From assembly GCA_019307945.1 (NCBI GenBank), contig JAFDIS010000009.1, positions 1 to 64,000 on the forward strand: DNA of 64,000 bases, in the 5' to 3' direction. This DNA comes from Deltaproteobacteria bacterium (GTDB lineage Bacteria; Desulfobacterota; DSM-4660; Desulfatiglandales; Desulfatiglandaceae). The translations under genes and the position numbers were made by a program. Position 1 is the first letter of the stretch; each line of letters begins with the position of its first letter. Below are positions 1 through 64,000 of this stretch, in pieces. The notes below the pieces were generated by a model. It was not told the DNA's origin. It worked only from the letters and a program-made list of their open reading frames with translations, and did not search any database.

Positions 1-99
1 GAACAGCGACATAAGCAGAGGCAGAAGGCTATCGAGTCTCATGCTCGCTGCCAAGAAAAGAATGTCGCCAAAAAAACTCGCGGCAATCGCCGCAAATAA
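1..99 (+). CDS. 3' end of an unidentified gene upstream of the subtilase
   Basis: Reading frame 1 is open from the window edge to a TAA at 97-99 and gives a 32-residue, lysine/arginine-rich tail ending in TRGNRRK. It stops 20 bases before the subtilase start, so the two are probably co-transcribed. In known defence pairs of this kind the gene before the subtilase encodes an AAA ATPase, but nothing in this tail identifies one; that assignment is inference from context only. Confidence 0.5.
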   Translation, partial: EQRHKQRQKAIESHARCQEKNVAKKTRGNRRK

Positions 100-119
100 A
101 ATTACGAAGTCAAGTTATA

Positions 120-2417
120 GTGGTCGAATTTAGTTCATGGGATCCTAATATCAGAGATGTCTTCGAGGAACGTTTCGGCGCTATCGTTGTTGACGATAGA
201 CTGGATCGGACTGATGAGCATGAGAAGGCTCGCATTATTGTCCAATTTCCTACTAGGGATACCCTTGAGCTATTCAAGCACGAGTTAAGACATTACCAGA
301 GGGACGATACTGTTAGAGACGCTCTGCCGGTTGGTTTACGACGAAAATTCTTTGATGCCATAGAAACAGTTCGCGGTCTTGAGCCTGAAGAGAGAAAAGG
401 AAATCGCCTTCGTGCCGAAGGATGGCCACAGCAAGAACAATTCTACGTTGATGTAGATCTTTGGCATCCAGGAACAGCCGATGGAGCTCGCGAGATTCTC
501 GAAAAGCTCCGCAGTGTATGCCGCCAATACGGCGGACAAGTGACTGATGACACACGAACTACCACATTACTTCTCGCAAGGGTTTCCGCTAATCGATCTC
601 TATGTGAAGTGTTGTTACAATTGGATTTTGTCGCGAGGGTTGATTTGCCACCTAAGCTTCCGGCGGCATATACAAGTCTTTTCGAGCCAATTGAACCGCT
701 CCCGGTGCCTCACGAGCCTAGAGAGGATGATCCAATAGTTGCTGTAATTGATAGTGGTGTACTACCGGGACATCCATTGCTTCAAGGTTGGGTAGTCGAT
801 GAACGGGATTTTAACACAGGAGAAGGCACACCAGTTGATCAGCATGGTCACGGAACCCAAGTCGCTGGACTTGTTGTTTATGGTGACGTAGCGAGTTGCC
901 TACAAGAGAGGCGGTGGCATCCAAAGGTACGCATATGCAGCGGGAAGGTTCTCCGTCGCGATCCTAATTCTCCCAATCCTAATTTGGATCCTCCTGTGTT
1001 TCCTGAGGATCGACGTCCAGAGGCAGTCGTCGAAGAAGCTATCAGGTACTTTCACGATGAATGGGGATGCCGGATATTCAATCTGTCACTTGGTAACGCT
1101 TTTGATGTGTATCGTGGCGGTCGTCAATTTCCATGGGCTGAGAAACTGGATCAACTTGCTAAAGAGCTCGATATCGTCATTGTGATTGCAGCAGGGAATC
1201 GTGGAGAGCCACCGATTCCAAATGTTGGCTATACGCGAGACGCATTTCAAGAGGCTGTTCGGGAACAGATGCTGGATGACACAGAGCAGAGAATTTGTAA
1301 CCCCGCTACTGCTGCAATCGGTGTCACTGTTGGAGCTATTGCACGTTCCGCTAGTCCTCGCACACGAGATGCATTCGCAGCGGTCCCAGAGAAATCGCCG
1401 GCTCCCTTTAGCAGAGTGGGGCCTGGATATCAAATCAAAGATACTCAACGCGCCGTGAAACCTGAATTTGTATCTTACGGTGGAAACTACGCTGTTCAAA
1501 CGTTAGCGAGAGGCCAACCGAGATGGGTGCGTAATGATTTACATCTTGGAGAACCGATTCTTCGCTTGCCCACAGACGATGGTCGCGTTGTTGGAGTTGC
1601 TACAGGTACTTCTTTTTCATGCCCTCACATTTCTCATTCCGCTGCTATAGCAGAGCGCACGCTTCGCGACGATGTGTTCGGTGTAGATCCATCCGCTAAT
1701 GCTATACGCGCCCTCCTTGGAGCTTGCGCTGAAATTCCTGATTCTATGGCGGAGTGGTTACAAGATCCACAGAATAGGGAACCGTGGGAAAAACTGTGGC
1801 TAGTAGGTTACGGAATTTGTTTAGAACACCGTATTGGTTTTTCGACAGACAATGACACTTGCCTAATCGCCGAGGATGAAGTGGCAGAAGATCGTTGGCA
1901 TGTCTATGCACTGCCAGTGCCTCACTCCTTTCTCAGTAGCCGAGGTAAACGTGGTATTACAGTGGCACTGGCATACGATCCTCCGGTGCGGGCAAGTCGC
2001 CGCGAATACCTCTCTCGCACAATGTGGGTTGAGGTGCTTAAAGGAATGACCATTGAAGAGATAGAGGAGTGCCGAGGGCGTCATGTTGGGGAGGGAGATG
2101 CCCCAAAACTTCCGCAAAGAGCTGTTCTTGATTTGCGCCCAACGAAAGAACCGCTCCAGTGGTCAACACTGCAGGTACGAAGGCGAATTTGGAGTCGCTC
2201 TCCCAGACTACCCATAATTGGAGAACAAGACGCTCCTGTTCTACACGTAGTAGTGGGGTGCCAGCGACGATTTAGTACGGGCGAAGATTCGCGGCAACGT
2301 TATGCGCTTGCAATTCGTTTCTGGCACGAGAGTGAACGTGTTCGTATTTACCAAGAACTCCGCGAGCGTGTGAGAACGCGAGCGATTGCAAGGGTGCGAA
2401 TCCACGAAAGCACATAA
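120..2417 (+). CDS. Subtilisin-like S8 family serine protease (IetS-like)
   Basis: A 765-residue protein with a GTG start. The central and C-terminal parts are an S8 subtilase fold with all catalytic residues: Asp211 in VAVIDSGV, His244 in HGHGTQVAGL and Ser498 in GTSFSCPH; the oxyanion Asn lies in VIAAGNRGE. About 200 N-terminal residues come before the protease domain and match no family I recognise. There is no signal peptide, so it should act in the cytoplasm. Large cytoplasmic subtilases directly downstream of an ATPase gene form the IetAS anti-phage pair; the position of this gene fits, but only the tail of the preceding gene is visible. Its codon use is more A/T-rich than the genes after 2.8 kb, which suggests transfer. 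Protease function is certain; the defence role is inferred. Confidence 0.85.
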   Translation: MVEFSSWDPNIRDVFEERFGAIVVDDRLDRTDEHEKARIIVQFPTRDTLELFKHELRHYQRDDTVRDALPVGLRRKFFDAIETVRGLEPEERKGNRLRAEGWPQQEQFYVDVDLWHPGTADGAREILEKLRSVCRQYGGQVTDDTRTTTLLLARVSANRSLCEVLLQLDFVARVDLPPKLPAAYTSLFEPIEPLPVPHEPREDDPIVAVIDSGVLPGHPLLQGWVVDERDFNTGEGTPVDQHGHGTQVAGLVVYGDVASCLQERRWHPKVRICSGKVLRRDPNSPNPNLDPPVFPEDRRPEAVVEEAIRYFHDEWGCRIFNLSLGNAFDVYRGGRQFPWAEKLDQLAKELDIVIVIAAGNRGEPPIPNVGYTRDAFQEAVREQMLDDTEQRICNPATAAIGVTVGAIARSASPRTRDAFAAVPEKSPAPFSRVGPGYQIKDTQRAVKPEFVSYGGNYAVQTLARGQPRWVRNDLHLGEPILRLPTDDGRVVGVATGTSFSCPHISHSAAIAERTLRDDVFGVDPSANAIRALLGACAEIPDSMAEWLQDPQNREPWEKLWLVGYGICLEHRIGFSTDNDTCLIAEDEVAEDRWHVYALPVPHSFLSSRGKRGITVALAYDPPVRASRREYLSRTMWVEVLKGMTIEEIEECRGRHVGEGDAPKLPQRAVLDLRPTKEPLQWSTLQVRRRIWSRSPRLPIIGEQDAPVLHVVVGCQRRFSTGEDSRQRYALAIRFWHESERVRIYQELRERVRTRAIARVRIHEST

Positions 2418-2431
2418 TGGGAAACTAAAAC

Positions 2432-2671
2432 ATGGCCTTCCGCTTTTGGAGGCGAATCAGGATCGCACCGGGCGTGACCCTGAACCTGAGTAAGTCGGGC
2501 GGGTCTCTCTCGTTCGGGCCACGCGGGGCGAAATTCACCATCGGTCCGACCTGCCTGCCGCGCTGGGCACGGCGCAGGCAGGGAGGCAAACGGGGCACGG
2601 TGGGCATTGATGCTCGCCATCCTTGGCTCGCACCCTTTGGGCGCACCTGTCGGCGCGTCCAGTTCTCTTAG
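2432..2671 (+). pseudogene. DUF4236 gene, disrupted by a palindromic insertion and truncated
   Basis: The first 39 residues (starting MAFRFWRRIRIAPGVTLNLS) match the start of DUF4236 proteins, a small family of unknown function. After FTIGP the expected continuation (GKRGTVGI) is separated by an extra in-frame stretch encoded by the inverted repeat at 2550-2582. Beyond GKRGTVGI the family's closing glycine-rich motif is missing and the frame runs into unrelated sequence. It begins 14 bases after the subtilase stop. Probably non-functional. Confidence 0.6.
2550..2582. repeat. 33-bp palindromic insert inside the DUF4236 remnant
   Basis: Perfect 9-bp arms, CCTGCCTGC (2550-2558) and GCAGGCAGG (2574-2582), surround a GC-rich centre. 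It sits exactly between two adjacent pieces of the DUF4236 motif, so it looks like a small inserted hairpin of the REP type. I see only one copy in the window. Confidence 0.5.
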
Positions 2672-2803
2672 TTCTCTTGTTCTAAAGAACTACGAAAAGG
2701 TCTTCGTTTCAATTGACGGTGGAGATATGGTTGGGAAGAGGGTTGCAAGTGAAACCGCGAGAACTGGATTGAGCACCATGTCGACCCGTAACCGGTAGAA
2801 CCG

Positions 2804-3523
2804 ATGGTAAAGCGTACTCCCTCCCCCCTGATTTCCCGGCCAAGGCTGCTCCAGGGCACGCTCCTTGAGCGCTACAAGCGATTCATGGCTGATGTGAAAC
2901 TCCGCAACGGGCACGTGGTCACTGCCCACTGTCCCAACTCGGGCAGCATGAAGGCATGCTCGGAGCCCGGCAGGACCGTATACCTTTCCAGGCACGACAA
3001 CCCCCGAAGGCGACTCAAATACACCTGGGAAATGATCCGGATGCCCACCTCCCTCGTGGGGATCAATACCCTGTTGCCCAATCGGCTGATCCGCAAGGCT
3101 GTGGAATCGGACAGAATTCCGGGTCTCGAGGGATATGAAAGCCTGAAGACCGAGGTCCCTTACGGGAACCGTTCCCGGGTGGACCTCCTCCTGGAAGGCG
3201 ACAGGGGCAAGTGCTTCGTGGAGATCAAGAACTGCACTCTCGTGGAGGATGGAACCGCCCTTTTTCCCGACGCCGTAACTTCCAGGGGCCTCAAACACCT
3301 GGTGGAACTCCGGGAACAGATCCGACGCGGCCACCGCGCGGTGATGTTCTACCTGGTCCAGCGCATGGACGCGGACCGTTTCAGTCCGGCGGACCGGATC
3401 GATCCCGCCTACGGCAAGGAGCTGCGGGAGGCGGTGCGGCGAGGGGTGGAGATCTTTTGCTACGACGTCCGGCTCGACCTCGAGGGGATCGACATGGGAC
3501 GTGCCCTGCCCTGCGTGTTGTAA
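2804..3523 (+). CDS. sfsA: SfsA family DNA-binding/nuclease protein
   Basis: A 239-residue protein matching SfsA (sugar fermentation stimulation protein) along its whole length. Recognisable blocks are RYKRFMADV, VTAHCPNSGSM, the nuclease-like core FVEIKNCTLVEDG and ALFPDAVTSRG. E. coli SfsA is about 230-240 residues, so this one is full length. The family was named for an effect on maltose metabolism and has an endonuclease-like fold; its exact role is unsettled. The first ATG in frame (2804) is used; no strong ribosome site precedes it. It lies 60 bases before the EndoQ-helicase gene on the same strand. Confidence 0.93.
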   Translation: MVKRTPSPLISRPRLLQGTLLERYKRFMADVKLRNGHVVTAHCPNSGSMKACSEPGRTVYLSRHDNPRRRLKYTWEMIRMPTSLVGINTLLPNRLIRKAVESDRIPGLEGYESLKTEVPYGNRSRVDLLLEGDRGKCFVEIKNCTLVEDGTALFPDAVTSRGLKHLVELREQIRRGHRAVMFYLVQRMDADRFSPADRIDPAYGKELREAVRRGVEIFCYDVRLDLEGIDMGRALPCVL

Positions 3524-3583
3524 GAGGTCCTTGTCAAGCAACGGCGGTTGACATCGCGTCCGCGATGGTGTTTTCTACGCCTC

Positions 3584-6500
3584 ATGAAGTTTGTCGCAGA
3601 CCTTCACATCCACTCCCGCTTCTCCAGGGCCACGGCCCGAAACCTGGACCCCGAGCACCTGGCCCTCTGGGCCGCCCGAAAGGGTATCCGGGTGGTGGGT
3701 ACGGGCGATTTCACCCACCCCGCCTGGACCGCCGAACTCCGTGAAAAGCTGGTTGAGGCCGAACCCGGGCTTTTTGCCCTTCGGCCCGACCTGCAACGGG
3801 CCGTGGACCAGGAGTTGCCAGAGTCCTGCCGCGCTCCGGTGAGATTCCTACTTTCCGGCGAAATCAGTTGCATCTACAAAAGGGACGGAAAGACGCGCAA
3901 AGTCCACCACCTGATCCTCCTGCCGGACATGGAGGCAGTGGAAAGGCTCCAGGAGCGGCTGGGCCGCATCGGGAACATCACCTCGGACGGGAGGCCCATC
4001 ATGGGCCTCGATTCCCGGGATCTCCTGGAGACCACCCTGGAAGTCTCGGAACGCGCCTTCTTCATCCCGGCTCACGTGTGGACCCCCTGGTTTTCCCTGT
4101 TCGGCTCCAAGTCGGGATTCGATTGTATAGAGGAGTGCTTCGGGGATCTCACTCCCCATATCCACGCCCTGGAAACCGGGCTCTCTTCTGATCCTCCCAT
4201 GAACCGCATGCTCTCGAACCTGGACCGCTACATCCTGGTGTCCAATTCGGACGCCCATTCCCCCGCCAAGCTGGGCCGGGAGGCCAATCTCTTCGACACT
4301 CCGACGGCCTATGAGCCCATGATCCAGGCCATGTCAGGCGGGCCCGGTTTCCTGGGAACCATCGAGTTCTTCCCCGAGGAGGGGAAGTACCACCTGGACG
4401 GCCACCGCAAGTGCGGTGTGAGGCTCGAACCGGCGGAAACCAGGGCCCACGACGGGGCCTGCCCGGTCTGCGGCCGCGCCCTCACCGTGGGGGTCCTGCA
4501 CCGGGTGGAGGAACTGGCCGATCGCACGACCCCCCGGCTCTCCAGGGAATTTTTCAGCCTCATCCCTCTCACGGAAATCCTGGCGGAACTCCTCGAGTGC
4601 GGACCCGGCACGAAAAAGGTCCGGGGGCTTTATGAAGAACTGCTCCGGGAACTGGGGCCTGAACTGGGTATTCTCATGGAGACCCCCCTGGAGGACGTAC
4701 AAAGGGCAGGGGGAAGTCTTTTGGCCGAAGCCCTTTCCCGCATGCGGCGGGACCGGGTGATCCGGGAAGGGGGATATGACGGGGAGTACGGCACGATCCG
4801 TCTCTTCGAGGAGACGGAAAAAGCGACACTGCTGGGCCAACTGGGGCTCTTCGGCGACAAGCCACCCAGCAGGACGTCCAAGCGATCCCCCTCGAGGGCG
4901 AGACACAAGGGAAGCCTGAAGGGCGCAGCTCCGAAAGAGCCTTCCCCGGGGGCGGAGGCGGAGGATCACTTCGACCCCATTCTGGATCCCCTGAACCCGG
5001 AGCAGAGAGAAGCCGTTGTGAGCTCCCGGGGGCATTTGCTCATAGTGGCGGGACCGGGCACCGGCAAAACGCTCACCCTCACTCACCGCGTGGCATGGCT
5101 CATCCGCGAGGGACGGGCCCAGGCCCGACAGGTCCTGGCCGTGACCTTCACCAGGAAGGCCTCGCGGGAGATGGAAGAGCGCATGCAAAGCCTGTTGCCG
5201 CGTCGAGACGCTCGCCAGGTGCTTGTGGCGACCTTTCACCGTTTCTGCCTGGATGTGCTCAAGGAAAGCGCCGGGCTCACTGGACTTCCGGACCCCTTGA
5301 CTCTCTGCTCCGAGGTCGACAGGAGACATCTCGCCCGTGAGGCATGGGAGGAAAGCGGAGGTTCGGCCAGGGCCCTGGGCCGGTTCCTGGACCGCCTGGA
5401 CCACCTCAAGGCCTCGAACCTCTCAGGGTCACGCCCCGGACCGGCCGAAGAGGACTTCCTTTCGGCTTTCGAGGCCTATCAGGAACGCCTGAAGACCCTG
5501 GGGATGGTGGATCTTTCGGATCTCGAGGTCGAAACCCTGAGGCTCTTTCAGGAACACCCTGAGGTGGCCGCGGCCCGGGCCCAACGGCATCCATGGGTCT
5601 TCGTGGACGAATACCAGGACACGAACCGGATCCAGGCCGATATACTGAAGGAGATGGCGCGGGGCGGGGAGGTGAGTATCTGCGCCATCGGCGATCCGGA
5701 CCAGGCCATCTACGGGTTCCGGGGGGCGCAGGTGGAAAACTTCCACCGCTTTTCAGAGGATTTTGAGGGCGCCCGCCGCGTGGTGCTCACACGTAATTAT
5801 CGCTCCACCCAGACCATCTGCGATGCGGCCGCCGCCGTGATGTGCTCCCCGAGACCCCTCGACGCCCAGAGTCACATATCCGCTCCGCTCCTATTTTCGG
5901 CCTGCCGGACCGAGGCCGAGGAAGCCGAGATGATCGTGGAGCAGGTGGAAAAAAGGATCGGCGGCACCACCTACTTCTCCCTGGACAGCGGAAGGGTCGA
6001 ATCCCACGAGGGGGACCGGGACCTGGGCTTCGGGGACCTGGCGGTGCTGTTCCGATTGAACGCCATGGGAGACGCCCTTGAGGAGGCCTTTCATCGGGCG
6101 GGCATCCCCGTGGCCAGATCCGGGGAAAAACCCCTCATACACCGGTTTCCCGCAGACATCCTGTGGCGGTTCTTCCAGGTGCTCCAATCCCCTGAAAACT
6201 CATATTACCGGGAACGGTATCGCGCCGTGGCCGCCGCCCGAGGGATACGGGAAGTCACGGATTTCGGGGCCTTTCAGATGACACTCTCCCCGCACGAGGC
6301 CCTTGAAACGGCCCTCGAACACCACCGAATCTCACCGGAGACGGAGGAGGCACGGCGCGTCCTGGACCGGCTCCGGGAACTTACCGCCGGCGCAGGACCG
6401 GATCTCGGGGCCTTCCTGGAGAGCCTGTGCCTGGACCGGGGAATCGACCACACCGCCCTGCCGGGCGACCGTGTGGCCCTCATGTCCCTTCACGCGGCCA

Positions 6501-6796
6501 AGGGTCTTGAGTGGCCCGTGGTGTTCATCGTGGGTTGCGAGGAAGGGCTCATGCCCCTGACCCTTTACGGTGAGGCCATGGAAGCCGAGGAACGACGGCT
6601 CTTCTACGTGGGAATCACCCGGGCGCGCCACACGGTGGTCTTTTCCCACGCCGCACGAAGGGCCTTGAACGGCAGGGTCCTGCGGGCCGACCCCTCTCCC
6701 TACCTGTCCCACATCCCGCAGACCCTCATGGAGCCCCTTGGACGGTCGGGGCCCAGGCACGCGGGCAGGGCCCACAAGCAACTCACACTCTTTTGA
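3584..6796 (+). CDS. EndoQ (PHP-type)/UvrD helicase fusion
   Basis: A two-enzyme DNA-repair fusion of 1070 residues. Residues 1 to about 400 are an endonuclease Q-like PHP module: metal ligands in FVADLHIHSRFS, GTGDFTHP and SNSDAHSPAKLG, plus a Cys zinc site around HRKCGVRL and CPVCGRAL. EndoQ cuts 5' of deaminated bases. After a basic linker comes a complete superfamily 1A helicase: Q motif LNPEQREAV, Walker A GPGTGKT near 489, DEYQD near 674, GDPDQAIYGFRGA, NYRST, SLHAAKGLEW and FYVGITRAR. Two sequences resembling the beta-clamp-binding consensus are seen, QLGLF at 419-423 and QLTLF as the last five residues. The ATG at 3584 is preferred over an upstream TTG because MKFVADLHIHS is the usual N-terminus. 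Such fusions occur in Desulfobacterota; the clamp link is inferred. Confidence 0.9.
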   Translation: MKFVADLHIHSRFSRATARNLDPEHLALWAARKGIRVVGTGDFTHPAWTAELREKLVEAEPGLFALRPDLQRAVDQELPESCRAPVRFLLSGEISCIYKRDGKTRKVHHLILLPDMEAVERLQERLGRIGNITSDGRPIMGLDSRDLLETTLEVSERAFFIPAHVWTPWFSLFGSKSGFDCIEECFGDLTPHIHALETGLSSDPPMNRMLSNLDRYILVSNSDAHSPAKLGREANLFDTPTAYEPMIQAMSGGPGFLGTIEFFPEEGKYHLDGHRKCGVRLEPAETRAHDGACPVCGRALTVGVLHRVEELADRTTPRLSREFFSLIPLTEILAELLECGPGTKKVRGLYEELLRELGPELGILMETPLEDVQRAGGSLLAEALSRMRRDRVIREGGYDGEYGTIRLFEETEKATLLGQLGLFGDKPPSRTSKRSPSRARHKGSLKGAAPKEPSPGAEAEDHFDPILDPLNPEQREAVVSSRGHLLIVAGPGTGKTLTLTHRVAWLIREGRAQARQVLAVTFTRKASREMEERMQSLLPRRDARQVLVATFHRFCLDVLKESAGLTGLPDPLTLCSEVDRRHLAREAWEESGGSARALGRFLDRLDHLKASNLSGSRPGPAEEDFLSAFEAYQERLKTLGMVDLSDLEVETLRLFQEHPEVAAARAQRHPWVFVDEYQDTNRIQADILKEMARGGEVSICAIGDPDQAIYGFRGAQVENFHRFSEDFEGARRVVLTRNYRSTQTICDAAAAVMCSPRPLDAQSHISAPLLFSACRTEAEEAEMIVEQVEKRIGGTTYFSLDSGRVESHEGDRDLGFGDLAVLFRLNAMGDALEEAFHRAGIPVARSGEKPLIHRFPADILWRFFQVLQSPENSYYRERYRAVAAARGIREVTDFGAFQMTLSPHEALETALEHHRISPETEEARRVLDRLRELTAGAGPDLGAFLESLCLDRGIDHTALPGDRVALMSLHAAKGLEWPVVFIVGCEEGLMPLTLYGEAMEAEERRLFYVGITRARHTVVFSHAARRALNGRVLRADPSPYLSHIPQTLMEPLGRSGPRHAGRAHKQLTLF

Positions 6797-6799
6797 CCC

Positions 6800-6898
6800 C
6801 TGGAAATCCCCGGGGCCACCCACTGGGTGGTACAGGAACGCCCCGAAGAGGTCAACGCCGCCATCCGCGCTTTCTTGGAGGAGACACGCCAGGCATGA
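6800..6898 (+). pseudogene. C-terminal remnant of an alpha/beta hydrolase
   Basis: Frame 2 gives 32 residues, LEIPGATHWVVQERPEEVNA and on to a TGA at 6896. This is the typical end of epoxide-hydrolase-like alpha/beta hydrolases, including the catalytic His region (GATHWVVQERPEEV). Nothing of the rest of the gene remains, since it starts 4 bases after the helicase stop codon. It is a deletion remnant. Confidence 0.6.
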
Positions 6899-6928
6899 GG
6901 ACGCCCTCCCCGCGAGACCGTTTTCAGG

Positions 6929-8224
6929 CTAGTGTTTGAAGGCCCGCTGCCCCGTAAAGACCATGGTCACCTGGGGTTGAGCCTCGTTGCAGGCCTCTAT
7001 GGCCTCGTAGTCTCTCAGAGACCCCCCGGGGTGAACCACGGCCCGGATGCCTTCCTTGATGGCCACGTCCACGCCGTCGCGGAAAGGGAAAAAGGCGTCG
7101 GAAACCATGGTTGCGCCCATGAGACCTCCCTTTGCGCTGCGGGTCTTCGCGTCGATCTCTTTCAGAAGTCCCTCGTCCTTCCGGCCCTTGGCCACTTCCA
7201 GCTCCAGCTCTTTGTATGAAAGGCCGTGCTCCCGAAAGCAAAGGGCGTCTGCGTACTTGGTGTAGGCCTTGAAGATGGCGATCTCGGCCACCCCCACCCG
7301 GTCTTGCTCTCCCGTTCCGATCCCCACCGTGACCCCGTCCTTGACGTAGATCACGGAGTTTGAGGTGATCCCCTGCTCCACCTGCCAGCCGAAGAGCATG
7401 TCCGAGTATTCCTCGGGCGTTGGTTTACGGGCGATCTCGTAGAGCTTACCCTGGTATTCGCACCGGGCAAGCGTGAAATCGGCTGCGGTGCGGATCCGGT
7501 TGAGGGGGGACTGCTGAACGATGAGACCTCCGTCCATGAGACTCTTGAAGTCCACGAAGCGCAGGCCGGCATATTCCGAGAGCCTATCGATCCCGCTGAT
7601 TCGTACGATGCGCAGATTGGCCCTGCGGGCCAGGATGGGGATGGTTCCCTCTTCAAAATCAGGAGATCCCACCACTTCCAGGTAGTTCCGGGATATTAAC
7701 TCGGCCGTTTCCTTGTCCACAGGGCGGTTGAACACCGCGCACCCCCCGAAGGCCGCTATACGGTCCGCCATGTTGGCCCGGTCATAGGCCTCGGAGATCG
7801 TCTCGGCGCAGGCTACACCACAGGGGTTGTTGTGCTTGACGATCACAGCGGCTGGTTTTTCCGTGAGATACCGCAACACGTTCAGGGAATTGTCGAGGTC
7901 CGTCAGGTTCGTTTTCCCCGGGTGCTTTCCACTCTGAATCATGTCCTCTTCGGTGACGGCTGACACCAGGCCCCGGCCCGGCTCGATGAAACGACACTCT
8001 CCCAGGACCAAATTTCCGTTCACCAGTTCATAAAGGGCCGCCTCCTGCCCGGGATTTTCCCCGTAGCGCAGTCCCTTCTCAATGAGTTCCCCCGTCTTTT
8101 CGTCCCGGATCTTCCAGGACCGCTTGCGATAAACGAGCCTCTGATCCCCGAATGTGATGGTAATTTCCCGAGGAAAATGGTCGTCCATCACGGTCCGGTA
8201 CATCTTTTTGAGATCGTCGCTCAT
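6929..8224 (-). CDS. AICAR transformylase (stand-alone PurH-type formyltransferase)
   Basis: A 431-residue protein equivalent to the C-terminal AICAR transformylase half of PurH, which transfers a formyl group from 10-formyl-tetrahydrofolate to AICAR in purine synthesis. Family blocks are LRYGENPGQEAALY, the catalytic Lys-His in IVKHNNPCGV, GITSNSVIYVKDG, GIGTGEQDRVG and SDAFFPFRDGVD. The N-terminal IMP cyclohydrolase domain of bifunctional PurH is absent, so IMP closure must be done by another protein. The ATG at 8224 is chosen over an upstream in-frame start because GGAGG lies 6 bases before it. It follows folE2 on the same strand by about 70 bases; both are pterin/folate-linked. Confidence 0.93.
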   Translation of the reverse strand: MSDDLKKMYRTVMDDHFPREITITFGDQRLVYRKRSWKIRDEKTGELIEKGLRYGENPGQEAALYELVNGNLVLGECRFIEPGRGLVSAVTEEDMIQSGKHPGKTNLTDLDNSLNVLRYLTEKPAAVIVKHNNPCGVACAETISEAYDRANMADRIAAFGGCAVFNRPVDKETAELISRNYLEVVGSPDFEEGTIPILARRANLRIVRISGIDRLSEYAGLRFVDFKSLMDGGLIVQQSPLNRIRTAADFTLARCEYQGKLYEIARKPTPEEYSDMLFGWQVEQGITSNSVIYVKDGVTVGIGTGEQDRVGVAEIAIFKAYTKYADALCFREHGLSYKELELEVAKGRKDEGLLKEIDAKTRSAKGGLMGATMVSDAFFPFRDGVDVAIKEGIRAVVHPGGSLRDYEAIEACNEAQPQVTMVFTGQRAFKH

Positions 8225-8294
8225 GTCCGCCTCCGTTCCTCTGAGATAGTTTGAGGGGTCCTGGTTCCGCGCGCCGGCAAGCATTCGCCGCCCC

Positions 8295-9074
8295 TCATGC
8301 CCCCTCTCGCTTGTCCTTTTCTATGTAAGCGTATGCGTTGTGGTTGTGAATGGACTCGAAGTTTTCCGCTTCCACCGTGAACCAGGTGATATTCGGATCC
8401 TGGTTGAGCTTCAGGGCCACCTCCCGGACCATGTCTTCCACAAAGCGGGGATTCTGGTAGGCGCGCTCGGTGACGTATTTTTCATCTTCCCGCTTGAGGA
8501 CCGAGTACACGTCGCTCGAAGCGGACTCTTCCACCAGCCGGATCAGGTCCTCGATCCACACGAATCGCTTGAAGCGCACCTGGAGCCGGACCTCGCCCCG
8601 CTGGTTGTGCGCGCCGAAGGAGGAGATCTCCTTGGAGCAGGGGCAGAGCGTGGAGATGGGCACGTGAATCATCACCACGAGGTCGCTTCCCCTGTTCAGG
8701 GACCCCTTGAAGGTGCACTTGTACTCCATAAGCCCCTCGGCGCCCGTCACGGGGGCGTGCTTGTTGATGAAGTAGGGGAAAGTGATCTCCATGTGGGCGC
8801 TTTCGGCCTTGAGACGCGTTTTCATCTCCTCGAGGATCTCCGAGAAGTTCTGCAAAGAAATCCTTCGGCTGTGCTCGTTGAGGATCTCCACGAACCGGCT
8901 CATGTGGGTGCCCTTGTAGTAGCGGGGCAGGTTCACGTACATGTTGATCTTGGCCACGGTCTGCTGTTCGCCCATGTCCTTGTCCAGCACCGTGATGGGG
9001 TAACGGATATCCTTGACCCCCACCTGGTCGATGTCGATGTTGCGGTCGTCCTTGTGGTTCTGAATGTCTTTCAT
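8295..9074 (-). CDS. folE2: GTP cyclohydrolase FolE2 (type IB)
   Basis: A 259-residue GTP cyclohydrolase of the FolE2 family, which converts GTP to dihydroneopterin triphosphate, the first step to folate, and can use metals other than zinc. The active-site Cys lies in STLCPCSKEIS; other marks are QTVAKINMYVNLP, GTHMSRFVEIL and the closing ENFESIHNHNAYAY. Length is usual for the family. It is the first gene of a leftward pair with the AICAR transformylase, which needs a folate cofactor, so shared supply is likely. Confidence 0.95.
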   Translation of the reverse strand: MKDIQNHKDDRNIDIDQVGVKDIRYPITVLDKDMGEQQTVAKINMYVNLPRYYKGTHMSRFVEILNEHSRRISLQNFSEILEEMKTRLKAESAHMEITFPYFINKHAPVTGAEGLMEYKCTFKGSLNRGSDLVVMIHVPISTLCPCSKEISSFGAHNQRGEVRLQVRFKRFVWIEDLIRLVEESASSDVYSVLKREDEKYVTERAYQNPRFVEDMVREVALKLNQDPNITWFTVEAENFESIHNHNAYAYIEKDKREGA

Positions 9075-9427
9075 GAATCACTGGAATACGGATCCGGGGG
9101 GGGTGCCCCGCGCCCCCGGCCCCGTACTGCTCCCTTCCCCGGGCGGGATCCGAAGTAGCTTCGAACGCCCCTTTGGGAGGGGACTGGACGAATCGGAGGA
9201 GGACCCCGCTTGCACACCCTTCGGACGCCCGGAACTGGCACAACAAATTTGATCCTCAACTAGCCCATCTCATGGGGAAAGTCAATGCCAACCTGGTGGA
9301 TTAAGAGCCCCCCACACCGCGCCGGGGATTTTCACCGGCCGGGCCCCAGCCCCAGGGGCGTCCCCACTTCAAAGCCCTTGATTTTTGCCCTTTCCCGGAG
9401 TACCTTTCAGGGGTCTTACGTGGCCTA
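9075..9427. other. Intergenic region between folE2 and tRNA-Pro
   Basis: No gene is visible in these 353 bases. The left part is very GC-rich and should hold the leftward folE2 promoter, which I cannot place with confidence. The right end holds a plausible tRNA promoter, listed separately. Confidence 0.6.
9378..9406 (+). promoter_or_regulatory. Possible sigma-70 promoter of tRNA-Pro
   Basis: TTGATT (9378-9383) and TACCTT (9401-9406) are separated by 17 bases and lie 22 bases before the tRNA. The match is moderate. Confidence 0.4.
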
Positions 9428-9504
<77 letters not shown>

Positions 9505-9525
9505 GCCCTAGGTAGGGAGTGTGAG

Positions 9526-9579
9526 GGGTGCCAGGGCTCTAAATTCGGCACTTCCGTCAAATGTTGAGCCCTGACACCC
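9526..9579. repeat. Long inverted repeat just after tRNA-Pro
   Basis: GGGTGCCAGGGCTC (9526-9539) and GAGCCCTGACACCC (9566-9579) form a 14-bp stem with one mismatch and a 26-base loop, starting 22 bases after the tRNA. It could be a terminator or processing hairpin, although no T-run follows. The rest of 9580-9837 shows no gene. Confidence 0.55.
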
Positions 9580-9837
9580 TGTCCCACTCTGTCTCACTAT
9601 CTTCCTTTTCTAGGAAATCACCCGATGAATCCGGGGTGGGGGCAAGAACCCACCCTGGGAACCGAACGGCAATGTATAGGATGCCGGGAATTGGAATCGG
9701 GCCTTTTCTTCGGTCCAACATCCGGGGCTAGCCTATTGGGTCCCTCGGCGCTTTGATGAGATCCAGAGGTCACCCGGATGGATACGGATAGAGAGGCGGA
9801 TCCAAGACCGTCATCAAGTACATGAAGGGGAAAAGAT

Positions 9838-10644
9838 ATGACAAAGAAGAAAAAGGGCCGAGGGCCTTCACTCCTGTTCGAAAGGCAGGACGCTGTGGTT
9901 ATCGTCAGCATCAACGATCCCCCATGGAACCCCATGAGCCTTGCCTTCATGGACGCGCTGGAGGATCTCGTGCCCAAAATTGCCGAGGACCGCGCCATCC
10001 GGGCCGTGGTCCTGGAGGGGGCGGGCGAGGAGCACTTCTCCGTGGGGATGAACCTCAAGGAACTGGCGGGCGCAGCCCGCTCCCAGCGGGAACTGGAGGC
10101 TGTCCTGGACCAGCGGCTTCGTGTCCTTTCAGCTATCGAAAACATGGAAAAGCCCTGGATCGCCGTGCTCTACGGCTATTGCCTGGGAGGGGGCCTGGAA
10201 CTGCCCCTGGCCTGCCATTTTCGCCTGGCAGCCCAGGAAGGCGCCAAGATCGGTCTTCCGGAACTGGACATCGGCACCGTTCCCGCCTGGGGTGGCACGG
10301 CGAGGCTCACCCGCTGCGTGGGCAGGATGCACGCCCTGGACATGATCCTGCGTGCCAAGAAGATCTCGGGGCCCGAGGCCCACAGGATCGGGCTGGTGAA
10401 CGAAGTCTGGCCCAACACCGAACTCAAGGCCAGAGCCCGGGAACTTGCCCGGGAACTCGCAGAGGCCCCTGCCGCTTCCGTTGCCGGTGTGCTCCGCTGC
10501 GTGGTGGGCGCAGGGGAGAGATCACTCCAGGAGGCCCTTTACGAGGAGCGCCGCGCCGTGCTCCGATCGTCCAAGAGCAAGGACCGCATCGAAGGGATCA
10601 CAGCCTTCCTGGAGAAACGAAAGCCTCGCTTCAACGTGGAATGA
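9838..10644 (+). CDS. Enoyl-CoA hydratase/isomerase family protein
   Basis: A 268-residue crotonase-fold protein. The oxyanion-hole region is FSVGMNLKEL, and both catalytic glutamates of true hydratases can be seen: one in GYCLGGGLELPLACHFRLAA and the other in GLPELDIGTVPAWGGTARL. It should hydrate or isomerise an enoyl-CoA in fatty or aromatic acid metabolism; the substrate cannot be told. The ATG at 9838 follows an AAGGGG ribosome site. The N-terminus starts with a lysine run (TKKKKG). It is monocistronic and convergent with the SMP-30-like gene. Confidence 0.9.
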   Translation: MTKKKKGRGPSLLFERQDAVVIVSINDPPWNPMSLAFMDALEDLVPKIAEDRAIRAVVLEGAGEEHFSVGMNLKELAGAARSQRELEAVLDQRLRVLSAIENMEKPWIAVLYGYCLGGGLELPLACHFRLAAQEGAKIGLPELDIGTVPAWGGTARLTRCVGRMHALDMILRAKKISGPEAHRIGLVNEVWPNTELKARARELARELAEAPAASVAGVLRCVVGAGERSLQEALYEERRAVLRSSKSKDRIEGITAFLEKRKPRFNVE

Positions 10645-10646
10645 TG

Positions 10647-10689
10647 AGACGCCCGCCCCAGGGTCCGGCCTTGAAAGGGACGGGCGTCT
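10647..10689. terminator. Bidirectional hairpin between convergent genes
   Basis: AGACGCCCG (10647-10655) and CGGGCGTCT (10681-10689) pair perfectly over 9 bp, exactly in the gap between two convergent genes. It lacks a clear T-run, so termination is inferred from position. Confidence 0.55.
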
Positions 10690-10704
10690 GAATCGCATCG
10701 GTTC

Positions 10705-11724
10705 CTAATCCCGGGTAAAGCCGGAGATTTCTACAACCGTCTTTGATGCTGCTCCCTTGGGCCAACCCCAGGCAAGATTCGCCGTGTAAAGCTTTCCGTT
10801 TCTGAGGACCAGGCTTGTGGGCCCTTCCAGAGGCGCACCACGGGCAATGACCTTTCTGGGCGTCAGCCCGGCGAAACCAACTTTAGGTGAAACCACGATG
10901 ATTTGATTCACACCCGGTTCAGATGCGTAAATATATCCGTCATCGTCAATTTCGATTCCATCGAAATAGGTGTGTCCCCGCGAATGAATCACCGGTTTTG
11001 CGGCGGATCCGTCCGGTTTGATTGCGATGCGCAGGATAAGGCCTTCGACGGTGGTCGTGGCCGCATAGATATTTTTTTGCGCCTTGTCCAAAACGCAGAC
11101 ATTCACGCCCAACGGCAACACGGGGTCGGTCCAGTTAAGCAGGGGATCGTCACACCACATTTCGTATTTGCCGTTCGGCTTGATTTTCCAAATGCCGCTA
11201 TAGGTCAGATCCGTCACATAGATATTACCGGCGTGATCAATGTCAATGTCATCCGGGAAACAGACCGGCCAACCGTCTGCTCTGGTAATCACCGGCGTGA
11301 CTCTTCCCGTGGCCGGATCGATTTTGTAAACGCCGCTTTTCTTTATTGTAACGAGATTGCAGTCCGGATGACGGGGGTTCATGAGATTTTCACCGTGGGC
11401 GTGTTGCTTGTAGGCCGCATAGATCATGCCCTGATCGTCTGCTTCAATGCCAATTAACATCCCCTTGCCGGTCTCCTCCTTGGACGGAATCCAGGCCACA
11501 TGTTCATAGGTCCCGTCATCCTTGAGTCTCACCAGTTCATTCGTATAGGCAACGCCCGCGTACAAATTGTTGTTCCGGTCAACACAAATACCTTCCGGCA
11601 CACCCGGGAGCTTGGTGTAGACCTTCATCGTCTCCTGGGCCGAGGGCGCCCCCGCGAAAAGACCCAAGAAAAGGATTGACCCCATTGCCAACAGCAAGCA
11701 TTTCCTCACTGGACACGCCTTCAT
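10705..11724 (-). CDS. Exported SMP-30/gluconolactonase-like beta-propeller protein
   Basis: A 339-residue protein with a signal peptide (hydrophobic LLLAMGSILFLGLFAG, cleavage near PSAQE), so it is probably periplasmic. The rest is a six-bladed propeller of the SMP-30/gluconolactonase/NHL type, with repeated strands of the form GNIYVTDLTYSGIWKI, DGYIYASEPGVNQIIVV and GICVDRNNNLYAGVAY. Members hydrolyse lactones or organophosphates using Asp/Asn/Glu metal ligands; candidates such as the FPDDIDID segment are present, but the substrate is unknown. An AAGGAGGAG ribosome site precedes the ATG. It stands alone. Confidence 0.8.
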   Translation of the reverse strand: MKACPVRKCLLLAMGSILFLGLFAGAPSAQETMKVYTKLPGVPEGICVDRNNNLYAGVAYTNELVRLKDDGTYEHVAWIPSKEETGKGMLIGIEADDQGMIYAAYKQHAHGENLMNPRHPDCNLVTIKKSGVYKIDPATGRVTPVITRADGWPVCFPDDIDIDHAGNIYVTDLTYSGIWKIKPNGKYEMWCDDPLLNWTDPVLPLGVNVCVLDKAQKNIYAATTTVEGLILRIAIKPDGSAAKPVIHSRGHTYFDGIEIDDDGYIYASEPGVNQIIVVSPKVGFAGLTPRKVIARGAPLEGPTSLVLRNGKLYTANLAWGWPKGAASKTVVEISGFTRD

Positions 11725-11814
11725 CGCTTTCTCCTCCTTTTTGGGTGATATGGTTGTTGGTTTTCAAAAATGGGGACCGTAGCTCTTTTTGGGACTTGCG
11801 TCCATTCGACCCCC

Positions 11815-12339
11815 TTACCTCTCGTGCAGGGCCGAAACCAGGATGCCGCCGGGCTTTGCCAAGCTCTCCATCCTGGCTGCCAGGTTCATCGTGTCCCCCA
11901 CGGCGGTGTAGTCCACACGAAGGTCGTCGCCGATGGCCCCTACGATGACAAGACCTGAGTTGAGCTCCATGCGCATCTTGAACTCCAGCCCTGCTTTTTC
12001 CGCAATTGTACGCCCGTAGTCTGCCAGGGCGTTCTGGACGGCGAGGGCTGCATGGCAGGCCCTCTGCGCATGGTCCTCATGGGCCACCGGGGCACCGAAA
12101 AGCGCCATGACCCCATCGCCGGTGAACTGGTTGATGGTGCCCTCATATTTGTGGATCTCGTCCATTAGGATCTTGAAGCGACCGTCCATGATCTGATGGA
12201 CTTCCTCGGGTTCCTGCTTCTCGGAGAGCGCGGTGTAGTTGGCCAGATCTGCGAAGAGGACCGTAACGAGTTTGCGTTCCCCTTCCAGGGAACTGCACGT
12301 GGTCAGGATTCTTTCCGCCAGGTGCTTCGGGCACTTCAT
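11815..12339 (-). CDS. Class III nucleotidyl cyclase domain, shortened at both ends
   Basis: A 174-residue protein that is little more than a class III adenylate/guanylate cyclase domain. Metal-binding aspartates lie in VLFADLANYTAL and FTGDGVMALFG; the transition-state Asn and Arg are in TMNLAARM. Its relatives start with a zinc ribbon (MKCPK...) and continue into AAA-ATPase and TPR domains. Here MKCP is joined directly to KHLAERIL, which normally follows the ribbon, and the protein stops soon after the cyclase core. The ATG at 12339 is preceded by GGAGG at a usable distance. The core may still be active; the sensor and ATPase parts are lost. It could equally be a decaying gene. Confidence 0.7.
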   Translation of the reverse strand: MKCPKHLAERILTTCSSLEGERKLVTVLFADLANYTALSEKQEPEEVHQIMDGRFKILMDEIHKYEGTINQFTGDGVMALFGAPVAHEDHAQRACHAALAVQNALADYGRTIAEKAGLEFKMRMELNSGLVIVGAIGDDLRVDYTAVGDTMNLAARMESLAKPGGILVSALHER

Positions 12340-12913
12340 CTTTGCTGCCCTCCATGTAAAATGGGGTGGAAGGAAGATGGGAAGGGACAAGCACTCCAGG
12401 CTTTGCTGAATTGATCCCTTTTATCTCTTGTGGGTCCTCCTTTCAAATCGCTGGAGCCAGTGCGATCAAGGTTTTTCGGTCCAACGGGGCCCCCATGTAT
12501 TCACGCTGCTCTGCACCGATGGGGCGATGGAGTGGCGAGCCCGAGGGCTCTCAGGCCCAACGAGGCCAGGCCCTCTTCATAGAAGACTTCGGGACGTCCA
12601 CGATGTGCCAGGCTTCCTTGGTCTTGCGCCCAAATGATTCCCGGCAGCGTGCAGGCGGAGAAAGGTATGAAATTATGGATGTCCCATTTTTTGCTGGATG
12701 ACGTAATATGTTAAAATGGGCCAATACGGCAAGTCAAGTAATATCGGAGATAGAATTTTATATTTTTGATTGGTTAAGACAGACATAACCCACTGTATCG
12801 CTGGGAAAATCTACCCACGAGTGCTTGGCTGAAGACATGTCACTGCGGGAAGACAAGAAAAACACCTTGCTTTCCTACCACACATCGCCTGTATTGTATT
12901 ACACATCAAGACG
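12340..12913. other. 574-base region without a convincing gene
   Basis: Overlapping short frames exist here, but none shows domain-like sequence or a ribosome site. The left part is GC-rich and the right part (from about 12690) turns A/T-rich. The last 50 bases hold the probable promoter of the toxin-antitoxin pair. Confidence 0.6.
12867..12895 (+). promoter_or_regulatory. Possible promoter/operator of the toxin-antitoxin pair
   Basis: TTGCTT (12867-12872) and TGTATT (12890-12895) are spaced by 17 bases. The -10 region overlaps the partial palindrome TGTATTGTATTACA, which would suit autoregulation by the antitoxin. Moderate match only. Confidence 0.35.
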
Positions 12914-13144
12914 TTGGAGGACAGAGATGGCAAGGCAATTTCTGTTAGAATTCCAGATGAATTGGCCTTGAGATTAGCCGAAGTTGCAGAAGAGACAGAG
13001 AGACCGAAATCTTTTCACATACAGAAAGCACTGGAAGCCTACCTGGCAGACCTCGCAGATCTGCAGATCGCAATGGACCGACTGCACGACACAACGGACC
13101 CCGCTATCGATCTGGACGAAATGAGGAAAGAGATTGGCCTTTAG
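12914..13144 (+). CDS. CopG/ribbon-helix-helix antitoxin, start disturbed by a frameshift
   Basis: A small protein whose N-terminus, KAISVRIPDELALRLAEVAE, is a ribbon-helix-helix DNA-binding motif of RelB/CopG-type antitoxins; the acidic C-terminus would bind the toxin. The frame can only be opened at a TTG (12914) without a ribosome site. A good GGAGG plus ATG (12927) sits just inside, but in another frame: adding one A in the AA run after ATGGC would give MAKAISVRIP, the usual family start. So one base appears to be missing at about 12932. It overlaps the toxin by 11 bases. Confidence 0.75.
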   Translation: MEDRDGKAISVRIPDELALRLAEVAEETERPKSFHIQKALEAYLADLADLQIAMDRLHDTTDPAIDLDEMRKEIGL

Positions 13145-13385
13145 GATCGCTTTCAAGAAGTCGGTCTCCCGAGATCTCAAAAAAATCGACGAGGCCCAGG
13201 CGGGAAGGATTCTGAAAAAGATCAAAAGCGATCTTCCCGAAAAGGCCCAGGACCTGCCGGGACTCACTGGAAAGTTCTCTGGACTTAGAAAATTTGGCGT
13301 CGGAGACTATCGGGTCATCTTCACGATCATCGAGGACACGGTCCTAATCTTGAGGATCAGCCATCGACAAGGCATCTATCGATAG
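13134..13385 (+). CDS. RelE/ParE-type toxin
   Basis: An 83-residue basic protein of the RelE/ParE superfamily with a TTG start inside the antitoxin's last codons. Typical segments are FRIAFKKSVSRDLKKI, the central GLTGKFSGLRKFGVGDYRVIF and the closing LRISHRQGIYR. RelE toxins cleave ribosome-bound mRNA; the GDYRVIF and HRQ region matches the mRNA-cleaving branch better than the gyrase-targeting branch, but this is not decisive. Confidence 0.88.
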   Translation: MAFRIAFKKSVSRDLKKIDEAQAGRILKKIKSDLPEKAQDLPGLTGKFSGLRKFGVGDYRVIFTIIEDTVLILRISHRQGIYR

Positions 13386-13421
13386 CGAAACGAAAAGCCA
13401 CCCTCCCTCCCGGTGATCACC

Positions 13422-13964
13422 ATGAACCGGAAAATTGCCACGCTCATCCCCCTGTGCCTTTTGGCTCTGGTTTGCCTCGCCGCCTTTTTCGGTGCCCGGC
13501 ATGTGCTACAACTTCTCTTCCGCCCCACCAATGACGCCCAGCATCAGCGGGGCGCATCTTTCAACCTCGACTTCCTGATCCCCGGCGGCGTTTACGTGGA
13601 TGAGAAAATCACCATCGACGAGGTGCTGAAGATCCGCCTGAAGCGGGAACAGGCCTTCTACGAAAAGTGGATCCAGGCCCTTTTCCGGGAAATCCCGGTG
13701 CGCTACCGGTACTATGCCAATGTGTTCCTTTTCTTTTTCTGGAGTTTCCTGTTCATGACCTTTTTCAGGGTGTTCACCTTCCTGGGCTACGGCAGGGCCC
13801 TGAGGGCGAGTCTCTTGCTGGGCGGGGTCACCTATTTCTTCATGCCCGACCTTTCCGTGGGATCTGTGGACGACGCCCTCCTCCTGGGGATCCCTGTTCT
13901 GCTCATCCTTTTGCGATTAGTATTCGTCCGGAGGAGGAGGAAAAGAGAGGCAAGACTTCGTTAG
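13422..13964 (+). CDS. Hypothetical membrane protein
   Basis: A 180-residue protein I do not recognise. It has one hydrophobic segment at the N-terminus (TLIPLCLLALVCLAAFFG) and two or three near the C-terminus, with a soluble stretch of about 80 residues between them, and ends in a basic tail. The soluble part would face the periplasm. The ATG at 13422 is preferred to a GTG three codons earlier. It lies between the toxin-antitoxin pair and the hybrid kinase and shares no obvious function with either. Confidence 0.65.
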   Translation: MNRKIATLIPLCLLALVCLAAFFGARHVLQLLFRPTNDAQHQRGASFNLDFLIPGGVYVDEKITIDEVLKIRLKREQAFYEKWIQALFREIPVRYRYYANVFLFFFWSFLFMTFFRVFTFLGYGRALRASLLLGGVTYFFMPDLSVGSVDDALLLGIPVLLILLRLVFVRRRRKREARLR

Positions 13965-14131
13965 GGGGCCCGGGGTTGATTTTTGCTTCCCCGGGGGTTA
14001 CCCTCGGAGCGCTGATGCGTCCGGGAAGAATGAGCCCTGTGCAAGGCGCCCAGGGGGTATTCTAGGTGAAGCCCTTTGTCCCGCCCGGCCCCGCCCCACC
14101 TCTGTGATTGCGCGCTGTGAGGAACGGCACC

Positions 14132-16981
14132 ATGCTTCAAACAAGCCTGAAAACCGCAAACGCACGTCACGGCCGAGGATCCCGCAAGAGACATCTTGGA
14201 GCCCAGGCTCTTTGGTGCACCGCCCTCCTGCTCATCCTTTCCCTTGCGGCCTCCCCTTCCTTGCCGTTCTTGGCGCACGCAGGGGAGCCCCCATCGGGCC
14301 GCACCCTCCTGGTGTGGGGGGACCAAAACTACCCGCCTTATGAATTCCTGGATGGAGAAGGGCGTCCCGCAGGGTACGACGTGGACATCTTTCGCGCCGT
14401 GGCCAAGGCCATGCGGCTCAACGCCGAGATCCGCCTGGGCCCCTGGGACCAAGTGCGAAAGGAACTGGAGCAGGGCAAGATCGACGTAGTGATCGGCATG
14501 TTGTACTCGGCTGAAAGGGACCGACTCGTCGATTTTTCTCAGCCTCACCTGATGATCAGTCACGCCATCTTCACGCGAAAGGACTCTCTCATCCGCTCCG
14601 AGGCGGACCTTCGGGGCAAGGAAATCATTGTCCAGCGTGGCGACATCATGCACGACTACGTTCGCGAGAAAAATCTCACCTCAAGGCTCGTACTGGTGGA
14701 CTCCCAGCCCGAAGGCCTCAGGCTCCTGGCCTCCGGCAAACACGACTGCTTTCTGGGTGCCAAGCAGCAAGGCCTGTACGTGGTGAGAAAATCTCACATG
14801 GAAAACGTCGTCACGGTGGGAGGGCCTTTCCTGGCAAAAAAATTTGGGTTCGCGGTGCCGGAGGGCCGCACCCTGCTCGTGGGCCTCCTCAACCAGGGCC
14901 TGGAACGGATCAGGAAATCGGGTGAATATCAGGCTATCTATGACAAGTGGTTCGGCGCCCTAAAGCCCCCGGGACTTCCCTACAAGAAGATCCTCCGGTA
15001 CGGCCTGATGATCCTGGTGCCTCTTGTTTTTGTCCTTTCGGTTGTGCTGCTGTGGACGTGGTCTCTCAGGAGGCGTGTCCAGGCCAGGACCAGGGAGCTC
15101 AGGGAGAGCGAGGAAAAATACCGCCTCCTTGTGGAGCATGCGGGCGAGGCCGTGGTGGTGGCCCAGGAAGGCGTTTTCAGGTTTGCCAACCGAAAGGCTG
15201 AGGAATTACTGGGCTATACCACAGACGAACTCGCCTCGAAGCTGCTGGAGGAGACGATCCACCCGGACGACCGAGCCATGGTGTTGGAACGCCACCGCAG
15301 GCGAACCGCGGGGGAGGAAATGCCACGCCGTTACAGCTTCAGAATCCTGCGCCCAGAAGGGGATATGCGATGGGTGGAGCTCCACGCCGCAAGTATACAG
15401 TGGGAGGGAAAACCCGCCACTCTCAATTTCCTGCATGACGTCACGGAAAGAAGACATGCCGAGGAGGCCCTGAGAGAAAGCGAATCCAAGTTCCGCACGC
15501 TCTTCGAACTTTCTCCCCAGCCCATCGCACTGGTGGAGTGGCATTCAGGGAAAATAGTGGATTTCAACGAAAAACTCTGCGACCTGGCACAATATGCGGC
15601 AGAGGAAATCATCGGCCGGACCCCCACGGAACTGGGGGTCTATTCTGAGGAGGACGCGGTCAGGTTTGCCGGCCTTTTGAAGGCATCCGGAAGGCTCAAC
15701 GGCCTGGAGATGGAAATGAAGGCGCGGGACGGCTCTTTGATCTCCACCCTGATGTTTGCAAGGCGGCTCCGAATCGGCGGGGAATCGATGGTTCTCCTCG
15801 TCCTGCTGGACGTCACTGAACGAAACCGTCTCGAGGAGGAGCTGCGACAGGCCCAAAAAATGGAATCCGTGGGCCGCCTGGCAGGCGGAGTGGCCCACGA
15901 TCTCAACAACACACTCACCGCCATCCTGGGATACACGGAACTGGCCCTGGACGAGGTCGACCCCAATCAACCCCTTCATGCGGAGCTTTCGGAAATCCGC
16001 AAGGCCGCAAGGCGTTCAGCCGAATTTACCGCCCAACTCCTCGCCTTCGCACGGAGGCAGACCATCGCCCCCAGAATCCTGGACCTCAATGAAGCCGTGG
16101 AGAGCATACTCGAGATGCTGCGCCGCCTCATCGGGGAAAACATCCACCTGACCTGGAGCCCGGGGACGAATCTGTGGCCCGTGAAGATGGACCCCGCCCA
16201 GATCGACCAGATCCTGGCAAACCTCTGCGTCAACGCAAAAGACGCCATCGCCGACGTGGGTCGAATCACCATCGAGACCCGTAATGTCACCCTGGACGAT
16301 GCCCTCGCCAGGAGTCTCCCCGGCTCCGTACCCGGAGATTACGGTATGCTGGCGGTGGGCGACGACGGGTGCGGCATGGAAAAATCGGTCCTGGACCAGA
16401 TTTTCGAGCCCTTTTTCACCACCAAGGAGCAGGGGAAAGGCACTGGGTTGGGGCTGGCCACCGTGTACGGTATCGTGAAGCAAAACAACGGATTTATTTA
16501 CGCCGAAAGCGAGCCCAACAAGGGCACCAGGTTCATGATCTATCTTCCCCGGCATGAGGGCCAGGCCTCCTGGGCACGTCCCGAACAGGGGGCCGGATCC
16601 CGCAGAGGCGGTGAAGAAACGGTGCTGGTGGTGGAGGACGAAGCTGCGATTCTCAAAATGGTTCGTTCCATTCTCGAACGCCTGGGCTACCGTGTGATCA
16701 CTTCCGGAACCCCCCGGGAGGCCATAGAGAAGGCGGAGCAGACCAAAGAGCCGATCCATCTCCTGATCACCGATGTGATCATGCCCGAGATGAACGGCAG
16801 GGACCTGGCCCAACGCATCCGGGGCATCAAGCCCGGCATCCGGTGCCTTTTCATGTCAGGGTACACGGCCGACCTCATCGCCCATCACGGCGTGCTGGAC
16901 GAGGGTGTCGCCTTTATCCAGAAGCCCATCTCCCTCGAGACCCTGGCCTCCAAGGTCAGGGAGATCCTGGACCGCAAATGA
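14132..16981 (+). CDS. Hybrid histidine kinase with periplasmic solute-binding sensor
   Basis: A 949-residue sensor. After a signal/membrane segment (about 25-50) comes a bacterial family 3 solute-binding domain (about 55-280; e.g. VWGDQNYPPYEFLDGEGRPA), as in amino-acid transporters. A membrane helix follows (about 290-312), then two PAS domains, a HisKA box with the phospho-His in GGVAHDLNNTLTAILGY, a HATPase (CVNAKDAI, DDGCGMEKSV, GKGTGLGLATVYGIV) and a C-terminal receiver (VLVVEDEAAI, acceptor Asp in LLITDVIMPEMNG). It should detect a small periplasmic ligand and feed a phosphorelay through an unlinked Hpt. The ATG at 14132 follows GAGGA; an upstream TTG is less likely. Its stop overlaps the MFS gene start. 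Confidence 0.92.
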   Translation: MLQTSLKTANARHGRGSRKRHLGAQALWCTALLLILSLAASPSLPFLAHAGEPPSGRTLLVWGDQNYPPYEFLDGEGRPAGYDVDIFRAVAKAMRLNAEIRLGPWDQVRKELEQGKIDVVIGMLYSAERDRLVDFSQPHLMISHAIFTRKDSLIRSEADLRGKEIIVQRGDIMHDYVREKNLTSRLVLVDSQPEGLRLLASGKHDCFLGAKQQGLYVVRKSHMENVVTVGGPFLAKKFGFAVPEGRTLLVGLLNQGLERIRKSGEYQAIYDKWFGALKPPGLPYKKILRYGLMILVPLVFVLSVVLLWTWSLRRRVQARTRELRESEEKYRLLVEHAGEAVVVAQEGVFRFANRKAEELLGYTTDELASKLLEETIHPDDRAMVLERHRRRTAGEEMPRRYSFRILRPEGDMRWVELHAASIQWEGKPATLNFLHDVTERRHAEEALRESESKFRTLFELSPQPIALVEWHSGKIVDFNEKLCDLAQYAAEEIIGRTPTELGVYSEEDAVRFAGLLKASGRLNGLEMEMKARDGSLISTLMFARRLRIGGESMVLLVLLDVTERNRLEEELRQAQKMESVGRLAGGVAHDLNNTLTAILGYTELALDEVDPNQPLHAELSEIRKAARRSAEFTAQLLAFARRQTIAPRILDLNEAVESILEMLRRLIGENIHLTWSPGTNLWPVKMDPAQIDQILANLCVNAKDAIADVGRITIETRNVTLDDALARSLPGSVPGDYGMLAVGDDGCGMEKSVLDQIFEPFFTTKEQGKGTGLGLATVYGIVKQNNGFIYAESEPNKGTRFMIYLPRHEGQASWARPEQGAGSRRGGEETVLVVEDEAAILKMVRSILERLGYRVITSGTPREAIEKAEQTKEPIHLLITDVIMPEMNGRDLAQRIRGIKPGIRCLFMSGYTADLIAHHGVLDEGVAFIQKPISLETLASKVREILDRK

Positions 16982-18348
16982 GAAGTCCACCCAATCGAGG
17001 CCGGGATGTTGAAGGTTCGGCCGAACATGACCCCTCCGGAATCTGCCGGCCGGAAAAGCGGTTGGCCCGGTCCGAGCCTTCGACCTACCGCTGGGTCATG
17101 TTCTGCGTCCTGGGTGTCATATACTTCCTCGCCTGCCTCCACCGCATCTCGCCCACCGTTATAGCCCGTGACCTGGTCCGCGAGTTCGGCGCGGATGCAA
17201 CGGCCCTGGGAATCATATCCTCTGCTTATTTCTATCTCTACGCCGCGGTTCAGCCCCCGGTGGGCATCCTCTCGGACACGCTGGGTCCCAGGCGCGTCAT
17301 AACGGGCTGTACCATGATCTCCTGCCTCGGGGTGGTGCTTTTCGGTCTTGCGCCCAACATGGTGGTGGCCACGGCGGCCCGGGCGTTGATCGGTATCGGG
17401 GTGGGAGGCGTCTTCGTCCCCTCCCTGAAGCTCTTTTCCAGGTGGTACCACGAAAACGAGTTCGCGGGCGTCACCGGTGTTTTTCTGGCCGCAGGAAATG
17501 CCGGGAACCTTGCAGCATCCCTTCCCCTGACCTTTCTCGTGATTCTCTTGGGGTGGCGGATGTCGTTTCTGGCCATAGGCGCGGTGACGCTTCTCCTGGC
17601 CCTTCTGGCCTGGGCGATCCTTCGTGACCGGCCCGAGGACAGGGGCCTGCAGCCCCTGGAAGAGACGCCGAATCCCCCGTCGACCGAAGAGGCCCCGGCC
17701 CCCGACGGTCTCACTACACTGGGGCGGTTGCGAACCGTCTTCCGGAAACCCAATTTCTGGCTGGTCACGGCCTCCACCTTCTTTTTCGGGGGACCGGCCC
17801 TCACCTTCCAGGGACTCTGGGCCGTACCCTATCTGATGGATGTCCACGGCTACACCAGGCTACAGGCGGGGGGGGTTCTCATGCTCCTGCCATTGGGCTT
17901 CATCATCGGGGCCCCTACGTTCGGGTTTCTGGCGGATCGACTTCCCGTGGGGAGAAAAAAGGTGCTTCAGGGCTCCCTGGGCCTGGGCCTCTCGTGCTGG
18001 GCCGTTTTTCTCATTGCAGGGGGATCCCCTCCCAAGATCCTCCTTCCAATCCTTTTCCTGCTCATGGGCTCCTGCGGGGGAGGCTCCCTTTCCCTCTATA
18101 TGACCGTGACGAAGGAACTCTTTCCTCCCCACCTCACCGGGACTGCGGTGGGGCTCATGAATCCGGCCGCTTTTTTCAGCACCGCTCTGTTCCAGCCCCT
18201 CAGCGGTCTCATCATGGATGCGGTGGGAAGAAAGGGATCCGCTTACCCTCTGGAGGCCTATGAGCACGTCTTCGTTGCCATATTCATCTCGGCTGTTCTG
18301 GCCCTCCTGGCCATCTCGCCCTTGCGGATTCCCCGAAAATCAGGGTGA
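16978..18348 (+). CDS. MFS transporter
   Basis: A 456-residue major facilitator with about 12 membrane segments. MFS signatures are the loop GILSDTLGPRRVITG after helix 2 and GFLADRLPVGRKKV in the second half. The ATG at 16978 overlaps the kinase stop as ATGA, indicating translational coupling; the N-terminal 35 residues before the first helix are hydrophilic. The family includes organic anion and nitrate/nitrite carriers. Coupling to a kinase with a solute-binding sensor suggests that the sensed ligand and the transported one are related, which is an inference. Confidence 0.88.
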   Translation: MRSPPNRGRDVEGSAEHDPSGICRPEKRLARSEPSTYRWVMFCVLGVIYFLACLHRISPTVIARDLVREFGADATALGIISSAYFYLYAAVQPPVGILSDTLGPRRVITGCTMISCLGVVLFGLAPNMVVATAARALIGIGVGGVFVPSLKLFSRWYHENEFAGVTGVFLAAGNAGNLAASLPLTFLVILLGWRMSFLAIGAVTLLLALLAWAILRDRPEDRGLQPLEETPNPPSTEEAPAPDGLTTLGRLRTVFRKPNFWLVTASTFFFGGPALTFQGLWAVPYLMDVHGYTRLQAGGVLMLLPLGFIIGAPTFGFLADRLPVGRKKVLQGSLGLGLSCWAVFLIAGGSPPKILLPILFLLMGSCGGGSLSLYMTVTKELFPPHLTGTAVGLMNPAAFFSTALFQPLSGLIMDAVGRKGSAYPLEAYEHVFVAIFISAVLALLAISPLRIPRKSG

Positions 18349-18470
18349 AATTCATCTCCCGCCATGGTCCTTGCCTTTCCCCGTCCGGTCCCCTAAGATG
18401 GGAGCCCGTTCCCGCCCGGCCCTGATGGCGGCGGCGGGCCATCATAACGATCCAACCAGGGAGAAAAAAG

Positions 18471-18644
18471 ATGGCTGAAAAGCTCAGAGAAAAAAACGCA
18501 CCCGATCCCATGCGCCTGGAAGTATTAAGGCGCCTGCCTAAAGAAATAATGGAGCAACTCAACAAAGAGGAGATCAAGGCCTTCCTGTACGAGGACGAAT
18601 GGCCTGACTCGCTCCGGGAAAAGCTCAAGGATTATCTAGAATAG
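18471..18644 (+). CDS. Small charged protein, unknown function
   Basis: A 57-residue frame (MAEKLREKNAPDPMRLEVLR to KLKDYLE) begins 9 bases after an AGGGAG ribosome site and ends at a TAG. It is highly charged and would be helical, without a membrane segment or signal. Clean start signals and a sensible composition argue for a real gene. I recognise no family. Confidence 0.55.
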   Translation: MAEKLREKNAPDPMRLEVLRRLPKEIMEQLNKEEIKAFLYEDEWPDSLREKLKDYLE

Positions 18645-18944
18645 CCGGAAACGGCCGGGGCTTCCTTGAGGAGCCGTTGTCTTGAGGACCCCGGAGGCAA
18701 AAGTGGAGGCTTTAGAAGAGAGGCCCCCCAATACGGCCGCATGATCCGGCGCGACCACGTCCTCCGGAAAAGGCACGTGGCGGAAATGCACATGTAACCA
18801 GCCCCGCCCGCTGGGGTATTGAAATCCCACCCGTGAAACCAACACCTCGATCTTGTCGCTTCCCGGGCCCGGCTCAGGCCTTCCCATCGGGAAGATCCAG
18901 TGCCTCTGCCTCTAGATAACAGGCCTGTGCCCATAAAATACTTC
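18645..18944. other. Region without a convincing gene
   Basis: Two overlapping leftward frames (18632-18934 and 18636-18887) are open, but lack ribosome sites and recognisable domains. A promoter for the DUF134 gene follows at the right end. Confidence 0.5.
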
Positions 18945-18987
18945 TTGACATTTTAAAGAGATGAATTATATATTGAGCACAAGCTCA
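18945..18987 (+). promoter_or_regulatory. Promoter and palindromic operator of the DUF134 gene
   Basis: A consensus TTGACA (18945-18950) is followed after 18 bases by TATATT (18969-18974). Immediately downstream is a perfect palindrome, TGAGC-ACAA-GCTCA (18974-18987), at the expected transcription start. A bound protein there would block transcription. The first gene encodes a helix-turn-helix protein, so autoregulation is likely but inferred. Confidence 0.65.
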
Positions 18988-19002
18988 TAATCAGGAGGAA
19001 CC

Positions 19003-19341
19003 ATGCCAAGGCCCAGAAAGCCCAGATTCGTGCAAGCCCCTCCCCTTGCGGAGACCTTCACACCTCATCCACCCTCACGGTGGGGGGGGGAAGAAGTGTT
19101 CCTTCCGGTAGAGGGGCTCGAGGCCATCAGGTTGAGCGATTATTTGGGGCTCGACCACGATGCCGCGGCGAAACTCATGAACGTCTCGCGCCAGACCTTT
19201 GGAAGGATTCTGGCGGAGGCCAGGGCTCTGGTGGCCGAGGCCCTGGTGATGGGCAAGATCCTCAGGATCCAGGGAGGCCACTTCCGGATGCCGCCGCGTG
19301 GTCCGGGAAGACACGGCAGGAGGTGGCGTGGAGGTTTCTGA
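19003..19341 (+). CDS. DUF134 (UPF0251) helix-turn-helix protein
   Basis: A 112-residue protein of the DUF134 family. Its N-terminus (MPRPRKPRFVQAPP) and the block EEVFLPVEGLEAIRLSDYLG are characteristic; AAKLMNVSRQTFGRILAEAR is the DNA-binding helix-turn-helix. Family members usually sit beside DUF5320 and NifX/NifB-type iron-sulfur or Fe-Mo-cofactor-related genes and are thought to regulate them. Here two DUF5320 genes follow. AGGAGG-type ribosome site (tcaggaggaacc) before ATG. Confidence 0.92.
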   Translation: MPRPRKPRFVQAPPLAETFTPHPPSRWGGEEVFLPVEGLEAIRLSDYLGLDHDAAAKLMNVSRQTFGRILAEARALVAEALVMGKILRIQGGHFRMPPRGPGRHGRRWRGGF

Positions 19342-19421
19342 CCCGCATTTCTCACGGCCTATCTCCCATGGCGGAGGAAAACCTTCGAGAAATGCTGACT
19401 GAAGGAAAGGAGGTGTTTCAT

Positions 19422-19679
19422 ATGCCCGCATTCGACGGTTCGGGTCCTTGGGGACAGGGGCCCATGACAGGGTGGGGACGGGGCGGCTGTGCCCCTTGGG
19501 CCGGTGATTTCACTAACGTCCCCATGATACCGGCAGGTTACCGGCCGACCCCATACCGTACCGGGTTCGGCGGGGGGCGCGCCCTCGGAAGAGGCTTCAG
19601 GCGTCTCGCATGGTTCGGTTTTGGGCGTGGCCGCGGCCGGACTTTCGGTCGTGGCCGGGGGCGCGGCTGGAGATGGTAA
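19422..19679 (+). CDS. DUF5320 glycine/arginine-rich protein 1
   Basis: An 85-residue protein starting MPAFDGSGPWGQGPMTGWGR, the hallmark of DUF5320. The C-terminal third is Gly/Arg-rich (FGRGRGRTFGRGRGRGW). The usual C-terminal coiled coil is missing, unlike the second copy. AAGGAGGTG precedes the ATG. Function unknown; these proteins accompany DUF134 and iron-sulfur protein genes. Confidence 0.85.
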   Translation: MPAFDGSGPWGQGPMTGWGRGGCAPWAGDFTNVPMIPAGYRPTPYRTGFGGGRALGRGFRRLAWFGFGRGRGRTFGRGRGRGWRW

Positions 19680-19719
19680 CCTATGGACTGCATTGAATGT
19701 TTCAAAGGAGGTGATTGGC

Positions 19720-20055
19720 ATGCCTGGATTTGACGGAACAGGTCCTTGGGGTGAAGGACCCATGACAGGGGGAGCCCGGGGGCTCTGCAACCCTGCATGG
19801 GCGGGCTACGGTCGGAGGTGGCCGGTCGGCCGGGGCCGGGGATACGGCCGAGGATTCGGAAGAGGTATGGGCTGGCGCCGGGCCGCCCCCCTCTGGGGCC
19901 CATGGCCGGGACCGGCAAGCATCCCCGGCAGGCCCTACGCCATGAGCGAAGAGGATGAGATGAACATGCTCAAGGATCAGGCGGAAATGCTCCGCCGGGA
20001 ACTGGACGCCATCCAGAAACGGGTGGACGAACTGGAGACTAAAACCTCCGACTGA
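19720..20055 (+). CDS. DUF5320 protein 2 with coiled-coil tail
   Basis: A 111-residue paralogue of the preceding gene, starting MPGFDGTGPWGEGPMTGGAR, with a Gly/Arg/Trp-rich middle and a C-terminal coiled coil (MLKDQAEMLRRELDAIQKRV). AAAGGAGGT lies before the ATG. The two copies and DUF134 read the same way with short gaps and probably form one transcript that ends at the hairpin at 20068-20109. Confidence 0.88.
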   Translation: MPGFDGTGPWGEGPMTGGARGLCNPAWAGYGRRWPVGRGRGYGRGFGRGMGWRRAAPLWGPWPGPASIPGRPYAMSEEDEMNMLKDQAEMLRRELDAIQKRVDELETKTSD

Positions 20056-20067
20056 TCCCCACGGCTC

Positions 20068-20109
20068 GGGGTCCCGGGTGCCCAAACCCAATCCGGCACC
20101 CGGGACCCC
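20068..20109. terminator. Perfect 15-bp hairpin between convergent genes
   Basis: GGGGTCCCGGGTGCC (20068-20082) and GGCACCCGGGACCCC (20095-20109) pair perfectly around a 12-base loop, between the DUF5320 gene and the leftward gene at 20127. No T-run follows, so it may end transcripts from both sides or protect 3' ends. Confidence 0.7.
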
Positions 20110-20126
20110 TCCAAAGCCACGTTTCG

Positions 20127-20477
20127 TTAGCGCTGAAAATCCCGAAACTTGGCCTCGATGGCTGAGATATCTTCGATCCGGATCAATGCATCATAAAAGT
20201 CCTTCCTCTGGAGCTTTTCCAGGTGAAGGAAATGGCGGCCCACCTTCTTGACCCACCCGGCATAGGTCTTGCCCGAATCAAGGGTCACGAAAATGAACTT
20301 CCCCGTAAGGGGGGCCAGGTTGTCTTGCAGGGATGCATCCGTATTGTAGGCCCTACCCGGAAGGTCTACCACCTTGGCCCGTGCCATCGCCCGGCCGGGA
20401 AGGAGGAAAACCCCTACCGCGAGCATGAGGAACGCGGCTCCCAATACCATCCATCGCCCAACGCCTGAGACTCTCAT
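20127..20477 (-). CDS. Exported hypothetical protein
   Basis: A 116-residue protein with a signal peptide (residues 1-34, hydrophobic WMVLGAAFLMLAVGVFLL, cleavage near AMA). The mature part has a small beta-type region, GKFIFVTLDSGKTYAGWVKK, followed by RHFLHLEKLQRKDFYDALIR, resembling an Sm/LSm-like barrel by strand pattern only. The ATG at 20477 has a GGAGGA ribosome site. I recognise no named family. Confidence 0.65.
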   Translation of the reverse strand: MRVSGVGRWMVLGAAFLMLAVGVFLLPGRAMARAKVVDLPGRAYNTDASLQDNLAPLTGKFIFVTLDSGKTYAGWVKKVGRHFLHLEKLQRKDFYDALIRIEDISAIEAKFRDFQR

Positions 20478-20727
20478 CTTTTCTCCTCCTCTGTCTGCCT
20501 GTCCGTTTTCGCCTCGGAGCCGCGTGGGTCCGACGGCGCGACCTCGCACCCTTTCTTCTTTTTGCAAAATCAATACCCCATGTGGTGTCTCCCGGGGCTC
20601 CGGCCTCGCCGGAACCCCCTGCGGGGACCGGTCCGCTCGGCACCGCGCCCATCCCGGAGGCCGCGCGGACAAGATTCATAGACCCCGCGTTCCATCCCCG
20701 CCGGGATCCTGTCTTGCGATCAAGACG

Positions 20728-21312
20728 TCATTCTTCGTCAACCGGGTCCCAGGGCACGTCGGGGACGCCGTGGATATGATTGCAGTACCTGGCTAGAACA
20801 AAAAGATAGTCGGAGAGGCGGTTGAGATAGGCCACTACCTCCTGGTCGGAGAGAGGGCCTTTTCCTTCAGAGACGAGGTCGAGTAAACGCACGGCGCGGC
20901 GTTCGGCCCTGCGGCACACGGTCCTGGCCACATGTGCCAGGGCGGATGTGGGGTGACCACCCGGCAGGATGAACCCCTGCAATGGTTCGAGATCCTTGTC
21001 CATGCGTTCGATGACCTCCTCCAGGGAGGTGATCATTGCCCGGGGTAACGGCTTGCTGCTGCGCCGGGCAGCCCGGCCCCCCGGCGCAGCAGCAAGCCGC
21101 GCGCCCACGAGGAAAAGGTCCGACTGGATCTTTCGGATTTCCCCTGCCAGGCCCTTCCGGGTCGATTCCAGGAGGGATCCCAAATATCCAAGTATGGAGT
21201 TGAGTTCATCCACGTCACCATAGGCTTCAATGCGCTCGTCGGCCTTGGAGACCCGCTCCCCGCCGACAAGACTCGTCTTTCCCTGATCACCGCCCCTAGT
21301 GTAAATTTTCAT
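20728..21312 (-). CDS. Cob(I)yrinic acid a,c-diamide adenosyltransferase, PduO type
   Basis: A 194-residue ATP:cob(I)alamin adenosyltransferase, which makes adenosylcobalamin from cob(I)alamin and ATP. Signatures are the N-terminal ATP site KIYTRGGDQGKTSLVGGERV, EAYGDVDELNSILGY, the helix CRRAERRAV and NRLSDYLFVLARYCN. The ATG at 21312, 10 bases after GGAAGG, gives the usual start. A repeated GC-rich stretch around 21056-21094 encodes a loop richer in Arg/Ala than usual. It stands alone; corrinoid enzymes are common in this type of anaerobe. Confidence 0.94.
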   Translation of the reverse strand: MKIYTRGGDQGKTSLVGGERVSKADERIEAYGDVDELNSILGYLGSLLESTRKGLAGEIRKIQSDLFLVGARLAAAPGGRAARRSSKPLPRAMITSLEEVIERMDKDLEPLQGFILPGGHPTSALAHVARTVCRRAERRAVRLLDLVSEGKGPLSDQEVVAYLNRLSDYLFVLARYCNHIHGVPDVPWDPVDEE

Positions 21313-21651
21313 AGTCACCTTCCCCGGGCGGCAGGGATCAAGCCCTGAAGCCCGACACCTGAACGCCCTCTCCAAGCGATTTTACCGCAGACAAAAGTTT
21401 CTGGCGGCCAGCATAATACGAATGGGCCCGATCTTCAACACCTCAGGTCTTCCCCGGGACGCTCCTGGTGGCGCCGGTGGATACTTTCAAAGGGCGATTC
21501 CGCGCCAGAGAGTCCTTTGCTCCCCCGCTCGGGCGCGGGCAGGCCTTGAAAAATTCTCGGAAAAGCGATAGGCATAGATTCATATGGGAGTCGGATCACG
21601 TGGTTTCCGAACAGGTCCAGCAGCCCTCTGAAAAGGGCGGGGGCTTTCAGC
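21313..21651. other. Region before the sulfatase remnant
   Basis: No convincing gene. A leftward frame at 21435-21653 has no ribosome site or recognisable domain. The missing 5' part of the sulfatase cannot be found here. Confidence 0.5.
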
Positions 21652-22137
21652 ATGGTTTCACTCTATGCATGGGGGAAGGGAGAAAACGCATTCAACACGA
21701 CCCCCCTGTGCAGTCCCTCACGTGCCAGCATCCTGACAGGGGTATACACGCACCGGCACGGGGTCCTGAACAACCATACCCCCTGGACGGGTCGCATCCC
21801 CACGTTCCTGGAAACGGCAGGTGTGCCCGTGCCTTCTAGGATGCAGGGCCGAAGCCTCTTGCCCTTGCTCCGGGACCCGGGGGCTTCGGGGAGAAAGGCA
21901 TTTCTCCTGGAGTTCTGGCGCTATTTTCCGGAGAACACCCCCTCCTATGTAGGCGTTCGTACGGAACGCTACAAGTACATTCGATTCGAACGGGGAAGGC
22001 CCCGGTGGCTCTTCGACCTGAAAGAGGACCCCGGGGAACTACGAAATCTTTACGGCACGGCCGAAGGGGCGCGGGTGGAGCCCGGGCTTGAAGCCCTCTT
22101 GCAAAAATTCAGGGGTCCCGGAAACACACGATCCTGA
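21652..22137 (+). pseudogene. Sulfatase remnant with N-terminal and internal deletions
   Basis: About 160 residues of a type I sulfatase. The modification site [11 protein letters not shown], where Cys becomes formylglycine, is kept, followed by [11 protein letters not shown]. The next residues jump straight to C-terminal sulfatase sequence ([42 protein letters not shown]). The N-terminal metal-binding Asp pair and some 200 or more middle residues are missing, so it cannot be active. It overlaps no other gene and ends 13 bases before the maturase, its probable former partner. Confidence 0.8.
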
Positions 22138-22150
22138 GGCTTTGTCCTTC

Positions 22151-23380
22151 ATGACCCGAAAACAACCCAAACCTCTCACCCAGATCCTGATCAAACCCGC
22201 GGGGCCTGACTGCAACATGGCGTGCGCCTATTGCTTTTACAGCCACAAGAAGGCCCTTTTCCCCGGCCGGGAGACCCATCGCATGAGCGATGAGATCCTG
22301 CGCGAGACCATCGGCCGGTTCATGAAATCCTCTTCAGAGGAGGTCTCCATCGTCTGGCAGGGAGGAGAGCCCACACTGATGGGGCTTGAGTTCTTCCGCA
22401 AGGCCGTCTCGTGGCAGCAGGAATACGGCGGGACCCACGTGGTGGGAAACGCTCTTCAGACCAACGGACTGCTGCTGGACGAGTCCTGGGCCCGATTCCT
22501 GCGGACCTACAGGTTCCTGGTGGGTCTTTCCCTGGACGGCCCGCGCCATGTCCATGACCGCTATCGCGTGGCGGGAGGCGGCGGGGGCACGTGGGTCGTT
22601 ACCGTTGACCGCGCCCGGATGCTCCTGGACCAGGGCGTAACCACCAATGCCCTGGTGGTGGTCAACGACTACTCGGTGCGGTATCCCGAGGAAATTTACG
22701 AATTTCACAAGGAGCTGGGACTCACCTTCATGCAGTTCGTTCCCTGCCTTGAGGTCCCGCAACCGGGGCAAGCCCGGCCGCGTTTCACCGTATCCTCGAA
22801 ACAGTACGGGATTTTTCTCTGCAGGCTCTTCGACCGATGGCGAAAGGACGTCCGGGCGGCAAGGGCCCAAACGTCGGTCCGGTTCTTCGACTCGCTTTTC
22901 CATTGCTACCTCGGGCTCCCCCCGCCCGAGTGCACGCTCAGGCGGGAATGCGGCGACTACCTCGTGGTGGAACACAACGGAGACGTGTATTCGTGTGACT
23001 TTTTCGTAGAGCCCCGATGGAAGCTGGGAAACGTCTTGCAGGGAGACCTCCGGGACATGCTCAACAGCGAGCGGCAAACCCGGTTCGGGGAACGAAAGGC
23101 TCGACTTGCAGCCCGATGCCTGGACTGCCGGTGGCTGGAGCTGTGCCGAGGCGGCTGTACGGCGTACCGGGAACCACGAGACAGGGGGGCACACCGTCTC
23201 TGCGACGGGCTGAAGATCTTTTACGAGCACGCGGATGCCCATTTTCGAAAGATCGCCGCGGACTGGAAGAAAAGACAGGTTCCGCAGACCGCTCCCGTGG
23301 GACCGGGGATCAAAATCGGGCGCAACGAACCCTGCCCCTGCGGGAGCGGAAAGAAGTACAAGAAATGCTGCGGCGCCTGA
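22151..23380 (+). CDS. Anaerobic sulfatase-maturating radical SAM enzyme with SEC-C tail
   Basis: A 409-residue radical SAM/SPASM enzyme of the anSME type, which oxidises an active-site Cys or Ser of sulfatases to formylglycine. The SAM cluster motif is [20 protein letters not shown] and [18 protein letters not shown] are family blocks. The SPASM cysteines are spread over [20 protein letters not shown] and [14 protein letters not shown]. The protein ends in a SEC-C zinc motif, [20 protein letters not shown]. The neighbouring sulfatase is broken, so the enzyme must serve sulfatases elsewhere or be a relic. The ATG at 22151 fits the family start. Confidence 0.92.
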
Positions 23381-23511
23381 GGGCGGGCGCCCCCGGGCGG
23401 ACCCGGCACGCACCGGGAAAGGGGAGGTGGAAAGGCCGATGGCGGCCCTCTTTCTCAAAGACCTTTCCGTTGCCGCCCGGTTTTTCAGTCCCGGTCTTTG
23501 CCGACAATGAA

Positions 23512-24120
23512 ATGCCCGCCCAAGGGTATTGGCAGACCATCGAGTCCCTATGCCGCCGGCACGGAATCGTACTCATAGTGGACGACATACGGCACGGATT
23601 CCGCCTGGACATGAGGGGATCCCACGAGGCCTTCGGATTCAGACCGGACCTCATCTGCCTGTGCAAGGTGCTGGCCAATGGGTACCCCATATCGGCACTC
23701 CTGGGCGCCGACAGTCTCAAGGATGAGGCCGCCAAGGTCTTTCACACGGGGAGCTACTGGTTCTCCGCTGTTCCCATGGCCGCGGCACTGGCCAATCTCC
23801 GCCTGATGAAGGAAATGGACGCCCCTTCCAGGATGCAGGAGACGGGGCGCAGGCTCCTGAATTCCCTGGTGGACCTGGCCCGGGACTACGGGTATGATCT
23901 AAAGGTGACCGGAGCGCCCTCCATGCCCTACCTGCGAATCACCGACGATCCATCGCTGATGCTGCACCAGGACTGGTGCGGCGAATGCACCAGGCGGGGC
24001 GCCTACTTCACATCGCACCACAACTGGTTCCTCTCCACGGCTCACACGGAAGAAGACATCCGGAGGACCCTGGAGATCGCCCAGGACGCTTTCCGGGTGG
24101 TGGAGGAAAAACACGGATGA
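23512..24120 (+). pseudogene. C-terminal half of a class III aminotransferase
   Basis: About 200 residues matching the second half of glutamate-1-semialdehyde aminotransferase-like class III enzymes: QTIESLCRRHGIVLIVDDIR, the PLP-lysine region LICLCKVLANGYPISALLGA, and THTEEDIRRTLEIA-like C-terminal helices. The N-terminal half, with the cofactor phosphate-binding part, is missing. A well-placed ribosome site and ATG at 23439 open a 23-codon frame that stops just before, in another frame. The usual DEV..GFR is DDIRHGFR. Probably inactive. Confidence 0.65.
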
Positions 24121-24133
24121 AAGGAGAACACCA

Positions 24134-25213
24134 ATGAAGGTACTGGCCCTCAATTCGAGCCCCCGAAAGCCCGGGGTGAGCAAGACGCTGCTGATGGTGG
24201 AGGCACTCGTGGAAGGCATGAGGGAGGGGGGCGCCCGTGTGGACCTGGTCCACCTTCGGGAGCGCAACATCAAGAACTGCGTGGGTTGCTTTACCTGCTG
24301 GACCAAGACGCCCGGGGTCTGCATCCTTCAGGACGACATGACGAAAGACCTCCTTCCCCGCTGGCTGGAGGCGGACCTTGCGGTCTATGCCACGCCCCTT
24401 TACCATTACACGGTCAACGCCTCCATGAAGGCGTTTATCGAAAGGACCCTTCCGGTGCTCCAGCCCTTTTTCGAGGAAAAGGAAGAGCGCATCCATCACC
24501 CCTTGCGAGCCGAGCCCCCCAAGACGATCTTTCTATCCGTGGCGGGTTTCCCTGAAATGGGAGTCTTCGACCAGCTTTCCTCCTGGGTGCGGTTCATCTT
24601 CGGCCGCCGCGACGGCCTGATGGGTGAAATCTACCGGCCGGGGGCCGAGGTGATGACGGTTCCCTATTTCAGGGAAAAATCCCGGGACGTGCTGGAGGCC
24701 ACCCGGCAGGCGGGGCGGGAAGTGGTCACCGCAGGTGCGATCTCGCCCGAAACCATGGGCCGCATCACCCAGGAGCTGGTGGAGGACAAGGAGGCATTCA
24801 AGCTCATGGGAAACCTCATGTGGAAATCCTGCATCGAAGAGGGGCTGACACCAAAGGAGTTTTACGAAAAGGGCCTGGTCCCCAGGCCCGATTCCATCCC
24901 CGCGTTCCTCGCCGTGATGGCCATGGGGTTCAACAAGGAGGCTGCGGCCGGGACCAAGGCGGTCATCCAGTTCGGGTTTTCAGGGGAAGTGGAGGGCTCC
25001 TGTCACCTTCGGATCGAAAACAGCGGGATCCATACCGCCGAAGGCCCGGCACCCAACCCCGACCTCACGGTGGAATCTCCTTTTGATGTCTGGATGGACG
25101 TCATCACAGGCAGGGCCGACGGCCGGCAGGCATTCCTGGAGGGCAAGTACCGGGTCAGCGGGGACGCCGGGCTGCTGATGAGAATGAGTGAGTTTTTCGG
25201 AAGGCGGGAGTAA
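24134..25213 (+). CDS. Flavodoxin-type FMN reductase fused to SCP2 sterol-carrier domain
   Basis: A 359-residue fusion. Residues 1 to about 210 are an NADPH-dependent FMN reductase fold: phosphate loop LNSSPRKPGVSKTLLM, the CVGCFTCW cysteine motif of iron-sulfur flavoproteins, and the flavin region YATPLYHYTVNASMKAFIER. Residues from about 250 form an SCP2-like lipid-binding domain (IQFGFSGEVEGSCHLRIENS, NPDLTVESPFDVWMDVITGR). It may reduce a hydrophobic substrate held by the SCP2 domain. AAAGGAGAA precedes the ATG. It is convergent with the Lon-like gene. Confidence 0.85.
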   Translation: MKVLALNSSPRKPGVSKTLLMVEALVEGMREGGARVDLVHLRERNIKNCVGCFTCWTKTPGVCILQDDMTKDLLPRWLEADLAVYATPLYHYTVNASMKAFIERTLPVLQPFFEEKEERIHHPLRAEPPKTIFLSVAGFPEMGVFDQLSSWVRFIFGRRDGLMGEIYRPGAEVMTVPYFREKSRDVLEATRQAGREVVTAGAISPETMGRITQELVEDKEAFKLMGNLMWKSCIEEGLTPKEFYEKGLVPRPDSIPAFLAVMAMGFNKEAAAGTKAVIQFGFSGEVEGSCHLRIENSGIHTAEGPAPNPDLTVESPFDVWMDVITGRADGRQAFLEGKYRVSGDAGLLMRMSEFFGRRE

Positions 25214-25257
25214 TCCGGAGGGAATCCCGGTGCGGGACGGGACGAAACGGCAGGAGT

Positions 25258-27276
25258 TCACGTAGCGGCGCCTGCGGGCTTCAGGACCCGTTCCAGGACG
25301 GAGTCCAGTTCATTGATTGTCAGGATTTCCAGTTCGGACCGGATGTCCTCAGGAATTTCCCTGAGGTCCGCCTCGTTCTTGGCCGGGAACACCACACAGC
25401 GCACGCCGGCCCTGTGGGCGGCCATGGCCTTTTCCTTGACGCCCCCCACAGGGAGGATCCTTCCGCTCAGGGTCAATTCTCCACTCAGGGCCACGCCTCT
25501 CCTAACGGCCCGGTCCGTAAAGAGCGAAATGAGGGCCACGGCGATGGTGAGGCCCGCGGACGGGCCGTCCTTGGGAATGGCGCCCGCCGGCACGTGGATG
25601 TGTACATCCTGATGTCCGAAAAAATCCTCCGACAACCCGAACCGCTCCGTATGACTCCGGATATAGCTCAGGGCGGCCTGGGCGGATTCCTTCATCACGT
25701 CTCCCAATGAACCGGTAAGGATCAACCGGCCGTTTCCCCGCATCTTGCTGGCCTCGATGAAAATGATCTCTCCCCCTGTTTCCGTCCAGGCCAGACCCGT
25801 GGCCACACCCACCCGGTCCTTTGCCTCGCTCACCTCGAAGTAGAACCGCTTCGGCCCCAGCAGTTCTTCGATCATCTCGGGCGTGATTTTTGCGGACGAG
25901 CCCCCATTTTCGGCCTTAAGGGATTGCCTGGCCGTCTTCCGGCACAGGGCGGCGATCTGTCTTTGAAGGTTCCTGAGCCCCGCCTCCCGGGTGTATTCCC
26001 GGATGATCTTGCGCACCGCCTCGGATGTGAATTCGGGGGGATTCTCTGAAAGGCCCGCCTCTTCGATCTCGCTTGGGATCAAGTACCGATAGGCGATTTT
26101 CTCCTTTTCCCGCTCCGTGTACCCGGAAAGGTAGAGGACCTCCAGGCGGTCCAGAAGCGGCCCCGGTATGGGATCCACGGTATTTGCCGTGGCGATGAAC
26201 ATCACCTTGGACAGATCAAAAGGCACGTCCAGGTAGTGATCGATGAACTGGGCGTTTTGTTCCGGATCCAGGACCTCGAGGAGGGCCGAGGCGGGATCGC
26301 CTTTGAAATCCTGGCCGATCTTGTCAAGTTCGTCCAGCATGAAAACCGGATTGCGGGTCTCGGCCCTACGAATCTCCTGGATGATACGGCCCGGAAGGGC
26401 GCCCACGTAACTCCGGCGATGACCCCTGATCTCCGCTTCGTCCTTCATCCCCGCCAGTGAGATTCGAATGAATTTTCGGTGAAGACTCCTGGCGATGGAA
26501 CGACCCAGAGAGGTCTTTCCCGTGCCCGGAGGGCCCACGAAGCAGAGAATCGGCCCCCGCGAGTGCAACTGTCTGCTCTTGGAGGCCAGGGCCCGCTTCA
26601 CGGTGGCGCGGATCTCATCCAGCTTCAGGGGCTTGGCCAAAAAGTGGTGAGAGCCCTTTCGCATGGCCTCCACCGCCGTTGGCACAGTGGCATACCCGGT
26701 TATGATGATCACCTCGGTGGAAGGGTCTTTCTGCTTGGCCCTCTCCAGCACACCCATGCCGTCCACGTTCTCCATCTTGAGGTCGGTCAGGATCACGTCG
26801 TAGTCGTGCGCCTCCAGCAGATCGAGTGCTTCCTGACCGCTCGAGGCCGTATGCACCCGGTATCCGTCTTTGGTGAGCACGTGCTCCAGGTTCATACGGG
26901 TCATTTTTTCATCGTCCACCACGAGCATCTGGTGGTTCCTGGAGGCTTTCAGGATGCGCACGGCCAGGTATTCCAGGATGCGGTCCTTGATCTTTTCCAG
27001 GCCGTAATGCTCCTCGTCCAGAATGGCCTCGGCGGTCTTGAGGTCCAGGTGGTCCTCGGTCATCCGATGCCAGGGAAGGCTCACCAGATAGTCGATATGA
27101 TTGAACCCGATGGTGTACTCGGCCGACGAAGGGCTCATCTTGGCGAGCTTTTCCAATTCCTTGAGCGTAATCTTTTCCACCGCCTCGGGCATGTGGGCTT
27201 TGAGCACGGTGGCGCGCAGCTCCTCGATCTCGCCCGAGAGTTCCTCAACGTCTTCGCCCTTCCTGAATATGCGCAT
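25258..27276 (-). CDS. Lon-family protease with an inserted receiver (REC) domain
   Basis: A 672-residue Lon-like ATP-dependent protease in which a complete response-regulator receiver is placed between the N-terminal helical part and the AAA+ domain. Order: Lon helical segment about 1-112 (no PUA-like substrate domain); REC about 115-232 with acidic Asp121/Asp122, acceptor Asp165 in LTDLKMENVDG, TGYA and Lys215 in AKP; AAA+ with Walker A GPPGTGKT (248-255) and Walker B FMLDELDK; Lon protease domain with the Ser573-Lys616 dyad (DGPSAG, GGVKEK). The REC resembles those of NtrC-type regulators. The ATG at 27276 follows AGAGG. All catalytic residues are present, so phosphorylation-controlled proteolysis is plausible but inferred. 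Confidence 0.92.
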   Translation of the reverse strand: MRIFRKGEDVEELSGEIEELRATVLKAHMPEAVEKITLKELEKLAKMSPSSAEYTIGFNHIDYLVSLPWHRMTEDHLDLKTAEAILDEEHYGLEKIKDRILEYLAVRILKASRNHQMLVVDDEKMTRMNLEHVLTKDGYRVHTASSGQEALDLLEAHDYDVILTDLKMENVDGMGVLERAKQKDPSTEVIIITGYATVPTAVEAMRKGSHHFLAKPLKLDEIRATVKRALASKSRQLHSRGPILCFVGPPGTGKTSLGRSIARSLHRKFIRISLAGMKDEAEIRGHRRSYVGALPGRIIQEIRRAETRNPVFMLDELDKIGQDFKGDPASALLEVLDPEQNAQFIDHYLDVPFDLSKVMFIATANTVDPIPGPLLDRLEVLYLSGYTEREKEKIAYRYLIPSEIEEAGLSENPPEFTSEAVRKIIREYTREAGLRNLQRQIAALCRKTARQSLKAENGGSSAKITPEMIEELLGPKRFYFEVSEAKDRVGVATGLAWTETGGEIIFIEASKMRGNGRLILTGSLGDVMKESAQAALSYIRSHTERFGLSEDFFGHQDVHIHVPAGAIPKDGPSAGLTIAVALISLFTDRAVRRGVALSGELTLSGRILPVGGVKEKAMAAHRAGVRCVVFPAKNEADLREIPEDIRSELEILTINELDSVLERVLKPAGAAT

Positions 27277-27439
27277 GGGTCCGCCTCTTAATGGGAATGG
27301 GGCCATATTAGGCCAGATCCCGGGGGTTCCGCAACCGTTTTCAGGGGTGGGGCGGGGGGCATGCCGATGCCTGACTCTTCACCGGAATTTCAAATGGGAA
27401 AAGAGGCGCACAGGGAACCGTCGCAAACTAGGAAGGTGA

Positions 27440-28099
27440 TCAGGGGTTTTTCTCCCTGAGCTTTTCGAGGGCGTCGCTCGGACCCAAAAGTATCATTATG
27501 TCACTGTCTTTGAGAACAAAATTGCCGGTGGGAATGATGTTCAATTTATCCGGTACCAGTTCCTTGACGGCCACGACCTGGACTCCGTAACGATTGATGA
27601 GGTCCAGATCCTTCAATGCCTTGCCGATAAACGCCTTAGGGGGGGCCATTTCCATCAAGTTATACCCTTCTACGAGGGGGAAAAAATCGAGCAAATACGG
27701 ATTGTCAAGACGTTCGGCCAGATTGATGGCCGTATCCTTTTCAGGGAAAAGGACTTCCGAGACCCCGAGCCTCTCAAGGATTCGACCATGGGGTTCGGAT
27801 ATCGCCTTGGCAAGGACCCGCTCCATACCCATCTCCTTAAGATTCAGTGTGACCAGGATGGAGGCATCCAGGGTGGAGCCAATGGAGACAACTGCGGCAT
27901 CCATGCCCTGGATCCCCAGTGCCTCCAAGGCCTTTCGGTCCGTGGCATCGGCCACCACGGCCTGGGTCACGTCGTCCTTGATCTGTTGGACTTTATCCTG
28001 ATCCCTGTCCACGGCCATAACCTCGTGACCTTTTCGATAAAGGTGCGTGGCAAGATAAAAACCGAAATTTCCAAGCCCGATGACTGCGAATTGTCCCAT
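27440..28099 (-). CDS. KtrA/TrkA-type potassium channel regulatory subunit
   Basis: A 219-residue RCK protein. RCK_N has the nucleotide-binding GLGNFG motif (FAVIGLGNFGFYLATHLYR) and the acidic VMAVDRDQDKV; the C-terminal TrkA_C domain ends with KDSDIMILLGPSDALEKL. It gates potassium uptake by the KtrB-like partner whose gene is immediately upstream. An ATG at 28111 overlaps the partner's stop codon; the ATG at 28099 is preferred because GAGGT lies just before it and MGQFAVIGLGNFG is the usual start. Confidence 0.9.
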   Translation of the reverse strand: MGQFAVIGLGNFGFYLATHLYRKGHEVMAVDRDQDKVQQIKDDVTQAVVADATDRKALEALGIQGMDAAVVSIGSTLDASILVTLNLKEMGMERVLAKAISEPHGRILERLGVSEVLFPEKDTAINLAERLDNPYLLDFFPLVEGYNLMEMAPPKAFIGKALKDLDLINRYGVQVVAVKELVPDKLNIIPTGNFVLKDSDIMILLGPSDALEKLREKNP

Positions 28100-28107
28100 G
28101 GTTGACC

Positions 28108-29472
28108 TCATCCGATCATGATACTTTCTTCCGCATACCGAAACCTGGCCACCAGACGACGGCTGACGGCCGCAGCCACCACGAGCGGACCCAGCCGGCC
28201 GACGAACATGACCAGGGCGATCAAGAATTTTCCCGGGACCGTGAGGGTCCCGGTCACCCCCGTGCTCAGCCCCACTGTACCAAAGGCGCTCACCACCTCG
28301 AAATACAATTCGAGGAACTTCCCCCTGCTCAATGCATGGGAGACCCCCCCCAATTCGGTCACCTGTAATAAAAGGGTCCCGCCGAATACAACCAGCATGC
28401 TCATCATCAGCACGCTGACCGCCTTGCTGATACTGATTCCAGAGATGGTACGGCCGAAGACAACCGGGAATGCATGACCTCGAAGTCGTGATATACCCAG
28501 TACGAACAAGGTGGAAAACGTAGTGGTCTTAATCCCGCCCCCACACGACCCCGGCGATGCGCCGATGAACATGAGAAGGATGAGAAGAAACAGCGTCTCG
28601 TTTGCCATACCGCCGATGGGCAGGGTGTTGAACCCGGCGGTTCTGGCGCTCACAGACTGGAAAAAGGCGGCAAGAATTCCGGATGGTGGAGACAGGGAAG
28701 AAAGGGTGTTGCGGGACTCCATGAAAAAGATGAGTATGGCTCCCGCCGACAGCAGGAATGCGGTTGTACTCAGGACCAGTTTCGAATGAAGGCTGAGGCG
28801 TGACAACCTCCGACCTCCGGGAACAAGGCAATCCCGAATCTCGGCCAGGACGGGAAACCCGAGTCCTCCGCAAATCACCAGGAGGCATACGATCCAGTTC
28901 AGGATCCAATGTTCGCGGTACGGGGAGAGACTTTGCGGAAACAGGGAAAAGCCTGCGTTGCAAAATGCACTGATGGAGTGAAAAACCGAAACATACAAGG
29001 CGTTCCCCGCCGTCCCATGGGGAAGGAAACAGGGGAACATCAAGGCCGCACCAACCCCTTCGAAGGCGAAGGTAAAGATCATGACTTCCCTCAGAATGAA
29101 GGGAACGGTATGCTCCCGGCCGTGTGTGAACGTATCCTGCAAGGCCTTGCGACCCGACAGGCTTGGGCGCCTCCCGGCCATCATCAAGAGCAGGGTCGAG
29201 ACGGTCATGAACCCCAATCCACCGACCTGAATCAGGCCCAAGATAGTCGCCTGGCCGAAATAGCTGAATGCGCTTCCCGTATCCACCACCGTAAGGCCCG
29301 TGACGCAGACCGCCGAGGTTGCGGTAAACAGGGCGTTCACAAACCCGATCGTGTCGTGCTCCGCAGACCAGGGCAACATCAAGAGCCCGGTTCCCAATAA
29401 GATCAAGGCCGAAAAACCCACGATCGTCAACCGCGCCGGGCTTGACAGGATGAAGCGGACGGCTTCTTTCAT
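28108..29472 (-). CDS. KtrB/TrkH-family potassium uptake protein
   Basis: A 454-residue membrane protein of the TrkH/KtrB family. Four pore loops can be recognised, e.g. FTATSAVCVTGLTVVDTG, SISAFCNAGFSLFP, SVSARTAGFNTLPIGG and VVSAFGTVGLSTGVTG, each with the selectivity-filter glycine. It has about eight or more membrane helices. The ATG at 29472 follows AGAAGGGAG. It forms a leftward operon with the regulatory subunit, with nearly overlapping ends. Confidence 0.93.
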   Translation of the reverse strand: MKEAVRFILSSPARLTIVGFSALILLGTGLLMLPWSAEHDTIGFVNALFTATSAVCVTGLTVVDTGSAFSYFGQATILGLIQVGGLGFMTVSTLLLMMAGRRPSLSGRKALQDTFTHGREHTVPFILREVMIFTFAFEGVGAALMFPCFLPHGTAGNALYVSVFHSISAFCNAGFSLFPQSLSPYREHWILNWIVCLLVICGGLGFPVLAEIRDCLVPGGRRLSRLSLHSKLVLSTTAFLLSAGAILIFFMESRNTLSSLSPPSGILAAFFQSVSARTAGFNTLPIGGMANETLFLLILLMFIGASPGSCGGGIKTTTFSTLFVLGISRLRGHAFPVVFGRTISGISISKAVSVLMMSMLVVFGGTLLLQVTELGGVSHALSRGKFLELYFEVVSAFGTVGLSTGVTGTLTVPGKFLIALVMFVGRLGPLVVAAAVSRRLVARFRYAEESIMIG

Positions 29473-29653
29473 TCTCCCTTCTGAGGTTTCGATCACTTGC
29501 ACCCAACAACGTCTCCTACTCTCTTGCTTAGCTGAGGCCGACGGTCCCAAACCCCTGAACGTTCCTTGCTGAGTCCTCGAGCCCTTCTCGCAAAGCATAG
29601 AAAGAAATCCATAGGCACTTCAAGAGTTATCGGAATGTGCCGGATCCGATCCA

Positions 29654-30933
29654 TCAGGATTGTTGGCGCTGTGCCCGCTTTTTGGCCTTTTTCACCGCGC
29701 TACGAATTTCACTGATCCGAAAGGGCTTGGCGATGAAATCGTACGCCCCTTTGATCAGAGACTCCCTGGCGGTTTCCATGGTCGCAAAACCCGTGATCAC
29801 AATAACTTCGCTACCGGGGCATTTTTCCTTGACCCGTTCCAGGAACCCGATGCCGTCGATTTCCGTAGATCGACGGCAGCGTGTCGGGGATTTCGTCATG
29901 GAGCCGTACTTTCGAGACGTTGATATGGTTTTCCGCAATTTTCATCGTCTCCCGCAACAGTCTGACCAGGTCCAATTCTCTATAAGCTGAAGTCTCTGCA
30001 CGGGAGAATTCGAGGAGATTCTTCACGATCTCACTAGCGCGCATCGCCTGCCCTAGGATGTCGTCGAGCAGTTCGGCCTTTTTCTCCTCCGGGATCTTTC
30101 TGCCGCTTATGAGCGAGTCAACCGTCAGTACGATATTGTTGATAGGATTGTTCAGTTCATGCGCAATACCAGAGACCAGGGTTCCCAGAGAAGCGATTTT
30201 TCTGGAATGGACGATCTTCTCTTCTCTTGCTTCCAGTTCCTTTGCCATTCTGTTGAAGGCCGCAACCAGGTCCGCGACTTCGTCCTTTCTCCCCTCTTCG
30301 TCCCTTATGGGAACAAAAATGCCACGAGAAGCGCTCAGGGTGGCGTTTCTGAGTCGCAATATTGGCCGAAGCACATGCCGCGCCACCAGGGTATGAGGTC
30401 ACCAGGAAGAGCGCCACGAAGCTGCCCGGGAAAGCGACAGGGATCAGCCTCATCCAGGTCAGGGTCTTCTGGATACGACTCCTCTTCAGATTGATCAATG
30501 TCTGGGCGAAATCCAGCAGGGACTTTCCCCGCGCCCTGAGACCCTCCACATCGGCCGTGCCTGCCCGGGTCTTGACAAGGCCCATGTTCTCCTGAAGGGT
30601 TCGCTTGTATACGTTGAGTTCTTCTTTCAGCGTCCGACACCGCGCGTCGCCCGCCACCCGCCGGATGTCCCCGGACAGGGCGCGGCAGGCGTCTTCCACC
30701 CGGAAGAGATAAAAGACGATCTCGTCCAGACTTCCCACGTCGCCGTAATAGGTGAAATTCTTTTCATACCGGCGTATCTCGAGAATATTTTTCAGGAGAT
30801 CATCGAATTTTTCGACGGTCCGTAGTTTGTTTTCCAGGGCATGAACGCTGACATAGTAGAACACCGTGACCAGCCCGATAAACCCGAGGCAGATTAGATA
30901 AAAAACGGTTATCTTCCCACGTATGGTATGCAT
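29654..30933 (-). pseudogene. Decayed histidine kinase fused by deletion to a receiver remnant
   Basis: Read leftwards, the first 190 codons give a membrane-anchored helical sensor (RGKITVFYLICLGFIGLVTV, ILEIRRYEKNF). Near 30385 the frame shifts; the next frame gives HAMP and a HisKA box (GTLVSGIAHELNNPINNIVL) and continues to LPSIYGN. At about 29852-29877 it breaks off and a third frame continues with the second half of an NtrC-type receiver (GIGFLERVKEKCPG, VIVITGFATMETA, FIAKPF). The ATPase domain and first half of the receiver are gone. It is a relative of the intact kinase at 36344, sharing the RRYEKN sensor motif. Confidence 0.85.
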
Positions 30934-31031
30934 CGCTGCCCTCGTTCCCGATCACGGGTCCACGGTACGAGCGGAGGCCAAGATCAGCACGACTGAGTGG
31001 TCGGATTCCGCAAATACGACGATACACCTAC

Positions 31032-31166
31032 CAGGCTGTTGAAAAACTTCTGCGTTTGTCCATGCTCGGGTCAAATTCAAGCTCAAGAATACTCATCAGT
31101 GGTACGCCCGGATCCTTTTCGCTTTGTCCTGTCTCGCCTGCGCTCGCCACTTCTTCCAACACCCTG
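31032..31166 (+). repeat. 135-bp dispersed element, copy A
   Basis: Starts CAGGCTGTTGAAAAACTT and ends CTTCCAACACCCTG, with weak terminal inverted repeats. Copy B at 48655-48789 has the same length in the opposite orientation. Both ends match (the inner right block TCTCGCCTGCGCT in A is CCTCGCCTGCGCT in B) while the centres differ. It looks like a small non-coding mobile or structural element. Confidence 0.7.
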
Positions 31167-31445
31167 CGAGAGCTCCGCAAATCGCCCTGTCCGAGAGGTG
31201 CCGGAAACCTCGGCACGTCGGGAGGATGCCGGAGTTTTCGCAAGGCACCGGGACCGGATGGATGGACCGAAGAAAGCCATCGTATCAGTGGATCCGGCAG
31301 CCGAGATCACCGTCCGTCTCCGGGGATGAGGGATTGAAACACTGCTCATCCGTAAAACTTTATCACAACAGTGCCCCGGCGTCATGAATTTTCCTTGCTT
31401 CACTTCCTAACGCAATTGCCGCCCCATTTGGACCCACACATTGCC

Positions 31446-31548
31446 GTTACAATTCGCAACTCCCGATTCCGTTTTGCAACAAATAAGCAACATATTGATA
31501 TCCCGACGAAAATTTGCTCCGGCCCTGCTTTCCGTTGCATTTCGCAAC
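31446..31548 (+). promoter_or_regulatory. Putative enhancer sites upstream of the sigma-54 promoter
   Basis: Two 15-bp inverted repeats of one type, GTTACAATTCGCAAC (31446-31460) and GTTGCATTTCGCAAC (31534-31548), share the form GTTRC-N5-GCAAC. Two further GCAAC half-sites lie at 31476-31480 and 31487-31491. The nearest full site is about 80 bases before the -24 element, a normal distance for NtrC-type activator sites. The cognate activator is inferred to be one of the two encoded at 37877 and 45115. Confidence 0.65.
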
Positions 31549-31627
31549 GAATCCTCCGTTCCCCTCCTATGGCGCTGTCCAGGTTTTCCTCAATTAACTC
31601 AGCTATATATCGTTCGAAACAGCCCTT

Positions 31628-31643
31628 TGGCACGTGCCTTGCT
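31628..31643 (+). promoter_or_regulatory. Sigma-54 promoter
   Basis: TGGCACGTGCCTTGCT matches the -24/-12 consensus TGGCAC-N5-TTGCW exactly. It lies 45 bases before the ATG of the first USP-operon gene, whose ribosome site is GGAGG. Confidence 0.85.
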
Positions 31644-31688
31644 GTTTGTGAATGAGCAAGGGGGGAAAATTCCGGAAGGAGGCACGTC

Positions 31689-31874
31689 ATGTTTGGAGAA
31701 AAGCACCGCACGAACTTCCTGGACAGGATGATGCTGGCCGTGACATTCGCCGAGGCCGGTCAATGGGAAACCGCCCGGCAGTTTCTGGAGACACGGTCGG
31801 GGAAAAAAGACCGCAAGAAAGCCCATAGGAGGGTGGAGAGAAGGTCTGAAGGCCGTCCGGTCCTCAGGGCCTGA
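31689..31874 (+). CDS. Small FAEAGQ-motif protein, first gene of the sigma-54 operon
   Basis: A 61-residue basic protein. Residues 13-33 contain MMLAVTFAEAGQWETARQFL, a motif shared with the next two proteins (AAAAFAEAGQPEIAGEIL and EAIAFAEAGQPAQAQQLF). The motif resembles one TPR-like helix pair. The rest is Lys/Arg-rich. GGAGG precedes the ATG. No family is recognised; the shared motif and common promoter suggest that the three gene products work together. Confidence 0.75.
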   Translation: MFGEKHRTNFLDRMMLAVTFAEAGQWETARQFLETRSGKKDRKKAHRRVERRSEGRPVLRA

Positions 31875-31885
31875 GAGGAAGAGCC

Positions 31886-32389
31886 ATGGAAAAGGTATTG
31901 CTGGCCATCGATGGAATCAGGCCCACCAAAAAGACCTTCCGTTATGCGGTGGATCTGTGCAAGCGGGTCCGGGCGGAATTGAACATTCTTCAGGTGATCG
32001 CCCCCGGGGAGTATCAAACAGTGCTGCGACGCATGGCAAGGGGGGCCAAAAAGGCCAGGGAATATTTCGAGGGCTCCATGGCCGCGGCGGCCTTTGCCGA
32101 AGCGGGACAGCCCGAGATCGCCGGCGAAATCCTGGCCGAGGCGAAACGGAACATGGACCTCCTTCTCCCCGAATCGGAAAAGGCCGGCGTCCCGTGTCGT
32201 CTCACGCTGAAAGCAGGAAAACCCGGCAAGGAGATCCTGCGCTTCGTCCACAAACATCATGACGTGGTCTTGGCGATTTACGACCGAACCGAAGACGAAC
32301 GGGTACCGCGTCCGGGCGCCAGGAAAAATAGGATCCCGCGCGGAATTCGGAAAAACCTGCATGTCCCCCTCGTGGTGGTTCAGGGCTGA
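31886..32389 (+). CDS. Universal stress protein-like protein with FAEAGQ insert
   Basis: A 167-residue protein with a USP-like start (MEKVLLAIDGIRPTKKTFRY, then helix and NILQVIAP) and end (VPLVVVQG). Between beta strands 2 and 3 it carries the helical segment AAAAFAEAGQPEIAGEILAE also found in its operon neighbours. The classical USP ATP-binding motif G-2x-G-9x-G-S is not seen (the region reads ARKNRIPRGIRKN), so ATP binding is doubtful. It follows the first gene by 11 bases. Confidence 0.75.
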   Translation: MEKVLLAIDGIRPTKKTFRYAVDLCKRVRAELNILQVIAPGEYQTVLRRMARGAKKAREYFEGSMAAAAFAEAGQPEIAGEILAEAKRNMDLLLPESEKAGVPCRLTLKAGKPGKEILRFVHKHHDVVLAIYDRTEDERVPRPGARKNRIPRGIRKNLHVPLVVVQG

Positions 32390-32442
32390 GTCACGGGGAC
32401 CCGGCAATTTCAAAAAAACCTACCGTTCTGGAGGAAATCGAC

Positions 32443-33006
32443 ATGAGAATTCTTTCGAGATTGAAGAAAAAGGCGGGCAAGGTTAGTGAAAGGATGGACC
32501 AGTACCAGGAGGCCATCGCCTTCGCGGAAGCAGGGCAACCGGCCCAGGCACAACAACTCTTCCAGGCGCCCTCCCCGGAAGAGACTCAGGATGAAATCAA
32601 CCGCCTTTTGGTAATCGGACGCGAGAGCACTTTTTCAGAGGAGGTCATCAACTATGCGCTGGAGATGGCCAAGAGGATGTCCTATGAGATCGTGGCCCTG
32701 AACACGGCCCCTCTTTCGTGCGACACTTTTCAGATTTTCTCTTCGTCCCAGAAAAAGTTGTGTCAGGATTTCAAGGCGCTTTCCAAAGAAAATGTCCGGG
32801 CCTTTCAGGAAGAAGCTCAAAAAATGGGCATCCCGTTTACCCATGTGATCAAGTACACGGACCGGGAGGAGGCCCTGGAAGAGATCAAACAGGAATTCAA
32901 AGATATCGAATTCGTCATATCCGACACGGAATCGGACCGGCCCGTATCCAGGCCGGAGGGGGGAGAAAGGGTTACGCAGCCCATTTACGTCTACTCCATG
33001 GTCTGA
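32443..33006 (+). CDS. USP-like protein with N-terminal FAEAGQ motif
   Basis: A 187-residue protein. Residues 20-42 contain YQEAIAFAEAGQPAQAQQLF, shared with the two preceding genes. A Rossmann-like USP region follows (INRLLVIGRESTFSEEVINY, YEIVALNTAPL, EEALEEIKQEFKDIEFVISD). The USP C-terminal ATP motif is absent. The N-terminus is basic and helical (LSRLKKKAGKVSERM). Translation starts at ATG after GGAGG. Third gene of the sigma-54 operon. Confidence 0.72.
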   Translation: MRILSRLKKKAGKVSERMDQYQEAIAFAEAGQPAQAQQLFQAPSPEETQDEINRLLVIGRESTFSEEVINYALEMAKRMSYEIVALNTAPLSCDTFQIFSSSQKKLCQDFKALSKENVRAFQEEAQKMGIPFTHVIKYTDREEALEEIKQEFKDIEFVISDTESDRPVSRPEGGERVTQPIYVYSMV

Positions 33007-33158
33007 GTCGAGGAAACTCAGCACAATACACAAGGGACAAGGGAGCAGAATATCTGACTCGTTGCCCCCCGGGCAACGGGGCGGATTTCTGCTTTTTGCG
33101 GTTGAACTGCGAGGGTGAAGGAGTCTCGAATCCACCAATAAATAACAGGAGAAAGTTG

Positions 33159-33239
33159 ATGGACGCCCATTTCTTTTTTGGACTGGCTTTGATCCTTTTT
33201 ACCTTTTTTCTCTGCTACTGGTTTAGGAAGCAGAAATAG
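33159..33239 (+). CDS. 26-residue single-pass membrane protein
   Basis: The frame encodes MDAHFFFGLALILFTFFLCY followed by a basic end (WFRKQK), so it has one membrane helix with a cytoplasmic basic tail. AGGAGA lies 6 bases before the ATG, and the frame ends at TAG. It lies between the USP operon and the SLC13-type permease and may belong to either. Its size means chance cannot be excluded, but the start signals are good. Confidence 0.55.
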   Translation: MDAHFFFGLALILFTFFLCYWFRKQK

Positions 33240-33438
33240 CAAACCGACCACCACGCAACGCATCGGACTGGTGGAGCCCCAAGGGTATGCCGGCGGTAAC
33301 ACCCGGGTTTCTCCGATTGGCCTCGCCATGGACGGGACCTGACCTGATGCGACATCCCGCCCGTAACGGCATTCATCCACGGCTGAGGTCCCGGGGCCTT
33401 CTTCGGGCGGGCTAAATGAATGGAAAGGAGCTTGGTGA

Positions 33439-35253
33439 ATGACTCCCGAAATGATCATGACCATGGTTGTACTGGCTTTCGTTATAGTCCTTTTCGTATT
33501 CGAATGGGTCCGGGTGGACGTCGTCGGGATCATGATGATGGTCCTGCTCCCGTTGATAGGGCTTGTTTCAGCCAAGGACGCCTTTGTCGGCCTGAGCAGT
33601 AACGCGGTCTGTTCCATCATCGCCGTCATCATCATCGGAGCGGGATTGGACAAGACCGGTGTAATGAACCAGGTGGCCGGCCCTATCGTCAAACTGGCCG
33701 GGAACAGTGAAAAACGAGTGATAACCTTGATCTCGGGCACGGTGGGCATCATCTCCAGTATGATGCAGAACATAGGTGCGGCGGCCCTGTTTCTCCCCGC
33801 CGCCCAGAGGATTGCAAAACGCATGGAGGTACCCGTGTCTCGGATCCTCATGCCCATGGGGTTCTGCGCCATTATCGGCGGCACCATCACCCTTGTGGGG
33901 GCGAGCCCCACCATCCTGCTCAACGACCTGATGGTCCTGGGTGGCAAGAAACTCGAGCCTTTCGGTCTGTTTACGCAGACCCCCATCGGGCTCTGCCTCC
34001 TGACCAGCGCGATCCTCTATTTCATCCTTTTCGGCAAGAAGATCCTGCCCGCGGGAGAGGGTGAGGCGGACAAGGGCGTCACCGCAGCCCTCATGGCCGA
34101 ATACCGCGCCCTGGGGACTGTCTTCGAACTGCATATACCTGAAGACTTCGAGGGCCCCAGGACCCTGGAAGAGCTGGGGATTCGCCAGTGGTTCCTGGTG
34201 ACCGTAGTGGCCATCAGCCATGCAGGGAAGAAAGAAAAGCAATTCGTTCCCAGAAGCAACGATCAAATCGAGCCCAACGACGACATCGCGGTGGTGGGCC
34301 GCGAGAAAAACGTGCGAAAGATGGCTCAGGAGCTGGGATGGGTCATCAAACCCGGCCTGGACGTCTTTGCCGAGAGCCTGTCGCGGACCAACGCGGGGAT
34401 GGCCGAGACCATCGTATCACCACGATCGGAACTGATCGGGAAGACCTTGAGTGAGATCAATTTCAAGGAAATGTACGGCGTAAATCCGGTGGCCCTGTTC
34501 AAGGGGAACAAGATATTTTATGCAGGCCTGACCCAGATCCGTCTTCACATGGGAGACACATTACTCCTTCAGGGGCCATGGGAGCGGTTTCATATCCTCA
34601 AGAATCGGCCGCAGCCCAGGGCATTGAGCTTTGCCACGCCCCTTGAGGGAGAAATCATGCGTCCCCAGAAGGCCAAAACGGCCGTCTTGTGGTTGGCCGT
34701 GGCCCTGGCCCAGATCATTTTTTTCAAGGTGCAGCTATCCGTGGCGCTCATGTCCGGTGCCCTGGGCATGATCATCACGGGCGTTCTGTCAGTGGATGAG
34801 GCCTACCGGGCCGTGGACTGGATGACGGTATTTCTCCTGGCGGGCCTCATCCCGTTGGGAATCGCCTTTGAAAAGACGGGGACCGCGGCCTTCATCGCCC
34901 ACAATATCCTGGCACTTATCGGTCGACCCGCGCCCATCCTGCTCCTTGCGGTGGTGGGCATCATGACCTCCTTCTTCACGCTGGTGGTCTCCAACGTGGG
35001 TGCCACGGTCCTGCTCGTGCCCCTGTGCATGAACATGGCGGTGATGGCCGGGGGCGATCCACGGATGGCCGCGCTCGTGGTGGGTCTTTCGGCATCCAAC
35101 ACCTTCGTCCTGCCCACCCACCAGGTCAACGCCTTGATCATGAGGCCCGGCGGCTACCGTACGGTGGACTACGCCAAAGCCGGGGCCGTCATGACGGCCA
35201 TATTCCTGACCGTGGAATTGAGCGTTCTTTATTTCTTTTACGGCATTCAATAG
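33439..35253 (+). CDS. SLC13/DASS-type permease with two RCK-C domains
   Basis: A 604-residue transporter with two membrane halves (about 1-195 and 410-604) separated by two soluble TrkA_C/RCK_C domains, the arrangement of bacterial SLC13-family permeases. Family marks include GAGLDKTGVMNQVA, IGGTITLVGASPTILLNDLM and the second-half SNVGATVLLVPLCMNMAV and GLSASNTFVLPTHQVNALIM. The RCK_C parts show FVPRSNDQIEPNDDIAVVG and GDTLLLQGPWE. Substrates are probably anions such as sulfate or dicarboxylates; the exact one cannot be told. AAAGGAG precedes the ATG. Confidence 0.9.
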   Translation: MTPEMIMTMVVLAFVIVLFVFEWVRVDVVGIMMMVLLPLIGLVSAKDAFVGLSSNAVCSIIAVIIIGAGLDKTGVMNQVAGPIVKLAGNSEKRVITLISGTVGIISSMMQNIGAAALFLPAAQRIAKRMEVPVSRILMPMGFCAIIGGTITLVGASPTILLNDLMVLGGKKLEPFGLFTQTPIGLCLLTSAILYFILFGKKILPAGEGEADKGVTAALMAEYRALGTVFELHIPEDFEGPRTLEELGIRQWFLVTVVAISHAGKKEKQFVPRSNDQIEPNDDIAVVGREKNVRKMAQELGWVIKPGLDVFAESLSRTNAGMAETIVSPRSELIGKTLSEINFKEMYGVNPVALFKGNKIFYAGLTQIRLHMGDTLLLQGPWERFHILKNRPQPRALSFATPLEGEIMRPQKAKTAVLWLAVALAQIIFFKVQLSVALMSGALGMIITGVLSVDEAYRAVDWMTVFLLAGLIPLGIAFEKTGTAAFIAHNILALIGRPAPILLLAVVGIMTSFFTLVVSNVGATVLLVPLCMNMAVMAGGDPRMAALVVGLSASNTFVLPTHQVNALIMRPGGYRTVDYAKAGAVMTAIFLTVELSVLYFFYGIQ

Positions 35254-35397
35254 GGCCGGGGTGGAGTCTCGGGCCGGTCCCTGCCCGGGCCTTGCCGGAC
35301 AAACGGCGTCGGGAAACATAGTGCCGATTGCGGACCCTTATCTTTCCACAACCCCGTGGAAGTGCGTCCGCCTCGGAATCTTCAGGAGGTTTACAGC

Positions 35398-36252
35398 ATG
35401 GCAGTCATCACCATTTCCAGGGGCTGTTACAGCCAGGGAAAGGAAATCGCGGAAAAAGTGGCAACGGAGCTGGGCTATGAGTCCATGAGCCACGAAATGC
35501 TGATCAGAGAGGCATCGGAAAAATTTCACGTTGCAGGCCAAAAGCTGGAAGAAAGCATCGAGGATGCCCCCAGTTTCCTGGACCGCCTCATGCATGTGCG
35601 TGAAAGGTTCCTGCTGTTCGCCCGGGCGGCTCTGCTGGAGCACCTGGCCAGGGACAACGTGGTGTACCATGGTCACGCTGGGCACCTTCTCGTGCCCGGC
35701 GCGGACCATGTCTTGAAGGTGAGAGTGACGGCGGACATGGAAGAACGCATTGCCCTGGTCACCAAAAAAAGGCATATTTCAAGGGAGGAAGCCATAGAAC
35801 GGCTGAAAAAGGAGGACAAACAGCGGGCGGAATGGAATCGCACCATTGGGAAAATCGACCCCAAGGACCCCTCAGTTTATGATATCATGATACACCTGGG
35901 AAGGCTCAAGATCGAAGATGCGTGCGAGATGATCTGTACGGCCGCCCGGAGCGACTCCCTCAAGTCCACCCCGGAATCCCTGAGTGTGATCCGGGATACG
36001 GCCCTTGCCTGTCATGTGAAGGCCGCCCTCCAGGACTTGTGCAAGGCCCAAGTCCGGTGCGAATCGGGCGTCGTGAATATCATAGTGGAAGGGCAAAAAC
36101 TGAAAAAGACGGGGGCCGCCTCCGGGGACCTCCAGAACAAGGTGCGAGAGACCATTGCGGAAGACCTGGAAAACGAGATTCTGGCCCGCATCCGATCAAT
36201 CCAGGGGGTTGAGGATGTGACGTTCGAAATCGCCCCACCGTTTTATTCCTAA
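35398..36252 (+). CDS. Cytidylate kinase-like protein with BON-like tail
   Basis: A 284-residue protein. The N-terminal two thirds belong to the cytidylate kinase-like family (start MAVITISRGCYSQGKEIAEK, with a P-loop GCYSQGK; then VVYHGHAGHLLVPGADHVLK and RISRE-type lid sequences). The C-terminal part, from about residue 205 (ACHVKAALQDLC, VRCESGVVNIIVEG, ARIRSIQGVEDVTFEI), has the pattern of a BON domain, usually involved in binding membranes or ligands. The nucleotide substrate is unknown. AGGAGG precedes the ATG at 35398. It lies between the permease and the kinase genes. Confidence 0.82.
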   Translation: MAVITISRGCYSQGKEIAEKVATELGYESMSHEMLIREASEKFHVAGQKLEESIEDAPSFLDRLMHVRERFLLFARAALLEHLARDNVVYHGHAGHLLVPGADHVLKVRVTADMEERIALVTKKRHISREEAIERLKKEDKQRAEWNRTIGKIDPKDPSVYDIMIHLGRLKIEDACEMICTAARSDSLKSTPESLSVIRDTALACHVKAALQDLCKAQVRCESGVVNIIVEGQKLKKTGAASGDLQNKVRETIAEDLENEILARIRSIQGVEDVTFEIAPPFYS

Positions 36253-36281
36253 GTATCCGTCCAGGGGGCGAATACGGAGAG

Positions 36282-36317
36282 GGTGGGCGGGGGCTGCCGC
36301 GTCATCCGCCGCCCACC
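36282..36317. other. Hairpin in the leader of the kinase gene
   Basis: GGTGGGCGG (36282-36290) and CCGCCCACC (36309-36317) form a perfect 9-bp stem with an 18-base loop, between the stop of the cytidylate kinase-like gene and the kinase ribosome site. It may reduce read-through; no T-run. Confidence 0.5.
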
Positions 36318-36343
36318 GGCGGTCCGATAAAAGGAAAAAGGCT

Positions 36344-37831
36344 ATGTTCGGCCCTAGGATCAGTCTGCGAAGAAAGATCTTTCTCATCTTCACCGTCTTT
36401 TTCGTCCTGGGTGGAGCCCTGTGGTACCTCAACTACCACAAGCACTCCATCCTCACCCAGAAACTGCGTATCCTGGAAAAAAAGGACCGCCTGTTCAATA
36501 CCATTCTCGAGGCCCGACGTTACGAAAAAAACTACTTTCTTTTCCTGGATTACCAGAACCTCTCCGACGCGATTTCCTACGCGGAGCAGGGGGAAAATGC
36601 CTTCGAAGATCTCATTGCAAACTATGGTGCCTTCGCCCTCTCAAAGAACCTGGAAGAGGAGCTGGAAAGGCTCCGGGAATACAAGCAGGCGCTGTGGGTA
36701 CTACGGGGTTATTACCATAACGGTGCGCTGGAGACGAACCAGCAGTTGATTGACGACTTGGCCAAGAGACACCGTCAGATTCGAAGCCTTGGGAGCCGTA
36801 TCACGGGCGACATGGAGGAAATGCTTCGGGAAGAACGTCGTTACGTCAACCGGCTCATGAAGGAATCGCGGCTTTACCATTTCATCTCCCTGGCGGGCAT
36901 CCTTCTGCTCTCTGTGTTTACCGCCCTCTTCCTCGTTCTCAACGTGAACCGCCCTCTCAAGGCCATTGAGAACGCCATAAAAAAGATATCCGTGGGGGAC
37001 TATGAAAACATCCCCGAACTTTCCGCAGGAGCCGAATTCGAATCCCTCGTGGAGAGCCTCAACAACATGATCAGAGAACTCAACCGGCGAAGCGAACAGC
37101 TTATCCAGACCAAGAAACTGGCCTCATTGGGTACCCTGACCTCGGGCGTGGCCCATGAGTTGAACAATCCCCTCAACAATATCTCCACCTCCGTCCAGAT
37201 CCTGTTGGAGGAACTGGAGGAAGGTGATCGGGAATACCACCGGCTCCTGCTGGAGGAGACGGAGGGCCAGGTGCAGCGTGCAAGGGATATCGTCCGGGCG
37301 CTCCTGGAGTTTTCCAGGGAGAGGTCCTTCAGCCTGCAGCCCGTGAAGTTCAAGGACCTGGTTTCCGAAACAATCAAGCTCATAAAGGGAGAGGTGCCGA
37401 GCAACGTGGAGCTAAGGGTGAATATCCCCGACGGCATCGAAGCCTGGATGGACCCTAGGCGCATCCAGCAGGTCCTGCTCAACCTGATCCTGAACGGAGT
37501 GCAGGCCATGGACAAGGGTGGAACCCTCGAGATCCTGGCCCGTGAAAAAGAGGAGCAGGGGGGATTCTGTTTTCAGGTCGCGGACCAGGGCAGAGGAATA
37601 CCGCAGGAAAACCTTCACAAAATTTTCGACCCCTTTTTCACCACCAAAGACGTGGGCCAGGGTTCGGGACTGGGGCTTTCCGTATCCCATGGGATAGTGG
37701 AACAGCACGGGGGCCGCATCGAAGTGGAAAGCGAAGTCGGCCGGGGCACTAAATTCAAGGTCTTCCTCCCCAAGAAAGGGGAACCCATGAATGATTCAAG
37801 GCCTGCGGCCGCCCACCGCCCCGCGTCCTGA
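36344..37831 (+). CDS. Membrane histidine kinase (helical sensor, HAMP, HisKA, HATPase)
   Basis: A 495-residue kinase. TM1 about 11-29 and TM2 about 180-201 enclose a 150-residue helical periplasmic sensor containing EARRYEKNYFLF. A HAMP domain (about 201-250) leads to HisKA with phospho-His271 in SGVAHELNNPLNNIS. HATPase boxes are LNLILNGVQAM, ADQGRGIPQENL, DPFFTTKDVGQGSGLGLS. Its stop lies 45 bases before the NtrC-type regulator, its likely partner. The decayed kinase at 29654-30933 has the same sensor type. AAGGAAAAAGG precedes the ATG. Confidence 0.93.
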   Translation: MFGPRISLRRKIFLIFTVFFVLGGALWYLNYHKHSILTQKLRILEKKDRLFNTILEARRYEKNYFLFLDYQNLSDAISYAEQGENAFEDLIANYGAFALSKNLEEELERLREYKQALWVLRGYYHNGALETNQQLIDDLAKRHRQIRSLGSRITGDMEEMLREERRYVNRLMKESRLYHFISLAGILLLSVFTALFLVLNVNRPLKAIENAIKKISVGDYENIPELSAGAEFESLVESLNNMIRELNRRSEQLIQTKKLASLGTLTSGVAHELNNPLNNISTSVQILLEELEEGDREYHRLLLEETEGQVQRARDIVRALLEFSRERSFSLQPVKFKDLVSETIKLIKGEVPSNVELRVNIPDGIEAWMDPRRIQQVLLNLILNGVQAMDKGGTLEILAREKEEQGGFCFQVADQGRGIPQENLHKIFDPFFTTKDVGQGSGLGLSVSHGIVEQHGGRIEVESEVGRGTKFKVFLPKKGEPMNDSRPAAAHRPAS

Positions 37832-37876
37832 AAGGTCGAGCCTACCCGAAGAAGCAGATGAAAAGGACGGCAACAG

Positions 37877-39238
37877 ATGCAAAAAGAGGGAAAAACCATT
37901 CTGGTGGTCGAGGATGAGGACCTCGCCCGGAGGAACCTGGAGCACATCCTGAAGAAGGAGGGGTACGAGGTCGTCTCCGTGGAAAGCGGCATGAAGGCCA
38001 TAGCGCTCCTGAAAGAGAGAGAGTTCGACCTGGTGCTCACGGACCTCAAGATGGAGAAGGTGGACGGCCTGGAGGTCCTTCGGACGAGCCGCAGGCTCCA
38101 TCCCTTCACGGAAGTCGTCATGATCACGGGCTACGCCACGGTCAACACGGCCGTGGAGGCCATGAAGAGCGGTGCCTATCACTACGTGGCCAAGCCTTAC
38201 AAGATCGACGAGGTGAGAAAGATCGTCAAGGAGGCCTTGATCAAGAGAAGCCTGGCGCTGGAAAACCTGGAACTCAAGGAGGCGCTCCGGGGCCATAGAA
38301 AGGTCCCCTACATCGTGGGAAAGAGCGAAGCCATGGCCTCTGTTCTGGATACGGTACAGCAGGTGGCCTCCACGGACGCCGGCGTTCTCCTACTGGGAGA
38401 GAGCGGCACCGGGAAGGAGCTGGTGGCCAGGGCGATCCACTCACTGAGTCACCGATCGCAAAATAGATTCGTGGCATTCAACTGCGGCTCCTTCACCGAG
38501 GAGTTGATGGCCAATGAACTCTTCGGTCATGAGAAGGGGGCTTACACGGGCGCGGATCGCGCCAAGCCGGGCCTGCTGGAAATAGCCCAGGGCGGGACGA
38601 TTTTCCTGGACGAGATCGGAGACATGCCTCAGAGCATGCAGGTGAAACTTCTTCGCGTGATCCAGGAAAAAGAGATCCTTCGGGTGGGGGGCGTGGACCC
38701 GGTGGCCGTGGATGTCCGTTTTATCGCCGCCACGCATCGTGACCTGGAAGAGGATGTGGAAACCGGTTCTTTCCGCAGAGACCTATATTATCGACTGAAC
38801 ATCATCACCATTCACCTGCCCCCGCTGGCGGAGAGAAACGGGGACATCCCCCTTCTGAGCCGACATTTCCTTGCCAAGAAAAGCCGTGAGATGAAAAAGG
38901 AGATCAGGGAGATCCACCCGGAAGCAATGGCCCTTTTGTCGGGGTATGGATGGCCTGGAAACGTACGAGAACTGGAAAACGTGATCGAGCGGGCGGTGGC
39001 CCTCCAAAACGGACCTGTGATACTCCCGGAGGACCTGCCTTCCTACATCCGGGAGCTGTCCATTGAAACGTACCGCAGGCCTTCCTCGGAGATTCCCACG
39101 CTGGAGGAACATGAGAAGAGGTACATCCGATGGGTCCTTGAAAGGTGCGACGGAAACAAGACCCGCGCGGCGAAGATGATGGGGATAGACAGGGTGTCTC
39201 TCTGGAGGAAATTGAAGCGATTCGACATGGACGAATGA
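37877..39238 (+). CDS. NtrC-family sigma-54 activator, intact
   Basis: A 453-residue response regulator: REC (1-120, acceptor Asp56 in LTDLKMEKVDG), AAA+ domain with Walker A GESGTGKE (174-181), sigma-54 contact loop GAYTGA (221-226), Walker B FLDE (243-246), arginine finger region FRRDLYYRLN, sensor II in WPGNVRELEN, and a Fis-type helix-turn-helix (KTRAAKMMGIDRVSLWRKLK). Everything needed for sigma-54 activation is present. It follows its probable kinase and is the best candidate for driving the sigma-54 promoter at 31628. Which sites it binds is inferred. Confidence 0.95.
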   Translation: MQKEGKTILVVEDEDLARRNLEHILKKEGYEVVSVESGMKAIALLKEREFDLVLTDLKMEKVDGLEVLRTSRRLHPFTEVVMITGYATVNTAVEAMKSGAYHYVAKPYKIDEVRKIVKEALIKRSLALENLELKEALRGHRKVPYIVGKSEAMASVLDTVQQVASTDAGVLLLGESGTGKELVARAIHSLSHRSQNRFVAFNCGSFTEELMANELFGHEKGAYTGADRAKPGLLEIAQGGTIFLDEIGDMPQSMQVKLLRVIQEKEILRVGGVDPVAVDVRFIAATHRDLEEDVETGSFRRDLYYRLNIITIHLPPLAERNGDIPLLSRHFLAKKSREMKKEIREIHPEAMALLSGYGWPGNVRELENVIERAVALQNGPVILPEDLPSYIRELSIETYRRPSSEIPTLEEHEKRYIRWVLERCDGNKTRAAKMMGIDRVSLWRKLKRFDMDE

Positions 39239-39260
39239 CGGAGGCAGGGGCCCCCGGGGT

Positions 39261-39944
39261 TCAGACCTGCGTCGATAGGGAGCGAAGCGGGCTCCGGCCC
39301 AAGGCCCTCGGAAGGACCACCCTCAGCGTCCCGGAAGCCACGTCCATGGTGATCCGTGCAGATAGGGCCTCTGCCAGGGATTGCTCCCGTCCCGTGGGAA
39401 ATTCGCCCCCGCCCACTGGCGCGATCCCCCCAAAGCTGATCGTGCACCCGCCCCCTTCGGTCTCCAGAGAAATGCGGATCTCCCGTTCCGGTCCTCCGCG
39501 CCTCATGGCGTAATGCATGATCCGAAACAGGAGTCCGTGGAGAAAGAACGGGCAGGTGGAGATCACCGCTTCGCCTGCGGTTTCCAGGTACATATTTATT
39601 CGCTTGGAGGCTGAGTCCAGCCTGGAGAGTTCCAGCGCAAGACCGAGCACCTCGGCCACGTCCGTTTCCGTGACGAATTCATCCACGCTGTGGGCCAATC
39701 TGTTCATGCTGCGGATGATACCGTTGGCCCTCGTCACATCCTCCAGGATGCTGGAGGTGAGCCCCTGGAGTTTTCCGGGCTCCAGGGTTCTGCCCTTCTC
39801 CCACAACGCCACCAGTTCGTCCAGGAGTCCCAGGGTCTCGGAGATTATGGCCAAGACGTTCTTGAGTTCATGAGAGATGAGCCGGTTGGCCCTGGAAAAA
39901 AAAATGAAGCCCTCTCCGCACAGTTTTCCCATGGTCTCAGACAT
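39261..39944 (-). CDS. Soluble histidine-kinase-like protein with degenerate ATPase
   Basis: A 227-residue cytoplasmic protein. A DHp-like helix pair carries ANRLISHELKNVLAIISETL, with His in the usual H-E-L-K-N motif. The C-terminal part has the size of a HATPase fold, but the usual N box (NLxxNA) is replaced by LLFRIMHYAM and the DxGxG box is not seen. It therefore may act as a phosphotransfer or phosphatase component rather than an active kinase. GGGAGG precedes the ATG. It is the last gene of a leftward group with a single-domain REC and a membrane kinase. Confidence 0.75.
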   Translation of the reverse strand: MSETMGKLCGEGFIFFSRANRLISHELKNVLAIISETLGLLDELVALWEKGRTLEPGKLQGLTSSILEDVTRANGIIRSMNRLAHSVDEFVTETDVAEVLGLALELSRLDSASKRINMYLETAGEAVISTCPFFLHGLLFRIMHYAMRRGGPEREIRISLETEGGGCTISFGGIAPVGGGEFPTGREQSLAEALSARITMDVASGTLRVVLPRALGRSPLRSLSTQV

Positions 39945-39968
39945 GGATGCCTCCCGCTTGCCCTCCCG

Positions 39969-40322
39969 TCATTGCCCGGAGAGCCCTCTCAGCTTGTCCA
40001 CAAGATCCTCGATCTTGAAGGGTTTGATGATGTAATAAGACACCTCCTTCATGCCTACGTCATAGTCCCGGTCGGATCCGTGGCCCGTCACCAGAATAAA
40101 TTTCATGGTCGGATCGATCTTCGCGAGACGCCGCCTGAGTTCGATGCCGTCCATGCCGGGCATCTTGACATCCAGAACCGCGGCCTCGTACTTACCCGGC
40201 GTCACTCGTTCCAGGGCCTCGGTCGGGTCCGTGACCCAGTCCGCCTCGATACCACGGAGGGACAGCCTCTGGGCCAGGGCCGAGACGAATTTTTTCTCGT
40301 CATCCACAAGCAGGACCTTCAT
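39969..40322 (-). CDS. Single-domain response regulator (REC only)
   Basis: A 117-residue receiver: KVLLVDDEKKF, acceptor Asp51 in AAVLDVKMPGMDG, LVTGHGSD and the Lys in IIKPF are all present. It has no output domain, so it should relay phosphate or act by protein contact. Its start overlaps the end of the upstream kinase by 23 bases, so the two are translationally coupled. Confidence 0.93.
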   Translation of the reverse strand: MKVLLVDDEKKFVSALAQRLSLRGIEADWVTDPTEALERVTPGKYEAAVLDVKMPGMDGIELRRRLAKIDPTMKFILVTGHGSDRDYDVGMKEVSYYIIKPFKIEDLVDKLRGLSGQ

Positions 40323-42048
40323 CTTCTTTTCTCTCGATCTTCAACGGCAGGACAACAGTAAAGGTCGTTCCCTTCCCCAACGCGCTCCGGACCTTGATAT
40401 CTCCCTTGAGCTTTTGCACCAGGCCATAGGTGATGGAAAGCCCCAGACCGGTGCCTCCCTTCGTACCCTTGGTGGTAAAAAAGGGCTCGAAGATCTTCTT
40501 CTGATCCTCTTCTGAAATACCGCACCCGGTGTCGCGGACTTCGATCTCCACCCGCCCGTCACTTCGTTCTCTGGCCTTGATCTGCAACCTGCCACCGTCA
40601 TCCATGGCCTGGAAGGCGTTGTTGACCAGATTCAACAATATCTGCTGAAGCTTTCCCCGATCCAAAAAGACAACCGGAAAATCGCTCGGGATATCGGTCT
40701 GAATTTCGATTTTCCGGTAGGACGCCTCTTTCTTCAGAAAAGAAATGACCTCCGCCACCACCTCCTCCAGCCGGATGGGCGTAACCCGGGCCTCCACGTG
40801 CCGGGCGAATCCCAGGAGCTGTTTCGTGATCTCACCGCACCGCTCCACGGATTCCAGCACGTCGTCCACCAGGCCCATGAGCTGGGGGTCTTCACGATAC
40901 TCCTTTTTCAGGGTGAAGAGGTCCTTCATGAGACCTGCGTTTTCACTGATGATGGCCAGGGGGTTGTTGATCTCGTGGGCCACCCCCGCAGCAAGCCGCC
41001 CGATGGAGATGAGCCGACTGCTCGCCTCCAGCCGTTCCATGGCCCTCAACCTGGCCTGGTCGTTTTCATAGACCCGATTCACCATGAACGTCGAGATGCC
41101 CAGGACAACCACGCACACCGTGATGATACTCAAAAAGAAGATCCAGTTGATCTTGGTGCGCAGGGAAAACCACCCCTTCATGATCTCCTCGCCTCGCTTG
41201 ACCAGAATCAACACGTAGGGAGAGTCCTTGATGTAGGCGTATCCTATCAGGATCGGTTTTCCTTTGCGATCCCTGGCCTCGATGACCCTGGAACGGGGCG
41301 AGTACCCGGGCAATCCCAGTTCGAATCGCTGCAACACATTCCCATAGTATTTCGAGGGAGTCTGAATGAGTCCCTCGCGGTTGCACAGAAACGCGTCGCT
41401 TCCCTCGCTCAATTCAAGGGAGGAGAGAATACGAATGATCTTCCGGGTATCTAGGGTGGCGCGAAGGAGATAGAAGGATCCATCCTTTTTCGGGACCTTC
41501 AGGGCTATGATCATGTGAGGGATCTGTCGGAATCCCAGGAAGATATCGCTGATGAAGAATCCCTTCTCCACGCACACGCGGAACCACTCCTGGCCTCCGT
41601 AGTTCTTGCCGGTCAGGTCGAAAGGGCCGGCATAGCGCACCTGCAGGCCGTCTGCGTTGATTAGGCCCAGATCCACGAATCCGCCGAAGCCCATCTGAAG
41701 ATCCCTGAGAAGATAGGCCAGTTGCAGCTCGCTGTTGAGTCCCCGGAAAGATTCCTGACGGGCGATGAAACGCAGAGCGTCGAGGCGTTCTTCCAGGAAA
41801 AAGGAGATGGTCCTGCGCGTGTTGGAGGTGAGTCTGACCGCGCGGAGCCGGTTTTCGCTCCCAATGGCCTCCCGGGCCAATTGAGAACTGATGATCACCA
41901 ACAGTCCCATGGGCAGGATGGAAACGGCCAGCAGCAGAAGCACCGACACGAGCCAGATGCGCCGGTAGTTGAAAAGCACCGTCCGGCTTTCACCGCCCGA
42001 ACCCGCATCAAGGAACTGGGGGCTGAACCGGAATAAAAGCCTGCGCAT
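40300..42048 (-). CDS. Membrane histidine kinase with dCache-like sensor
   Basis: A 582-residue kinase. TM1 about 31-55 and TM2 about 302-323 flank a large extracytoplasmic Cache-type sensor (e.g. DLGLINADGLQVRYAGPFDL, GQEWFRVCVEKGFFISDIFL). HisKA has phospho-His358 in AAGVAHEINNPLAIISENAG; HATPase boxes are LLNLVNNAFQAM, VRDTGCGISEED and FFTTKGTKGGTGLGLSITYG. Cache sensors detect small metabolites. It overlaps the REC gene and is likely to phosphorylate it. Confidence 0.93.
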   Translation of the reverse strand: MRRLLFRFSPQFLDAGSGGESRTVLFNYRRIWLVSVLLLLAVSILPMGLLVIISSQLAREAIGSENRLRAVRLTSNTRRTISFFLEERLDALRFIARQESFRGLNSELQLAYLLRDLQMGFGGFVDLGLINADGLQVRYAGPFDLTGKNYGGQEWFRVCVEKGFFISDIFLGFRQIPHMIIALKVPKKDGSFYLLRATLDTRKIIRILSSLELSEGSDAFLCNREGLIQTPSKYYGNVLQRFELGLPGYSPRSRVIEARDRKGKPILIGYAYIKDSPYVLILVKRGEEIMKGWFSLRTKINWIFFLSIITVCVVVLGISTFMVNRVYENDQARLRAMERLEASSRLISIGRLAAGVAHEINNPLAIISENAGLMKDLFTLKKEYREDPQLMGLVDDVLESVERCGEITKQLLGFARHVEARVTPIRLEEVVAEVISFLKKEASYRKIEIQTDIPSDFPVVFLDRGKLQQILLNLVNNAFQAMDDGGRLQIKARERSDGRVEIEVRDTGCGISEEDQKKIFEPFFTTKGTKGGTGLGLSITYGLVQKLKGDIKVRSALGKGTTFTVVLPLKIERKEDEGPACG

Positions 42049-42070
42049 CGGACGTACTCCCTGTCCCCTC

Positions 42071-42415
42071 CTACCCGCTCAGCGCTTGAAGGAGCATCTC
42101 GATATCCGCAGGTTTTCTGAAGCAGGCCACGGCCCCCAGCTCCATGCAGATCCGGAAATCCCCTTCGTTCGCATGCCCGGACAGGATGACTACCCGCATG
42201 TGAGGGTGCTCCTTCATGACCCGCTCCAGGACCTCGGTCCCGTCGATATCCGGCAGTCTCAGATCCAGGATAATCCCGTTGAAAGAATTATCCCTCACCC
42301 GCTCGAGAGCGGACGAACCATCGTAAACCGGGGCCGTCTCGATACCCCTCAATTCCAACCGTTGAGCAATAGTATCCGCGATCTTTTTTTCGTCGTCCAC
42401 CACGAGAATTTTCAT
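42071..42415 (-). CDS. Single-domain response regulator (REC only)
   Basis: A 114-residue receiver: KILVVDDEKKIADTIAQRLE, acceptor Asp51 in GIILDLRLPDIDG, VVILSGHAN and Lys in CFRKPAD. First gene of a leftward operon with the Cache kinase (22-base gap). No ribosome site is seen; the promoter at 42421-42449 would place the transcription start near the ATG. Confidence 0.92.
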   Translation of the reverse strand: MKILVVDDEKKIADTIAQRLELRGIETAPVYDGSSALERVRDNSFNGIILDLRLPDIDGTEVLERVMKEHPHMRVVILSGHANEGDFRICMELGAVACFRKPADIEMLLQALSG

Positions 42416-42420
42416 GCGCT

Positions 42421-42449
42421 ACATTATGCAACAGAAAAAACATTGACAA
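42421..42449 (-). promoter_or_regulatory. Sigma-70-type promoter of the leftward REC-kinase operon
   Basis: On the minus strand TTGTCA (42449-42444) and TAATGT (42426-42421) are separated by exactly 17 bases. The expected start site falls about at the ATG (42415), which would make the transcript leaderless. Confidence 0.5.
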
Positions 42450-42727
42450 CCGCATTTTTTTTCATTAGAACACAGACCGTTTCATTTGTAAACACCAAAG
42501 GCCCACATCGTATCATTTTACAACTATCAGGGCCGAGATTCGGGCTTGTTGGGCCCCACGGACAAGCCCACGGCACCGCTCAGGTTTCGCCGAACGGCCT
42601 CGCGATCGGTGGGGACACGATCTGCTGGGACATTCAGGCCTTGACCGCGTTCAACCACGGTCTGAGACCGGGGTTCTCCGAGGGCGGGGGTAAACGTGCA
42701 CATCTCGTGTGAAGGAGTTCTGGACAC
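42450..42727. other. Intergenic region before the TauE/SafE gene
   Basis: A/T-rich on the left (to about 42530) and GC-rich on the right. No gene or clear rightward promoter can be placed; I looked for a -24/-12 element and found none that fits. Confidence 0.5.
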
Positions 42728-43705
42728 ATGATACGTAATGCTTGTACCAAATGGCGCATTCTTCTGCAAAGTGTGACGGTCATTCTTCTTCTGCATCCAT
42801 TGACCGCCGGGGCGGCCCAGGAGGCCGCAACCGGGGGCGGAGGGAGGCCCTGGTGGTTCTGGCCTCTGATTCTTTTCGTGTTCTGTTTTGTCCTGGGTAT
42901 TATCGCCGTGCTCGCCGGAGTGGGGGGCGGCGTGCTCTACGTGCCCCTGGTCAGCGGTTTTTTTCCGTTTCATATCGACTTTGTGCGCGGAGCGGGACTC
43001 ATGGTGGCCCTGGCGGGCGCACTGGCGGCCGGCCCGGGGCTGCTGCGCCGGAATCTCGCAAGTCTGAGGCTCGCCCTTCCCGTAGCGCTCATCGCCTCGG
43101 TATGTTCCATTTTCGGTGCCATGTTGGGGCTTTACCTTTCCAGGTTAAACCCTGATATCGTCCAGACATGCCTGGGAGCCGCCATCGTCGGCATCGCCGT
43201 TCTGTTGTTGGTATCCAAGAACACGGAAAAGCCGGTCGTCACCAAGCAGGACGCCCTGGGACTGGCCCTGGGAATCCGGGGCGCTTATCTGGACGAAGCG
43301 ACCCGGGAACGGGTGGACTGGAAGACCCACAGGACCCTCCTGGGTCTGGTTCTTTTCGTATTCATCGGACTGCTGGCCGGGATGTTCGGCCTGGGCGCCG
43401 GCTGGGCCAATATCCCGGTCCTGAACCTGGTGATGGGCGTCCCGCTCAAGATCTCGGTGGCCACGAGCAAGTTCCTTCTTTCGATCACCGATACATCCGC
43501 GGCCTGGATCTACATGAACAAGGGTTGTGTAATCCCCCTCATGGCCATCCCTTCCATCCTGGGGTTGATGTTCGGATCCTTCGTGGGGGTCAGGCTCCTG
43601 AGCATTGCAAAACCCAAATTCATCCGATACATGGTCATATTGGTCCTGTTTTTCGCAGGGTTCAAGGCGATGGACAAGGGTTTGGGCCTCGGAATCATGG
43701 GATAG
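42728..43705 (+). CDS. TauE/SafE-family sulfite/organosulfonate exporter
   Basis: A 325-residue membrane protein of the TSUP family. A signal-like first segment (LLQSVTVILLLHPLTAGAAQ) is followed by about eight helices in two repeats, each with the glycine-rich family motif: LAGVGGGVLYVPLV and GLLAGMFGLGAGWANIPVLN. Cys-free substrate segments such as SVATSKFLLSITDTSAAW are typical. Members export sulfite, sulfonates or related anions. It is coupled to the next membrane protein. Confidence 0.9.
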   Translation: MIRNACTKWRILLQSVTVILLLHPLTAGAAQEAATGGGGRPWWFWPLILFVFCFVLGIIAVLAGVGGGVLYVPLVSGFFPFHIDFVRGAGLMVALAGALAAGPGLLRRNLASLRLALPVALIASVCSIFGAMLGLYLSRLNPDIVQTCLGAAIVGIAVLLLVSKNTEKPVVTKQDALGLALGIRGAYLDEATRERVDWKTHRTLLGLVLFVFIGLLAGMFGLGAGWANIPVLNLVMGVPLKISVATSKFLLSITDTSAAWIYMNKGCVIPLMAIPSILGLMFGSFVGVRLLSIAKPKFIRYMVILVLFFAGFKAMDKGLGLGIMG

Positions 43706-43724
43706 ACATCGGAGGAGCATGAAA

Positions 43725-44153
43725 ATGAAAGAACCGATCCAAAGCGACCTGAAACCGATGCCGGAGCAACTGGCTTATGCGAACGTGCTGTTCGTGGGGG
43801 CGTGGCTCGGCATTTTCCTGATGATCATTACCTATTTTCTCTATCTTGGAGGCGTACTGGCGCCCCATGTGGACCTGGGCCTTGTTACCGCCAACTGGAA
43901 CAAGGGGGTGGACGAATACCTTGCCGTGACGCAGTCTCCCCACGGCTGGGGATGGGTCAAGTTTTTGAGCAAAGGGGATTTCCTCAATTTCGTGGGGATG
44001 GTGCTTCTTGCGGTATTAACAATCATTTGCTATTTGTTTCTCATCGTCGGCTATCAAAAAAGGCGCGACCGGATCTATATGATCATCGCTGCACTGGAGG
44101 TCCTGGTCCTGGCTTCCGCCGCTTCCGGCCTGCTGGGCACGGGCGGCCATTGA
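43725..44153 (+). CDS. DUF1634-type membrane protein
   Basis: A 142-residue protein with three membrane helices (about 18-42, 88-110, 116-138). The pattern, and its position 19 bases after a TauE/SafE gene, fit DUF1634, which often accompanies such exporters, so it may be an accessory subunit. Either ATG at 43719 or 43725 could be used; the second lies at a better distance from GGAGGAG. Confidence 0.72.
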   Translation: MKEPIQSDLKPMPEQLAYANVLFVGAWLGIFLMIITYFLYLGGVLAPHVDLGLVTANWNKGVDEYLAVTQSPHGWGWVKFLSKGDFLNFVGMVLLAVLTIICYLFLIVGYQKRRDRIYMIIAALEVLVLASAASGLLGTGGH

Positions 44154-44193
44154 TGGTGCCGGGGATGTGAATAGAAAAAAAGGAATCGATGCC

Positions 44194-44997
44194 ATGGAAG
44201 AAAGCGGACTGAAAATTCTGCTCGTGGACGACGAAGCCAAGTTCCTGGACTCCATCTCCGAGCGTGTACGGCTGAAAGGTTTCGAACCGTTACCCGCCCG
44301 GAGCGGCGGCGAGGCCCTCGAGATCGCCCGCAACACACAACTCCATGCAGCGGTCGTGGACCTCAAGATGCCCGACATGGACGGTTTGACCGTGATCACG
44401 AAGCTCAAGGAGATCCAGCCGGACATCAGGACCGTGCTGCTCACGGGCTTCGGCGACGACAAGGTCAGGGAGGCGGCCGAGGCCCTGGACGCGGCCTATT
44501 TCGAAAAGGACGAAATGGGCCGGTTCTGGAGCTTTCTCACCGGCATGGGGACCAAGGACTTCCGGGTCCTGCTGGTGGACGACGAGAAAAAGTTTCTGGA
44601 CACCCTCTCGGACCGCGTGAGGCTCAAAGGCTTTGAACCCATCGCCGCTCAAGGCGGCCGTGAGGCCCTCGAAATAGCCCGCAAGACCAAAATCCATGCA
44701 GCGGTCGTGGACCTCAAGATGCCGGGCATGGACGGCCTGGTCACCATCACAAAACTCAAGGAGATCCAGCCGGACATCAAGACCGTGCTGCTCACGGGCT
44801 TCGGCGACGACAAGGTCAAGGAAGCGGCCGAGGCCATTGATGCGGCCTATTTCGAAAAGGACGAAATGGGCCGTTTTTGGAACTTCATGAAAAAACTCCA
44901 GCGAAGTCTCGAAGACGGCATGGCCGCCGCGGGCATGGCCACGGGCGGCGACCTGGACGATGCTGCGAAATGGAGAAAAAACGATTCCGAGAAATAG
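44194..44997 (+). CDS. Tandem double-receiver protein
   Basis: A 267-residue protein of two very similar receiver domains, 1-118 and 122-240, followed by a short charged tail. Acceptor aspartates are Asp56 and Asp173 in AAVVDLKMP.MDG. Both domains end in AAYFEKDEMGRFW, where the usual Lys-Pro of receivers is Lys-Asp. Long stretches of identical codons show a recent duplication. It has no output domain. The ATG at 44194 follows AAGGA. A terminator follows at 45036-45067. Confidence 0.92.
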   Translation: MEESGLKILLVDDEAKFLDSISERVRLKGFEPLPARSGGEALEIARNTQLHAAVVDLKMPDMDGLTVITKLKEIQPDIRTVLLTGFGDDKVREAAEALDAAYFEKDEMGRFWSFLTGMGTKDFRVLLVDDEKKFLDTLSDRVRLKGFEPIAAQGGREALEIARKTKIHAAVVDLKMPGMDGLVTITKLKEIQPDIKTVLLTGFGDDKVKEAAEAIDAAYFEKDEMGRFWNFMKKLQRSLEDGMAAAGMATGGDLDDAAKWRKNDSEK

Positions 44998-45035
44998 CGT
45001 TTTTTTTCAAGACACCGGCGAGCAAAGAAACTCAG

Positions 45036-45067
45036 AGGCGCTTTGAACCAAAGAGCGCCTTTGTTTT
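45036..45067 (+). terminator. Rho-independent terminator after the tandem receiver gene
   Basis: AGGCGCT (45036-45042) and AGCGCCT (45054-45060) pair perfectly, with extra TTT/AAA pairing in the loop, followed by TTGTTTT. Confidence 0.85.
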
Positions 45068-45114
45068 CTCCTGAAAGACACGGTAACGATCCCATGAATC
45101 TCCGAGGGTGAAAG

Positions 45115-46524
45115 ATGCAAACCGCCAGACCCGTCATCCTCCTGGTGGACGACGAAAGAAAATTCATCGAATCCATGAGAGAACGGATGCAACTCAAAGG
45201 ATTCCCCACCTACACTGCCGTGTCGGGTGAGGAGGCCCTGGAAATCGCCGAACGGATCGACATCGACCTGGCCATAGTCGACCAGCGCATGCCGGGCATG
45301 GACGGATTGACCACCATCTCCAAACTGAAACAGATGTTGCCCGGGCTCCGCACGGTGCTTCTCACCGGATACGGCAACGACAAGGTGAGGGAGGCTGCGC
45401 ACGCCGCGGATGCGCTCTATTTCGAAAAGGATGAAATGAGGCGTTTCTGGGAATTCATCCGCCGGTTCGGGGCCGAGGCGGGCATGATCATCATTTCTCC
45501 CCCTTCGGTCGGCAGCGTAGAGCCCGACCCCCGCCCGATGTCCGGTCCGGATCAAGACCCGGGAGAATCAGCCTGGGAGATCCAGGAACGCAGGATCAAG
45601 AAACTGATCGGGGAGTCGTTCCCATTTCTGGAGCTCAAGCAAAACATCAAGAAAGTGGCTCCACTCGATTGCCCGGTTCTCATCCACGGTGAGACGGGAA
45701 CGGGCAAGGAACTCCTTGCACGGGCCATACACGCATTGAGCCCCCGGGGAGAGAATCGTTTCGTGGCGGTCAATTGCGGGACCTTTCAGGAGGATCTCTT
45801 GAACAATGAACTTTTCGGGCATGAAAGGGAGGCCTTCACCACCGTGCTTCACAGGAAGGTGGGCGTCTTTGAGGCGGCCTCCGGGGGAACGGTCCTGCTG
45901 AGCGACATCGCGAAGGCTCCCCCCTCCATTCAGGTACGCATCCTCCGCCTCCTGCAGGACGGCACCGTGGTTCGCGTGGGAGGAGCGGAGGAAATACCGG
46001 TGGATGTCCGCATCCTGGCGGCCTGCGAACAGGAGCCCCGGCAAGTCCTGGAGGAAGGGACCCTGCGCAAGGACCTCTACTACGCTTTAAATGCCGTGAC
46101 CCTCAAGATCCCTCCGCTGAGGGAGCGACCCGACGACGTTCCCCTGCTGGCCCGATACTTCCTGGACAAGTACCGGAGAGACTTCGGGAAGGCCGTGGAC
46201 CGGATTTCCGGGGAGGTCCTGGATCTCTTCATGTCCTATACGTTTCCATGCAACGTGGCCGAACTGGAAAACGCTATCGAACACGCCGTCATCCTGTGTG
46301 AGGGCAAGGAGCTGCGCCCCGAGCACCTGCCTCGGAACATTCGCGCGGACCTCCTTAACCGGGGGCCCGGAGCGGAAGACTTTCCGACCCTCGCGGAGCT
46401 GGAAAAGCGACACATCCTGAGGGTACTCAAGGCCACGGGGGACAACAAGAGCGAGGCGGCCCGAATCCTGGGAATCAACCGTGCCTCGTTGTGGAGAAAG
46501 CTCAAGCAAATGAACCAGAATTAG
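45115..46524 (+). CDS. NtrC-like regulator with degenerate ATPase centre
   Basis: A 469-residue protein with the NtrC layout (REC, AAA+, Fis-type helix-turn-helix). REC has acceptor Asp56 and the same YFEKDEM ending as the tandem receiver protein. Walker A HGETGTGKE (191-199) is intact, but the sigma-54 contact loop GAFTGA is EAFTTV (239-244), Walker B FLDEI is LLSDI, the arginine finger in LYYRLN is Ala (LYYALN), and the sensor II Arg of GNVRELEN is Ala (CNVAELEN). The DNA-reading helix (AARILGINRASLWRKLK) closely resembles that of the intact activator at 37877. It probably binds DNA without activating sigma-54. GAGGGTGA precedes the ATG. Confidence 0.9.
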   Translation: MQTARPVILLVDDERKFIESMRERMQLKGFPTYTAVSGEEALEIAERIDIDLAIVDQRMPGMDGLTTISKLKQMLPGLRTVLLTGYGNDKVREAAHAADALYFEKDEMRRFWEFIRRFGAEAGMIIISPPSVGSVEPDPRPMSGPDQDPGESAWEIQERRIKKLIGESFPFLELKQNIKKVAPLDCPVLIHGETGTGKELLARAIHALSPRGENRFVAVNCGTFQEDLLNNELFGHEREAFTTVLHRKVGVFEAASGGTVLLSDIAKAPPSIQVRILRLLQDGTVVRVGGAEEIPVDVRILAACEQEPRQVLEEGTLRKDLYYALNAVTLKIPPLRERPDDVPLLARYFLDKYRRDFGKAVDRISGEVLDLFMSYTFPCNVAELENAIEHAVILCEGKELRPEHLPRNIRADLLNRGPGAEDFPTLAELEKRHILRVLKATGDNKSEAARILGINRASLWRKLKQMNQN

Positions 46525-46637
46525 TGTATAATGCGGGCCGGGAAAGGTTCCGTGCCGCCCCTCTGAACTCCAGGAAGGCCGTGCGGCCCCGGCTCGACCC
46601 CATCACAACCCGTCGCCAGGCTTGGGAGGAGCAATCC

Positions 46638-47135
46638 ATGGGAGAGAATACCAGACAAATCAAGCTGTTGATCGTGGACGATGACGAGAAATTCCTGGGC
46701 ACCATCGCCGAACGCCTCGGGCTCCGCGACTTTGACGTGACAACCGCCACGGATGGGGAAAAAGCCATCACGGCGGCCAAGAAGGGTCACTTCGACGTGG
46801 CCATCCTGGACCTGAACATGCCCGGCATGGATGGAACCCAACTCCTCAAGATCCTCAAGGAAAAACACAGATTCCTGGAAGTGGTGATCCTGACGGGTTT
46901 CGGGTCCATCGACTCGGCCGTGGAATGCACCAAGCTCGGGGCCTTCGGCTATCTTGAAAAGCCTTATGATTTCGAAAACCTGCTCGATGTGCTAAGGAAG
47001 GCCTACGAAGCGCGGCTGAGGAAAAAATTCGAGCAGGACCGAAAGCGTCTCGAGGAGATCGAACTGATGGCCGTAGGCTCAAGCCCCTTGACCATCCTGA
47101 GGTCTCTGAGCCGGATCGACGACGAGGAAAAATAA
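46638..47135 (+). CDS. Response regulator with receiver and short helical tail
   Basis: A 165-residue protein: receiver 8-125 (LLIVDDDEKFL, acceptor Asp58 in VAILDLNMPGMDG, LTGFGSID, Lys in LEKPYD) plus a 40-residue charged helical tail (RLRKKFEQDRKRLEEIELMA) without a DNA-binding motif. The ATG at 46638 has a GGGAGGAG ribosome site. A TATAAT at 46527-46532 could be its -10 element. It is convergent with the antiporter gene. Confidence 0.9.
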   Translation: MGENTRQIKLLIVDDDEKFLGTIAERLGLRDFDVTTATDGEKAITAAKKGHFDVAILDLNMPGMDGTQLLKILKEKHRFLEVVILTGFGSIDSAVECTKLGAFGYLEKPYDFENLLDVLRKAYEARLRKKFEQDRKRLEEIELMAVGSSPLTILRSLSRIDDEEK

Positions 47136-47155
47136 CCGGGGAGCGAACCACCCCC

Positions 47156-48640
47156 TCACCAGTCGTAGAGCACCTCCCAGTGTTCGGCGAAAGACGGATC
47201 TTCGCGGCTGTAGCGGTAAAGGAGCGTCTTACCCGTGCCCGGCTCCCTGCCCTCTTCAGGCTTCCAGTAACGCAGGTAGATGGCGGGCTGAAGCGCTCGG
47301 GGACCTTCGGCCTCTCCCCCTGGGAAGTCGCTTTGGATCCAGATCTCCTTCTCCTCTATCACCTTCCAGACCGTGTCGAACCGCTTGCTCCGGACCAGTT
47401 CCCCCACCCGCGGAAGACCCATACTCTCGCGGAGTTCCTTGAAGCGGTAGGGGGAGCGTTCGCCGCGATCCAGGATCCTTTCTCCCAACACCATGATACC
47501 CACGGCTCCTAAAGGCGCGGTGAGGAGGATGGACAGCACGGCGACTGCCAGGATCACCTCACCCGAGGCGACCCCCGCTGCCAGGGGGACCGCCCCGATG
47601 GCTGCCTGAACCGTGGCCTTCGGGATATAGGCTACGACGCAGAAGAGTCTTTCCCTGCGATCGAGATCCGTGCCCATGAGCGAAAGATAGGTCCCCACGC
47701 TCCTGCAAACGAGTCCCGCCGCGATTACCGCAGTGCCCGCAAGACCCGCATCCCAGGCCACCTGGACGTTGACCTGTGCCCCAACCAGGACGAAAAGGAG
47801 GAGCTCTGCAAACATCCAGAGCTTCTTCAGCTTCTGGGAAATTATATGTGCGATGGGCTCTGATTTTTCGAGGATGATGAACCCGATGGCCATCACCCCC
47901 AGCAGGCTTGCTATGGGCACACGCCCTTCCAGTGCCCCCTCCAGCCAGGTGAGAAAGATGGCCACGCCCATAACCACGATGGTCCGCTTGGGCGGCCGCC
48001 AGTCGTATCGCGTGAAAAGGCGGTAGAGGAGGTAGCCCGGCCCCAGGCCTGCGGCCACACCCAGCACGATGCTCACGGGGATCTCGGCCAGTCTCAGCCA
48101 GAGGTTCATTTCCCCCCCGCCGTACATCCCCAGGAAGACCGTAAAGAGCACGATCACGAAGACATCGTCCAGGCTGGAGGCCCCCAGGATCAGGGTGGGA
48201 ATCCCCTTCTTGGCGCCCCTACCCCGGTCCATGAAATCGATCATCAGGGGGACCACCACCGCCGGGGACACCGCGCCCAGGATCGCCCCCAGCATGGCCG
48301 CCTCCAGGTAAGACATTCCCAGCAGGTGAGGGGCCACGAGGGTGACGCCCCCGATTTCGAAAAGCGCAGGGACCATGCTCATCAGCACGGCGGCCCGGCC
48401 CACCCGGTTCAGGGTGTCCCTCCGAAGCTCGAAGCCCGCGCGCAGGAGGATAACGATGAGGGCGATCTTACGAAAATCCGCGGAGACCCGCATCATCTCG
48501 GGCGCCATGAGGTCCAGGGCGTGGGGCCCGATGACCACGCCCACCAGCAGCATTCCCACAAGTCCCGGGAGTTTGAAGCGGCGAAACATGTAATCCGCGC
48601 TCAGCCCCAGTATGATGATCAACGCGATTCCGATGGCCAC
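47156..48640 (-). CDS. Cation:proton antiporter (CPA family)
   Basis: A 494-residue membrane protein. About 12 helices cover residues 1-395, including GLVGMLLVGVVIGPHALDLM, the unwound-helix region AILGAVSPAVVVPLMIDFMD and the acidic SSLDDVFVIVLFTVFLG, which fits the Asp pair of sodium/proton exchangers. About 100 soluble residues follow, ending in a beta-rich tail (IWIQSDFPGGEAEG, HWEVLYDW) not typical of the family. Its start is 15 bases from repeat copy B. Confidence 0.88.
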   Translation of the reverse strand: MAIGIALIIILGLSADYMFRRFKLPGLVGMLLVGVVIGPHALDLMAPEMMRVSADFRKIALIVILLRAGFELRRDTLNRVGRAAVLMSMVPALFEIGGVTLVAPHLLGMSYLEAAMLGAILGAVSPAVVVPLMIDFMDRGRGAKKGIPTLILGASSLDDVFVIVLFTVFLGMYGGGEMNLWLRLAEIPVSIVLGVAAGLGPGYLLYRLFTRYDWRPPKRTIVVMGVAIFLTWLEGALEGRVPIASLLGVMAIGFIILEKSEPIAHIISQKLKKLWMFAELLLFVLVGAQVNVQVAWDAGLAGTAVIAAGLVCRSVGTYLSLMGTDLDRRERLFCVVAYIPKATVQAAIGAVPLAAGVASGEVILAVAVLSILLTAPLGAVGIMVLGERILDRGERSPYRFKELRESMGLPRVGELVRSKRFDTVWKVIEEKEIWIQSDFPGGEAEGPRALQPAIYLRYWKPEEGREPGTGKTLLYRYSREDPSFAEHWEVLYDW

Positions 48641-48654
48641 GATTCAACCTCCAA

Positions 48655-48789
48655 CAGGATGTTGAAAAACGTAGCAAGCGCAGGCGAGGCAAAACAAGAC
48701 TAGGCGAGCCAACGGACTTGATATGCACGGATTTTTCAGTCGAACTCCAGCCTAAAAATCCACAAGCGCAATAGCTTTTCAACAGCCTG
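48655..48789 (-). repeat. 135-bp dispersed element, copy B
   Basis: In the minus orientation it begins CAGGCTGTTGAAAAGCTATT and ends TTTTTCAACATCCTG. Same length and ends as copy A (31032-31166). It is adjacent to the antiporter start codon and could affect its expression. Confidence 0.7.
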
Positions 48790-48801
48790 CTAAAACAAAA
48801 A

Positions 48802-48903
48802 GCCCCGCAGGAATCACCTCGCGGGGCGTCTCGAAAAAACCAACAGCCTCCGGCGGGAGGCATTTTGGAACGCTCCTACCCTGCGTCGTCCCTTTCAGGG
48901 TAG
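48802..48903. terminator. Cluster of three terminator-like hairpins
   Basis: GCCCCGC/GCGGGGC (48802-48808/48821-48827), GCCTCC/GGAGGC followed by ATTTT (48846-48851/48856-48861) and CTACCCTG/CAGGGTAG (48876-48883/48896-48903) lie in a row. A fourth, CGGTGC/GCACCG followed by TTTT, is at 48954-48975. They fill the 419-base gap between the antiporter and the gene at 49060; no gene is seen in this gap. Confidence 0.6.
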
Positions 48904-49059
48904 AAGTCATCATCCCCAAGAAGTTCCGGGGCGGTTGTGGCAGACTTCATTGCCGGTGCCTTTGCGCACCGTTTTAAAAGACACCGTGCGGAATGTCAAT
49001 ACGGTTTCGTCAGAGAAACCGGGCGGCACCTTAAGCCGTGGGGGTGCTTATTGGAAGGC

Positions 49060-49269
49060 TCACACCCTCTCGCGCAGTTGCTCTTCCGTGAAACAGGCCG
49101 TACAGGTCTTTCCCCACATGGAAACCGTCTTATTCTCCTGATACACCCTCAGGTTTTCGTAGCCCTCCTCCTTGAGCTTCTTGAGCGCTCCCACGGGGAT
49201 GGAAATCCCGTCGACCTGAATGGAGTCCTGATCACTAGCCCTGGAAATGAGATCCTCGATGCGATTCAT
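49060..49269 (-). CDS. Small hypothetical protein
   Basis: A 69-residue soluble protein (MNRIEDLISRASDQDSIQVD start) with a Cys pair in KTCTACFTEEQL near the end, perhaps a metal or redox site. A strong GGGAGGGAGG lies before the ATG. I recognise no family. It is divergent from groES. Confidence 0.65.
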   Translation of the reverse strand: MNRIEDLISRASDQDSIQVDGISIPVGALKKLKEEGYENLRVYQENKTVSMWGKTCTACFTEEQLRERV

Positions 49270-49645
49270 CTTCTGTCTACCTCCCTCCCATGACGGGACG
49301 CGGGCCGCGCCGCTTAGCGAAAAAAAGATTTAGAGCCTTTCCCGGAATCAAATCAAAATATTAGCTCAACCCCCTGGATTGAGTAACCTTGTAATCATTT
49401 TTTCTCCCGTGTCAAGACACAATGGCGTGCCTTGCGGCCTGCGGCCGCAGTTGCGGGTCTGGCGGGAACTTGACAAACGACAGAGAATGATTATTTTTTC
49501 TTCCGTCAACATTCCCACATAAATTCAGATAGTTATATCGTGTTGACAGGTTTCTGGTTTTGGTCGAAGTCCAACGTCTCTTGTTCGGACGAACCAAAAA
49601 ATCTTTTCTTTGCTCCATAATTTTTTCGAAAGGAGGTTTTGGGAG
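49270..49645. other. Regulatory region upstream of groES
   Basis: A/T-rich, without genes. It contains an inverted repeat with 9-base arms and a 9-base spacer (TTAGCTCAA 49361-49369, TTGAGTAAC 49379-49387), a layout like the HrcA operator CIRCE but with different bases; a palindrome GTGTCAAGACAC (49409-49420); and two TTGACA hexamers (49470-49475 and 49543-49548) without good -10 partners. A heat-shock promoter is expected here, but I cannot fix it. Confidence 0.5.
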
Positions 49646-49936
49646 ATGAAGATCAGGCCTTTAAACGACCGCGTACTGGTTCTCAGGATCGAGGAGGAAG
49701 AAAAGACCGCAGGTGGGATCATAATCCCTGATACCGCCAAAGAAAAGCCCCAGGAGGGCCGGGTGGTGGCCGTTGGTCCCGGCAAGCTGGATGAGAACGG
49801 CAAGAGGATCCCCCTCGACGTCAAGAAAAACGATCGGATCCTCTTCGGGAAATACGCCGGAAACGAAATCAAGATCGAAGGCGTGGAGCATCTCATCATG
49901 CGCGAGGACGACATCCTCGGAGTGATCGAAAAGTAA
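49646..49936 (+). CDS. groES: Co-chaperonin GroES
   Basis: A 96-residue GroES, the lid of the GroEL folding chamber. Marks are [20 protein letters not shown], the mobile loop [15 protein letters not shown] and the roof region. AAGGAGG lies 10 bases before the ATG. It is followed by groEL after 19 bases. Confidence 0.98.
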
Positions 49937-49955
49937 TCGAGGGAGGTGTTGAGAC

Positions 49956-51581
49956 ATGGCGAAGAAAGAGATCAAGTACAGCGCGGAGGCGAGAGAGAAA
50001 ATCCTCGTGGGCGTCGATACGCTCGCCAATGCGGTGAAGGTCACCCTCGGGCCCAAGGGGAGAAACGTCCTGATCGAGAAGACCTGGGGTTCCCCCACCA
50101 CCACCAAGGACGGGGTGACGGTGGCCAAAGAAATCGAGCTGGAAGACAAATTCGAGAACATGGGCGCCCAGATGGTCAAGGAAGTAGCCAGCAAGACCTC
50201 CGATGTGGCGGGCGACGGCACCACCACCGCCACCATCCTGGCCCAGGCCATTTATCGGGAGGGTTCCAAGCTCGTAGCCGCAGGCTCCAACCCCATGGCC
50301 ATCAAGCGCGGCCTCGACAAGGCCGTGGAAGCGGTCGTGGATGAGCTGCGGAAGATCTCCAAGCCCACCAAGGACAAGAAGGAGATCGCCCAGGTAGGCA
50401 CGGTTTCGGCCAACAACGACAGCACCATCGGGGATATCATCGCCGAGGCCATGGAAAAAGTGGGCAAGGAAGGCGTCATCACGGTGGAAGAGGCCAAGAG
50501 CATGGAAACCACGCTGGAGATCGTGGAAGGCATGCAGTTCGACCGTGGGTACCTGAGCCCCTACTTCGTCACGGATCCCGAGAAAATGGAGGCCCACCTC
50601 GAAGAGCCCTACATCCTGCTCCATGAAAAAAAGATCAGCAACATGAAAGACCTGGTTCCCATCCTGGAGCAGGTGGCCAAGTCCGGAAAACCGCTTCTAC
50701 TGATCGCCGAAGACGTCGAGGGCGAGGCCCTGGCCACCCTGGTGGTGAACAAGATCCGCGGGACGCTCAAGTGTGCGGCCGTCAAGGCCCCCGGTTTCGG
50801 TGACCGGCGAAAGGCCATGCTCGAGGACATCGCCGTGCTCACGGGCGGGCAGGTCATCAGCGAAGACCTCGGCATCAAGCTTGAAAACGTGACGTTGAAG
50901 GACCTGGGCACTGCCAAGAAGGTGACCGTGGACAAGGACAACACCACCATCGTGGACGGAGGCGGGACCCGCGCCGCACTGGAAGGCCGGGTCAAGCAGA
51001 TTCGTGTCCAGATCGAGGAAACCACCTCCGATTACGACCGGGAGAAACTCCAGGAAAGGCTCGCCAAGCTCATCGGCGGTGTGGCCGTGATCAACGTCGG
51101 GGCCGCCACGGAGGCCGAGATGAAGGAGAAGAAGGCGCGGGTGGAAGACGCCCTGAACGCCACGCGAGCCGCTGTTGAGGAAGGCATCGTGGCGGGAGGC
51201 GGCGTTGCGCTGGTGCGTTGCATCAAGGCCCTGGACAATCTGAAACTGGAAGGAGAACAGGATCTGGGCGTCAAGCTCATCAAGCGGGCACTCGAGGAAC
51301 CGGTGCGGCAGATCGCCAACAACGCGGGCTTCGAAGGCTCCGTGGTGGTCCAGCGCGTGCTGGAAGGAAAAAACAATTTCGGGTTCAACGCGGCCAGTGG
51401 AGAGTATGAAGACCTGGTGAAGGCGGGAATCATCGACCCCACCAAGGTCACCCGGTTCGCTCTCCAGAACGCGACCTCCGTGGCCGGCCTGCTCCTGACC
51501 ACTGAGGCCATGGTGGCGGAAAAACCCGAGAAAAAGAAGGCACAAGGCATGCCCGACATGCCTGGAGAAGACATGTACTAA
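49956..51581 (+). CDS. groEL: Chaperonin GroEL
   Basis: A 541-residue 60-kDa chaperonin. Family marks are [14 protein letters not shown], the ATP site [13 protein letters not shown], and [17 protein letters not shown]. The C-terminus ends [10 protein letters not shown] and lacks the Gly-Gly-Met repeats of E. coli GroEL, which is common. GGGAGGTG precedes the ATG. Second gene of the groESL operon; a very GC-rich hairpin-forming stretch follows at 51604-51637. Confidence 0.98.
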
Positions 51582-51752
51582 TAGTCTCGAACACTCTTCA
51601 AGGGTCCCCGGGGCGGGGGCGCCCCCCCCGGGGGGCCCATCTCCGTCCCGGAGGCTCGAGGGAAGGCCCCCCTGATCATCGGGGAGGCAGCCCCGACGCC
51701 ATTTTTGAGACAAGCCCCCCTTACCCGGGCTCCGATTCCCCCGGCAAGCATT

Positions 51753-53477
51753 ATGAAAAGGGATCATGTACCACTGCCCGCCGCCCAAGAGGCACCAACC
51801 GCGAGGGGACGCGGCGCCTTGCCCCTAATTCAACGGGATGCTCTTGCCCCTGACATCCGCGGCAAATCAGGTGCCGAACTCCTGGATCAGGCCCTGGAAC
51901 TGGGGCCGCGGGGGATCTCCAGGCTCTCGTGCGAGGATTTTTTCTGGCTCGTGCGCAAAATCGGTCCCGACGACTGCATCCCCCTCCTGGAACTCGCCTC
52001 CACGGAGCAATGGCAGTACCTGCTGGACCTTGAATTATGGGGCGGGGACATGCCCCGGGTGGAAAGGATCTCTTTCTGGATCGAGCGCTTTCAGCGGGCC
52101 GATCCCGTGCGCCTGACCCGCTGGCTCTTCACGGAAGGCGAACTCCTCGCCCACTATCATCTGTACAAGTCCTTGGACGTGGTCATGGATGTAGGGGATG
52201 AAGGGGCCCCAAAGGGAGAAGGGTTTTTCACCCTGGACGGAGTCTTTCACATCCGTGTCAGGGACCCCCGCTACAGGGAGAGCCTTGAATCCCTGATCCG
52301 AACCATGGCGGAGGTGGACCTCAATCGCTACCAGGCCTTGATGACGGGCCTTTCCGCCGTCCTGCCGGCGGAACTGGAAGAAGAACTCTACCGGCTGCGC
52401 AACGCACGACTGGCCGAGCACGGCTTCCTGCCTTACGAGGAGGCCGTGAGTATCTATTCCCCTCTAGAACCCGCATTCCTCAAGAGGATGGAAGGTGCAA
52501 CCGCCGACCCCGTGGTCCGGGATCCCCAAGCCCCTGTGACGATTCCCACCATTCCCTTACTGCTGGGGGGGGCGGGAAACTTGTTCCTACAGGCAGCCAT
52601 GGGGGTGGATGATCCGTTGTTCGCCGATCGTCTTAGGCTCGAGTTTGCAGGGCTGGCCAACCAGCTCCTGGCCGCCGACGGCCTGCAATCCCCGGACACC
52701 GACGACCTGATCGCCTCGTGCAGACGGGGAGCAAGGATCCTGAACCTGGGCCTGGAAATTCTCAGCGGCCGGGACCCGGCGGCGGGCAGGAGATTGTTGG
52801 AAAGATATCCCCTCACGAGTGTGTTCCGCGTGGCTTACGGGATGGTCCTGAAGGTGAAACGTGAGGCCGAGCGCTGGGAGGCGGGAAGCTGGTTCCGCGC
52901 CCGGGGGCTTGATGTCACATTCTGGGCAGAGCGCTGGGGAGGCACCCTGAAAGGGCTCCTCAAGCGACGCCCGCTCTTTTTCACGGGGCAAGAAGACGAG
53001 CAGATGCGCGACTTCGAATGGCTCGGGGAGGTGCGGCAATGCACGCGAATCCTCAGGCGCCTGATGGTGGTGGACGGGCTCCTTGAGGTGCTGGCCCGCT
53101 CCTGCCCCCCCGGGCAAGACGGGATAGCACCGCTGGAAGACACCTATGACAGGCTCCTCGTCACCTACTGGGGGCGCATGTCTCTGGGCCTTGGTCCAAC
53201 ATTCGAGGGGCTGACCGTGGAGCAGGCCCGGGACCTTCTGGCACGCCTCCGGAGTAGGGAGGGCTCTCCGCCGTACACCATGGAAGCCTTCGGCTCCAAC
53301 TTCGTCCGGGATCTTTGCGGGTGCCTGCCGACGCCTGACCCCGAAACAGAGGCCCTGCTAAAGGAGACCCTCGGGTCGGTGTGGGAGGCGTTTTGCGATG
53401 AATACTCCCGCATTCCCCTGGACAGGCTCGACGGGAGGTATTCCAGGACGCTTCGAATCATTCATTCCCGAACCTGA
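51753..53477 (+). CDS. DUF6178-like protein
   Basis: A 574-residue soluble, mainly helical protein, rich in Trp/Leu/Arg. The blocks LASTEQWQYLLDLELW, RFQRADPVRLTRWLFTEGEL and LDVVMDVGDEGAPKGEGFF, and the overall size, resemble DUF6178, which I know mainly from Desulfobacterota and relatives; the function is unknown. No signal peptide or catalytic motif is seen. The ATG at 51753 is chosen as the last start before the conserved part; it has no strong ribosome site, so the start is uncertain. Confidence 0.7.
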   Translation: MKRDHVPLPAAQEAPTARGRGALPLIQRDALAPDIRGKSGAELLDQALELGPRGISRLSCEDFFWLVRKIGPDDCIPLLELASTEQWQYLLDLELWGGDMPRVERISFWIERFQRADPVRLTRWLFTEGELLAHYHLYKSLDVVMDVGDEGAPKGEGFFTLDGVFHIRVRDPRYRESLESLIRTMAEVDLNRYQALMTGLSAVLPAELEEELYRLRNARLAEHGFLPYEEAVSIYSPLEPAFLKRMEGATADPVVRDPQAPVTIPTIPLLLGGAGNLFLQAAMGVDDPLFADRLRLEFAGLANQLLAADGLQSPDTDDLIASCRRGARILNLGLEILSGRDPAAGRRLLERYPLTSVFRVAYGMVLKVKREAERWEAGSWFRARGLDVTFWAERWGGTLKGLLKRRPLFFTGQEDEQMRDFEWLGEVRQCTRILRRLMVVDGLLEVLARSCPPGQDGIAPLEDTYDRLLVTYWGRMSLGLGPTFEGLTVEQARDLLARLRSREGSPPYTMEAFGSNFVRDLCGCLPTPDPETEALLKETLGSVWEAFCDEYSRIPLDRLDGRYSRTLRIIHSRT

Positions 53478-53505
53478 AAGCCCCGCCTCTTCCACGGAAC
53501 AGGCC

Positions 53506-54177
53506 TCAGCCCTCCACACCCACAAACCGCACGAACTCCTCCAGCTTTCCCCGATCGCTCCGGAATCGGTTGGCGGGGTGATCCGGCTGCGGGTATCCCA
53601 GGGCAACGCCCATGACCAGGACCTGATCCTCCGGGATTTCAGCATATTTTCGCACCACCTGAGGATAGCCCACGGACACGGCCAGGATGCATGTGCCCAG
53701 CCTCTCCTCGAGGGCCAGCAGGGCTATGGTCTGCAGGATCAGGCCCCCGTCCAGGAACGCGTAGTGGTTGAATTCCCGGCGAAAATGAAGATAGAGGAGA
53801 TTGGGTGCCCCGAAGAATCCCATCATCTCCATGAAATGTGCGTTTCGCGCGGCCTTGTCTTCCCTGGCTATCCCAAGGGCATCGTACAGCCCCCTGCCCA
53901 GCCCTTTATAACGGCTTTTCAGGGGTTCGTCGAAGCTGGAGGGAAACGCCAGTTCAGGCTCCGGCATGACCCCCCGGCTCGCCAGGGCCACACACTCCTC
54001 CCGAATCTTTTCTAGGACCTCGCCCCCCACCACGGTGAATTGCCACGGCTGGGTGTTCCCCCATGAGGGCGCCCTGAGCGCCCCTTCCAACACCCGCTCC
54101 AGTACCGCGCGGGGTACCGGCTTTCGCTGAAAGGCCCTTATGCTCTGTCTGGCCTGAACCGCCTCCCGGATCTCCAT
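53506..54177 (-). CDS. Nitroreductase family protein
   Basis: A 223-residue FMN-dependent nitroreductase. The start EIREAVQARQSIRAFQRKPV, FMN-binding APSWGNTQPWQF, GGLILQTIALLALEERLGTC and the closing MGVALGYPQPDHPANRFRS are family hallmarks. It should reduce quinones, nitro compounds or enones with NAD(P)H. AAAGGAG precedes the ATG at 54177; an upstream extension of the frame is not used. Confidence 0.93.
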   Translation of the reverse strand: MEIREAVQARQSIRAFQRKPVPRAVLERVLEGALRAPSWGNTQPWQFTVVGGEVLEKIREECVALASRGVMPEPELAFPSSFDEPLKSRYKGLGRGLYDALGIAREDKAARNAHFMEMMGFFGAPNLLYLHFRREFNHYAFLDGGLILQTIALLALEERLGTCILAVSVGYPQVVRKYAEIPEDQVLVMGVALGYPQPDHPANRFRSDRGKLEEFVRFVGVEG

Positions 54178-54332
54178 GAGTTTCTCCTTTCTCCGTCTTT
54201 TCCAACCCTCTCTACGCCATTTCAGCCTTGCTTTCAAGGGCGGAAATTTCCCGCCCCGGCTCCCATGACCGTCCAGTCCTTTCCGGGAAAGCGGCCCTTC
54301 ACTCCTCCGAGCCCGTTGACCCGTCACGGGGG

Positions 54333-54649
54333 ACCGGGGCCACCGAGGCGGATTTCGCGCGGGTCACCGTCAAGAACCGAAGGCACGGGGCCCTCAATCC
54401 CCTGGCCCGCGTTCAAGAACCGGTGACCAAGGATACTTTGACCTGGGCGGGGCGCTTCCCGTGAACACGGATGGGGGGCTCCTCTCCAGGGGCCACCCCC
54501 TGGGGGCAACGGCCCTGGCCCAGGTCATCGAAATCTTTCGGCAGATTCGGGGCCAGGCTGGTCAAAGACAGATGGAAAGGGCCCGCATCGGTCTGGCCCA
54601 CGCCATGGGCGCAGGGCCCAACAGCACCGTGGTCATCCTCCAGCGCTGA
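54333..54649 (+). pseudogene. Thiolase remnant (middle segment joined to C-terminus)
   Basis: Two pieces of an acetyl-CoA C-acyltransferase (SCP2-thiolase type). The first, TEADFARVTVKNRRHGALNP to about 54440, is from the middle of the enzyme. The second, in another frame, is the C-terminus: GALPVNTDGGLLSRGHPLGA, with the active-site His of GHPLGA, and ARIGLAHAMGAGPNSTVVIL. The catalytic Cys region and much of the middle are missing. Inactive remnant. Confidence 0.75.
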
Positions 54650-54678
54650 GGCGCCCCCGTCCTGAAGGAGTCCTGGCC

Positions 54679-55332
54679 TCAGCAGGCGTGGTCGAGCACC
54701 CAAACCTCGGGGCCTGCGGCGGGCAGGCCTTCGGCCGACACCGCCACCTCGCTCGACCCGATCCGTTTCGCATTGCCCATCTTTTCCAGGAAATCCTCCA
54801 CTCCGGCGATGGGCAGATCGCATTTTTCGGTTTTAAAATGCATGGGGATCACGACCTTGGGGTTGAGCGCCCCGACCACGTCAGCGGCTCCCCGGGCGTC
54901 CACGGTGAAGGTTCCCCCCACCGGCACCATGAGCAAATCCACGGATCCCAGTGCGCCCGCCTGCTCCTGGGAAAGCCGGTGCCCCAGATCCCCCAGGAAG
55001 CATATGTTTACGCCGTCCACGGCAAAGGAGAAGACCACGTTGGGTCCCCGCTCGGAGCCTTCCGATTCGTCGTGGAAGGTCTCGAGGCCCTTCACCTCGA
55101 TTTCCTTGACCCGGCCCGGGCCCTTCAGGACCGCGGGCGAACCGGGCAGGCCTTCCACCCAGTTGTGGTCCGCGTGATCGTGACTCACCAGCACGCCGTC
55201 CGCCTGATCCTTCACGGGGTCATATTTCAACACCCCGCCGTACCCGGAAGGGTCATAGGGGTCGGTAACGAGCACGGTGCCGTCGTCCGCCGTGATGGTG
55301 AAACTGGCATGTCCATTCCATTTGATCTTCAT
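54679..55332 (-). CDS. MBL-fold metal-dependent hydrolase (UlaG-like)
   Basis: A 217-residue metallo-beta-lactamase-fold protein. It starts MKIKWNGHASFTITADDGTV, typical of the UlaG/UPF0173 group; metal ligands lie in VLVSHDHADHNW, FLGDLGH and VIPMHFKTEKCD. The substrate is unknown; relatives cleave lactones or phosphodiesters. AAAGGAGG precedes the ATG at 55332. Confidence 0.9.
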   Translation of the reverse strand: MKIKWNGHASFTITADDGTVLVTDPYDPSGYGGVLKYDPVKDQADGVLVSHDHADHNWVEGLPGSPAVLKGPGRVKEIEVKGLETFHDESEGSERGPNVVFSFAVDGVNICFLGDLGHRLSQEQAGALGSVDLLMVPVGGTFTVDARGAADVVGALNPKVVIPMHFKTEKCDLPIAGVEDFLEKMGNAKRIGSSEVAVSAEGLPAAGPEVWVLDHAC

Positions 55333-55521
55333 GGCATCCTCCTTTCCACAGGGGTTCACGAATGGATCGGGCCTTTTTAGAATACTTAGGCATATTAAAA
55401 CGCCCGCCACCACAAGTCAAACGATCGAGGGATCATGCCCCGGATTTGGTCCCAAGTTCCTGACGAAGAAAATTGCAGCCCATTGACATCTGAAGTTTCA
55501 CCGAAATTGTGTCCCATAGAA

Positions 55522-56190
55522 TCACGCAACCATACGCAGCAGCGTGTCCACGAAACATTTTCGCGGGACTTTGTCGTGTGTACGGCAAACGGCATCAAAA
55601 TCATGTGTCAAAGCAGCCTTGGCAGTGATATGTCTGAGATCAGAGAAGGCAAAACTGTTGCGTCCTCTGACTTTGTGACGGCGTTCGGGGGTATTTTCAA
55701 GTCGTGCCCCATAGATCCGGGCAATGGCGGCTGCCATCATGGAAAAGTTCATGTGATTCATGACCGCATAGGCATTGCGGGCCTGGCTTTTGCTGCTCCC
55801 GATGTCCTGTTTGATCTCTTTGAAACCGGATTCAATTTTCCACCTTGCGCCATAGTACTCGATGATTTGTGCGGTGGTCAAATCGAGATCAGTAGAGAAA
55901 AGGGCGATCCACTGTGTTTTACGAAAGACCCAGACTACCCGCACAGGGCACTTGAGGGTCTTGAGCATGACCACTTTTGTGGAGGCCGTGACCTCGCGGT
56001 AACGTCCATAAAGAAATACCTGGTGGCATGATGCCTCTGATTTGATTTGGGCAGCCATCTCAGTGGAGGTACCCAGTCGGTTCCCATACTTGCGTGGCCT
56101 GCCAAGGCGGCCGGCCGAGAAGTCGTCCTGAAGGGGCCGAAGGATGTCGCCTAGAATAAACAGGTCAATTTGCGCCTTTCTGGTTGGATA
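55522..56190 (-). pseudogene. IS4-type transposase, 5'-truncated
   Basis: About 220 residues of a DDE transposase. The IS4 signature Y-x2-R-x3-E-x6-K is exact in YYGARWKIESGFKEIK; upstream are GRLGRPRKYGNRLGTSTEMA and VFLYGRYREV. The N-terminal third with the first catalytic Asp is missing: the frame is closed by a TGA at 56193-56191. Terminal inverted repeats were not found. It marks the border of the A/T-rich accessory region. Confidence 0.85.
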
Positions 56191-56434
56191 TCAACAAGTT
56201 ATGCGAATATCCCACCGTGAAAGGAGGGGAATTGCAAGGGAAAAGTCAGCATAACATATTGAAATAACTAGCATAATAGTTGAAACTCATTTTTCGTGCC
56301 AAATGGACAGGGTTTTCTTTTCGGATCAGAGCAAAATCCTCGGCTCGAACAAACTTTAAAAACGGTGAAACTTTACTAAACAGATATCAATGCCGATAAA
56401 AGAGGAAGCAAGCGCAAAAGCTGGGGGCAAGTGG
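56191..56434. other. A/T-rich spacer between IS remnant and exported-protein gene
   Basis: No gene is seen. The region is A/T-rich and probably contains the promoter of the following cluster, which I cannot place. Confidence 0.4.
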
Positions 56435-56683
56435 ATGAAAAAAGTTCAGCGGATTTTGGCAATCCTTTTCCTTTGCTTAATTTTTTTCTTAATGGATACC
56501 CCAAGGGCATCCGCCGACTGGAAGATAGTGTACTCTGACCGTCTTCTAAATGCGATGCGACAAGCGGGTTATAGTCCCCCTCCAAAATATCAGGGAAGCT
56601 TTCGTACAAAAGCAGAATGTGCAAACGCCTTAGCCCGAGCCTCCACCGGCGGGTTTAACAGATACGGAAATGAGGCTTGGTGA
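56435..56683 (+). CDS. Exported protein, N-terminal part before an in-frame TGA
   Basis: An 82-residue frame with a signal peptide (MKKVQRILAILFLCLIFFLM, cleavage after SASA-like PRASA) and a mature part WKIVYSDRLLNAMRQAGYSP with conserved-looking Cys and aromatic residues. It ends at TGA (56681-56683) after GNEAW, but the same frame continues without another stop to 57703. The two pieces very probably form one gene broken by a nonsense mutation or read through. See findings. Confidence 0.6.
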   Translation: MKKVQRILAILFLCLIFFLMDTPRASADWKIVYSDRLLNAMRQAGYSPPPKYQGSFRTKAECANALARASTGGFNRYGNEAW

Positions 56684-57703
56684 ACTGGTTACGACAGCCC
56701 CGGGACGGGAGCCAACACCTCACAATCTTATGGATCCTACAGCAGCTCACAGGAGTTCGCCCGTCAGATGATGGGAAGCCTACTGGGCAGTCTTTTGGCT
56801 GCCGCCCTTGCCCCACCAAGCTCTAATCCTCCGACTACAGTCCCCAAGCGTCATAGCTATCAAGATCAAAAGAAGAGACAGGAAAGGGCTCGCAAGCACC
56901 GGGAAGGGCTTGCCCGATGGAAAAGGCTTCAGGAGGAACAAGCCGCGCAAACTGAACGAGAAAAGGCGATGAGGAAGAAGGCGGCCAGCGAACTTCTTGC
57001 CCAGCTGGATACCGTGGGTTCCTCGGGAGATTTGGAACTCCAGCCCCTTGGAGACACAGAAACAGATCCATTAGAAAAACACCTGAAAAAGGAGTTAGAA
57101 CCACTATCCAATGGAAGATATGACACGTCCTATCTATCTCCTATCAAAAGGACCATGTGTGCCAGCTATTTCGCAAAGAAGGCCGCTGATGCAGCAAAAA
57201 AAGGCGACTTCGTGTACGCACGATATCTTCAACGACAAGCCGAACATGTCTTGACAGGAAAAATGACTGATCTCCCTTGCCAGTTCGACGGAGCTCCAGA
57301 GCCCCCCCCTCCACCGGCTCCCGAAAAGGCAAAGGTTACACCCGGACCGTATGAGGAAATGCTCCAAAACTTTAGTCAGCAAATAAAGATTCTTTCCAAC
57401 ATTGAGGTTAAATTGAGGCACGTCCAGCGCACGAAAGAAGAAGCGCGCAAGAAAATGCAAGAGGCAGAAAAGAGCATATCAGAAATTAGGAAAAGGTCTG
57501 CCGTAGGTAAGAAACCACAGGGCAAACAAGAAGACGATGAGATGGAAAAGGCCCAGGCCTTGCTCCGCCAGGCCCAGGACCAGCTTCAACAGGCAAACCA
57601 TTCAGAGGAAGAGCTTCTGAAAAAGAAAAAGGAGATAGAAACAAACTTTAGAAAAATGCAGTCACATTTAGAGGCACGAAAAAAGGGGAAAGGAAACTAC
57701 TAA
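56684..57703 (+). CDS. Continuation after the TGA: coiled-coil protein
   Basis: Frame continuing from the preceding TGA: TGYDSPGTGANTSQSYGSYS, a hydrophobic stretch (MMGSLLGSLLAAALAPP), a Lys/Arg/Glu-rich coiled coil, a middle with KRTMCASYFAKKAADAAKKG, a proline-rich link (EPPPPPAPEK) and a second long coiled coil. If translated separately, it could start at ATG 56768, but no good ribosome site is seen there. Its stop overlaps the start of the TPR-PDZ lipoprotein gene (TAATG). Function unknown. Confidence 0.6.
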   Translation, partial: TGYDSPGTGANTSQSYGSYSSSQEFARQMMGSLLGSLLAAALAPPSSNPPTTVPKRHSYQDQKKRQERARKHREGLARWKRLQEEQAAQTEREKAMRKKAASELLAQLDTVGSSGDLELQPLGDTETDPLEKHLKKELEPLSNGRYDTSYLSPIKRTMCASYFAKKAADAAKKGDFVYARYLQRQAEHVLTGKMTDLPCQFDGAPEPPPPPAPEKAKVTPGPYEEMLQNFSQQIKILSNIEVKLRHVQRTKEEARKKMQEAEKSISEIRKRSAVGKKPQGKQEDDEMEKAQALLRQAQDQLQQANHSEEELLKKKKEIETNFRKMQSHLEARKKGKGNY

Positions 57704-59412
57704 TGGACCGACTTAAACTACTCCTTGTTTTCACCCTGTTCATTTCTTTGTCAGCGTGTGCTCCCACCATCAAATACGAGGGTATCATAGACCTGACCCG
57801 AAATTCCAAAATAACGAAACAGCACCCGACAAGCCTTGAGAAAGCCATCGAGAAGCAGAAGGCCCTTATTGAAAAAAGAAGCTCATACGCAAGGCCAGAA
57901 TGGTATGCTCAATTGGCTAATTTGTATAACAAGAATGGGCAGTTTGCTGAGGCGATTGCCGCCGCCAAGAGGGCCTTAGAAATCAAGAAAACTGCAACGG
58001 GCTTTCACAACCTAGGGTATGCCTACCAGGGTAAAAAGCAATACCATAACGCATTAGCTGCTTACAGAAAGGCGCTCCAGTTAGAGCAAAATCCAGTAAC
58101 TTTTAGCCAAGTGGGCCATGTATACTTTGCCCTTATGGATTATGGCTCTGCGCTAACCAACTTCAAGGAAGCTTTAAAGCTGGACCCGCGAAATGACGTT
58201 TATTTGCTTTTAATCTCTATTTGCCATTATCGAATGGGTCAATATGAGGATGCGCTTGATGCAATTAATAAGGCGATTAGCGCTTTCAGTTACGGAACCC
58301 TTGGCATGAAGGTAAAGGTAAAAAAGGTATATGATATCGTAAAGTATAGAGTAATCGAGGTCACTGAAGTTGAAAAAGGTGGCCCTGCTGATGAGGCGGG
58401 TATCAAAGTAGGCAGTACCCTTGCCCTAGGCGGGATAAAGGCAAATGACTTTAAGATTTCTCTGCAGGATATAGAGAAATATTTCAAGACATTAAAGCCG
58501 GGGGCCACTGTGGAGATATGGGCAACGGCTCCGGGACCATTTCAATTCCCTCACAAAAAACTACTTAAGGTCGAAAGGGTTCCAGATCCGTACCGAGCTT
58601 TAAAGTTTGCAGTAAAGGCCGAAATTCTGGCCATCACAGGGAAAAGCCAAGAGTCCAGAAAATTTGCGGAAGAATCATTAAGCGACGAGACTTCCAATGA
58701 GACTTCGGAAGGCTGGGCAAGAGTAGCTCTGGCCAGGGCATATCTCAAGGCACATGACTATAGGAAAGCAGAAGAAACCCTCTCTGGAACTAACGCCACC
58801 AAAGCCAAGATACTCAGAGCACTCGCTCTTGCTAATATGGGCCGAAACGAAGAGGCAAAATCCCTTTATTTGGCAATACCAGAAGATAAGCTCACCCCGA
58901 AGAAGATCCCGCTGTGGAATGACCGTAACACTCTGCTTTGTGCGTTCAAACCCGTTGTTATTGAGTATGAAACCAAAGCCAAGGAATTGGCAGACGCAGG
59001 GCTTTACCGGCAAGCATTAGAAAAGTATGCGAACGCCTTTGTTATTGCAGAGGACAATAAGGCCAAAGAATTAAGAAACGAAATGTTTCAGTTGCTAAAG
59101 AAAATACCCAGCCTTCCTCCACTACCAGAGGATGCTCATCGATGCATTGTAAGAGGTAAGGTTCTCATCAAAGAAGGCGATTTTGGGCGGGCAGCCCTAG
59201 AGTTCAGAAAAGCAATAAGGCTGGCACCTTATTTTCCCAAACTCTATTTCAACACAGCCCTAGTGGAGGGAAAAGCTGGGAATTATGAAAAGGCTATCTC
59301 CCATATTAAAACCTACCTCGAATTTGCTCCTGAGGCCCCAGACGCAAGAGCCGCCAAGGATCGGATATATAAATGGGAGCTACTGATGGAGGAACAAAAT
59401 GCTCAAAAGTAA
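57703..59412 (+). CDS. TPR-PDZ lipoprotein 1
   Basis: A 569-residue predicted lipoprotein: signal with lipobox LSAC (MDRLKLLLVFTLFISLSACA). It has at least four TPR repeats (e.g. GFHNLGYAYQGKKQYHNALA), then a PDZ-like domain (VIEVTEVEKGGPADEAGIKV) and further TPRs ending APEAPDARAAKDRIYKWELL. It is a paralogue of the protein at 60462: both have the motif IPxxKL-x-PLWxDR before the last TPRs. It is likely an outer-membrane or periplasmic scaffold. It overlaps both neighbours by 1 and 14 bases. Confidence 0.85.
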   Translation: MDRLKLLLVFTLFISLSACAPTIKYEGIIDLTRNSKITKQHPTSLEKAIEKQKALIEKRSSYARPEWYAQLANLYNKNGQFAEAIAAAKRALEIKKTATGFHNLGYAYQGKKQYHNALAAYRKALQLEQNPVTFSQVGHVYFALMDYGSALTNFKEALKLDPRNDVYLLLISICHYRMGQYEDALDAINKAISAFSYGTLGMKVKVKKVYDIVKYRVIEVTEVEKGGPADEAGIKVGSTLALGGIKANDFKISLQDIEKYFKTLKPGATVEIWATAPGPFQFPHKKLLKVERVPDPYRALKFAVKAEILAITGKSQESRKFAEESLSDETSNETSEGWARVALARAYLKAHDYRKAEETLSGTNATKAKILRALALANMGRNEEAKSLYLAIPEDKLTPKKIPLWNDRNTLLCAFKPVVIEYETKAKELADAGLYRQALEKYANAFVIAEDNKAKELRNEMFQLLKKIPSLPPLPEDAHRCIVRGKVLIKEGDFGRAALEFRKAIRLAPYFPKLYFNTALVEGKAGNYEKAISHIKTYLEFAPEAPDARAAKDRIYKWELLMEEQNAQK

Positions 59413-60364
59413 CCTCCATCTGAAATTGGCCTACGTCCTTATACTTTCAACCGCGGCATTGGTTTTGACGTACTTCGCCCTCTTGCCGACACAATGCATG
59501 GCCCAGGCCAGTAGTCTATATCAGATGATACGTCAATATGAAGACATGAAAGAAGACGTCCAGATGGAGATAAAGAAGTCAAGTGCAACCATACTCCAAG
59601 CCCAAAAGATAGTCGAGCTTGCTCACAAAAAGGGCAACGCTAACACTGAATATGTCGCCAGGCAAGCCCTCGAAAAGGCGCTCAACGCCAAGAGAAAAAA
59701 TGAGAGAACCTTGGTTCAGATACAAAGAGATTTGGACAGGCTCTACAAGTTACGAGGAAAGGAACGGGAAATAGAAAGGGCCAGGGAGAGAATCGCAGAG
59801 CTGAACGAAGATGTAAAAGCAATTCAATTTGCACTTGCAATATACAGAGATGCACTGATTACAAATGCCACCACCCTGGAACAAGAGGAAAAAAAGGTCT
59901 CCCAGATGAGTGACAAGATTCTCCTGGACGGTATTGATTACCTGAAAGGAGCTGCCTTTTCTCTTTTGAAAGTAAATTTCAAGTACTGGGAAAAAACTAG
60001 GTATGAGAACTATGAAAAAATCTTAGGCCATGTGGAAACCCTCCAGACAGAAGACGCCATCTTGGGATGGATCAACTCCAAGTCTGATGACGTGGAAAAA
60101 CTGGTGGAAGGGGCAGATTTACTCGCCTCCACGGCCGTGCCGGGATGGGACCATGTAAAGGCAAACTTCAAGGCATGGTCCACTGTTGCCAGGGAATGTA
60201 TAGCGTGGAAAAAAATCAATCACCTAAATCAAAGCACTGATGAGTATTCACGCGCGGTTGAAACCCTCTCAAACAGAATGAAGGTGAAGATGAAGCAAAT
60301 AAATTGTCTCAAGCATTGTATGGATGAATATATTGTAGGATGCACAACAAGGTGCTCTAAATGA
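59399..60364 (+). CDS. Exported coiled-coil protein
   Basis: A 321-residue protein with an N-terminal membrane or signal segment (LAYVLILSTAALVLTYFALL, cleavage near CMAQA). Long heptad-like helices occupy about 45-170 (KKSSATILQAQKIVELAHKK, KRKNERTLVQIQRDLDRLYK), and a four-Cys tail ends the protein (NCLKHCMDEYIVGCTTRCSK), perhaps disulfide-bonded. No family recognised. Its start overlaps the preceding lipoprotein, so the genes are co-translated. Confidence 0.75.
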   Translation: MLKSNLHLKLAYVLILSTAALVLTYFALLPTQCMAQASSLYQMIRQYEDMKEDVQMEIKKSSATILQAQKIVELAHKKGNANTEYVARQALEKALNAKRKNERTLVQIQRDLDRLYKLRGKEREIERARERIAELNEDVKAIQFALAIYRDALITNATTLEQEEKKVSQMSDKILLDGIDYLKGAAFSLLKVNFKYWEKTRYENYEKILGHVETLQTEDAILGWINSKSDDVEKLVEGADLLASTAVPGWDHVKANFKAWSTVARECIAWKKINHLNQSTDEYSRAVETLSNRMKVKMKQINCLKHCMDEYIVGCTTRCSK

Positions 60365-60461
60365 GGCAGAGAAACTGGGAATAGGGATACTGGAGCGGTA
60401 CTCATGGATCCGTGGTGTTCTCAGGACAGAAGCAAGGTAAAAAAGTAAAGGAAAGGCATCG

Positions 60462-62474
60462 ATGAAGAAACTCAACCTGATAATAATGTTAGTTTCACTA
60501 TACTTGGTCACTGGGTGCGCTTCTGATGTCCACTTGATTACAGAGGGTGAGAATGCACTCTTCTCTGGAAATTATGATCGGGCAATCACAGACCTTACTG
60601 CCTGTGTGCGTGCTGAGGGAGACAAGGGCGATAATTCAAGTTATTGCTCATTCCTGCTTGGGAAGGCCTATTTTGACAAAAAAAGGTATCCCGAAGCCAT
60701 CAAATATTTTAAGAGAGCCATCGACATAGCTCCAAGGGCCGATAGCAACACGTATGGCTTGTTGCCGGCTTGGTATTTCTGGCTTGGCAGGGCCTACTCA
60801 GCAAACGGCCAACACAAAGAGGCTATTGCTTACTTGAAAAAGGCTGTAGCTATTGCCCCCGAACAAATTCCAGATAATTGGTGGCCTAAGTGGAAAGGCC
60901 GTACTTTACAGCCAACAAAAGCAAGTTGTTATTTCTGGCTCGGTTATGCCTATTATAACGATAAACAATTCCAAGAGGCCGTAAATGCCTTTAAGCGAAC
61001 CATTAACTTGAGCTCATCTGCCCCAGATCCATACACGGTTTTAGCCGCCTCCTATATTCAACTCAAAAAATACGACAAAGCAATTACAGCTACGAAGAGG
61101 GCAATCCAGATAAAACCTAACAGCTTTGCTTACATAACCATGGGTAATGCCTATTGCGCCAAAAAACAATTCAATGAGGCAATTGCAGCCTACAAAAAGG
61201 CCGTTGAAATCGACCCAAATTATTCAGCAGCTTTTCGGAAATTGGGCCTAACACTCTCAGTGAAAAAAGATTACAACGGAGCTGCACAGGCTTTCAAGAA
61301 AGCAGCTGAACTCAGCCCTAGCATTTTATCCTACTGGACAGATCTGGCTATCACTTATTATCGGATGGGCCAGTACTATAAAGCCCTTGATGCCAGCGGC
61401 AAGGCCCTGATTTCAGGGATAGGAGCTCACATTCGCATAGATAGTTTTCCTAGAGTTGTCAAAGTCATGCCGGGAGGACCGGCTGAGGCGGTTGGTATGG
61501 TTGTTGGTGACAGGATTACCAAAATTGATAAGACCTCAACAAAGGGATGGACCCTGGCGAGAGTTATAAAGCATCTCAGGGGGCCAGTGGGCACATCAGT
61601 CATTCTCACCATCCACAGGAATGGAGCAGTCTTTGAGAAACATGTCAAAAGAGCCCTTCTCCCTTCCAGAGAGACAATAGCGGCTCTCGCTATAAGAAGT
61701 ATGGCCTACCGGAGGCTTAGAAAACTTGAAGAGGCCACAAAAGAGGCCGAGACGGCCTTTGAGCTTGATAGTTCGAATGAGGCGGCAAAGATTGCCATGG
61801 CAGCAACCTACATGGATCGTCGAAATTATGACCGAGCACTAAGGCTTTTGTCTGGGATAAACAATTCCGCAACGGCTCGCATTCTTGAAGCCACCGCCTA
61901 TGCAAAAGTGGGGGATTTTAGGCAGGCAATAGATATTTTCCGTGCGATTCCCGAAGAAAAACTCTCTAGTAAAAATGTTCCTCTGTGGAAAGACAGGGCG
62001 GATTTCTTACAAGCTTTGAAACCATTTATTGCTTCGAAGATGAAAAACGCAGTCGCCCTCAAGGCTCAAGGACGATACAAGGAGGCCCTTATTGAATTTG
62101 GAGACGTGCTAAAAGTGGCTGATGCCAAGGAACTTGAAGCTGTCGGTAGCGAAATAGCTGATATTATGGAACGGGCTCCCTCAGCAGCCAACCTTTCAGA
62201 AGAAGCAAGAAAACATTCGCTTAGAGGGGAAATGTTAACAGAACAAGGGAAATTTGAAGATGCTGCGAAGGAATATCGCAAGGCTATACAGACGGCGCCC
62301 CACATAGCAAAGCTTTATTTCAACGCTGCCTTGATCCATGGCAAGCTGAAAAAATACCCCCAGGCTATTCGCTACATGCAGACGTACCTACTCCTTGCCC
62401 CCGAGGCCCCTAACGCACGAGCCGCAAAGGATCAAGTTTATAAGTGGCAGTTTATGATGGAAAAGGAAAAATGA
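60462..62474 (+). CDS. TPR-PDZ lipoprotein 2
   Basis: A 670-residue predicted lipoprotein with lipobox VTGC (KKLNLIIMLVSLYLVTGCAS). About seven TPRs (e.g. CYFWLGYAYYNDKQFQEAVN, AYITMGNAYCAKKQFNEAIA) precede a PDZ domain (VVKVMPGGPAEAVGMVVGDR) and more TPRs. It is a larger paralogue of the lipoprotein at 57703, with the same C-terminal APEAPNARAAKDQVYKW motif. AAAGGAAAGG precedes the ATG. Probably the last gene of the same transcript. Confidence 0.87.
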   Translation: MKKLNLIIMLVSLYLVTGCASDVHLITEGENALFSGNYDRAITDLTACVRAEGDKGDNSSYCSFLLGKAYFDKKRYPEAIKYFKRAIDIAPRADSNTYGLLPAWYFWLGRAYSANGQHKEAIAYLKKAVAIAPEQIPDNWWPKWKGRTLQPTKASCYFWLGYAYYNDKQFQEAVNAFKRTINLSSSAPDPYTVLAASYIQLKKYDKAITATKRAIQIKPNSFAYITMGNAYCAKKQFNEAIAAYKKAVEIDPNYSAAFRKLGLTLSVKKDYNGAAQAFKKAAELSPSILSYWTDLAITYYRMGQYYKALDASGKALISGIGAHIRIDSFPRVVKVMPGGPAEAVGMVVGDRITKIDKTSTKGWTLARVIKHLRGPVGTSVILTIHRNGAVFEKHVKRALLPSRETIAALAIRSMAYRRLRKLEEATKEAETAFELDSSNEAAKIAMAATYMDRRNYDRALRLLSGINNSATARILEATAYAKVGDFRQAIDIFRAIPEEKLSSKNVPLWKDRADFLQALKPFIASKMKNAVALKAQGRYKEALIEFGDVLKVADAKELEAVGSEIADIMERAPSAANLSEEARKHSLRGEMLTEQGKFEDAAKEYRKAIQTAPHIAKLYFNAALIHGKLKKYPQAIRYMQTYLLLAPEAPNARAAKDQVYKWQFMMEKEK

Positions 62475-62638
62475 GAGAGGATAAAGATAACAATCAAAAA
62501 CGCAACAATCATTCTCCTTGTTTTAATGGGAGTGCTTTCTACCTACAGTGTCTTACAGTCTATAGCTGCATAACCCATTGAATAATAAGCATTAAAAACA
62601 ACTTTTGACATTTAACCCTTAAACTCCTGTCAAAATCT
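62475..62638. other. Spacer with a signal-peptide-like remnant
   Basis: In frame with the preceding stop codon, the sequence reads KITIKNATIILLVLMGVLST and stops at TAA (62570-62572); it looks like the start of another exported protein, but has no start codon. The rest is A/T-rich and lies between convergent genes. Confidence 0.4.
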
Positions 62639-64000
62639 CTATTTCACTATTGCGACAGGGAAGTTTACATAGCCATCGGGTGTATTTGTGATCGGGTGCT
62701 GTGCGCCGCTGGTTATCTTTGGCACTGTCTCCGAAACATAGGTATCCAGTTCCTTCATTGAAATTTTGTTGTCTTTGATTAGGTCTGCTTTACCCTGTAT
62801 CCCTTCGATCAGGGCATGAGTAAACGCACCATGTTTCCAGCTATCCGATTCCTGCGAGAGCTCTCTGCCCCTGCTCGAGGTAAAGATAACGGCATTTGCC
62901 TCCTGGAGTTCCTTTACAAACCTGTCGCTGTCAACGCCTCTTGTCTTCTTCCCGCTCACACCTTCTGAATGGCAGGTATCCGCAAAAAGCAGTTTCTTAG
63001 CGGGTATGTCTAATATGGATTTTATCTCGCGCCATGAAATAGCCCGCGATCTCTTTATTGTCCCATCATCCCTTATAACAGCATCACTTGGCAGAAAATA
63101 AAACTCGCCCCTGTCATCCATTATTCCATGACCCGCAATGAACAACAGGGCTACGTCATTATGGCCGGCCTTACTTAAATAATTGAGGTTGTCAATGATA
63201 TTCTCATAGGTTGGCTTTATCCGGCTCCCATCATTAATTACCATGCTGTTTATCTCGCGGAACAATTTTCCCTTCTGGCTGCCGAAGGCCGCTACAATTC
63301 CTTCTGCGTCTGCAGCCGCATAGGAAAGAGAAGGAAGCTTTTTGTCCTGATAGCGGTTTATGCCGATAGAGAGTATCCACAGGTTTGGAAGTATGACTTT
63401 GCCCTTGGCCTGTGCAGCGGATGAATAGAGGCGGATGGATTTTCTGCCCTCTGAAAAACCGTTGAATGCTATTACCTCAATCAGGTTTTCCCCGACGTCT
63501 AAATGAACAGGTATCTTTAAATCCAAGGCCTTCTTGCCTTCCGGGATAACGCCTGTTACCTTGATACCTCTCCCTTCTCCGACTGTCACAGCCCTTCCGT
63601 TCACAAAGACCTTGACCTTCTTTATTGTCTGGTTCCTGTCTTCGATATAAAGAGAGATTTCAGCCTCTGTTGAATTTATCTTTTTGCCGTCTTCAGGTGA
63701 TTTGATCACGACAAAGGGCGGTTCTGTATTTTGGATTGCAGAAACAACGGGCAGGCCCGCCTTTTGCCCCCCGGTAACCAGGGCAACGGCTTCTTCGATA
63801 CTGGCCCCTCTTAATGCCGCCTGAACAATCCGGGGTCTATAAAATTCAGCCCTGTACTGGTCTATGCCATAGACTCTGTTGCCGATTCTGACATTCAATT
63901 GCTTGTCGCCATTGGTCGAGGAGTTGTAATAGCCTTCGGGCGTAATTACGATCCATTCGCCGTCTTGGAAGCTGATAAACTCGGCAATTTCTTTGCCGGT
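62639..64000 (-). CDS. Caspase-like (C14) peptidase, 5' end beyond window
   Basis: The C-terminal 453 residues of a metacaspase-like protein; the frame is still open at the window edge. From its visible start: GEWIVITPEGYYNSSTNGDK, typical of the region after WD40 repeats in bacterial caspase proteins; a beta-sandwich (VVIKSPEDGKKINSTEAEIS); then the caspase domain with NLWILSIGINRYQ, catalytic His in LFIAGHGIMDD (codon 63128-63130) and Cys in LLFADTCHSEG (codon 62972-62974). Both dyad residues are present, so it should be an active cysteine protease. It is convergent with the TPR-PDZ cluster. Confidence 0.9.
   Translation of the reverse strand, partial: TGKEIAEFISFQDGEWIVITPEGYYNSSTNGDKQLNVRIGNRVYGIDQYRAEFYRPRIVQAALRGASIEEAVALVTGGQKAGLPVVSAIQNTEPPFVVIKSPEDGKKINSTEAEISLYIEDRNQTIKKVKVFVNGRAVTVGEGRGIKVTGVIPEGKKALDLKIPVHLDVGENLIEVIAFNGFSEGRKSIRLYSSAAQAKGKVILPNLWILSIGINRYQDKKLPSLSYAAADAEGIVAAFGSQKGKLFREINSMVINDGSRIKPTYENIIDNLNYLSKAGHNDVALLFIAGHGIMDDRGEFYFLPSDAVIRDDGTIKRSRAISWREIKSILDIPAKKLLFADTCHSEGVSGKKTRGVDSDRFVKELQEANAVIFTSSRGRELSQESDSWKHGAFTHALIEGIQGKADLIKDNKISMKELDTYVSETVPKITSGAQHPITNTPDGYVNFPVAIVK

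Follow-up and report, generated by a model that had tools for sequence, protein, structure and literature searches.

The window, by which we mean the whole 64-kb stretch of DNA that was analysed, comes from a sulfate-reducer-type bacterium and carries on its plus strand a row of genes that opens with three small proteins sharing the string A-x-x-F-A-E-A-G-Q (31689-33006). Gene A (31689..31874, plus strand) encodes a 61-aa microprotein in which a FAEAG hairpin (AVTFAEAGQWETA) is followed by a basic C-terminal tail. B (31886..32389, plus strand) encodes a protein of 167 aa consisting of a USP domain with an inserted FAEAG hairpin (AAAFAEAGQPEIA, residues 67-79), while C (32443..33006, plus strand) encodes 187 aa with an N-terminal FAEAG hairpin (AIAFAEAGQPAQA, residues 24-36) and a degenerate USP-like domain. 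A good ribosome-binding site precedes each of A, B and C, and six relatives within the order have an orthologue of A at the equivalent position. The next gene, D (33159..33239, plus strand), lies between C and E and encodes a 26-aa single-TM microprotein (MDAHFFFGLALILFTFFLCYWFRKQK); it has a ribosome-binding site and no annotation, and tblastn and sequence conservation revealed it in several genera (L036, L037, L052, L097, L101, L114 and L132). Between C and D, at ~33060-33100 on the plus strand, a GTTGCCC-CCC-GGGCAAC hairpin and the T-rich stretch after it may represent a terminator or attenuator.

Downstream of D lies E (33439..35253, plus strand), a CitMHS/SLC13-type anion transporter with TrkA_C domains (Pfam 9e-75 and 1e-16) that is 74-88% identical across syntenic loci of the order. 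It is followed by F (35356..36252, plus strand), a cytidylate-kinase-like protein (Pfam PF13189, 5.5e-38) that is syntenic in L037 and occurs near the module in L039, L040 and L097. The row continues with G (36344..37831, plus strand), a HAMP sensor histidine kinase, and H (37877..39238, plus strand), an NtrC-type sigma-54 response regulator and the proposed activator; H-like regulators, 52-75% identical, adjoin the module in many genomes. On the minus strand, LonRR (25258..27306) is a Lon protease whose AAA module is preceded by an inserted receiver domain (Pfam Lon_C 1.1e-86, AAA, and Response_reg 1.7e-29 at residues 128-236). In relatives, synteny with A-B-C extends to the local HK, the NtrC-type RR, the Lon-receiver protease and the CitMHS transporter, and in some of them, such as L116, LonRR, HK and RR are consecutive and divergent from A-C-E. 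A broken sensor kinase and receiver were also seen between trkH and the promoter of A (29654-30933, minus strand). The pieces comprise an HK N-terminus, HAMP plus HisKA in a different frame and a receiver fragment, with no HATPase match, and may be the remains of a second regulator pair that has decayed, or may reflect assembly errors.

We searched for the FAEAG motif with a profile trained on loci from other families, with the window and its near relatives left out. Applied to the 603 ORFs of the window, this independent profile picked exactly the three genes for which the initial annotation had proposed a FAEAGQ motif, namely A (3e-12), B (1.4e-7) and C (1.4e-4); the fourth-best ORF followed only at 0.19. 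The hairpin consensus is [LM]xAAxFAEAGExxTA, in which F, E and G of the motif are invariant. Strong motif matches (E at most 1e-3) were present in 40 of the 297 genomes searched in the phylum, and the window genome contributed three, in its type 1 cluster only. We then read 52 loci, which were picked for a motif match and not for their contexts. All 114 motif ORFs in these loci are microproteins (50-125 aa), USP-like proteins or CheY-like receivers, classes that were assigned automatically with a few corrections from reading the sequences (L036 B, L105, L106, L112 and L099). The motif is therefore confined to these three protein contexts in the 52 loci, and the scatter over unrelated proteins that had been named as a danger to the idea was not seen. 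Two CBS-domain proteins near motif genes (L060 173-721 and L121 2042-2590) have in the corresponding position an AFAEAG/D-like string, which scores too weakly to count as the motif.

The hairpin fits the turn register of TPRs (small-x-x-F/Y...G...A). TPR families were the most frequent weak Pfam match among 25 motif proteins (TPR_4 in six, best 0.0045), with no TPR match above the Pfam cut-off in this set; A of the window reached 0.072 (14.2 bits against a cut-off of 27 bits). While TPRs usually occur in tandem, the window proteins have one copy each and a stricter FAEAG core. The weakness of these matches and a core of just ~24 residues might suggest that the motif is a generic TPR-like or helical stretch of convergent origin, without a common function. 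We regard this as highly improbable, since the independent profile splits A, B and C from 600 other window ORFs, and since phylum matches as strong as 1e-15 were obtained outside the order, in operonic clusters and in three protein contexts. Judged from the sequence comparisons, the profile results show that the hairpin is a homologous, recurrent element common to A, B and C. The motif family, built on one TPR-like hairpin, appears to be new here.

Few stress proteins are as common as USPs. B belongs to Pfam Usp (PF00582; 35.1 bits against a cut-off of 24, 2.3e-8). No Pfam match was obtained for C, and its relatives scored 23.4 (L101) and 27.5 (L134, a TM fusion) against PF00582. A PDB sequence search with B and C gave no USP match by sequence alone, and a scan of genome contigs with C gave matches in two near relatives only. 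AlphaFold2 models of B and C, which are of low confidence (three sequences as basis, pLDDT 57-61), place the hairpin of B between strand 2 and helix 2 and give C (pLDDT 61) a helical hairpin and then strands and helices in the USP order, with helix 4 and the ATP loop missing. In Foldseek, the B model matched TeaD best among PDB entries (1e-5), and the best matches of the C model were nearly all USPs. These models suggest that both B and C have the USP fold, which they would share with USPs such as TeaD of the TeaABC transporter; in both systems the USP stands beside a transporter. The G-2x-G-9x-G(S/T) nucleotide motif is absent from B, C and aligned relatives. B and C thus differ from such USPs (PF00582) by the loss of the ATP motif and the addition of the FAEAG hairpin, and C also by the missing helix 4. 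The earlier view of two USP-like proteins without the ATP motif is in agreement with the Pfam match of B and the model matches of C, as is its different placement of the motif: alone in A, inside the USP fold in B, and before the USP-like fold in C.

Two cluster types were distinguished among the loci. Type 1, the window's kind, has microprotein A with USP-like B and/or C, and often adds transporter E, microprotein D, the G/H pair and LonRR. In type 2, the microprotein usually has two hairpins, measures ~95-125 aa and ends in FLxxVGLxGVxVxYG; it is accompanied by one divergent and one CheY-like receiver, each with the hairpin as its C-terminal tail, and the clusters lie near another HK and sigma-54 regulator. 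Both types occur side by side in L097, L040 and L102.

A was preceded by a perfect sigma-54 -24/-12 element (TGGCACGTGCCTTGCT, 31628..31643, plus strand), which matches the consensus at 12/12 positions and is the sole perfect match within the 64-kb window. As one-mismatch sites were not enriched in the window (2 found versus 1.5 expected), the weight of this site lies in its conservation. Among the 31 syntenic type-1 upstream regions, 18 have a site with at least 10/12 matches, compared to 2.4% of shuffles, and a strict site was not found in 13; perfect or near-perfect elements occur in L036, L038, L041, L096, L103, L104, L111, L113 and L123. The co-occurrence with sigma-54 promoters that had been put forward as a check was thereby observed in 18 of these 31 regions.

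Further upstream lie palindrome 1 (GTTACAATTCGCAAC, 31446..31460, plus strand) and, 88 bp after it, palindrome 2 (GTTGCATTTCGCAAC, 31534..31548, plus strand), both perfect GTTRC-N5-GYAAC repeats and predicted upstream activator sites. These two are the only perfect matches in the 4.16-Mb genome, where a reversed control pattern gave six. Both the perfect promoter element and the pair of inverted repeats had been recognised in the initial annotation, and the lack of such paired operators elsewhere in the genome supports its description of the module as dedicated. In relatives, the palindromes are found at about -245 and -157 from the A start, mostly paired and 86-90 bp apart, and most relatives have a TTGCAAC half-site ~26 bp past palindrome 1. 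With at most one mismatch (background 0.09 per 500 bp), a palindrome preceded the first gene in 30 of the 31 USP-type (type-1) regions and in 0 of the 18 receiver-type (type-2) regions. Co-occurrence of the motif with USPs across the phylum, as initially proposed, was observed in many genomes, but the motif also sits on CheY-like receivers in a cluster type that lacks the operator. When 24 other genomes were scanned, most of the placeable palindrome pairs among the matches listed lay upstream of motif genes; in G165, the genes downstream of the palindromes are an HK/H-type pair that lacks the motif. The second motif-USP gene of the L098 genome (9608-10756) has its own pair of perfect operators, so that the regulon can hold two operons.

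The same operator was encountered in a sister group of systems. In 12 readable genomes out of the 13 that have LonRR without a strong motif match, the region encodes a fusion of a C-family USP with a two-TM segment and a basic tail, and the palindrome (at most one mismatch) is present in 12/12 of these USP-membrane regions; the operator is the same as in type 1, and no motif was found in the region. In L134-L146 (e.g. L134 7926-8792) a C-type USP with two TMs and an Arg/Pro-rich tail is encoded by the first gene after type-1 operators, with no FAEAG motif nearby. In the USP-domain tree, motif and TM alternate among related lineages (three changes), and in L113 the motif is joined to the TM segment of USP-membrane systems. 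In these comparisons, motif and TM segment behave as alternatives on one USP family. This swap of motif for membrane segment in sister systems is new here, as is the conserved 26-aa membrane microprotein D. We also compared the basic tails of A and the USP-membrane proteins for possible homology. A right-aligned profile scored the membrane proteins no better than shuffled tails; when offsets were allowed, 21 of 1000 shuffles were equally good, and the tail similarity is only suggestive.

The regulators of the window have a published counterpart. In D. vulgaris Hildenborough, DVU3303 (Lon-RR), DVU3304 (HK) and DVU3305 (RR) constitute a three-component general stress system, described in 2011 (PMC3333781), 2015 (PMC4641369) and 2023 (PMC10102598). 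DVU3305 regulates DVU3302-3298, which encode membrane proteins and hypothetical proteins, UspA domains being present in some of them (PMC3333781), and the DVU3303-3305 system is induced by high pH, heat shock and stationary phase (PMC3333781, PMC4641369). Systems in Thermodesulfovibrio, Thioalkalivibrio and Dechloromonas are also mentioned in PMC3333781. Barcoded transposons gave a cofitness >0.9 for DVU3303-3305, which act together, and the anion transporter DVU3299 was important in chlorate (PMC10102598). In the window we found the features that mark membership of such a three-component system: a Lon-receiver protease, an HK/NtrC-type RR, and a sigma-54 operon with B, C and E. Common to the window and DVU3298-3305 are the Lon-receiver protease, the HK and the sigma-54 RR, as well as a target operon with UspA/USP-domain proteins, membrane proteins and an anion transporter. 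Judged solely by domain content and order, LonRR corresponds to DVU3303, G to DVU3304, H to DVU3305 and, likely, E to DVU3299. A conserved operator was reported for the DVU3298-3305 system, and the palindrome of the window is conserved across the phylum. Unlike the DVU system, the window has its HK and RR downstream of the transporter, and its LonRR is set apart by trkAH. Since the gene set equals that of DVU3303-3305, the stress module is already known, and the initial description of an undescribed stress module does not apply to the regulators and the USP/transporter operon, which are the counterpart of DVU3298-3305. By this analogy, the window operon is a branch of the stress-response switch known from Desulfovibrio. 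The undescribed part is limited to the motif and the small proteins, excluding the regulatory system; the publications found on DVU3298-3305 (PMC3333781, PMC4641369, PMC10102598) contain no description of A-C, of microprotein D or of the shared hairpin.

We therefore favour, with a probability of roughly 60%, the reading that the operon is the output arm of a Lon-RR/HK/NtrC switch and that its USP-type accessory proteins are assembled through the hairpin. Sensor G would phosphorylate H, which would bind both palindromes and open the sigma-54 promoter at 31628, as suggested by synteny, operator conservation and the published counterpart. The promoter would then yield A and the ATP-motif-less USP-type proteins B and C and, to judge from gene direction and gaps, probably also E, F and G-H. 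The one TPR-like hairpin borne by each of A, B and C would serve as a docking element, either to each other or to one common partner. The USP domains may act as ATP-independent adaptors on stress machinery rather than as ATP-binding USPs, the most plausible targets being the co-encoded anion transporter and Lon-RR.

A different relation to the protease was also considered, in which the hairpin is a recognition tag for LonRR and stress-regulated phosphorylation of LonRR controls the turnover of A, B and C. Full-length LonRR was present in 37 of the 297 phylum genomes, and motif and LonRR occurred together in 24 genomes compared to 5 expected (Fisher p 8e-16, uncorrected for kinship); in addition, LonRR is often divergent from A. 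However, full-length LonRR is missing from 16 motif genomes, of which six have H, the 13 LonRR genomes mentioned above have no strong motif match, and receiver-type clusters retain the motif with usually no LonRR adjacent. This renders a tag for LonRR quite unlikely, and LonRR as the sole motif partner was rejected as the main explanation because of the 16 motif genomes without it.

For assembly through the hairpin, the number of motif copies is informative. Two to six copies were present in 41 of the 52 loci and one copy in 11, and in several loci (L098, L104, L107, L112, L123, L124 and L126) two or three motifs are combined with a USP in one chain. A contact role is favoured because hairpins found on separate proteins here occur two or three per chain with a USP elsewhere, and because a TM-fused C-type USP replaces the motif under the same operator. 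The mutual contact envisaged in the initial annotation is in this respect reasonable, and motif-to-motif contact is plausible but unproven; the complete one-contig genome G331 has a single detectable copy, and contact between different motif proteins is therefore not a universal requirement. Such single copies, and the presence of the motif on USPs, receivers and microproteins alike, would also fit a hairpin that docks all these proteins onto one unseen partner, e.g. a class of HK, without any touching among themselves. We consider this alternative unlikely, given that copies come in sets with several fused per chain, and that only an HK and sigma-54 regulators, of different groups, are common to both cluster types. 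Returning to assembly through the hairpin, we tentatively extend it, at less than even odds, to the phylum: the FAEAG hairpin may be a dedicated assembly module, with separate sigma-54 stress circuits supplying the microproteins, degenerate USPs and CheY-like receivers that would stack, by one TPR-like hairpin each, into composite adaptor complexes; in sister lineages, direct fusion to a membrane segment would take the place of these complexes.

If this is true, a shared docking hairpin would mark which USPs, receivers and microproteins cooperate. It would offer a way into the output of a published stress switch, the targets of which are still 'hypothetical', and into the action of USPs without ATP. 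In addition, the hairpin would predict partners for many unannotated proteins of 50-120 aa in sulfate reducers and their kin.
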